33,882 nucleotides of DNA from contig JAGAMG010000018.1 in assembly GCA_017624835.1 (NCBI GenBank), positions 1-33,882 of the forward strand, given 5' to 3'. The DNA is from Lachnospiraceae bacterium (GTDB taxonomy: Bacteria > Bacillota > Clostridia > Lachnospirales > Lachnospiraceae). Positions 1-33,882 of this stretch are shown in pieces (the first letter of the stretch is position 1; every line of letters begins with the position of its first letter). The position numbers were made by a program, and so were the translations under genes. Under the pieces are notes generated by a model that had not been told where the DNA came from, did no database searches, and saw only the letters and a list, made by a program, of their open reading frames with translations.

Positions 1-60
1 AAAACTTTTGGCGATATAAAAAGATTCCGAATTTTTAGATTTGGATGTAGTTACTTTCAT
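1..60 (-). CDS. Transposase N-terminus, IS1634-like (partial, runs off the left edge)
   Basis: The minus strand has an ATG at 60 preceded by a strong Shine-Dalgarno (AGGAGGA, complement of 68-74). It encodes MKVTTSKSKNSESFYIAKSF before leaving the window. This Lys/Ser-rich start followed by a SFYI-type strand resembles the N-termini of IS1634-family (DDE, IS4-like) transposases as I remember them. Only 20 residues are visible, so no catalytic residue can be checked. The hairpin just upstream and the nearby possible IS end agree with an insertion sequence. Family assignment is from memory and moderate. Confidence 0.55.
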   Translation of the reverse strand, partial: MKVTTSKSKNSESFYIAKSF

Positions 61-144
61 AGTGAAATCCTCCTATGAATAGTATATCATACTTTTGCAC
101 ATAATGCTATATAATACTATAAAATAAAACTAAAAATTTGACGC

Positions 145-178
145 AAAAAATGCAGGTAAATCAATACCTGCAACTACT
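145..178 (-). terminator. Inward-facing hairpin terminator at the IS end
   Basis: TGCAGGTA (151-158) and TACCTGCA (165-172) form an 8-bp stem with a 6-nt loop. Read on the minus strand the stem is followed by six T's (complement of 145-150), giving a rho-independent terminator that would stop outside transcription before the transposase start. On the plus strand the T-run is weaker. Confidence 0.6.
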
Positions 179-189
179 TTTTCTAAGAT

Positions 190-219
190 TCAACTGTCAA
201 ACTCCCGAGTATCTATCAT
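190..219 (-). pseudogene. Possible 5' remnant of a gene interrupted by the IS
   Basis: On the minus strand an ATG at 219 follows a near-perfect Shine-Dalgarno (AGGAGGT, complement of 224-230) with 4-nt spacing, but the frame encodes only MIDTREFDS before a TGA. The frame closes inside the sequence proposed as the IS terminal repeat. The simplest reading is that the IS entered a gene a few codons after its start and left the initiation region behind. It could also be a fortuitous start site or a leader peptide. Confidence 0.3.
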
Positions 220-292
220 AAGCACCTCCTCTGTATGTATTATTCTAATGTTTGGCTAAAAGACAATATAGTATTCATGTGTAATAAAAATA

Positions 293-321
293 TTGCTCAA
301 ATGAAAGTTAAGGTGTATAAT
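293..321 (+). promoter_or_regulatory. Sigma-A promoter of the LRR surface-protein gene
   Basis: TTGCTC (293-298), a 17-bp spacer and a perfect TATAAT (316-321) lie about 45 bp before the ATG at 365. The gene's Shine-Dalgarno AGGAGG (349-354) lies between. The remaining bases of 208-364 show no other element I can identify. Confidence 0.6.
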
Positions 322-364
322 AAAATTTAATATAGAATTTTACAAATGAGGAGGATGGAGCAAC

Positions 365-3300
365 ATGAAAAAAAGAATGTTTAGTTTTATCTTGAGTTTA
401 TGTATGTGTATGTCTTGCGTACCTATGCAAGCGAGGGCACACGAGAGTGCGTTGCAAGTATCTTCGGGAGATGTACAACAGATATCCGATATAGTGGTGG
501 AAGAACAGGTTTCTATGGGTGATATTGGAAAAGAATTATCTTCAGAAGAAATAATGCAAATACAAAATGAGGTTGCTTTAATGGTTATGTCGTTGGATGA
601 AGGAGCGAATAAGATTACAGAAAATCAACTTTACTTATATGCACCATCATATTTGTATAATAAACCATATGATGACATTATTGATATGTGTGGAGATATG
701 GCTCTTGAGGCAATGGGCAGTGTGTCAGAAACAGATGAAGTACTTGCATCTTTTATGCATGGCTTAAAGGAAGGCGCTTCATTTATATGGAATGAAATAT
801 GGGCAAGTTGTGGATTGACTGATAGTACATATAGCGAGTTTCAAACAGAAGCTGCAAAAGAAGTCGTGTTGGAATATCTTAATGCAAATCAAAATCTTGT
901 GAAAGTAAGTAGAGAGGTTGGTGAGTCTTTTGGTGTTGTTGATGAATTATATGATATAACGACAGAGGGGGGGAAAGAAGGTATTGCGAAGCTGATTAAA
1001 AAAAATAATACATTGCTGTCAGAAGCAGAAGTCGACAAAATGACAGAGTCGTTGTTTGCAAATATAGATACTTTAATGAAGTACGCTGGTGAAGTAGAGG
1101 AATTGTTTATGCTATCTATGTCGTTGGTTGAAATGCAGATGATTGAGATACAAGCAATTGATGATTTGATAGTTATTCACAATCAGATTAAAGACAAAAC
1201 TATGCGAGATGCGTTGGTACAATTGAGAAATGAGATTACTACAGATATAGGAACTTATTTCATAACAACATACTTTAAAGATAAAGCATTAGAAGTAATA
1301 CAGGATGAAGTGAAAAAAGCAGTTCTTAATTTGACTGTGGGTGAATCTTATTTTAGTGATTTTTCTGTTGCATTGGGAAAATTTGTGGTAAGTTCGGTGG
1401 CTAGTATATATGAGGCTGTAAAACCATCAGTAGCTGATATTGTATATTCTCAATTACTTGTTCAATATTGGAATGATTCTAATATGGCAGTAGGATATTA
1501 CAAAGATAAGTTTAGGTCAGGTAACGGAAATGAGGATGATATCAGATTATATGAGGCGGCAATAAATTTTAATTGTGCATGTACAAAACTTTTTTTGTCA
1601 AAAACAAAAGAACTTGTAAAGAATAGTAATCAGGCACTTTATATAAAGATGGATTGTTGGGAAAGTAGTATGGGTTCCCAGATAAATTATGATTTATATT
1701 TACAAGGATGTTTATTAAGTGCAAGTAAGGCAATAGAAGAAGGTGCACTAGTGTTAGAAGAGGAATCTGCAACCATAAAGGATGTTAATGGCAATATTAT
1801 TGACGAAAGTTACGATAGTACAGAAAGTATAAAGGCACGCTTTGAGGTTATACAAAAGGAATTTATACCAAATGTGGGACAAACTTGGAATGATGAATGG
1901 TATGGTACAACACAATGTTTTGGCTTTGCAAGAATGGTTTTTTATAAACTGTTTGATTGCAATATGCCAGCACAGTATCTGAGAAGCGCAAAATATAGGT
2001 TTGCAACAGAAGTAAATGTTGATATAGTGGGACAACTTGTAGGTAATGAAGTGTCTGCAAGCAGTGCAAAAGAGTTGCTTCAGAAAGGAAAATTAGGAGA
2101 TATTGTACAAGCATCAGGAAATACATATGGTCAACATACGATGGTATTTGTTAGTGCGGATGATAGTGGAGTAACAGTTTATGACTGTAATGCGCATTTG
2201 GATAAAATGGAACCAAATTGTGTAATACATCAATGGAAGATTAGCTGGAATGATTGGGCTTCATGGTATGGAAATGGAAGCGTAGATAATGAGAATGGGA
2301 TATCTCTTTATCGTGCAAGTAATTATGCAAAAATATATGATAACGGAGAGGATATTTTTTTTGATGATACAGCCAATTTTGTGATTGAAGAGGGCGTTCT
2401 CACTAAATATAATGGTTCAAAATATATAGTAGAGATACCCGATACAGTAACTGCTATTGGAGATGGTGCATTTAAAAATAATATGTCTATCCATTCGGTA
2501 AATATTCCTGACAGTGTGACAAGTATTGGCATGGAGGCTTTTGAGGGATGTACTTCATTAGTGGATGTCGCGATACCTGACCATGTGACAGATATAGGTC
2601 AGTTCGCATTTTATGGGTGCAAAAATGTTACAAATATAACATTACCTAAGTCTTTGCAGACAATTGGAAGAGGCGCATTTGCATATTGTGGCATAACAAG
2701 TGTTGAAATCCCTAAAAATTTGCAAGTGTGTTCGGGAGATGATTATACAATAGGACCATTTAATGGTGCTAGTTTATCGAAAGTAACATTTGAGGAAGGA
2801 ACTACAAAGATAGTAAATGATTTGTTTGCTGGTTGTGCAGGATTAAATCGGGTAGAGATACCTGATGGTGTAACAACTATAGAGTCGAGAGCTTTTGATT
2901 CCTCGAATTTAAAGGAAGTTATTATACCAGATAGTGTTATAAGCATCGGTGAGGATGCGTTCTATTATTGCTCAAACTTAACGAATGTAACGCTTCCAAA
3001 GTCGTTAGAAACAATTGGAGATGCCGCGTTCGCGTATTGTGGTTTGACAAGTGTAGAAATTCCTAAAAGTTTACAAAGCTGTTCTGACGGAGGCGCTTTT
3101 GGGTATTGTGATAATCTGTCCGAAATAACTTTTGAAGAAGGAACAACAAAAATTGTAAAAAATTTGTTGGAAGCTTGTTCTGGGTTAACAAGAATTGAAA
3201 TTCCGAATACGGTATCCGTTATAGAAGAGAATGCGTTTGGAAATTGTATAAATTTGAAAGAAATTATAATACCATATGGTGTAAAGGAAATCCAAAGAGG

Positions 3301-5494
3301 AGCATTTCATTCTTGTGATTCTTTGAAAGAGATTGTAATTCCTGATAGTGTAACGAGTATGGGAAGTAATACTTTTTATATGTGTACAAATCTTTCAGAT
3401 GTTACATTATCAAAATCCTTACAAACAATTGGGGGTGGAGCATTTGCATATTGTAGTAATTTGATGAGTATAGAGATTCCCAAAAGTTTGCAGCAATGTA
3501 ATCTTAATGATGAGCTAGGAGGAGCATTTTATAATTGTGACAACTTATCGCAAATAACATTTGAAGAAGGAACTACTAAGATTGCAAATAATTTGTTTAC
3601 TTTTTGTACAAGCTTAACTAATGTTGACATTCCTAATACAGTAACAGTGATAGGAGAGGGTGCATTTACGGCGTGTATTAATTTGGAAAAAATAATAATA
3701 CCTGATTCTGTAATAAGTATACAGGAACGTGCATTTGATGAATGTAATGCTTTGTTGGAAGTTGAAATACCAAATAGTGTAGTTGAGGTAGGTGATTACG
3801 CATTTAGATGGTGTGAAAAGTTAGAGTCCGTCAATTTAGGAACTGGAATTACAGAGATTTCTTGTGGAATGTTTAAAAATTGCTCTTCATTAGAAAGGCT
3901 GGAACTACCTAATAATATTATAATGGTAGATAAAGAAGCTTTTAGTAATTGTACGAATTTAAGTGAAATTATTATACCAAAGGGAACTACATCAATAAGC
4001 ATGGAAACTTTTACTAATCCATCAGAGTTAGTTATATATGGTTATTATGGAACATATGCGGAAGATTATGCAGAGATAATTGGAGCAAAGTTTGTTAATT
4101 TAGATGTACAAGAGATTTCGGTAACCATAAGCGAAAAGACAAAAATATTGTATAAAGGAACAGGGGTTCAACTGAAAGCTTATGTAGAACCGGAAAAATT
4201 CAAAAAATTAATTACATGGAATTCCTCGGATAAAGAAATTGCAACCATTACAAAAGATGGATATGTAGAAAGTATTAATCCAGGAGAGGTTATGATTACT
4301 GCAACAGTAGGTGACGTGAGTGATACCTGCACAATTATTGTATTGGAAAAAGAATGTTATCATAGCGGTGGAATTGCAAACTGTACTCAAAGAGCTGTGT
4401 GTGAAAAATGTCATTTAGAATACGGTTCGATTAATTCAAATGTGCATGATTATATTCAGACTGTTATACAAGAACCGACTACAGAGGACGAAGGTCAAAA
4501 AAAATATACGTGTAGTCGTTGCAGTCATACATATTTTGAAAAAATTGATAAACTATATGAACAATCTGAACGCGAGGATAATAGCGAAAGTGGACAAGAG
4601 GAGGATGTAATACAAGTTGGGGAAATAATTCCTAAAAGTAATGAACTGTATATAGAAAAAAATAATAGTAACTCAAATAATGTGCAGAATGAAGAACGGA
4701 CAAATAAAAAACAGACAAATGAAAAACAGACAAATGAAAAACAGGATAATAGTTTGAATGAGGGATTGCCATTTGTTAATAGCCATATCGGTGATGTGCA
4801 AGAAACTATATATGGATGGGAGGCTATAAGAAAAGAAATTGTTGATGCACAAAGCGGAGATGAGATAATAGTAGATATGAATGAAACGACAACTGTTCCT
4901 AAACTAGTATTGCAAGATATACAAGGAAAAAATATATCTATTTTGTTTGTTATGTCCGACAACGTTATATGGAAAGTAGATGGAAAAACAATTAAAAATA
5001 TTGTTGTTGAAAACGTGGATTTTGGAGTGCTAACTAATGTAAATAAGATTCCACAAAATATTATAGAAACCATTATAGGAGAAAATGAAAGTTTGCATAT
5101 TAGCTTGGCTCACAATGGAGAATTTGGTTTTAAAGCAATACTTTTATTTAAATTGCAAAAAGAGCATGCAGGAAAATATGCAAATTTGTTTTATTATAAT
5201 GAATCCCAAAATACAATGGAATTTGTGGAAGCGAGTAAGATTGAACGGGATGGCAATGTAGAATTTGTGTTCGAACATGCATCTGATTATTGTATTGTAA
5301 TAGCTACAGAAAAGTTAGATATTAAAAAACAAGAAGCAGAAGTGATAGATGAACAAAAACAAATTGCTAATGAAAACCGTCAAACTTCAACAGATAAGGG
5401 TATGATATTTAAATTGATTATTTTGTCACTTGTCATTTTGAGTTTGGGAATAGTAGTTTATGCAATAATAAACAAAAGAAAGCAAAATGATTAA
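365..5494 (+). CDS. Large exported BspA-type leucine-rich-repeat surface protein with peptidase-like region
   Basis: A 1709-residue exported protein. A signal peptide (1 to about 25, MKKRMFSFILSL core) is followed by a helical region to about 480. A papain/NlpC-like region follows with Cys518 in TQCFGFAR, His591 in GQHTMVF and a YDCN motif at 606-609, a plausible Cys-His-Asn/Asp catalytic set. BspA-type LRR_5 repeats of about 23 residues run from about 674 to 1245. A Big_2 Ig-like domain follows (about 1249-1330), then a ribbon with CEKC and CSRC motifs (1331-1394), a Lys/Gln/Asn-rich linker and a C-terminal domain. One membrane helix lies at about 1680-1702 with a basic tail, and no LPXTG motif is present. 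Such proteins are usually displayed on the surface in host, matrix or fibre binding; the ligand here is unknown. The gene is monocistronic, clearly AT-richer than its neighbours and lies beside an IS, which suggests acquisition. Confidence 0.85.
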   Translation: MKKRMFSFILSLCMCMSCVPMQARAHESALQVSSGDVQQISDIVVEEQVSMGDIGKELSSEEIMQIQNEVALMVMSLDEGANKITENQLYLYAPSYLYNKPYDDIIDMCGDMALEAMGSVSETDEVLASFMHGLKEGASFIWNEIWASCGLTDSTYSEFQTEAAKEVVLEYLNANQNLVKVSREVGESFGVVDELYDITTEGGKEGIAKLIKKNNTLLSEAEVDKMTESLFANIDTLMKYAGEVEELFMLSMSLVEMQMIEIQAIDDLIVIHNQIKDKTMRDALVQLRNEITTDIGTYFITTYFKDKALEVIQDEVKKAVLNLTVGESYFSDFSVALGKFVVSSVASIYEAVKPSVADIVYSQLLVQYWNDSNMAVGYYKDKFRSGNGNEDDIRLYEAAINFNCACTKLFLSKTKELVKNSNQALYIKMDCWESSMGSQINYDLYLQGCLLSASKAIEEGALVLEEESATIKDVNGNIIDESYDSTESIKARFEVIQKEFIPNVGQTWNDEWYGTTQCFGFARMVFYKLFDCNMPAQYLRSAKYRFATEVNVDIVGQLVGNEVSASSAKELLQKGKLGDIVQASGNTYGQHTMVFVSADDSGVTVYDCNAHLDKMEPNCVIHQWKISWNDWASWYGNGSVDNENGISLYRASNYAKIYDNGEDIFFDDTANFVIEEGVLTKYNGSKYIVEIPDTVTAIGDGAFKNNMSIHSVNIPDSVTSIGMEAFEGCTSLVDVAIPDHVTDIGQFAFYGCKNVTNITLPKSLQTIGRGAFAYCGITSVEIPKNLQVCSGDDYTIGPFNGASLSKVTFEEGTTKIVNDLFAGCAGLNRVEIPDGVTTIESRAFDSSNLKEVIIPDSVISIGEDAFYYCSNLTNVTLPKSLETIGDAAFAYCGLTSVEIPKSLQSCSDGGAFGYCDNLSEITFEEGTTKIVKNLLEACSGLTRIEIPNTVSVIEENAFGNCINLKEIIIPYGVKEIQRGAFHSCDSLKEIVIPDSVTSMGSNTFYMCTNLSDVTLSKSLQTIGGGAFAYCSNLMSIEIPKSLQQCNLNDELGGAFYNCDNLSQITFEEGTTKIANNLFTFCTSLTNVDIPNTVTVIGEGAFTACINLEKIIIPDSVISIQERAFDECNALLEVEIPNSVVEVGDYAFRWCEKLESVNLGTGITEISCGMFKNCSSLERLELPNNIIMVDKEAFSNCTNLSEIIIPKGTTSISMETFTNPSELVIYGYYGTYAEDYAEIIGAKFVNLDVQEISVTISEKTKILYKGTGVQLKAYVEPEKFKKLITWNSSDKEIATITKDGYVESINPGEVMITATVGDVSDTCTIIVLEKECYHSGGIANCTQRAVCEKCHLEYGSINSNVHDYIQTVIQEPTTEDEGQKKYTCSRCSHTYFEKIDKLYEQSEREDNSESGQEEDVIQVGEIIPKSNELYIEKNNSNSNNVQNEERTNKKQTNEKQTNEKQDNSLNEGLPFVNSHIGDVQETIYGWEAIRKEIVDAQSGDEIIVDMNETTTVPKLVLQDIQGKNISILFVMSDNVIWKVDGKTIKNIVVENVDFGVLTNVNKIPQNIIETIIGENESLHISLAHNGEFGFKAILLFKLQKEHAGKYANLFYYNESQNTMEFVEASKIERDGNVEFVFEHASDYCIVIATEKLDIKKQEAEVIDEQKQIANENRQTSTDKGMIFKLIILSLVILSLGIVVYAIINKRKQND
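2380..4100 (+). repeat. BspA-type LRR array with a higher-order repeat
   Basis: About two dozen units follow the pattern (I/V)xIPDSVTxIGxxAFxxCxxL. A larger block recurs three times: a PKSLxTIG unit, a SVEIPKxLQxC unit, an ITFEEGTTKI unit and an IEIPxxVxxI unit. Equivalent PKSL/SKSL codons start at 2645, 2996 and 3410, so the steps are 117 and 138 codons. The 21-codon difference corresponds to about one LRR unit. This indicates expansion by duplication of multi-repeat blocks. Confidence 0.85.
4700..4744 (+). repeat. Three tandem 15-bp repeats in the linker
   Basis: Three copies of ACAAATRAAAAACAG encode TNKKQ, TNEKQ and TNEKQ in the hydrophilic linker before the C-terminal domain. The first copy differs at one base. 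The unit is a multiple of three, so changes in copy number would alter linker length without breaking the frame. Confidence 0.85.
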
Positions 5495-5496
5495 AA

Positions 5497-5545
5497 GAAG
5501 GGGCACTGAAACAAGTAATTAGGGTTGTTTCAGTGCCCTTTGGGG
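5497..5545. terminator. Bidirectional terminator between the LRR gene and the pectinesterase gene
   Basis: GGGCACTGAAAC (5501-5512) and GTTTCAGTGCCC (5527-5538) form a perfect 12-bp stem. A short T stretch follows on the plus strand and a T-rich stretch (CTTCTTTT) follows on the minus strand. It separates two convergent genes. Confidence 0.85.
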
Positions 5546-5572
5546 TTCGAAGAAGGTCAAATGCCGGAGAAC

Positions 5573-6613
5573 CTACGGTCTCCATCCCTTAAGCACATTC
5601 TCCACCGTATACTCCTTTGCTTCCTCATCCGTCAACTGATGAGAGAAATCAGCTCTGGTCTCGGGAGAAGCACCGGGGCCAGAGGATTTATATTCTCCAT
5701 AATAGAAATGTCCGTGGGGTTTCTTCCAATCATTCCATCCTAAGGGATGAATATGTTCGCCCAATTCGCAGTTTAAGAACACTGTCTTTGCCCATTCTCT
5801 CCAAGGTCTGCCCAGATAGACAGTGTGGGGAGGGCAGTCACTGACTAATTTGCAATCCTTGAATACATAGCCATAGGGCTCCTCCTGAGGAGTGGAGGCT
5901 GCGGTTACATAACCGTAGCAAACCTCTTTGTCAGGACTTTCCGGGGGCTTGCGGTCTCCCGGAAGCTGGGAAAAGATGGTACATTCCTCAAAATAAGCAA
6001 TGGCACTGCCGAAAATAAAATCCACATCTCCACGGATAAAGCAATTTTTATAAAAATGCCGTCCCATGGTACGGGGCTTGTGCTCACCGGGACCCTTAAA
6101 GCCACCGGGCTGTGCTTCTTTCAAAGGCAAGGGTGCGGTAAACAGCGTGTCCTGACTTGCAAGCAGACTGCAATCCTCAAAATAATTCCGGTCACCATCT
6201 ACATAAAGTGCCAGAGCCTGACCTACAGTATGACCAAATCCGGCATCATTCTGGAAGGTAAGATGCTTTGCCGTAAAATCATGGGTGTCAATTCGTACGG
6301 AAGCAGTACGGAAGGTTCCTCGCTTATCACCCTCCGGCATAATATCCAGAGCATAATGACCATATACTAACACGGTTTTATCCCGTCCGGCACCTAAAAA
6401 GGTTACATTGGGTCTGGCAACCACTAATTCTTCACGGTAGGTTCCCTCTCCAATATGAACGAATACGGGGGCTAGATTACTTTCCTTTGCAGGGAATATT
6501 TTTTCTTCTTCGCTATCCGCCGGGTTACAGTCAATTGCTGCAAGCGCATCGCTTACAGTAGGATAATTAGGCGAAAACTCCGGCATGTTTACATAAATAT
6601 GTATTTCTGACAT
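5573..6613 (-). CDS. Pectinesterase (pectin methylesterase), CE8 family, no signal peptide
   Basis: A 346-residue protein of the right-handed beta-helix pectinesterase family (PF01095), which removes methyl groups from galacturonan. The family motifs are present: GQALALYVDG (131-140), SQDTLF with Gln154-Asp155, GDVDFIFG (195-202) with Asp198, and YLGRPW (266-271) with Arg269. Asp155, Asp198 and Arg269 correspond to the expected catalytic residues. The start has a good Shine-Dalgarno (AAAGGAGA). There is no signal peptide, so the enzyme should act in the cytoplasm on imported methylated oligogalacturonides rather than on polymeric pectin. It is the second gene of an operon, 20 bp after the beta-propeller gene, and ends at a shared terminator. 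Confidence 0.9.
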   Translation of the reverse strand: MSEIHIYVNMPEFSPNYPTVSDALAAIDCNPADSEEEKIFPAKESNLAPVFVHIGEGTYREELVVARPNVTFLGAGRDKTVLVYGHYALDIMPEGDKRGTFRTASVRIDTHDFTAKHLTFQNDAGFGHTVGQALALYVDGDRNYFEDCSLLASQDTLFTAPLPLKEAQPGGFKGPGEHKPRTMGRHFYKNCFIRGDVDFIFGSAIAYFEECTIFSQLPGDRKPPESPDKEVCYGYVTAASTPQEEPYGYVFKDCKLVSDCPPHTVYLGRPWREWAKTVFLNCELGEHIHPLGWNDWKKPHGHFYYGEYKSSGPGASPETRADFSHQLTDEEAKEYTVENVLKGWRP

Positions 6614-6633
6614 GATGACTCTCCTTTCAATCT

Positions 6634-7722
6634 CTAAATAATATCATCCACTTCAACAAAACACGCTTCTGTACGGTTCTCGCTAACAGGATGATTAAAA
6701 TAAATTCTTTTTGCATCTCTGGAAAACGTAGGATTCGGATGTATTTGCAGCTTCCAAATACAATTCTGGAAGTTTGTTCCGCCAAAAGTTGCAATGGGTG
6801 TGGTTTCGCCTCTTTTATAGAGGAAAATATCTGCAGGATAACCCGGATAAGCTCTGTCACCTACAAAATACTGTCTGTCTGCAGAACCATCAATATGATT
6901 ACCAATTCCGCCCAAGGTTTCCAGACATTCGCCATCAACGGTAAAACGCTGGATTCTACTGGTTTCCATTTCAATTTTTGTTCCGTCATGATATTGTCTT
7001 GTAGCCATGTAAGTATCATCATCAAACCACAGCTGATGAACCGGTTTGTCAGGAATAACATGTGTTTCTCCGGTTTCCAAATCAATGCAGCCTAAAGCAC
7101 CGAATACAGGACAATTTGCCACGCTTAGACGCATCATAACCCTTGTTGCTGACGGGTTCAGCTGCACATGACTCATGGATGTGGTATGTTCATTGGGTTC
7201 GCAGCCTGCTTTGATAACCATGTTGTAAATGGTATCTTTATCGGCAACCCGCTTGATTCTGCCGTTTTCTAAATTTAACAGATATATTCCACAAATATTC
7301 AACTCAGGATGTGTAGGATTCTTATCTAAGAATTCCTCTGAAATCGAAAAAGGATACCAGCCATTTTCCTGACAATGACTTTCTTTGCCCCAAATGGGTC
7401 CATATTTTATTTCCCCGGTATAAATATTCATAATACGGAAAGCTGAAAAACCATTGATAATATCCCTAAACACGATATGTTCATTGTCTACAAAGGTTGC
7501 AGAGGGTCCATTATGATTGCCGCATCTGACCGTAAACAAATGTCTCTGGTCACTTAAGGTGTCCCTGTCGCATATCCAAATTTGCGTTTCCTGCTTTTCT
7601 TTATCCTCTAAGTCAGGTTTTCGACCATATACCAGCCATTTGCCATCAGGACTTTCCGGCTGTCCGCCATTCATTCCCCAAAGGGAGGAACCTTCATATT
7701 CGCAAACTTTTTTTATAATCAT
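6634..7722 (-). CDS. Beta-propeller protein, candidate oligogalacturonate lyase (PL22-like)
   Basis: A soluble protein of about 362 residues without signal peptide, built from repeated beta-propeller strands (ESPDGKWLVYG near the N-terminus, SHVQLNPSATRVM in the middle, HPNPTFSRDAKRIYF near the C-terminus). This layout, the His positions and the pectinesterase partner suggest a PL22-type oligogalacturonate lyase, which cleaves short oligogalacturonides in the cytoplasm. PL22 enzymes bind Mn through three His and one Gln. Here a C-terminal QIHPN is visible, but the expected His-x-His is His-x-Asn, so activity is uncertain. The start at 7722 is preferred because GGAAAGGAA lies just before it; an in-frame ATG at 7737 has no ribosome-binding site. 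It is first in the operon and could instead be a non-enzymatic TolB/PD40-type propeller. Confidence 0.55.
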   Translation of the reverse strand: MIIKKVCEYEGSSLWGMNGGQPESPDGKWLVYGRKPDLEDKEKQETQIWICDRDTLSDQRHLFTVRCGNHNGPSATFVDNEHIVFRDIINGFSAFRIMNIYTGEIKYGPIWGKESHCQENGWYPFSISEEFLDKNPTHPELNICGIYLLNLENGRIKRVADKDTIYNMVIKAGCEPNEHTTSMSHVQLNPSATRVMMRLSVANCPVFGALGCIDLETGETHVIPDKPVHQLWFDDDTYMATRQYHDGTKIEMETSRIQRFTVDGECLETLGGIGNHIDGSADRQYFVGDRAYPGYPADIFLYKRGETTPIATFGGTNFQNCIWKLQIHPNPTFSRDAKRIYFNHPVSENRTEACFVEVDDII

Positions 7723-7790
7723 ATCGTTCCTTTCCATGTATTATGTGAGATACATTTTGGTATTTTTTTACCTTCGAAAATAACAATAAT

Positions 7791-7819
7791 ATTATACTTT
7801 TTTCTAAAGGCAGTGTCAA
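7791..7819 (-). promoter_or_regulatory. Consensus sigma-A promoter of the pectin operon
   Basis: On the minus strand TTGACA (complement of 7814-7819) and TATAAT (complement of 7791-7796) are separated by 17 bp, an exact match to consensus. It lies about 70 bp before the start at 7722. A promoter this strong for a catabolic operon implies repression or another form of control, but I see no clear operator. Confidence 0.85.
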
Positions 7820-7868
7820 TTTTTACATATTCTTTATAAAATGTTCACACTCGGGAGAGGAACAGTGC

Positions 7869-7897
7869 TTGAATCTAAGGGGTAAATCTGTTACAAT
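7869..7897 (+). promoter_or_regulatory. Promoter of secA
   Basis: TTGAAT (7869-7874), 17-bp spacer, TACAAT (7892-7897). The predicted leader of about 54 nt contains a hairpin GTGCGT-CGTAA-ACGCAC (7923-7939) ending a few bases before the weak GGGAAAG ribosome-binding site at 7943-7949. The leader is divergent from the pectin operon. Confidence 0.6.
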
Positions 7898-7957
7898 ATG
7901 CTTTGGATTATGTAAAAATGCGGTGCGTCGTAAACGCACAGATGGGAAAGTAAAAAT

Positions 7958-10522
7958 ATGAAAGCATTTGAAAAAATATTCGGCACCCATAGTTCCAGAG
8001 AGTTAAAGCGTATTATGCCCATGGTGGATAAGATTGAAGAACTGCGTCCTTCCATGCAGGCGCTTTCTGATGAGGAACTGCGTGCCAAGACAGAGGAATT
8101 TAAGAAACGTTTGACTGAAGGTGAAACCTTAAATGATATTCTTCCGGAAGCCTATGCAGTAGTGCGTGAGGCTGCAAAACGTGTGCTGAACATGGAGCAT
8201 TATCGTGTGCAGTTGATTGGTGGTATTATTCTGCATCAGGGAAGAATTGCAGAGATGCGTACCGGTGAAGGTAAGACCCTGGTGTCCACACTTCCTGCGT
8301 ACCTGAATGCCTTGGAAGGAAAGGGTGTACATGTTGTCACTGTCAATGATTATCTGGCAAAGCGTGATGCGGAGTGGATGGGACAGGTACATGAATTCCT
8401 TGGCTTGAAGGTTGGTGTTGTGTTAAACAGCATGCGTTCTGAGGAAAGAAAGGCAGCATATGGCTGTGACATTACTTATGTAACCAACAACGAGCTGGGC
8501 TTTGACTATCTTCGTGATAATATGGTTACTTACAAGGAACAGCTTGTTTTAAGAGATTTAAACTTCTGTATCATCGACGAGGTGGACTCCGTTTTAATTG
8601 ACGAGGCAAGAACACCTTTGATTATTTCCGGACAAAGCGGAAAGTCCACTGCTCTTTATGAGATGTGTGATTTACTGGCACGTCAAATGAAGCGCGGTGA
8701 TGATATGCAGCAATTATCCAAGATGGATGCCATCATGGGTATTGTACAGGAGGAAACCGGTGACTTTATCGTAAATGAAAAGGACAAGGTAATTAATCTG
8801 ACCGCAGCAGGTGTGGAGAGAGTAGAGCGTTTCTTCCATTTAGAGAACTATGCTGACCCTGAAAATTTGGAAATTCAGCATACCATTATTCTGGCATTGC
8901 GTGCCCATAACCTGATGTTCCGTGACCAGGACTATGTGGTAAAGGATGATCAGGTTATGATTGTAGACGAGTTTACCGGACGTATTATGCCCGGTCGTCG
9001 TTATTCAGATGGTTTGCATCAGGCAATTGAGGCAAAGGAGCGGGTAAAGGTTAAGCGTGAGAGCAAGACCCTTGCTTCCATTACCTTCCAGAACTTCTTC
9101 AACCTGTTTGCTAAGAAATGTGGTATGACCGGTACTGCTCTTACGGAAGAAAACGAGTTCCGTGAGATTTACGGTATGGACGTAGTAGAGATTCCTACCA
9201 ATCGTCCTGTTATTCGTATTGACCATCAGGATGCTGTATACAAGACCAAGGAAGAGAAACTTCGTGCTATTGTGGCAGCGGTTGAGGAAGCTCATGCAAA
9301 GGGACAGCCGGTTTTGGTTGGTACCATTACCATTGAGTCCAGTGAAGAAATCAGTAAGAGACTGACCAGAAGAGGTATTAAGCATAAGGTACTGAATGCA
9401 AAATTCCATGAGCTGGAGGCGGAAATTGTTGCAGATGCAGGTATCCACGGTGCAGTAACCATTGCTACCAATATGGCAGGACGTGGTACAGATATTAAGC
9501 TGGATGAAGAAGCAAAGGCGGCAGGCGGTTTAAAGATTATCGGTACCGAGCGTCATGAGTCCAGACGTATTGATAATCAGCTTCGTGGACGTTCCGGTCG
9601 TCAGGGAGACCCCGGTGAATCCAAGTTCTATATCTCCTTACAGGATGATTTGATGAGATTATTCGGCTCTGAAAGACTGATTAATATGTTTAATGCATTA
9701 GGTATTCCCGAGGATCAGGAAATTGAGCATAAGTCACTGACCAATGCTATTGAGTCTGCACAGAAGCGAATCGAAAATAATAACTTTGGTATTCGTAAGA
9801 ATCTGTTAGAGTATGACCGCGTTATGAGCGAGCAGCGAGAGATTATTTACGAAGAGAGAAGCCGCGTATTAAATGGCGAAAGCATGCGCGATGTGATTTA
9901 TAAAATGATTACCGATATTGCAGAAAATTGTGTGGATATCAGTATCAATGATGATGTGGATGCGGATGATTGGGATTACAATGAACTGAACAGTCTGCTT
10001 CTTCCTACCATTCCTCTGCAACCTGTAACTTTAGAGAGAGTGAAGAAGAATAAGAAAAACAGCTTGAAGCAGCAGTTGAAGGAAGAGGCTGTGAAGCTTT
10101 ATGAAAGCAAGGAAGCAGAGTTCCCGGATTCTGAAACCATCCGTGAAATTGAGCGTGTGATTTTACTTAAGGTAATTGACCGCAAGTGGATGGATCACAT
10201 TGATGATATGGAGCAGCTTCGTCAGGGTATCGGTTTACAGGCATACGGACAGAAAGACCCTCTGGTAGAATACAAAATGAGCGGTTATGACATGTTCGAT
10301 GAAATGACACAGAATATTAAAGAAGAGACTGTAAGGTTGCTTTTCCGTGTAAAGATTGAACAGAGAATTGAGCGTGAGCAGGTAGCAAAGGTGACCGGAA
10401 CCAACAAGGATGAATCCCTTAAGGCACCTGTAAAAAATGAAAACAACAAAGTTTACCCCAACGATCCCTGCCCCTGCGGAAGTGGCAAGAAATATAAGCA
10501 GTGCTGCGGACGCAAGGCGTGA
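7958..10522 (+). CDS. secA: Preprotein translocase ATPase SecA
   Basis: An 854-residue protein, normal length for SecA, the ATPase that drives unfolded secretory proteins through SecYEG at the membrane. Visible features are the Walker A region MRTGEGKT (100-107), NBD1 with [16 protein letters not shown] near 203-218, the pre-protein cross-linking region, an NBD2 with [12 protein letters not shown] and [11 protein letters not shown], the helical scaffold, and the C-terminal zinc motif with Cys838, Cys840, Cys849 and Cys850. The SecA-prfB gene order is typical of Firmicutes. The upstream raiA/hpf gene often found in this neighbourhood is absent. Confidence 0.98.
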
Positions 10523-10554
10523 TGATAGAAAGTAATATTTAGTATTGAAATTTG

Positions 10555-10809
10555 TAGTGGAATGAAATTGAGTGTGGGGGATGTGTTATTTTATGTTCCT
10601 TTGGGAGGGGATTAGAAATTCTTAGTATCCCCTCTAAATAGCAGCAATCCGAGGACAGGACGTCCGAGGAAAGCATGGTTGTGCCATGGATGGCACATTC
10701 ATGCTGTTTGCGTCAGGATTCAAAAGGTATATGGGGATACTTAGTATTTCTTATCCCTGTACATCGGAATATAAAATAACACATCCCCCACGCTCGTCGC
10801 ATCCCACTA
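10555..10809 (+). ncRNA. Large structured RNA candidate between secA and prfB (possibly raiA/ROAR-like)
   Basis: The secA-prfB gap holds an element closed by a very long helix: 10574-10594 pairs perfectly with 10771-10791 (21 bp) and continues through one G-U and TTCC/GGAA to 10599/10766. Outside it TAGTGG (10555-10560) pairs with CCACTA (10804-10809). Inside are hairpins GAGGGGAT/ATCCCCTC (10605-10634), GGAC/GTCC (10653-10665), a 13-bp two-part hairpin AGCATG..TGTGCCA/TGGCACA..CATGCT (10672-10705), a bridging AATCC/GGATT (10646-10650 with 10716-10720) and GGGATA/TATCCC (10734-10757). This is a multibranched fold of about 220 nt with no plausible protein. The size, and the known occurrence of raiA RNAs beside raiA-secA-prfB genes in Firmicutes, make raiA/ROAR the first family to test. 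The strand is inferred from the neighbouring genes. A MITE with long inverted ends is the main alternative. Confidence 0.65.
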
Positions 10810-10847
10810 GAAATTGTAATAATAAAATTATGAAAGAAGGTGACGCA

Positions 10848-11973
10848 GTGGTTGAATTAGACCAGATGAAAACAGAAATTCTGACCTACGAAACTCCATT
10901 AGCGGAAGTGAGGGATTCACTTTGACCTGGCTAGCAAGTCAAAGCGGATTGAAGAATTAGAGATGGAAATGGAGGCTCCCGGTTTTTGGGATGACCCGGA
11001 CAAATCCAATCTGAAAATGAAGGAATTGAAAAATTTAAAAGATACTGTAGGACAGTATGATAAGCTTGCCACTCAGTATGAGGATATCCTGACCTTGATT
11101 GAAATGGGTTACGAGGAAAATGATGAGTCTCTGGTGGCAGAGATTCGCAGCGAATTGGATGAATTTATTACAGAGTTTGAGGAACTGCGTCTCAGTACCT
11201 TGCTTGCAGGGGAATATGATAAAAATGATGCCATTTTGAAATTAAATGCCGGTGCCGGTGGTACAGAAAGCTGTGATTGGTGCAGTATGCTTTACAGAAT
11301 GTACACCAGATGGGCGGAGAGAAAAGGCTTTACCATTGAAGTCCTTGACTATCTGGATGGGGATGAAGCAGGTATTAAGTCCGTAACCTTCCAGGTGAAT
11401 GGTATCAATGCCTATGGTTATTTGAAATCTGAAAAGGGTGTGCATCGTTTGGTGCGTATTTCCCCCTTTAATGCCCAGGGTAAGCGACAGACCTCTTTTG
11501 TGTCTTTGGATGTTATGCCGGATATTGAAGAGGATTTGGATGTGGAAATCGATGAGAAGGATTTGCGAATTGATACCTACCGAAGCAGTGGTGCCGGTGG
11601 ACAGCATATCAATAAGACATCCTCTGCAATTCGTATTACCCACATTCCTACGGGAACGGTAGTACAGTGTCAGAATGAGCGTAGCCAGTTCCAAAATAAG
11701 GATAAGGCAATGCAGATGCTGAAAGCCAAGCTGTATCTGCTAAAGCAGGAAGCAAATGTAGAAAAGCTTTCCGATATCCGTGGTGAGGTAAAGGAAATTG
11801 GCTGGGGTAACCAGATTCGTTCCTATGTTATGCAGCCCTATACCATGGTAAAGGATCATCGCACAGATGTGGAGACAGGAAATGTGGATGCGGTTATGGA
11901 CGGAAGTCTCGATTTATTTATCAATGGCTATTTAAAGTGGCTCAGTGTGTCCCAGTCGGGAAAGGCAGAGTAA
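10848..11973 (+). CDS. prfB: Peptide chain release factor 2 (programmed +1 frameshift)
   Basis: RF2 releases completed chains at UGA and UAA stop codons. The first 25 codons run from a GTG at 10848 (VVELDQMKTEIL), with GAAGG at 10836-10840, to an in-frame TGA at 10923-10925. A +1 shift at CTT-TGA-C moves reading to GAC at 10924 and continues 349 codons to 11973, giving about 374 residues, the usual RF2 length. The catalytic loop GGQ is in SSGAGGQHINKTSSA, and an SPF codon-recognition-like motif is in RISPFNAQGKR. The gene follows the structured RNA by about 40 nt and ends at a bidirectional terminator. Confidence 0.95.
10910..10926 (+). promoter_or_regulatory. RF2 autoregulatory +1 frameshift site
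   Basis: The slippery CTT (10920-10922) precedes the in-frame TGA (10923-10925) and C, the classical CUU-UGA-C signal. An internal Shine-Dalgarno-like GAGGGA (10910-10915) lies 4 nt before the CTT, near the spacing that stimulates shifting in E. coli. When RF2 is scarce the ribosome pauses at UGA and shifts, so RF2 regulates its own synthesis. Confidence 0.93.
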
Positions 11974-12006
11974 AATAAGAAAAATAATATAAGCATAAAC
12001 AAGATA

Positions 12007-12057
12007 AAAAGGTTCTTTGTATGGCGAGTAGAAATACTTACCAACAAAGAACCTTTT
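12007..12057. terminator. Bidirectional terminator between prfB and the DUF975 gene
   Basis: AAAAGGTTCTTTGT (12007-12020) pairs perfectly with ACAAAGAACCTTTT (12044-12057), a 14-bp A/T-ended stem that serves both strands. It lies between two convergent genes. Confidence 0.85.
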
Positions 12058-12070
12058 AAAATGAAAACCT

Positions 12071-12865
12071 TTATGAATCAGAAGCAGTATCCCCGGATTT
12101 CATAATATCTAGAAAATACAGTGCCATAGTTATATTCATATAAGGGGTAATCCAAAGATTACCGATGCCAAAGCTTAACACTCCCAAAATCATAAGGGGC
12201 AGAAAACTAAGCTGAAGCTTAAATAATTTCCATTTGCGTCCTTTCATAAGACGTATGCTTAAGGAAAGAAGCTCCTTGGGACTTCTGGTAGGAAAGTCCA
12301 GTAATAGGAAAAACGCCTGTGAAAGACTTAGGGAAATGGGAACATACACTGCCATTCCCGCAACCATGGCAATTATCATGCAAATATCCCAATTGCCCGG
12401 AATTTTATTGCTGTAGAGAAAATAAAAAATATCATAGGGCAACAGGCAAACTGAACTAATCAGTACAGTTACGGTTGATAATGCCAAAGATTTCTTGTAT
12501 AGATATTGAAACCCATAATAAAGATTGCCCAGGGTGGCATTACGTCCGCTTGCCAAATTTAAAAAATATAAGGAAATTCCCGTATTAAAAATGCCTGTGA
12601 AGACGGAGCAAAGTAGTGTCAGCAGATATTGTAACAGACCGATACCTAGGATGGCACTTATACTTAATTTGCCGGTGTCCACATCACCTGTTGTTACAAG
12701 GGATATGGATAAGGTCAAAGTTGATATTACAGTACTGATTAAAAAAGTGATTCCAAAAACAATACCTGTATTCAGTAAAGTAAGTATGGCAGAATTGCCA
12801 AATCTTCCTGCCAGCCTGTCCTTGGCATAATCTTTTATTTCTGCAATGGATTGATATTGATTCAT
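12071..12865 (-). CDS. DUF975 family integral membrane protein
   Basis: A 264-residue protein with about five or six hydrophobic segments. The C-terminal block SIRLMKGRKWKLFKLQLSF, then GIGNLWITPYMNITMALYFL, is typical of DUF975, a Firmicutes membrane family without known function. The N-terminal IAEIKDYAKDRLAGRFGNSA fits the amphipathic start of the family. It is last of three minus-strand genes, 27 bp after the SprA-like gene, with GGAGTG about 10 nt before its ATG. Confidence 0.8.
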   Translation of the reverse strand: MNQYQSIAEIKDYAKDRLAGRFGNSAILTLLNTGIVFGITFLISTVISTLTLSISLVTTGDVDTGKLSISAILGIGLLQYLLTLLCSVFTGIFNTGISLYFLNLASGRNATLGNLYYGFQYLYKKSLALSTVTVLISSVCLLPYDIFYFLYSNKIPGNWDICMIIAMVAGMAVYVPISLSLSQAFFLLLDFPTRSPKELLSLSIRLMKGRKWKLFKLQLSFLPLMILGVLSFGIGNLWITPYMNITMALYFLDIMKSGDTASDS

Positions 12866-12892
12866 TAATAAAACACTCCAATAGTTCTAGTT

Positions 12893-13369
12893 TTATAAGG
12901 AATAATCTGCATTCATTCCCTTGTATTTCAGATTGTCGGTGGCTTTTAAATCCTGCTGATAGGGATTTTCTTCATTATAATATTTTATCTGTGTATGGGT
13001 AGTTCCTCCGGCAACATAGGAGCGCCCACATTCCGGACAAACAGCAGTTTTTAAGGATACATTAGCAGCTAAAACTTTTCCATTATTCTTGGCTGCTTTG
13101 GTATAGGCATTATTAACATGCTCCTGCTCATGAGCACGAACAGCAGTGGCAGCTCTTTCCGGTGAAATACGGGAAGGAGTTTTAAAGGAAACCATTTCAT
13201 CGGAGCCATCCACATATTTACGATTTTTGCAGGTCTGACATTCACCGTCGGGATTCTGCCCCATTGCCGGATTTGTTCCCGAAGCCTGTGAAGAGCCGGT
13301 TATGGTATTACCATAGGGATAGCTTCCGTATCCACGCAAACTATTATTAATATTGGATAGATTCATCAT
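12893..13369 (-). CDS. SprA-like putative metalloprotease with HEXXH and two CxxC motifs
   Basis: A protein of about 158 residues. It has CQTCKNRKYVDGSDE (Cys46, Cys49 when counted from the ATG at 13375), RAHEQEHV with an HEXXH zinc motif at 82-86, and CPECGRSY (Cys113, Cys116). The RAHEQ-H block resembles SprA/CatD-related putative metalloprotease families, but this protein is short and has no signal peptide or membrane helix. The four cysteines could hold a second zinc. The start at 13369 is chosen because AGGAGG lies 7 nt before it; the ATG at 13375 would sit one base from the Shine-Dalgarno. Its substrate is unknown. Confidence 0.65.
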   Translation of the reverse strand: MMNLSNINNSLRGYGSYPYGNTITGSSQASGTNPAMGQNPDGECQTCKNRKYVDGSDEMVSFKTPSRISPERAATAVRAHEQEHVNNAYTKAAKNNGKVLAANVSLKTAVCPECGRSYVAGGTTHTQIKYYNEENPYQQDLKATDNLKYKGMNADYSL

Positions 13370-13384
13370 ATGCATACCTCCTGT

Positions 13385-13762
13385 TTATTGAATAGAATAA
13401 CGTTCTAAAAATTCATCAAAGCTTTCACCGTATAACATTTCATATGTGGCATTCACCTGGTCATAGACCATAGGGTCGTTGAATACCATAAAGAAGGAAT
13501 AAACCGTCATCAGGATGCCTAGTAAAATGCCCACGCAGCCAAGCCAGATACCTGTGATACTCATGCCGGGCATATTTTTTCCGCGGCGTTTGGAAAGTGT
13601 TGCAAAAAGAATACTTAGAGCACCAAAGGGAAGGGAAAGAATTCCGGCGCAGCAGGCAAGGATGGCAATGACTCCACATATCATGGAGGCAATGGAAAAA
13701 GCACTGGTACTATTTTCCTGAGGCGTTATATTTATGTTATCTGAACTAGAGTAATATTCCAT
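13385..13762 (-). CDS. DUF4190-type small membrane protein
   Basis: A 125-residue protein with a polar N-terminus and two hydrophobic hairpins: ASMICGVIAILACCAGILSL, then GMSITGIWLGCVGILLGILM. This pattern (SIASMICGVIAI, a gap, then SITGIWLG) is that of DUF4190 proteins. A short acidic tail follows. It is first of a three-gene minus-strand operon; only about 10-25 bp separate it from the next two genes. No function is known. A possible promoter (TTGCGT, 17 bp, TAAAGT on the minus strand) lies between this gene and tex. Confidence 0.65.
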   Translation of the reverse strand: MEYYSSSDNINITPQENSTSAFSIASMICGVIAILACCAGILSLPFGALSILFATLSKRRGKNMPGMSITGIWLGCVGILLGILMTVYSFFMVFNDPMVYDQVNATYEMLYGESFDEFLERYSIQ

Positions 13763-13864
13763 GTATCTGAATACTCCTTCGCATATTTGTCTAAATTTAC
13801 TTTACCATTTTTCGGCAGAATACGCAAATAGATACCAATAAAAATACATAAAAAGATTATAAAC

Positions 13865-13894
13865 TTGAAAAATCATAGGTCTTTCCCTTATAAT
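13865..13894 (+). promoter_or_regulatory. Promoter of tex
   Basis: TTGAAA (13865-13870), 18-bp spacer, TATAAT (13889-13894), about 40 bp before the ATG at 13936. Confidence 0.65.
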
Positions 13895-13935
13895 AGAGAC
13901 TGAGAGAAAATGCGAGAAAGGCATGGTTAGAAAAA

Positions 13936-16359
13936 ATGGATATTTTACAAACTCTGAAAGAAGAATTACAGGTTGAAAAATGGCAGGTTGAGGCAGCGGT
14001 CAAGCTGATTGATGAGGGTAATACCATCCCCTTTATTTCCCGTTACCGTAAAGAGGTAACAGGTTCATTGAATGACGAACAGCTACGTAACCTTCATGAG
14101 CGCCTTACCTATCTGCGTAATCTTGAGGATAAAAAGGAGCAGGTACTTAAGAGCATTGAGGAGCAGGGAAAGCTTACAGAAGAATTAAAGGAAAAGATTC
14201 TTGCGGCACAGACCCTTGTGGTGGTAGAGGATTTATATCGTCCTTATCGTCCTAAGAGAAAGACTCGTGCCAGTGTGGCAAAGGAAAAAGGGCTGGAGCC
14301 TTTGGCAGAATATATTTTGGCGCAGAATGCAACTGCTCCTATAGAGGAGGAAGCAGCCAAATATGTAACGGATCCGGATGTGGAAGCGGACAAGCTGGTT
14401 AAAAATGTGGCAGATGCATTGCAGGGGGCTTTGGATATTATTGCGGAGAGCATTTCCGATGAAGCGGATTATCGTTTATATATCAGAAACATTACCATAG
14501 AAGAAGGTATTGTAAGCAGTACCGCCAAGGATGAAAAGGCGGAAAGTGTATATGAGATGTATTATAATTTTGAGGAGCCTGTAAAGAAAATTGCAGGACA
14601 CAGAGTACTGGCATTAAACCGCGGTGAAGCGGAAAAAATGCTGACAGTAAAGGTAAATGCACCGGAAGAACGCATTTTACGTTATTTGGAAAAGATGCTT
14701 CTTACCTCCGAAAATGAATATACAACTCCTGTGATTAAAAGTGCAATCGAAGATAGCTATAACAGATTAATTGCTCCTGCCATTGAGCGTGAAATCAGAA
14801 ATGATTTAACAGAGAAAGCAGAGGATGGAGCTATCAATGTATTTGGTAAGAATCTGGAACAGCTTTTGTTACAGCCCCCTATTGCAGGAAAGGTGGTTTT
14901 GGGATGGGATCCCGCTTTCCGTACCGGCTGTAAGCTTGCAGTGGTAGATCCCACCGGTAAGGTATTGGATACCAAGGTAATCTATCCTACCGCTCCTCAG
15001 AATAAGGTGGAAGAGTCCAAGGCAGAATTAAAGAAAATTATAAAAAAATATAATGTGGATTTGATTTCTGTGGGAAATGGTACTGCATCCAGAGAGTCCG
15101 AGCAGGTAATTGTTGAGCTTTTAAAGGAATTGGACAGACCTGTGCAATATGTGATTGTAAATGAAGCAGGTGCATCCGTATATTCTGCAAGTAAACTTGC
15201 AACAGAGGAATTCCCCAACTTTGATGTGGGACAGAGAAGTGCTGCTTCCATTGCCCGCAGATTGCAGGATCCTTTGGCAGAATTGGTAAAAATTGATCCC
15301 AAATCCATCGGTGTAGGTCAGTATCAGCATGATATGAATCAAAAGAAGCTTAGTGATGCCCTAAATGGTGTGGTGGAGGATAGTGTAAATAAGGTAGGTG
15401 TGGATTTAAACACCGCTTCCGCCTCCCTATTGGAGTATATTTCCGGTATCAACAAAACCATTGCCAAAAATATTGTGGATTACAGAGAGACCAACGGCAG
15501 ATTTACCAGCAGAAAGCAGCTGCTTAAGGTTCCTAAATTGGGTCCTAAGGCTTTTGAACAATGTGCCGGCTTTATGCGTATTACGGACGGGGAGAATCCT
15601 TTGGATGCCACCAGTGTACATCCCGAATCCTATGAGGCGGCAGAAAAGCTTTTAGATAAGCTGGGACTGACCATGGAGGATGTAAAGGAAGCTCAGAAGC
15701 GTGCGGCAGAGCAAAAAGTAGCGGACAAACAAAATGCCGGCAAGAATGCACCGGAGAAAAAAGCACCCAAAAAGCCTGTGCAGAAGCAGGTACAGGTGCG
15801 CAATACCAACACAGCTATGGGAAAAGCGCTTGCAGCTGCCATGGGTGGCGTAGTGTTGGACGGTGATGCAGCCAAAGGACAGAATGGTAAAAATACCAAG
15901 GTTACCGATGGGCAGACTGCAAACAATGGAAATGCAGCAGATATGAGTGCAGCAGTATCCAGCTTGGAAAAGCGCATTAAGAATAAAAAGCTGTTAGCTG
16001 AGGAGCTGGGAATCGGCGAAATTACTCTGACAGATATTTTGAAGGAGCTGGAAAAGCCTGCCCGTGACCCCAGAGACGATATGCCCAAGCCAATCCTGCG
16101 TAGTGATGTATTGGATATGAAGGATTTGAAGCCCGGTATGATACTGAAGGGAACTGTCCGTAATGTAATTGACTTCGGTGTGTTTGTGGATATCGGTGTA
16201 CATCAGGATGGTTTGGTGCACATTTCTCAGATTACCGAACGATTTATCAAGCATCCATTGGAGGCTGTCAGCGTAGGTGATGTGGTGGATGTACAGGTAA
16301 TGACTGTGGATGTACCCAAGAAGAGAATCGGACTGACCATGAAAATTCAGAAAAACTAA
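13936..16359 (+). CDS. tex: Tex-family RNA-binding transcription accessory protein
   Basis: An 807-residue Tex protein. In order it shows the N-terminal helical domain (IPFISRYRKEVTGSL near 29-43), an RNase H-like YqgF domain (GWDPAFRTGCKLAVVDP, near 323-339), a helix-hairpin-helix (NTASASLLEYISGINKTIAK and FTSRKQLLKVPKLGPKAFEQ) and a C-terminal S1 RNA-binding domain (LKGTVRNVIDFGVFVDIGVH, near 737-756). Tex binds RNA and acts in transcription or RNA-linked genome maintenance. A low-complexity Lys/Ala/Gln-rich insert sits between the helix-hairpin-helix and S1 domains (about 590-690), longer than I would expect. GAAAGG lies 15 nt before the start, a loose spacing. The gene stands alone and ends at a strong terminator. 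Confidence 0.95.
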   Translation: MDILQTLKEELQVEKWQVEAAVKLIDEGNTIPFISRYRKEVTGSLNDEQLRNLHERLTYLRNLEDKKEQVLKSIEEQGKLTEELKEKILAAQTLVVVEDLYRPYRPKRKTRASVAKEKGLEPLAEYILAQNATAPIEEEAAKYVTDPDVEADKLVKNVADALQGALDIIAESISDEADYRLYIRNITIEEGIVSSTAKDEKAESVYEMYYNFEEPVKKIAGHRVLALNRGEAEKMLTVKVNAPEERILRYLEKMLLTSENEYTTPVIKSAIEDSYNRLIAPAIEREIRNDLTEKAEDGAINVFGKNLEQLLLQPPIAGKVVLGWDPAFRTGCKLAVVDPTGKVLDTKVIYPTAPQNKVEESKAELKKIIKKYNVDLISVGNGTASRESEQVIVELLKELDRPVQYVIVNEAGASVYSASKLATEEFPNFDVGQRSAASIARRLQDPLAELVKIDPKSIGVGQYQHDMNQKKLSDALNGVVEDSVNKVGVDLNTASASLLEYISGINKTIAKNIVDYRETNGRFTSRKQLLKVPKLGPKAFEQCAGFMRITDGENPLDATSVHPESYEAAEKLLDKLGLTMEDVKEAQKRAAEQKVADKQNAGKNAPEKKAPKKPVQKQVQVRNTNTAMGKALAAAMGGVVLDGDAAKGQNGKNTKVTDGQTANNGNAADMSAAVSSLEKRIKNKKLLAEELGIGEITLTDILKELEKPARDPRDDMPKPILRSDVLDMKDLKPGMILKGTVRNVIDFGVFVDIGVHQDGLVHISQITERFIKHPLEAVSVGDVVDVQVMTVDVPKKRIGLTMKIQKN

Positions 16360-16393
16360 AGCTGACACAAATGTCAGAGAATCCCAAGATACT

Positions 16394-16437
16394 AAGGGAG
16401 CAGAGAAAACAAGGATTTTTCTGCTCCCTTGTTTTTA
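16394..16437 (+). terminator. Terminator of tex
   Basis: AAGGGAGCAGA (16394-16404) pairs with TCTGCTCCCTT (16420-16430), an 11-bp stem followed by GTTTTTAT. Confidence 0.9.
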
Positions 16438-16533
16438 TAACCAAAAAGATTACTCACGAAAATCAATTCTATAGAAAATCTTTAGATTTATATCCACATT
16501 TTTTTAATAAAACAAATATATCATATAAAGGTG

Positions 16534-16575
16534 TTGACAAATATAATTGATTATTGTATTATGCGAGTAGTACAA
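16534..16575 (+). promoter_or_regulatory. Promoter and candidate operator of the efflux operon
   Basis: TTGACA (16534-16539), 17-bp spacer, TATTAT (16557-16562). A dyad TTGTATTA (16554-16561), six bases, TAGTACAA (16568-16575) has arms matching at 7 of 8 positions and covers the -10 box and the probable start site. This placement suits a repressor of the GntR, TetR or MarR type. No regulator gene is adjacent, so the protein would be encoded elsewhere. Confidence 0.6.
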
Positions 16576-16632
16576 CAATACAGTAACACAGTTGTGCCGG
16601 CATGAACAAAGCTTATGCAGGAGGGAAGTATT

Positions 16633-16665
16633 ATGGAGAAAGGAACAGTAAGATGGGCGTATTAG
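16633..16665 (+). CDS. 10-codon leader ORF overlapping the ABC ATPase start
   Basis: ATG at 16633 has a strong ribosome-binding site (AGGAGGG 16619-16625, 7-nt spacing) and encodes MEKGTVRWAY, ending at TAG 16663-16665, ten bases past the start of the ATPase ORF. The ATPase ATG at 16653 has a weaker GAAAGGAA site that lies inside this mini-ORF. Its better ribosome-binding site suggests translational coupling. It could be a chance ORF; the sequence is too short to tell from composition. Confidence 0.4.
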   Translation: MEKGTVRWAY

Positions 16666-17393
16666 TTGAAATTCAGGATATGTGCAAGATTTACAACCCG
16701 GGAGAAAATGAAGTCAGGGCATTGGATCATGTTTCTGTATCAATTAATCAAGGTGAGTTTGTAGCAATTATCGGTCAGTCCGGTAGTGGAAAATCCACAT
16801 TAATGAATATGCTGGGATGTTTGGATGTACCTACCAGTGGGAAGTACATATTGAATGGTCAGGATGTTTCATCCCTTGATGATGATGAATTGTCCGATAT
16901 CAGAAATCAGGAAATAGGATTTATTTTCCAAGGGTTTAATCTGATTCCCAATCTTACTGCGTTGGAAAATGTAGAGCTTCCTTTGATATATAGAGGGGTC
17001 AGCAAGGGGGAACGAAATGAACTTTCCATAAAGGCATTACAAAAGGTGGGATTGTCCCATCGAATTCATCATAAGCCTTCGGAAATGTCCGGTGGTCAGC
17101 AGCAGAGAGTAGCCATTGCCAGAGCCATTGCTCAGGCACCACCTGTGATTTTGGCGGATGAGCCCACGGGTAATCTGGATTCTCATTCCACTCAGGAGAT
17201 TATGGAGATTTTAAAGGAGCTGCATCGGGAAGGGCGCACCGTGATTCTCATTACCCATGATAATGAAATTGCAGAGAGGGCTAAGCGGGTCATCAAGATA
17301 AAAGACGGCAGAATCGAGCATGATTCTGCTGCAGAAATAAAAAATCCCATGAAGCAGGAGCCTTTGGAAGAAATAGAATTACTACAGATATAA
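16653..17393 (+). CDS. ABC transporter ATPase, MacB/LolD type
   Basis: An ATPase of about 246 residues that powers the adjacent permease. Motifs: Walker A GQSGSGKST (41-49), Q-loop in FIFQGFNL, signature MSGGQQQRVAIARAI (from about 145), Walker B VILADEPTGNLD, and the H-loop ITHDN. This is the MacB/LolD/FtsE subgroup used for efflux and lipoprotein or peptide export. I chose the ATG at 16653 (MGVLVEIQDM) because GAAAGGAA precedes it. The upstream in-frame ATG at 16602 has no ribosome-binding site and would add 17 atypical residues. It is first of a three-gene operon; the adaptor gene follows 23 bp later. Confidence 0.92.
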   Translation: MGVLVEIQDMCKIYNPGENEVRALDHVSVSINQGEFVAIIGQSGSGKSTLMNMLGCLDVPTSGKYILNGQDVSSLDDDELSDIRNQEIGFIFQGFNLIPNLTALENVELPLIYRGVSKGERNELSIKALQKVGLSHRIHHKPSEMSGGQQQRVAIARAIAQAPPVILADEPTGNLDSHSTQEIMEILKELHREGRTVILITHDNEIAERAKRVIKIKDGRIEHDSAAEIKNPMKQEPLEEIELLQI

Positions 17394-17416
17394 TAGGAGC
17401 TTGAAGGAGTAAAATA

Positions 17417-18946
17417 ATGAAAATAGGGCTAAAAAGAAAGAAACAGGAATTGGAAAATACACAGCTTGCAGAAACAGTAAAAAAGCCAAAGAAGAAAAAG
17501 AAAGTACGTGTAATCGTATGTATTATTCTGGTAGTAATTATTGTAATTATGGCAGTGAGTTGTTCCATGGCACCGGAAGCAGGTGCATTAGTAACCACTA
17601 CCGTAGCTACTCGGGGAGATTTACAGGAAAGCATCAGCACCAGCGGTACAGTTTCCAGTGAACATCAGGAAGTGATATTTGCACAGGTTGGAGGCAAGCT
17701 GGAGGCTGTGAATATCTCAGCAGGGGATGATGTAAAAGCCGGGGATATCCTAATCGGCTATGATATGGATGAGGCGGAAGACAGATTAAAGCAGGCATCC
17801 CTACAGCAGGATAAAAGCGAGGCAAGTTATCAGGCGATAATGGCGGATAACAGCAAGAGTCAGGCAAAGCTCTCCGAGGCAAATACCAATCTGGGTGTGC
17901 TGGAACAGCAGATAACGGATTGGAAGGCTCATTTAAAAAACTTGGAAGAGGAGCTTAGTGATTATCAGAGAGAAACCGGCAATAATCTGGCTGCCGAAAG
18001 CTTTCATTTAACAGAAGAAAGTACGGAGTTACAGGATGAAATAAAATCCCTTGATAAGACGGCACCGGATTATCAGACGAAGCTGGATGAACTGCAAAAG
18101 GAACTTTCGGAAGTAAGTGAGGATATTGCCTACAATCAGTTTTTACAACAGACCTACAATTCCAGTGATTATGTGGCAGAACTTCAAAAGGAAATTTCCA
18201 GAGTCAGCGAAGAATTGGCTGGTTTTGAAGAATATAAAGCAAAAATGGAAAGCCAGAAGGCAAGTAGTGAGAATGTTGTCATGGATTCCTATGATAAGGA
18301 ACAGTACGTGGCAGATAAAGAATTATCTGTTATGAGCTACAAGACTGCGGAGGAGGCTTACGAAATTGCAAAACAGGGTGTGGTTGCAGGCTTTGACGGC
18401 ATTGTAATGGAGTGCAGTGCAGTACAGGGAGCAACCATCACAGAGGGAATGCAGCTTTTGACCCTTGCCAGCAGTGAAGAACTTAAGGTAACCTTCAGTG
18501 CCTCCAAGCATGATGTAGAAAAGCTGGAGGAGGGACAAAAGGCGAAGGTTACCATTTCCGGCAATACCTATGATGGTATTGTAAATAAAATTGACAGAAT
18601 GGCTACTATGAATGCCTCCAATACGCCAATGGTAGGAGTAGAAGTACATATCACCAACCCGGACAATAAGATTATTTTGGGAATGGAGGCACGTTTAGAG
18701 ATTTATACTAACAAGGTTGAGAATGCATTATTGATTCCTGTAGAGGCGATTAATGCGGATAAGGATGGCGATTTCCTTTATATAGCAGAAAATGGCATGG
18801 TGGTAAGAAAGCCCATTGTCTGCGGTATTTCTTCTGATACTCATACAGAAGTAATAGAAGGTATCACAGAACAGGATGAAATAATTGTATCTTCTTTGAC
18901 AGGAGTTGAGGAGGGTATGCCGGTGACTATTATGCCGGAAGAATAG
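17417..18946 (+). CDS. Efflux adaptor (membrane fusion protein, HlyD/MacA-like)
   Basis: A 509-residue protein with a short basic cytoplasmic start, one membrane helix (about 31-48) and an extracytoplasmic portion. Residues about 60-110 carry a biotinyl-lipoyl-like strand region (VSSEHQEVIFAQVGGKLEAV), about 115-300 a long coiled coil, followed by the second lipoyl half (GVVAGFDGIVMECSAVQG) and beta-barrel strands. This is the membrane-fusion architecture of MacA-type adaptors that link an ABC permease to the cell surface. In Gram-positive operons such adaptors partner with MacB-like permeases and often protect against antimicrobial peptides. Substrate specificity cannot be read from sequence. 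Confidence 0.9.
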   Translation: MKIGLKRKKQELENTQLAETVKKPKKKKKVRVIVCIILVVIIVIMAVSCSMAPEAGALVTTTVATRGDLQESISTSGTVSSEHQEVIFAQVGGKLEAVNISAGDDVKAGDILIGYDMDEAEDRLKQASLQQDKSEASYQAIMADNSKSQAKLSEANTNLGVLEQQITDWKAHLKNLEEELSDYQRETGNNLAAESFHLTEESTELQDEIKSLDKTAPDYQTKLDELQKELSEVSEDIAYNQFLQQTYNSSDYVAELQKEISRVSEELAGFEEYKAKMESQKASSENVVMDSYDKEQYVADKELSVMSYKTAEEAYEIAKQGVVAGFDGIVMECSAVQGATITEGMQLLTLASSEELKVTFSASKHDVEKLEEGQKAKVTISGNTYDGIVNKIDRMATMNASNTPMVGVEVHITNPDNKIILGMEARLEIYTNKVENALLIPVEAINADKDGDFLYIAENGMVVRKPIVCGISSDTHTEVIEGITEQDEIIVSSLTGVEEGMPVTIMPEE

Positions 18947-18960
18947 GAAGGAAAACAAAT

Positions 18961-20178
18961 ATGACACAGGTTTGGGAATATGTAAAAATAGCCCTGATGA
19001 ATATCCGAAGCAATAAAGGGCGTTCCTTTTTGACCATGCTGGGAATTATTATTGGTATTTCCTCCGTCATTATGATTATTTCCATAGGTAACGGTGTTAA
19101 GGGTGGTATTAACAGTGAATTAAATGCCATGGCAGGAGGACAGCTTTATATCTACTCCTATGGAAATAATGATGAAGGCATACAGGTGGAATTTACAGAG
19201 GATGATATTACCGCAATCATGGAAAAAGTACCCCATGTCAAAGCAGTAACCCCTCAATGGGGATTTAGCGGTGGCATTGCAACCGGCAGAAAAGGTGATT
19301 TTAAGGCCTCTGCAACCTTTGGTATGGCGGGAATGGAATATTCCAGTAATGATCCTATTATTAAAGGAAGATATTTTACGGAGAGCGATTATTATTCTGC
19401 AAATAAGGTTTGTGTTCTCACAGAAAGCAGTGCAAAGCTATTGTTTGGTACTACCAATGTAGTGGGAATGACCTTTGATTTTACGTTATATGGAACAACA
19501 CAGGAATTTACCATTATTGGTATCAGGCAGGATAATGCATCCATGTTATCCGGTTTGATGGTAAGTGATACGGTATCCCTGGAGGCACCACTGTCAGTAG
19601 TGTCATCTTCTTATGGCTTTTATGTCACTTTGTCAGACCTGCTGATAATCAGTGATAGCGCGGAATATGCGACACAGGTGGCAGAAGATTGTGTCCGTCT
19701 CATGGAGAATAGACACAATGTTCGTGGAAAAAATGCAATTCAAGTGGAAAACTTTAATGACTATATGAGTCAAATGGATCAGATACTCAGCTATATCACA
19801 GTATTCGTTGTGTTTGTTGCAGCAATTTCTTTATTGGTTGGTGGAATCGGTGTTATGAATATTATGCTGGTATCCGTAACGGAGCGGACCAGAGAAATCG
19901 GTATCCGTAAAGCATTGGGGGCAAGAACCGGTTCCATCCTGCTGCAGTTTTTGTCGGAGTCGGCAATTATTACATTATTAGGTGGTATTATTGGAATTAT
20001 TATCGGAGTAGTAGGTGCATGGGGTGTCTGTTCCCTTATCGGATTTACTGCTAAGGTAAATTTAAGTACTGTTTTGGGTGCCAGCTTCTTTTCTTCGGCG
20101 GTGGGAATTTTCTTTGGAATTTATCCTGCAAGAAAGGCTGCAAAATTAAGTCCTATTGAGGCATTACGCCATGAATAA
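18961..20178 (+). CDS. ABC transporter permease, MacB/FtsX type
   Basis: A 405-residue permease with the MacB layout: TM1 near 20-42 (SFLTMLGIIIGISSVIMIIS), a large extracytoplasmic domain (about 45-270), then three C-terminal helices including FVVFVAAISLLVGGIGVMNI, the family motif MLVSVTERTREIGIRKALGA and a final FFGIYPARKAAKLSPIEALRHE. It lies 14 bp after the adaptor gene. The three genes make a complete ATPase-adaptor-permease system. A terminator follows. Confidence 0.94.
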   Translation: MTQVWEYVKIALMNIRSNKGRSFLTMLGIIIGISSVIMIISIGNGVKGGINSELNAMAGGQLYIYSYGNNDEGIQVEFTEDDITAIMEKVPHVKAVTPQWGFSGGIATGRKGDFKASATFGMAGMEYSSNDPIIKGRYFTESDYYSANKVCVLTESSAKLLFGTTNVVGMTFDFTLYGTTQEFTIIGIRQDNASMLSGLMVSDTVSLEAPLSVVSSSYGFYVTLSDLLIISDSAEYATQVAEDCVRLMENRHNVRGKNAIQVENFNDYMSQMDQILSYITVFVVFVAAISLLVGGIGVMNIMLVSVTERTREIGIRKALGARTGSILLQFLSESAIITLLGGIIGIIIGVVGAWGVCSLIGFTAKVNLSTVLGASFFSSAVGIFFGIYPARKAAKLSPIEALRHE

Positions 20179-20224
20179 ATAGAACTTGCTTTTTCCATTA
20201 TTTTATATTAAGATAGTTTTTATG

Positions 20225-20251
20225 AAAGCACCTACCATGTAGGTGCTTTTT
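20225..20251 (+). terminator. Terminator of the efflux operon
   Basis: AAAGCACCTAC (20225-20235), a 3-nt loop and GTAGGTGCTTT (20239-20249) form an 11-bp stem that ends in TTTTT. Confidence 0.92.
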
Positions 20252-20321
20252 CAAAGTGTTTACAAAGCGTAGGAAATGATGTTTTGAATACAATAAAGCA
20301 GGAAAGGATTTATAATAGACT

Positions 20322-20798
20322 ATGGTAGAATTGGATGTAAAAATCAGTGCTGGCGATTTGTATGATTACATGCTAAGACATGCCTATAATAGTGCATCGG
20401 GGTTGTTGGGCAGTGCATTTGGGGCAGTTTTTATCCTGTTTGCCCTTTCTACAAAGCAGTGGTTATTTCTTATTTTTGGAATTGTATTACTTTTATATCT
20501 TCCCTGGACCTATTTTATTAAGAGCAGGCAGCAGGCATTGAATAATCCGGCATTCAAACTGCCGCTTCATTATGTATTGGATGAAAAGGGACTTACTGTT
20601 TCACAGGGAGAGGAAAGTGGTACGGTAGCCTGGGAGGATATGGTAAAAGCAGTTTCTACCGGTAGAAGTATTATACTTTACACCTCAAAAATTAACGCAA
20701 CTATTTTGCCCAAGAATCAGATGGGAGATAAAAAGGCGGCTGTGATTGAAATGATTTCTATTCATATGCCACCGGCAAAGGTAAAAATTAAAGAATAG
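20322..20798 (+). CDS. YcxB-like membrane protein
   Basis: A 158-residue protein with two adjacent hydrophobic segments (about 30-47 and 49-66), then a soluble domain with LPLHYVLDEKGLTVSQGEE and VAWEDMVKAVSTGRSIILYT, which fits the YcxB/YcxB-like C-terminal domain. Function is unknown. A TATAAT at 20311-20316 is only 5 nt before the ATG and lacks a -35 box at normal spacing; the purine run GGAAAGG (20301-20307) is a distant ribosome-binding site. It precedes the tsa genes, from which it is separated by about 50 bp. Confidence 0.6.
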   Translation: MVELDVKISAGDLYDYMLRHAYNSASGLLGSAFGAVFILFALSTKQWLFLIFGIVLLLYLPWTYFIKSRQQALNNPAFKLPLHYVLDEKGLTVSQGEESGTVAWEDMVKAVSTGRSIILYTSKINATILPKNQMGDKKAAVIEMISIHMPPAKVKIKE

Positions 20799-20850
20799 AA
20801 ATTCAACGAAGTGAAATCGGATAAACTGTAGGAAATAAGAGTGAAAAAGT

Positions 20851-21297
20851 ATGAATCAGAATACAAATCAACAAATAATAGAAACCTATACTGCTCAGGA
20901 AACCTTTGATTTTGGAGTTCGCATAGGGCAGGAAAGTAAGCCCGGACAGGTTTATACCCTGATAGGAGATTTAGGAGTGGGGAAGACCGTATTTACTCAG
21001 GGAGTTGCAAAGGGACTTGGAATTACAGAACCGGTAAACAGTCCTACTTTTACTATCGTACAGGTTTATGAGGAAGGAAAAATGCCTTTTTATCATTTTG
21101 ACGTGTATCGTATCGGTGATGTGGAAGAAATGGATGAAATCGGCTATGAGGATTATTTTTATGGAGAGGGTCTATGTCTGATTGAATGGGCAAACCTGAT
21201 TGAAGAAATATTACCGGAGCATTATAGTCGGATTACCATAGAAAAAGACTTGGAAAAGGGCTTTGATTACCGTAAAATAATTATAGAAGAAATATAA
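20851..21297 (+). CDS. tsaE: tRNA t6A biosynthesis ATPase TsaE
   Basis: A 148-residue TsaE/YjeE P-loop protein that works with TsaB and TsaD to place threonylcarbamoyl on A37 of ANN-decoding tRNAs. Walker A GDLGVGKT is at 39-46, followed by the family features NSPTFTIVQVYE, HFDVYRI and LCLIEWANLI. Length is normal. First of the tsaE-tsaB-rimI series; tsaB begins 18 bp downstream. Confidence 0.95.
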   Translation: MNQNTNQQIIETYTAQETFDFGVRIGQESKPGQVYTLIGDLGVGKTVFTQGVAKGLGITEPVNSPTFTIVQVYEEGKMPFYHFDVYRIGDVEEMDEIGYEDYFYGEGLCLIEWANLIEEILPEHYSRITIEKDLEKGFDYRKIIIEEI

Positions 21298-21315
21298 GAG
21301 AGCGAGGCAGAAGGC

Positions 21316-22050
21316 ATGAAGATTCTTGGCTTAGACAGTTCCGGACTTGTGGCAAGTGCAGCTATCGTGGAAGATGGCATACTGCTGGCGGAATACACCA
21401 CCAATTACAAAAAGACACATTCTCAGACCTTACTTCCCATGTTGGATGAAATCAGAAAAATGATTGATTTGAATCTGGCAGAGGTGGATGCCATTGCCAT
21501 TGCATCCGGTCCCGGTTCCTTTACCGGTTTGCGAATTGGTGCAGCAACTGCCAAAGGTCTTGGTTTGGCATTGGATAAGCCTTTGGTGGAAGTACCTACT
21601 TTGGAGGGACTTGCTTATAATCTGTGCGGATGTAAGCAGCTTGTTTGTCCGCTTATGGATGCCAGAAGAAATCAGGTTTATACCGGAATTTATGAATTTG
21701 TAAAGGGAAATCAGGAATATGAGCTTGGGATTGTAGAGTCTCAATGTGCAGTGGATATTACGGAGATAATCGCTAAATTAAACGAAAAGGACAGGGAAGT
21801 GATTTTTCTGGGGGATGGTGTTCCTGTTTATCAAAAGGTAATTGAGGAAAAACTACAGGTACCTTATTCCTTTGCCCCGGCAAATAATAATCGTCAGCGG
21901 GCTGCCAGTATCGCCGCTTTGGGTGCTATATATTATAAGGTAGGAAAAACAGTAAGTGCAGCAGCCCATCAGCCGGAGTATCTGCGTAAGAGTCAGGCAG
22001 AGCGGGAGCAGGAAGAAAAATTGAGACAGGAAAGAACAGAAATACAGTAA
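21316..22050 (+). CDS. tsaB: TsaB, tRNA t6A threonylcarbamoyltransferase subunit
   Basis: A 244-residue ASKHA-fold protein, partner of TsaD. Visible are MKILGLDSSG at the N-terminus and SGPGSFTGLRIGAATAKGL at 64-82, both diagnostic, plus CPLMDARRNQVYTGIY. TsaB lacks catalysis of its own and organises the TsaB-TsaD-TsaE complex. A Glu/Arg/Gln-rich tail (QAEREQEEKLRQER) is added at the C-terminus. The next gene, rimI, overlaps the stop codon by one base (TAATG), which implies translational coupling. Confidence 0.95.
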   Translation: MKILGLDSSGLVASAAIVEDGILLAEYTTNYKKTHSQTLLPMLDEIRKMIDLNLAEVDAIAIASGPGSFTGLRIGAATAKGLGLALDKPLVEVPTLEGLAYNLCGCKQLVCPLMDARRNQVYTGIYEFVKGNQEYELGIVESQCAVDITEIIAKLNEKDREVIFLGDGVPVYQKVIEEKLQVPYSFAPANNNRQRAASIAALGAIYYKVGKTVSAAAHQPEYLRKSQAEREQEEKLRQERTEIQ

Positions 22051-22502
22051 TGACTATTAATATAGAAGAAATAGAAATCAGAGAATTACAGGATACAGAT
22101 ATAGAAGCAGTAAGTGCAATTGAAGCAGCCTCTTTTAGTATGCCCTGGTCGCCCAATGATTTTCGGGATTTGCTGAGTCGGAATTATTGCTATTATTTAG
22201 TTGCCATAGTGGACGGCGAGGTGGCGGGATGTGCAGGATTGACCGATATATGTAATGAAGGGAATATTGACAATGTAGTGGTAGCAGAAAAATTCCGTGG
22301 ACAAGGAATTGCAACTGCACTTTTGAAAGAACTGATTTCCCGGGGAGAAAGCAGAGGAATTAATGCCTTTACATTGGAGGTACGTGTCAGTAACGAAGCC
22401 GCCATTCATGTATATGAAAATCTTGGCTTTGTATCCGAGGGGATTCGTCCGAGATTTTATGAAAAGCCTATAGAAGACGCCATGATTATGTGGAGACGAT
22501 AG
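22050..22502 (+). CDS. rimI: Ribosomal protein alanine N-acetyltransferase RimI
   Basis: A 150-residue GNAT acetyltransferase. The acetyl-CoA loop RGQGIATALL is at 83-92, followed by NAFTLEVRVSNEAAIHVYEN and a LGFVSEGIRPRFYEKP motif common in RimI. RimI acetylates the N-terminus of ribosomal protein S18 in E. coli. It is commonly linked to tsaB and tsaD, as here. Confidence 0.93.
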   Translation: MTINIEEIEIRELQDTDIEAVSAIEAASFSMPWSPNDFRDLLSRNYCYYLVAIVDGEVAGCAGLTDICNEGNIDNVVVAEKFRGQGIATALLKELISRGESRGINAFTLEVRVSNEAAIHVYENLGFVSEGIRPRFYEKPIEDAMIMWRR

Positions 22503-22581
22503 GCAACAATTTCCACCATCACAAGGAGAAATATCCTTTATAATAGAAGAGCTACGTTGGATAATGCAGATGGAGGGAAAA

Positions 22582-22830
22582 ATGCGTAAATACGAGAATG
22601 AACAGGAAGAAAAGCTGGTTCGGGTAGTCTGTAATCAGTGTAAAAAAAAATTAAAAGTAGAAGACGGCTATTTGAAGGAAGGCTGCTTTCGGGTAGATTA
22701 TACCTTTGGATATTTTAGTCGTAAGGATGGAACAAGACAGCAGTTTGATTTGTGTGAGGATTGCTATGACAATTGGGTAAAACAATTTCCCATACCTATT
22801 GAGGAGTGTCAGAATAACGAGCTGCTCTAA
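22582..22830 (+). CDS. Small protein with two CxxC motifs, function unknown
   Basis: An 82-residue hydrophilic protein with CNQC near the N-terminus and CEDC near the C-terminus, likely one zinc site joining the two ends. The centre has KEGCFRVDYTFGYFSRKDGT. The ATG at 22582 is chosen because GGAGGG sits 4 nt before it; the ATG at 22564 has no such site. It lies between rimI and the RNase Z gene. I recognise no named family; a function in RNA or ribosome biology is suggested only by its neighbours. Confidence 0.6.
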   Translation: MRKYENEQEEKLVRVVCNQCKKKLKVEDGYLKEGCFRVDYTFGYFSRKDGTRQQFDLCEDCYDNWVKQFPIPIEECQNNELL

Positions 22831-22855
22831 ATAAATGCAGAAAGGCATGGAAGCG

Positions 22856-23767
22856 ATGTTAGATGTGTGTTTGCTGGGAACCGGGGGCATGATGCCCTTG
22901 CCATATAGATGGCTTACCTCCCTGATGATGAGATATAACGGAAAAAGTATTATGATTGATTGTGGTGAGGGTACTCAGATTGCCATGAAGGAAAAAGGCT
23001 GGAGTCCCAAGCCCATTGACATTATCTGTTTTACTCATTATCATGCAGACCATATCAGCGGACTTCCGGGGATGCTACTGACCATGGGAAATGCGGAGCG
23101 TACAGAGCCGCTTTTGCTGATTGGTCCTAAGGGCTTAACAAAGGTGGTAAGCGCCCTTCGCATTATAGCACCGGAGCTACCCTTTGAAATAAAATGTATG
23201 GAAATTTCAGAAAGCTCTCAGACCTTTTCCTTTGATGGTTTTCGCATAGAAGCTTTTCGGGTGAATCATAATGTGGTGTGTTATGGTTATAGTATGATAA
23301 TAGACAGGCAGGGAAAGTTTGATAAGGAAAGAGCAGTGGCAGCACAGATTCCCATGCCGCTTTGGAGTAAGCTGCAAAAAGGTGAAACCATAGAAGAGGA
23401 TGGCAAAGTGTATACGCCGGATATGGTTTTGGGGGCTGACAGAAAGGGCTTAAAGGTAACCTATTGCACCGATACCCGTCCCACAGAAAGTATTGTACAG
23501 AATGCAGTGGGGGCAGATTTGCTGATATTGGAAGGTATGTATGGTGAGCCGGATAAGTTAATCAAAGCAAAAGAATATAAGCATATGACCATGTATGAGG
23601 CGGCTAAAATTGCCAAACAGGCAGAGGTACCCCAGTTATGGCTTACTCATTATAGTCCTTCCCTGATTCGACCGGAGGAGTATATGGAAGAGGTTCGCAA
23701 AATTTTCCGGAATGCTATTGCCGCAAAGGATGGCAGAACTATAGAACTTAATTTTACAGAAGATTAA
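22856..23767 (+). CDS. rnz: Ribonuclease Z (tRNA 3' processing endonuclease)
   Basis: A metallo-beta-lactamase-fold nuclease of about 303 residues (ElaC/RNase Z short form), which trims tRNA precursors after the discriminator base. Evidence: MLDVCLLGTGGMMPLPYRWL, the zinc motif HYHADH (61-66), ISGLPGMLLTMG, YCTDTRP, and the C-terminal LWLTHYSP motif. The metal motif reads HxHADH where many family members have HGDH. In-frame starts exist at 22835 and 22847, but 22856 fits the family start and AGAAAGG lies 11 nt upstream. Neither of the two tRNA-Ser genes in this window encodes CCA, so their 3' ends are plausible substrates. Confidence 0.93.
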   Translation: MLDVCLLGTGGMMPLPYRWLTSLMMRYNGKSIMIDCGEGTQIAMKEKGWSPKPIDIICFTHYHADHISGLPGMLLTMGNAERTEPLLLIGPKGLTKVVSALRIIAPELPFEIKCMEISESSQTFSFDGFRIEAFRVNHNVVCYGYSMIIDRQGKFDKERAVAAQIPMPLWSKLQKGETIEEDGKVYTPDMVLGADRKGLKVTYCTDTRPTESIVQNAVGADLLILEGMYGEPDKLIKAKEYKHMTMYEAAKIAKQAEVPQLWLTHYSPSLIRPEEYMEEVRKIFRNAIAAKDGRTIELNFTED

Positions 23768-23798
23768 AGAGGCAAAATAGAAAGGAGTGGGGATTCCT

Positions 23799-24386
23799 AT
23801 GAAAAAATCAACGACCAGAGTAACTATCATTATTCTTATCGGTATTATAGGTATTGTGTCTTATTATACCTATCTGTCCAATCGTTCCAAGGAGGAGCAA
23901 CAGGAAGCTACGTTAAGTGCCGTACAGCTTGTGTTGAGTAAAGATTTAGAAAAGGATTATCCTCCCACACCCAGAGAAGTGATTAAATACTATAATGAAA
24001 TTTTAGATTGCTTCTATAATGAAGAGGCGACGAAAGAAGAAATAGAAGATTTGGGAAATAAAGCAAGAGAGCTGTATGATGACGAGCTTGTGGCAAATAA
24101 TGAGCTAGGCACCTATCAGATGGCTTTGCGATCCGAGGTGGAGGATTTTAAGAAAAATAATCGTAAAATTCTTCGCTTTGCACCTGCCTCTAGTATCAAC
24201 GTGGAGGAATTTACCGAGGATGGTTATTCCTTCGCACGTATATTATGTGGCTATACCATTACGGAAGATGGAGTGAATTTTTCTTCCGACCAGGTTTATC
24301 TTTTGCGTAAGGATGCAAATAAAAGGTGGAAAATTTATGGCTGGAAGCCTTCCAGTGAAGTGAATCCGGAGCAGAAGGAGCAGTAA
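23799..24386 (+). CDS. Membrane-anchored protein, DUF6715-like
   Basis: A protein of about 195 residues: basic start (MKKSTTR), one N-terminal transmembrane helix ([18 protein letters not shown]), then a soluble extracytoplasmic part. It resembles a small Lachnospiraceae family that I recall as DUF6715; function unknown. The start is placed at 23799 because AAAGGAG (23781-23787) is 11 nt upstream; the GTG at 23787 overlaps that site. It lies 31 bp after rnz and only 2 bp before tsaD, so it is very likely cotranscribed with it. Confidence 0.6.
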
Positions 24387-24388
24387 GC

Positions 24389-25420
24389 ATGGAAACAAAT
24401 CAAAAGGATATTTTAATTTTGGCAATAGAAAGCTCCTGCGATGAAACAGCAGCTTCGGTGGTAAAGAACGGAAGGGAAGTACTTTCCAATGTAATTTCCT
24501 CCCAAATTGCACTGCATACTCTGTATGGTGGAGTGGTGCCGGAAATTGCATCCAGAAAGCATATTGAAAAGATTAATCAGGTTATAGAAGAAGCCCTGAA
24601 GGAGGCGAAGGTAACATTACAGGATATTACAGCTATTGCGGTTACCTACGGACCGGGGCTGGTGGGAGCTCTTTTGGTGGGAGTATCTGCCGCAAAGGCA
24701 ATCAGCTTTGCAACAGGCATTCCCTTGATTGGAGTTCATCATATTGAAGGACATATCAGTGCCAATTTTATAGAAAATAAAGAACTGGAGCCCCCTTTTA
24801 TCTGTCTGGTGGCGTCCGGTGGACATTCTCATTTGGTGGTGGTAAAGGATTACGGGGAGTATGAGATTATCGGCAGAACCCGTGATGATGCAGCAGGAGA
24901 AGCCTTTGACAAGGTGGCTCGCGCCATTGGGTTGGGATATCCCGGTGGTCCAAAGATAGATAAGCTTTCCAAGGAAGGGAATCCTGATGCCATTCATTTT
25001 CCAAGGGCGGTGGTGCAGGAAAATGAATATGATTTCAGCTTTAGTGGCTTGAAATCGGCGGCACTGAATTATTTAAATGGTTGTCAAATGAAGGGAGAGC
25101 CTGTAAATAATGCGGATGTGGCAGCGTCCTTCCAAAAAGCGGTAATTGATGTGCTGGTAGACCATTCCTTAGCGGCTGTAAAGAATTATGGCTTTGATAA
25201 ATTTGCCATAGCCGGTGGGGTGGCATCCAATTCTTCCCTGAGGGCAGCTTTTGAAGAACGTTGCAACAAAGAGGGAATAAAGTTCTATCATCCGTCTCCG
25301 ATTTTCTGTACCGATAATGCAGCTATGATTGGTGTGGCAGGCTATTATGAATACCTGAAAGGTGTTCGAAGTGGTTATGATTTGAATGCGGTACCGAATT
25401 TGAGATTGGGAGAGCGATGA
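24389..25420 (+). CDS. tsaD: tRNA N6-threonylcarbamoyladenosine transferase TsaD
   Basis: A 343-residue catalytic subunit of t6A formation (Kae1/YgjD family). Motifs: [14 protein letters not shown] (12-25), the metal-binding GVHHIEGH with His118 and His122, [12 protein letters not shown], and [13 protein letters not shown]. Length is normal. It is separated from tsaB and tsaE by rimI, the CxxC protein, rnz and the DUF6715-like gene, though all are in one direction. The stop codon overlaps the ispD start by ATGA. Confidence 0.97.
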
Positions 25421-26160
25421 GAAATATGATAAAAAAGAGATGTACGGCTGTGGTTTTGGCAGCAGGCAGCGGTAGCCGTATGAAAAGTAATGTGGCTAAG
25501 CAATACATGCTAATTAAGGATAAGCCCCTTATCTGGTATGCCCTTCATGCAGTGGAAGAATCTCAAGTGATTGACGACTGTATTTTGGTAACCGGAGAAG
25601 CGGATATTCCCTATATGCAAAAGGAAGTAGTGGAAAAATATGATTTTAGCAAGGTTGCTTTGATTATAGCCGGAGGCGCAGAGCGATATTTGTCCGTGGC
25701 AAATGCCATGGAGGCAATTGGGGCGGGAAAACTATCAATACCCAATGAAGATGGATATGTATTTATTCATGATGGGGCAAGACCGTTTCTGACAGAAAAA
25801 ATTTTGGAGGATACCTACAAGGCTGTGGAACAGTGCCATGCATGTGTGGCGGCAGTCCCAAGCAAGGATACCATTAAAATTGCTGATGAAAATGGATTTG
25901 CTGTTACTACTCCTGACAGACGATTGGTGTGGAGTATCCAGACTCCCCAAGTGTTTGATACAAAGCTGATTGTGAAAGCATATGCAACATTAAAAGAAAA
26001 GCTGCCGGAAATGGCAAGAAAAGGAATTTCTGTGACGGATGACGCCAGCGTGGTAGAGCTTTTTACTGACCAAAAAGTAAAATTAGTAGAAGCGTCCTAT
26101 GAAAATATTAAAATTACAACTCCGGAAGATATCAAAACAGCAGAAGCATTTATGAAATAA
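25417..26160 (+). CDS. ispD: 2-C-methyl-D-erythritol 4-phosphate cytidylyltransferase IspD
   Basis: A 247-residue enzyme of the MEP isoprenoid pathway that activates MEP with CTP to CDP-ME. The nucleotide-binding loop [19 protein letters not shown] lies near 12-30, followed by [30 protein letters not shown] and TDDASVVE, all in family order. It overlaps tsaD by four bases (ATGA). GGGAGAG before the start supports the 25417 ATG; an ATG at 25426 is possible. Its final codons form the left arm of the terminator. Confidence 0.95.
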
Positions 26161-26190
26161 ATAGTCATAATGCTTCTGCTGTTTATTATT
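26134..26190. terminator. Bidirectional terminator overlapping the ispD 3' end
   Basis: Bases 26134-26155 pair with 26165-26184 with one bulge (AACAGCAGAAGCAT against ATGCTTCTGCTGTT). The ispD stop codon lies in the loop and the plus-strand T-rich tail runs into the convergent AraC gene, whose stop is at 26186. Both strands are served. Confidence 0.75.
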
Positions 26191-28444
26191 TTGCAGTATC
26201 ACGCATGCTGCTTGGAGTCACACCATATACCTTCTTAAAAGCACGTCTAAAGGAATTGGCGTTATTATAACCCACGGCAATATACAATTCGTTTAAGCTG
26301 ATATCCGTTTCTCTGATAAGCCTTGCAGCTTCTGTCATACGAATATTTTCCAAATAGGTAGAGAAATTTACCCCGGTTTTTTCTTTAAACATATGGGAGA
26401 AATAACTCTCAGAAATCTGAAATTCATCGGAAATCTTGTTTAGTCCCAAGGAAGGATCCTGATAGTTCTTTGCTATATATTTCTCTATAGTGGCAGCCAG
26501 ATTGTTATCCTCGGATTCGTTGGTAAATAAATCGCACAGTGTTAAAGCAATATCTTCGCAGAGCTTAAAGGATAAATGCTCATTAAAAAGTTCATCCAGC
26601 TTCTTTACTGCCTCCGGGTCCGTATTGGATGGCAGGGCAAATCGAGCCTTAAGTAGTGTATTACGGATATCGGAAAGCAAATACTTCAAAAGATTGATGG
26701 GCAGGGAACGCTCCTCAATATTTTCCTGATGAATCAGGTTAAACAGCTCCAGTACCTGTGGTGTATTTCCGCTGGAAATAAAGTGAATCAGCTTAGTGGA
26801 AATCTCCGGAGGGTAATAAAATACATCGGATTTCTTCTTAATAAATTCGTAAGGGAAGAAAATATAATTCTTGGTGGTATAGCTTACCGCTTCTGTAGCC
26901 TGTTGGTAGGATTCCCATACATTCATCAAGGAATCCGTATTGCGTCCGATTCCTGCAAAAAGCCAAATATCGTAGGTATCCAGCATGTAATCGTGGAGTC
27001 TGGAAATCACACTGCCGATTTCCAAAACAAAATCCTTTTCCTTATCCGCGTCACAACGAAGTAAGATGGAATAGGTTCTTTCCGAAGGACTGAAATAATA
27101 CAAAGGAGTATCCAGGAAATTTTTTAATGCATTAGTAATAATAGTTTGCAATTCTTCCGGACTGCTGATGCTACTGGGCAGGATTTCCGTGTTATCCCCG
27201 GAATTATTATAAATCACCACATATAATACATTATAATAAGAAGGTGCCCCCCCTAAATCCAGGTAATCATGAATATAGGTGGCTTCTTCTTCGGATTTGA
27301 CTGCACCGGACAATAATTGTCTTACATAGGAGGTACAAATAATGGGGCGCTGATTGTCCACAACCTCCTGTAAGAGATTTTGTGCCTCCACTGCCTCATG
27401 AAGCTCCTGTCCCAATTCGATAATGGGCTGGATATTTCTGCGGGAGAAATGATATACCAGGAACCCGCCGCCTATAATTACCAGTGCAAAAACCAATAAG
27501 AAAATATAGTGTAGAGTTTCTGTGTTTACCGTTTCCTCAAAGGGGGGAAAACTATAATAATAGGTATAGCCTGTATTATCAGAAAAATATTTTCCGATGG
27601 TTGCTTTTACCTTACCATTATCATAGGAAGAAAAACCACTGTTAAAATTTAATGCCAGAACAGAATCTACATCATAAGCATGCCTTTCGTTTATGGAAAG
27701 AACAATGCTGCCATCCTCGGCTACCACTGTAAGGAAGCCGTTTCCGGGGGCTGTGATACAGTCAAAGAGCTCATTTAACCTGTCGGGGTCAAAAATAAAG
27801 CTGACGGTGGCATTGGCATCCATATAAAATAAATCATTCATATTAATAATGTACATATAAAAATCCCATTCCGCGGTGGGATAGGAGGAAAAATCCTCGA
27901 AAAGTAAAAATCGTTTATGGAAATCACTATTGGTCTGACATGTTATCCATGCCTCTTCCTCTTCCAGGGGATAGCTTTGTATAGATTCATAAAAACGCTG
28001 CCTGGTCAAAAGGTGGGTGCCGTTTAAAATATAATCGGTAAGGGGGAAATAGCAAAAGCTCTCTTTAATAGGAAGCAGGGACTCCAAATAAATGTCGGTA
28101 GCCAGCCGGTTTTGTAAATCAGTACCTTGTTCAATAAAAGTGGTATCACTTTGTTCCATATTCATAATTTTTCGGAAAGAATTTTCCTGTAGTAATTGAC
28201 GGCAATATACTTCCATAATATGTAAATCTGTTTCAAATAGCTCCACGTTATTTATAAGAGTGGTTTCCTTTTGTAAATTGTATGAATCATGAGTGTTATC
28301 TAAGGTGGATTGATAGATAAACAAAAATAAAACAAGAATTGCCAATAGGAAAATACTGTAAGAGGTTACCATTTTTAACATGCCGGAATTATTGCCATTT
28401 GTGGAATTTGTATTCTTTACTGCCTTTTTTCTATTCAAAATCAT
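26186..28444 (-). CDS. Membrane-anchored AraC-family regulator (YesS/YtdP-like)
   Basis: A protein of about 752 residues. TM1 lies near 24-45 (SIFLLAILVLFLFIYQS), an extracytoplasmic sensor of about 260 residues follows, then TM2 near 311-333 (FLLVFALVIIGGGFLVYHFS), a cytoplasmic linker and a C-terminal AraC/XylS double helix-turn-helix over the last 100 residues (LNKISDEFQISESYFSHMF and IAVGYNNANSFRRAFKKVYG). This is the architecture of B. subtilis YesS and YtdP, which sit in rhamnogalacturonan gene regions. The start at 28444 has GGGAG nearby (9-nt spacing); the longer frame from 28534 has none. It is divergent from the transporter operon and probably regulates it after sensing an extracellular sugar. 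Confidence 0.88.
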   Translation of the reverse strand: MILNRKKAVKNTNSTNGNNSGMLKMVTSYSIFLLAILVLFLFIYQSTLDNTHDSYNLQKETTLINNVELFETDLHIMEVYCRQLLQENSFRKIMNMEQSDTTFIEQGTDLQNRLATDIYLESLLPIKESFCYFPLTDYILNGTHLLTRQRFYESIQSYPLEEEEAWITCQTNSDFHKRFLLFEDFSSYPTAEWDFYMYIINMNDLFYMDANATVSFIFDPDRLNELFDCITAPGNGFLTVVAEDGSIVLSINERHAYDVDSVLALNFNSGFSSYDNGKVKATIGKYFSDNTGYTYYYSFPPFEETVNTETLHYIFLLVFALVIIGGGFLVYHFSRRNIQPIIELGQELHEAVEAQNLLQEVVDNQRPIICTSYVRQLLSGAVKSEEEATYIHDYLDLGGAPSYYNVLYVVIYNNSGDNTEILPSSISSPEELQTIITNALKNFLDTPLYYFSPSERTYSILLRCDADKEKDFVLEIGSVISRLHDYMLDTYDIWLFAGIGRNTDSLMNVWESYQQATEAVSYTTKNYIFFPYEFIKKKSDVFYYPPEISTKLIHFISSGNTPQVLELFNLIHQENIEERSLPINLLKYLLSDIRNTLLKARFALPSNTDPEAVKKLDELFNEHLSFKLCEDIALTLCDLFTNESEDNNLAATIEKYIAKNYQDPSLGLNKISDEFQISESYFSHMFKEKTGVNFSTYLENIRMTEAARLIRETDISLNELYIAVGYNNANSFRRAFKKVYGVTPSSMRDTAK

Positions 28445-28502
28445 GAAGGTTTTCTCCCAAAGTTCACTTTTGTCCTTAAATATGTCATAACAAATTATGC
28501 AC

Positions 28503-28531
28503 ATTATAACAGTTTTGTACAAAAAAAACAA
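28503..28531 (-). promoter_or_regulatory. Promoter of the AraC regulator gene
   Basis: On the minus strand TTGTTT (complement of 28526-28531), 17-bp spacer and TATAAT (complement of 28503-28508). The predicted leader is about 50 nt. The cre-like site begins 3 bp upstream of the -35 box. Confidence 0.65.
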
Positions 28532-28533
28532 CA

Positions 28534-28547
28534 TGTAAGCCCTTACA
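28534..28547. promoter_or_regulatory. Candidate CcpA cre site
   Basis: TGTAAGCCCTTACA matches the Gram-positive cre consensus TGWAARCGYTWWCA at 13 of 14 positions; the central G is C. It is a clean inverted repeat apart from the centre and lies between the regulator and transporter genes, as expected for catabolite control of sugar uptake. Confidence 0.6.
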
Positions 28548-28570
28548 AAAACCTAGGAAAATAAAGGGTT

Positions 28571-28614
28571 TGCAAAATTTGCACGCAAAAATTGCATGTC
28601 ATAGCAAAAATTGT
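28571..28614 (+). promoter_or_regulatory. Three GCAAAAWTTGY elements, candidate AraC binding sites
   Basis: GCAAAATTTGC (28572-28582), GCAAAAATTGC (28585-28595) and GCAAAAATTGT (28604-28614) lie in the divergent control region at steps of 13 and 19 bp. The copies are direct repeats of a half-palindromic word. AraC-family regulators usually bind repeated sites next to the promoter they activate. Confidence 0.5.
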
Positions 28615-28652
28615 AACTTGTTTTTTTGGTGGGGGGATGGTAAGGTAAGCAC

Positions 28653-28677
28653 ATCGACGGGAACACATCCCGACGAT
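28653..28677 (+). other. Stem-loop in the leader of the transporter operon
   Basis: ATCGACGGG (28653-28661), AACACAT, CCCGACGAT (28669-28677) form a 9-bp stem with one A-A mismatch. It lies about 30 nt before the AGGGAGG ribosome-binding site. No T-run follows, so a terminator is unlikely; it may be a processing or stability element or an operator. I found no convincing sigma-A promoter for the transporter between 28548 and 28718. Confidence 0.4.
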
Positions 28678-28718
28678 GAAAACAAAATACTTATTTAATA
28701 TTTTTAGGGAGGAAAGAA

Positions 28719-30365
28719 ATGAAAAAGAAAGTATTATCCGTACTTTTAGCTTCTGCAATGGTTATGTCTATGGCAGCATGCGGAAGCAAAGAAGAAGCTC
28801 CTGCAGCTAACAATAATGAGAGTAGCGCAGCAGCACCCGCAGCAAGCAGCGAAGCAGCTCCTGCAGCAAGCAGTGAGGCAGCACCTGCTGAATACCAGCT
28901 CACTGAGCCTATTAAGGTAGTAGTTAACGGTACTGTTAACTATGTTAAGGAAGACAGTGGTAAGGAAGAATTTATTGCAGCTTTGAATGAAGCAGTATCT
29001 GAGTATATGGGTTATGATGTAACTTTCGACTTTACTCAGCTTGACCACTCCGGTTATGTAGATGCAGTTGGTCGTCTGTTCGCAGGTGGCGATTATCCAG
29101 ACGTTATGGTTATGTCCGCTGATATGTTCAAGCAGTATGCTCCTACCGGACTTCTTTGGGATATGTCTGAAGCATATGACAATGCAGAATTCCATGCACG
29201 TATGACTCTTCCTGCAATCAATGAGAATCTGAAGGATGAAAATGGTGCTCTGTATGGTTTCGCTTCTGGTTATGGTAACGGATGTATTACCTATGTTAAG
29301 CAGTCTTGGTTGGATGCAGTTGGCATGAAGGCTGAAGACATCAAGACTTATGATGATTTCTATAATATGTTAACCGCATTTACTACCGGTGACCCCGATG
29401 GAAACGGTGTTGATGGTGATACCTATGGTTTCATCTCCGCAGGTTTATTAGGAAACGAAGCACCTTTCATTAACTATACTTCCGCATTCTGGCAGGATTC
29501 TTATCCCGCAATTCTTCAGGGCGAAGATGGTGTATGGTATGATGGATTCCAGACCGATGCAACCAAGCAGGCACTGTTAAGATTACAGAAGGCATATGCT
29601 GATGGCGTTATCGACCCTGAATCCTATACCTTTGGTACCAAGGCAGCTCGTGAGAAATATTGGTCCGCTGACCAGACCGGTTCCGCAGGTGTATTTGAAT
29701 ATTGGGCAGGTTCTTGGACTGAGAACATTTACAACAACTTAGAGAAGAATGGTGTAATTACTGATTTGGTTAGCCTTCCTCCTATTGCAGAAGTAGGCGC
29801 ATACCTTAACAGAGAGGCTCCTGTATGGGTTATCATTGATGACGGTGATGGAGACAACGCTCGTGAGAACGCTATCTTCAAGGCATTCTGTGAGTCCATG
29901 CTTGATGGTGACAAGATTCAGACTCTTTGGACATATGGTGTAGAAGATGTTCACTGGTCTCTTAAGGCTGAGTCCATTACCTCCGGTTCTGGTGAAAAGG
30001 AAAAGACTGTAGAGTACAAGGAAGGTGAATTCCACTTCCGTAATACTTTTGCAGATCCTACTCAGTTGTTCAAGAAGAATAACATCGACAACGCACTTGT
30101 TGTTTCTCCTTTGACCAATGGTTATTCAGATTCTAGTGATATGGTTGATGCAGCTAACAAGTTCTTTACTGAGAACTGTGTAGACGCTCCTGTTTCTCCT
30201 GCTTCTGAGACTCTTACCAATGAAAGTGGTAACATCCATGATGCTAAGATGGCAGCTATCTCTGCTGTAGTTATCGAAGGCGGCGATGTTGATGCAGCAA
30301 TGGAAACCTATGTAAATACTGTAGGTGCTACTGTTGAGCAGATTCTGTCCGAGTTAAACGGCTAA
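28719..30365 (+). CDS. Extracellular solute-binding lipoprotein of a CUT1 transporter (YtcQ/LplA-like)
   Basis: A 548-residue lipoprotein. The signal ends in a lipobox, MAAC, with Cys21 for lipidation, followed by a Ser/Ala/Glu/Pro-rich linker including two exact-length AASSEAAP repeats (24 bp each, 28839-28886). The rest is a family 1-type solute-binding fold (VVVNGTVNYV, then GGDYPDVMVMSADMFKQY, and near the C-terminus conserved substrate-cleft tryptophans). Size and permease partners match the YtcQ/LplA subgroup, which binds rhamnogalacturonan or other acidic oligosaccharides. It is first in the operon, and its CT-rich, non-rare codons suggest high expression. Confidence 0.9.
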   Translation: MKKKVLSVLLASAMVMSMAACGSKEEAPAANNNESSAAAPAASSEAAPAASSEAAPAEYQLTEPIKVVVNGTVNYVKEDSGKEEFIAALNEAVSEYMGYDVTFDFTQLDHSGYVDAVGRLFAGGDYPDVMVMSADMFKQYAPTGLLWDMSEAYDNAEFHARMTLPAINENLKDENGALYGFASGYGNGCITYVKQSWLDAVGMKAEDIKTYDDFYNMLTAFTTGDPDGNGVDGDTYGFISAGLLGNEAPFINYTSAFWQDSYPAILQGEDGVWYDGFQTDATKQALLRLQKAYADGVIDPESYTFGTKAAREKYWSADQTGSAGVFEYWAGSWTENIYNNLEKNGVITDLVSLPPIAEVGAYLNREAPVWVIIDDGDGDNARENAIFKAFCESMLDGDKIQTLWTYGVEDVHWSLKAESITSGSGEKEKTVEYKEGEFHFRNTFADPTQLFKKNNIDNALVVSPLTNGYSDSSDMVDAANKFFTENCVDAPVSPASETLTNESGNIHDAKMAAISAVVIEGGDVDAAMETYVNTVGATVEQILSELNG

Positions 30366-30404
30366 TATTTGCTGATAGCACAGCTTTGATGCTGTGATGT
30401 ATAG

Positions 30405-30455
30405 ACTGTCCTGTTTCAGGGGACTTTCCCCCAAAGAAGCAGGACAGTTCTTTCC
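30405..30455 (+). promoter_or_regulatory. Intercistronic hairpin between binding-protein and permease genes
   Basis: ACTGTCCTGTTTC (30405-30417) pairs with GAAGCAGGACAGT (30436-30448), with one wobble, capped by an inner GGGGA/TCCCC. A T/C-rich TTCTTTCC follows. A smaller CACAGC/GCTGTG hairpin lies at 30380-30397. Such an element may partly terminate transcription or protect the upstream mRNA 3' end, so that binding protein is made in excess of permease, as common in these operons. Confidence 0.65.
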
Positions 30456-30514
30456 TAAAGAAGTTTTACCCCTTATTAAGCATGTAAGTATGAGGAAGAA
30501 AGGAAGAGGATGGT

Positions 30515-31480
30515 ATGTTCGAAAAGAAAAAAATTATTACCTCTACCGGAGTGGAAGTGCGTAAGAAGCCCCTTGGACTTCGTATATGGACCAATCGCGG
30601 ATACTATGTTATGTTCTTACCGGTAGCTATTTTTGTACTGATTTTGAACTATTGGCCATTGCTTGGCGTACGTTTTGCATTTTATAACTATAAGCCTGTT
30701 GGTGAGCCTGTTTTTAATGGCTTTGAAAATTTTACCAAGCTGTTTGCAACAGATGCTTTTTGGGTAGCATTTAAAAACACCTTGGAGTTAAGTATTATGA
30801 AATTGTTAATTACCACAGCCACTGCGGTGATTGTATCAATTTTCTTAAATGAAATGGGAAATTTGCTTGCAAAGAAGGCTTTGCAGACTATTATATATCT
30901 GCCCCACTTTATGTCATGGGCGGTAGTAGCAGCTGTTGCCAGCCTGTTCTTATCCCCTTCCGTAACCGGTATGGTAAACGGTATGTTGAGAGACTGGGGT
31001 ATTCTTGGTGAAGCAGATAAGAATATTTACTTCCTGGCAAATAAGGATATGTGGAGACCCATCTTCTACATAATCAATATCTGGAAGGAAACCGGTTGGG
31101 GAACCATCATTTTCCTGGCTACACTTTCCGGTATTAACCCTGAGCTTTATGAAGCTGCGGATATCGACGGAGCAACCCGTTTCCAGAAGATGCGTTTCAT
31201 TACAATGCCTGCTTTAGCAAATACCATCTTGACCGTATTGATTCTGAATCTTGCAAAGGTTCTGAACATGTTCGAGTCCGTATTTGTACTTTACAACAAT
31301 GCTGTATTCGAAGTGGCTGACGTTATCAGTACTTACATTTATCGTCAGACTTTCGCTGTTGCATTGCCTAACTATGGTTATTCCACTGCGGTTGGTCTGT
31401 TCCGTTCCTTGGTTGGTTGCTTACTCTTTGTAATCTGTAACTGGCTGAGTAAGAAAGTTCGCGGCCGCGGTATTGTATAG
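30515..31480 (+). CDS. CUT1 ABC transporter permease (LplB/YteP-like)
   Basis: A 321-residue polytopic permease with about six membrane segments, starting YYVMFLPVAIFVLILNYWPL. The cytoplasmic EAA loop reads EAADIDGATRFQKMRFITMPAL, the site that contacts the ATPase. LGVRFAFYNYKPVGEPVFNG is typical of the LplB/YteP subgroup. AAAGGAAGAGG lies before the start. It follows the binding-protein gene by 149 bp including the hairpin; the second permease gene is 11 bp downstream. Confidence 0.93.
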   Translation: MFEKKKIITSTGVEVRKKPLGLRIWTNRGYYVMFLPVAIFVLILNYWPLLGVRFAFYNYKPVGEPVFNGFENFTKLFATDAFWVAFKNTLELSIMKLLITTATAVIVSIFLNEMGNLLAKKALQTIIYLPHFMSWAVVAAVASLFLSPSVTGMVNGMLRDWGILGEADKNIYFLANKDMWRPIFYIINIWKETGWGTIIFLATLSGINPELYEAADIDGATRFQKMRFITMPALANTILTVLILNLAKVLNMFESVFVLYNNAVFEVADVISTYIYRQTFAVALPNYGYSTAVGLFRSLVGCLLFVICNWLSKKVRGRGIV

Positions 31481-31491
31481 GAGGTGCGGAT

Positions 31492-32355
31492 ATGGCTGAG
31501 AAAGCAGTTTATCGTCAGAAAAAGAAAAAAATTAAGCTTTTTGATATTGTAAATTATATTGTATTTATTTTATTGGGACTGATTATTTTAGTGCCTATCT
31601 GGAAGGTAGTAGTTGACTCCTTGAATGAAGTTGGTATTTATCAGTTCAGATTATGGCCCGAGCAGTTTACCTTGGGTGCATATAAGACCATTTTGGAAGA
31701 GCAGACCTTGATTAGACCTTTTATTAACTCTGTAGTCACTACTGTTGTAGGTGCATTGCTTGGTCTGACCTTATCCACTTTAGGTGGTTATGTATTAATT
31801 CAGTTTGATATGCCCGGACGTGGCTTGTTTGCAACCTTCCTGACCATCACCATGATTTTCTCCGGTGGTATGATTCCTGAGTATTTAGTTATGAAGGAAT
31901 TGGGTTTGGTTAATAACATGTGGATTTTGGTTGTGAAGCATGGTATGTCCGTTTATAATCTGGTATTAATGAGAAACTTCTTTGAAGGTATTCCTGCATC
32001 CCTGTATGAATCCGCTCGTATTGACGGATGTACCCCTATGGGTATCTTCTTTAGAATCGTACTTCCTCTGTCTAAGGCAGCATTGGCTTCCATCGGTCTG
32101 ATGTTTGCAGTAGGTGTATGGAATGACTACTCCACCGTTAAGATTTACATTACTGATCCTTTACAGGTTAACTTCCAGTATAAGTTGATGGTAATGGTTG
32201 CGGATGGTGATACGCCCAATACGTCTTATGGAGTATCCCAGACTACCTTGCACAATGCAGGTATTATTATGGCAATCCTTCCTTTCATGATGCTGTATCC
32301 TTTCCTGCAGAAGTATTTCGTTAAGGGTGTAAATATCGGTGCTGTAAAAGAGTAA
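31492..32355 (+). CDS. CUT1 ABC transporter permease (YtcP/LplC-like)
   Basis: A 287-residue permease and partner of the previous one. An AGGAGGTG ribosome-binding site precedes the ATG. It has about six membrane segments and an EAA loop ESARIDGCTPMGIFFRIVLP. The YtcP/LplC type is shown by ITMIFSGGMIPEYLVMKELG and the C-terminal YFVKGVNIGAVKE. No ATPase gene lies in this operon; transporters of this group normally share a housekeeping MsmX-type ATPase encoded elsewhere. Confidence 0.93.
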   Translation: MAEKAVYRQKKKKIKLFDIVNYIVFILLGLIILVPIWKVVVDSLNEVGIYQFRLWPEQFTLGAYKTILEEQTLIRPFINSVVTTVVGALLGLTLSTLGGYVLIQFDMPGRGLFATFLTITMIFSGGMIPEYLVMKELGLVNNMWILVVKHGMSVYNLVLMRNFFEGIPASLYESARIDGCTPMGIFFRIVLPLSKAALASIGLMFAVGVWNDYSTVKIYITDPLQVNFQYKLMVMVADGDTPNTSYGVSQTTLHNAGIIMAILPFMMLYPFLQKYFVKGVNIGAVKE

Positions 32356-32378
32356 TCGAAATTTAATAAGTTATATTA

Positions 32379-32406
32379 CAAGGGAAACTTCGGTTTCCCT
32401 TGTTTT
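32379..32406 (+). terminator. Terminator with cUUCGg tetraloop after the permeases
   Basis: CAAGGGAAAC (32379-32388), TTCG, GTTTCCCTTG (32393-32402), then TTTT. The C(UUCG)G loop adds stability. The acetylesterase gene starts 22 bp downstream, so its transcription would need read-through or its own promoter, for which I see no clear site. Confidence 0.9.
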
Positions 32407-32427
32407 GAAAATGAGTGGAGGCTAAAA

Positions 32428-33123
32428 ATGAATAAAATATTTTGGGCTGCTGATTCCACTGTGCAGACCAATGATTATACCACATATCCCCAGACCGGAA
32501 TCGGTCAGGTTTTTCCTTTATTTATAAAGAAGGAATATTGTGTGGAAAATCATGCCAAGAACGGCAGAAGTACAAAAAGCTTTATCGATGAGGGCAGGTT
32601 GCAGGCTATTGAGGAAAAAATAGGTGCAGGAGATTTCTTATTTATTCAGTTTGGACATAATGATGAAAAGAAGGAAGACCCTACCCGTTATACGGAACCC
32701 TTTTCTTCCTATATGGATAATTTGGAGACATTTATAAAAGTAGCCAGGGATCACAGTGCATATCCTGTTTTGATTACTCCGTTGGAGCGCAGATGCTTTC
32801 GGGATGATAAGCATTTGGGGTTAGGAGCACATTCTGACTATGTGGCTGCTATGAAGCAGACTGCCGAAAAAAACAATGTACCATTGGTTGACTTGTATAG
32901 TATGAGTCGCATGGAACTGAAAAAGGCGGGCGAAGAGGCTAGCCGCAATTGGTATATGTATTTCCCTAAGGGAGCCTATTGGAATCGTCAGGAGAAGTCC
33001 GAGGACAATACACATCTGCGACATGAAGGTGCAGTTCGTTTTGCAAGTTTAATTGCAAAGGGGCTTCATGAGCTAGGCGGTATCTATGGAAAAATGTTAT
33101 TGGACGGAATAGAATTTGAATAG
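32428..33123 (+). CDS. Rhamnogalacturonan acetylesterase-like SGNH hydrolase (CE12)
   Basis: A 231-residue SGNH esterase with all four blocks: block I ADSTV with nucleophile Ser10, Gly in NGRSTKSF (45-52), Asn78 in QFGHND (74-79), and block V with Asp193 and His196 in DNTHLRHEGA. The order and the spacer lengths fit CE12 rhamnogalacturonan acetylesterases, such as B. subtilis RhgT and YxiM, which remove acetyl groups from galacturonate in rhamnogalacturonan. No signal peptide is present, so it likely acts on imported oligomers. GTGGAGG lies before the start. Confidence 0.88.
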   Translation: MNKIFWAADSTVQTNDYTTYPQTGIGQVFPLFIKKEYCVENHAKNGRSTKSFIDEGRLQAIEEKIGAGDFLFIQFGHNDEKKEDPTRYTEPFSSYMDNLETFIKVARDHSAYPVLITPLERRCFRDDKHLGLGAHSDYVAAMKQTAEKNNVPLVDLYSMSRMELKKAGEEASRNWYMYFPKGAYWNRQEKSEDNTHLRHEGAVRFASLIAKGLHELGGIYGKMLLDGIEFE

Positions 33124-33223
33124 TTGCTTTGGTTTCAAAAATTATTTTTGGGAATTATATTGTAAAGTAGAGAATAAGTGTTTATATGATAATGTATATA
33201 TAATATAAACAATTTTAACATTT

Positions 33224-33265
33224 AGAACATTTCGCTATATTTATATGAGAAATGTTCTTTTGTTT
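33224..33265 (+). terminator. Terminator of the acetylesterase gene
   Basis: AGAACATTTC (33224-33233) pairs with GAAATGTTCT (33249-33258), followed by TTTGTTT. The preceding 33124-33223 is AT-rich with nothing I can identify. Confidence 0.75.
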
Positions 33266-33349
33266 ATAAAGAAAAAAGCGCGCAGAAGCTGATAAAATGG
33301 GGGTTTTTCAAGATTACAAAAAAAAATAAAAAAATTGTGTAAAAAGTTG

Positions 33350-33378
33350 TTGACAATAGTATAATCTTTTGTTAGAAT
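33350..33378 (+). promoter_or_regulatory. Promoter of the tRNA-Ser/rRNA segment
   Basis: TTGACA (33350-33355), 17-bp spacer, TAGAAT (33373-33378), about 32 bp before the first tRNA. A near-consensus -35 box suits stable RNA transcription. The bases 33266-33349 are A/T-rich and may act as an UP-like element. Confidence 0.75.
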
Positions 33379-33410
33379 AATCCTTGCCGCTGAACGAGTG
33401 GCACACGCTT

Positions 33411-33496
33411 GGAGAGATATCGAAGTGGTCATAACGAGGCGGTCTTGAAAACCGTTTGTCCGCAAGGGCGCGTGGGTTCGAATCCCACTCTCTCCG
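33411..33496 (+). tRNA. tRNA-Ser(UGA)
   Basis: An 86-nt class II tRNA. Acceptor arms GGAGAGA (33411-33417) and TCTCTCC (33489-33495) pair, with G73 at 33496. The anticodon loop CTTGAAA has anticodon TGA at 33446-33448. A long variable arm (GTCCGCAAGGGC) and a GGTTCGAATCC T-arm are typical of tRNA-Ser. CCA is not encoded, so the end must be made by RNase Z and CCA-adding enzyme. Confidence 0.97.
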
Positions 33497-33586
33497 TTTG
33501 GAGACAATGTGGGATTACCAAATTGGTAGAACATGACATATCTCTCCGCCGTAACCTGATATAGTTTTTATAATCAGCTTTTGCAT
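33497..33586 (+). other. Structured spacer between the two tRNA-Ser genes
   Basis: The 90-nt spacer contains nested pairs: GGAGA (33500-33504) with TCTCC downstream, ATGT with ACAT, and ACCAA with TTGGT around a 1-nt centre. A second hairpin CTGAT/ATCAG (33556-33577) is followed by CTTTT and may be a weak terminator. It could be an RNA-processing spacer. It also resembles, faintly, a broken tRNA, but no anticodon arm can be drawn. Confidence 0.35.
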
Positions 33587-33675
33587 GGAGAAGTACCCAA
33601 GAGGCTGAAGGGACACCCCTGGAAAGGGTGCAGGTCGTTAATAGCGGCGCGAGGGTTCAAATCCCTCCTTCTCCG
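33587..33675 (+). tRNA. tRNA-Ser(GGA)
   Basis: An 89-nt class II tRNA. GGAGAAG (33587-33593) pairs with CTTCTCC (33668-33674), with G73 at 33675. CACCC and GGGTG flank the loop CTGGAAA, with anticodon GGA at 33621-33623. A long variable arm and a GAGGGTTCAAATCCCTC T-arm follow. CCA is not encoded. Confidence 0.97.
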
Positions 33676-33882
33676 TTCGGTTATATGATAACCGATATGA
33701 ACCTTGAAAAATGAACAACAATGCAACCCTGAAAAATTCCAAAAGAGAGTTGAAACCAAACAACTCATCTGGAGATTTCAGAGAAACAAATTGAGAACAG
33801 GATTTGAGAGTGAGAACTTGAGAATCCACCCAAACAAAACAGTAATGCCAGATAAAACTGGCAGGATAAACTTTTCAACATG
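33676..33882 (+). promoter_or_regulatory. Leader of an rRNA operon, ends just before 16S rRNA
   Basis: No gene is visible. The block contains a CGGTTAT/ATAACCG hairpin (33678-33694), ACCTTGAAAAATGAAC typical of the run-up to 16S in Firmicutes, four spaced TTGAGA-like repeats (33791-33825) and a GCCAG/CTGGC hairpin (33848-33863). The window stops after AACTTTTCAACATG; in many Clostridia the 16S sequence starts right after such a run with AGAGTTTGATC. So 16S rRNA is expected at once downstream, but it is not in the window. Confidence 0.6.

Follow-up and report, generated by a model that had tools for sequence, protein, structure and literature searches.

A dispersed palindromic repeat centred on the TwoAYGGAY RNA in Lachnospiraceae, with a possible link to CsrA

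Introduction

The closest described relative of the element studied here is the Rfam family TwoAYGGAY (RF01731), whose record gives its function as unknown and its type as 'Cis-reg'. Binding of CsrA by this family was proposed in 2014 from matches to CsrA motifs (PMC4333381, in the accessible part of the paper). In the open full-text passages found under the family's name, we met no mention of mobility, of terminal inverted repeats (TIRs) or of co-occurrence with csrA. The copy analysed below resembles the family in its full-length match, its two hairpins with GGA loops and its inner helix, but the Rfam model ends at 168 positions, whereas the copies measured here run on into an outer helix.

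Small RNAs of the CsrB/RsmZ type invite a second comparison. As in these RNAs, GGA stands in hairpin loops in TwoAYGGAY, there are many sites per cell, and the genomes concerned mostly carry csrA. However, each TwoAYGGAY RNA has at most two such loops and its copies are many and dispersed, whereas CsrB or RsmZ is one RNA with many sites; CsrA binding and titration by TwoAYGGAY are predictions. MITEs of the ERIC, Correia and RUP types are likewise comparable, in that TwoAYGGAY copies are short, dispersed, mostly intergenic and palindromic and, in one genome (G006), bounded by TIRs. The differences are a core that is multibranched and conserved between variable arms, close pairs that are always divergent, and units for which no autonomous partner was seen in the two genomes searched. 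Transcripts of Correia elements can be cleaved by RNase III, according to the accessible part of a review (PMC10969869).

Results

A TwoAYGGAY palindrome between secA and prfB

The window, a stretch of 33,882 nt from a Lachnospiraceae genome (G000), contains a palindrome in the gap between secA and prfB. Inverted-repeat extension traced its arms (10533-10599 and 10766-10830) out to 10533 and 10830, giving a size of about 300 nt. The initial annotation had recognised a large paired element at this place, between a secA with its stop at 10522 and prfB, and NCBIfam models confirm both genes; its extent of about 220-250 nt was too short, since pairing continues beyond it on both sides. The features are as follows.

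7958-10522, + strand: secA, 854 aa, upstream neighbour; NCBIfam PRK12904 / TIGR00963 over cut-off
10533-10599, + strand: left (5') arm of the outer helix, 67 nt, from inverted-repeat extension; outside the Rfam model
10600-10765, + strand: core, matched to RF01731 (TwoAYGGAY) over all 168 model positions (1-168); window-wide cmscan, E 5.8e-22, 122.7 bits with a cut-off of 43
10621-10632, + strand: CTTAGTATCCCC, inner helix (conserved), 5' strand; partnered by 10733-10744 in both Rfam alignment and MFE structure
10648-10670, + strand: terminal hairpin 1; internal 2x2 loop of GA/GA; its loop region, ACAGGACGU, carries GGA at 10658-10660; from fold and Rfam alignment
10672-10705, + strand: second terminal hairpin; loop AUGGAU, GGA at 10688-10690; from fold and Rfam alignment
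10733-10744, + strand: GGGGATACTTAG, inner helix (conserved), 3' strand; from Rfam alignment and MFE structure
10766-10830, + strand: right (3') arm of the outer helix, 65 nt; ends immediately 5' of the prfB ribosome-binding site
10905-10926, + strand: frameshift-type motif with a CTTTGAC end, just 5' of the prfB body; from sequence
10963-11973, + strand: prfB body, downstream neighbour; NCBIfam TIGR00020, 511.6 bits

The element is thus a full member of RF01731, with two adjacent terminal hairpins whose loops bear GGA. When positions 10500-10860 (361 bases) were scanned against 4227 Rfam families at E<=1, the one match besides TwoAYGGAY was sX7, far below threshold at 19.1 of 55 bits. The raiA/ROAR RNA, which the initial annotation had named as the first family to test, gave no match (RF03072) in these 361 bases. 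Size and gene neighbourhood, and nothing more, speak for raiA/ROAR or another known ncRNA family; with the Rfam scan against it, this identity is already refuted at the level of sequence models, and we give it practically no credence.

The minimum free energy of 10540-10825 was -139 kcal/mol, compared with a mean of -71.4 (sd 5.1) for 200 dinucleotide shuffles, none of which folded as well (z -13.2); as modelled, the pairing of the element is far past chance. The 21-bp perfect helix reported earlier is present, 10574-10594 and 10771-10791 being exact reverse complements, and its extension to about 26 bp holds with five further pairs, one of them G-U. Other details of the earlier fold have to be revised. 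Instead of at least four internal hairpins, both the fold and the Rfam consensus have two terminal hairpins, and the 2x2 internal loop assigned to a hairpin of 13 bp does exist, but in the smaller hairpin at 10648-10670, which is not of that length. The two 12-mers CTTAGTATCCCC and GGGGATACTTAG, thought to pair alternatively in a second conformation, together form the inner helix in the Rfam alignment as well as in the MFE structure; they pair with each other within a single structure, and a two-conformation switch was rejected on this ground. No promoter or terminator stands out in a simple scan.

Copies within and between genomes

The genome of the window carries 16 copies of TwoAYGGAY, all over the family cut-off. 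In the multi-genome searches, filters were stricter and at most 38, 7 or 6 candidates were scored per genome, so that absences and copy numbers are lower bounds: among 61 genomes, that of the window included, the RNA was found in 10, all of them among the 37 of the same genus and with 1 to 30 copies each, and in none of the 24 from other families of the order; a sample of the family yielded it in 60 of 396 genomes, one model recognising the core in 50 of 280 genera; and an overlapping sample of the order yielded it in 34 of 392 genomes, four of them weak matches in two other families (best E 4.9e-7 to 6.2e-4). Genomes were scored as RNA-bearing at E<=0.001, and 58 of the 60 in the family and 32 of the 34 in the order were over the family cut-off.

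A strict core pattern was also searched in named genomes, and most of the 80 matches listed were from Lachnospiraceae (Roseburia, Lachnospira, Eubacterium, Hespellia). Five listed matches from unrelated phyla (L180, L187, L220, L237 and L240) gave no covariance-model match at E<=0.001 and are probably due to chance. The covariance search covered 80 of at least 120 strict-pattern loci, all picked by a perfect second hairpin. No plasmid or phage copies were found with blastn in two collections; a viral contig (L310, IMG/VR IMGVR_UViG_3300044727_000048) has the exact strict core pattern and is known from that pattern match alone. After removal of identical copies, 193 of 198 were kept, of which 191 entered the analysis of outer-helix pairing and 167 that of gene placement.

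Pairing of the arms and covariation in the core

In all 191 copies the 45-nt flanks of the core paired with each other with a score >12 (median 29), whereas random cross-pairings exceeded 12 in 3.9% of cases. The arms of the measured copies are mostly about 30-110 nt long and some are shorter. The left arm in the window (10533-10599) scored 33.6 against its own partner and at most 12.8 against any other right arm in the genome. The best match of a flank was its own partner for 56 of 58 copies in the six genomes other than G006 (in G000, for 14 of 15), as compared with 4 of 25 in G006, where the copies are recent and share arms. Arm similarity between copies was detected by BLAST within G034, G007 and partly G010, and not within G000 or G008. 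As for the core, an alignment from three genera showed that 30 of the 33 predicted pairs have sequences in which both sides have changed and the pair is kept.

Around the Rfam core there is a longer hairpin, in which the arms stay paired and their sequence differs freely from one copy to the next. Together, the outer-helix pairing and the compensatory changes in the core indicate that the structure outlasts the sequence. In this respect the initial annotation was right to describe a conserved, multibranched structured element, since members of the family occur again in relatives and covary strongly. Five of the seven G007 copies (L144, L145, L147, L148 and L150) have inverted arms of about 270-440 nt, far longer than most. 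Two G000-G010 locus pairs were inspected as orthologous copies that might show compensatory arm changes; by eye their core subfamilies look different, and they were set aside as uninformative for that reason.

The arm mismatches bear on the main rival of a mobile CsrA sponge, namely a DNA-level repeat without an RNA job. Such a plain MITE or palindrome would have its helix kept or remade in DNA, as a cruciform or as a single-stranded hairpin in transposition, and its conserved loops would be transposase recognition sites. Arms that vary from copy to copy but still match their own partner are in line with it. Over all aligned positions of 181 distinct arms, G-U and A-C mismatches were about equally frequent (309 vs 283, p 0.30), which also suits a plain MITE. 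Isolated mismatches in the same arms show an excess of G-U (140 vs 94, p 0.003); its small size next to a tRNA control (13 vs 2, a small count from six tRNAs) suits a plain MITE too, but the excess itself counts against it, as do a core that one model finds in 50 of the 280 family genera and the compensatory changes in the alignment from three. The strong signature of a one-strand RNA helix, G-U far over A-C, is absent from the outer helix, where the G-U excess is weak, and a process at the DNA level may share in maintaining the palindrome. We take the plain MITE to be a serious contender, though probably not the correct account.

Mobile units

MITE-like behaviour is seen in one relative, G006, a single contig of 4.08 Mb with 30 copies, many of them near identical. 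These copies extend as one unit to common ends, TAA(A/C)TnGA(A/G)AGTTAG, which form terminal inverted repeats. Both ends were present in 22 of the 30 copies, in units of 461-694 bp. Of these 22 units, 17 are flanked by TA left and right, a flank for which target duplication and part of the TIR are not distinguishable. These units are MITE-like, and with TA at most of their ends they would be expected of a plain MITE as well. The window copy has no clear TIR or target duplication, outer arms being all that it shows, and the copies in its genome are more diverged than those of G006. Multiple dispersed copies of the MITE type had been set against a conserved RNA in the initial annotation; such dispersal is largely what we found, but a conserved RNA is not thereby refuted, because repeat and RNA are one thing.

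No transposase unit with the same ends was noticed in a pattern search of G006 and G000, in which parts of four of six stretches were read by eye. The space between divergent copies at 1.1-1.6 kb from each other, and that within close pairs, was likewise considered as a place for a transposase, but the stretches read show an argJ-like gene or other ORFs, the ORF in L234 being one that we take to be argJ-like from its translation.

Copies less than 700 nt apart were divergent, minus then plus, in 18 of 18 pairs (L170, L190, L191, L196, L209, L210, L213, L214, L216, L219, L235, L238, L241, L300, L301, L303, L108 and L109), with none tandem or convergent, although the pairs are not independent since 11 come from one Lachnospira record set. 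A divergent pair is also found in the genome of the window (G000:C16, 28013-28176 minus and 28444-28610 plus). Nothing obvious in the way of a promoter was seen by eye in 15 of the 18 spacers.

Several further observations concern the G006 units, with the ends of the adjoining frames taken from plain ORF calls. The terminal TA(A) of the TIR ends (L078-L107; for example L085, L089, L094 and L096) coincides exactly with the stop codon, in frame, that closes the adjoining ORF in 23 of 47 cases, while any other distance occurs at most twice; four units overlap a stop codon at both ends, between convergent frames. If a TA duplication is assumed, the codon before insertion would have been a stop in 7 of 20 readable stop-codon ends. 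Some units also have, beside the TwoAYGGAY hairpin, a second palindromic module of about 180 nt that appears multibranched by eye (left part of L086); L086 has no other Rfam match at gathering score, and other units have different modules. Tandem arrays of an approximately 50-nt repeat, built on words resembling GGGGCTTAA / ATTACGCCCC, lie near copies or ends in L140 (G006:C1 near 1047000) and in the left flank of L107. Finally, L138 144-2197 is a 2-kb stretch between TIR-like ends with one TwoAYGGAY copy and, on the opposite strand, an ORF of 414 aa, a possible cargo.

Placement relative to prfB and other genes

The initial annotation had suggested a cis-element in the secA-prfB transcript, and as a leader, terminator or processing site the element could act locally on prfB. 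It lies on the same strand as secA and prfB, it adjoins the prfB ribosome-binding site, and the family bears the Rfam label 'Cis-reg'. Set against this are the 15 other copies elsewhere in the genome and the prfB neighbourhoods of 29 relatives, in which a model search found no copy as far as these neighbourhoods reach (that of L060 starts 78 nt before prfB). The secA-prfB gap, obtained for 14 of 30 loci (the window's own and those from 29 of 60 relatives), is 310 nt in the window; among the 13 measurable relatives, 11 have a gap of 13-133 nt and 2 one of 634-711 nt. Relatives without the element at prfB are not close enough to define an empty site to the base.

Placement was determined from plain ORF calls rather than annotation. 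Of 138 single copies, 41 were sense and 50 antisense to tandem neighbours, 35 lay between convergent genes and 12 between divergent genes. There is thus no sense bias, few copies occupy divergent intergenic regions, where leaders would sit, and the simple scan revealed no terminator-like site. Such placement is in keeping with a mobile element that is tolerated where genes end and is at odds with a leader, and the random orientation is also compatible with a plain MITE. We consider a local control element of prfB very improbable.

GGA loops and co-occurrence with csrA

CsrA has the SELEX consensus RUACARGGAUGU, with GGA mostly in a hairpin loop, and its SELEX ligands favour weak stems (accessible part of PMC7652899), whereas the TwoAYGGAY stems are long. 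Loops of the type ACA(N)GGAUGU in the first hairpin are similar to this consensus as quoted there. In an alignment of 58 cores, GGA was present in both hairpin loops in 45, in one in 13 and in neither in 0. The first loop of the window copy (CAGGACG including the closing pair) is one base short of the consensus and keeps GGA, a form common to 15 of the 58. A cruder count in fixed windows of 193 copies gave GGA in both loops in 117, the second only in 63, the first only in 10 and neither in 3; this count leans to GGA for the loci picked by a perfect second hairpin, and hence the alignment was relied on. Of the 8 cores aligned from the most amplified genome, 6 are without one of the two GGA words.

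Genomes with the RNA mostly carry csrA. In the family set, csrA was found in 56 of 60 RNA-bearing genomes and in 141 of 336 others (Fisher p 7e-15, with kinship ignored), a count that keeps 197 of 199 csrA genomes after two under the curated cut-off were dropped. The order set gave 33 of 34 versus 191 of 358, and each of its 19 RNA-bearing genera has a genome with csrA. Within the genus of the window there was no contrast (8 of 10 versus 23 of 27 among 37 genomes). Flagellin was present in 59 of the 60 RNA-bearing family genomes, and as flagellin was counted for these genomes alone, csrA is inseparable here from flagella and motility. Such a tie to flagellated, csrA-bearing genomes would be unexpected for a selfish repeat.

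In this group of bacteria no antagonist of CsrA other than FliW is known to date. We found fliW in 4 of 9 genomes tested, and it is adjacent to csrA in G006. Neither csrA nor fliW was found in the genome of the window (85% complete), in G536 (93%) or in G652 (91%), all three with flagellin, which fits an assembly gap. In G629, a single contig that is 99% complete and has one copy of the RNA, csrA, fliW and flagellin were all not found. These four are the exceptions among the 60, and the missing csrA of the window's genome and of G629 weighs against a CsrA role.

Discussion

The element in the window is one more copy of a known family. Against the literature found, and in so far as its text was accessible, the following appear to be new: the structure surrounding the core, its occurrence in mobile units, the divergent order of close pairs and the association with csrA. 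We favour the reading, at about even chances of its being right as a whole, that a dispersed, non-autonomous palindrome of a MITE-like kind, centred on the TwoAYGGAY RNA and a candidate titrator of CsrA, has inserted once in the window. The two parts of this reading differ in strength. We are highly confident that the element is a mobile repeat, while the predicted connection to CsrA, for which loop motifs and genome co-occurrence are the evidence, falls a little short of an even prospect.

The sponge reading could work as follows. Read-through from neighbouring genes would yield TwoAYGGAY RNA that folds, the long outer helix would be a likely target of RNase III, and the freed core would display one or two CsrA-type GGA hairpin loops; many copies might then jointly bind and titrate CsrA. 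In its fullest form, TwoAYGGAY would be a transposon-borne, distributed 'CsrB', in which tens of mobile hairpins, cut from read-through transcripts via the outer helix, titrate CsrA beside FliW. We put this forward tentatively and think it rather doubtful. Were it true, it would answer whether small RNAs and FliW can jointly control CsrA, a point called undetermined in the accessible part of PMC7652899.

These results give an orphan Rfam family an anatomy, in which a conserved core lies between the variable arms of a mobile palindrome, and link it statistically to csrA and flagella. Should CsrA binding fail, the family would belong among mobile DNA repeats and no longer among the cis-regulatory RNAs, where it is now filed. 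If CsrA binding is true, mobile repeats would act as a sponge of a global regulator in gut Clostridia, and their copy number would be an evolving dial on CsrA activity.
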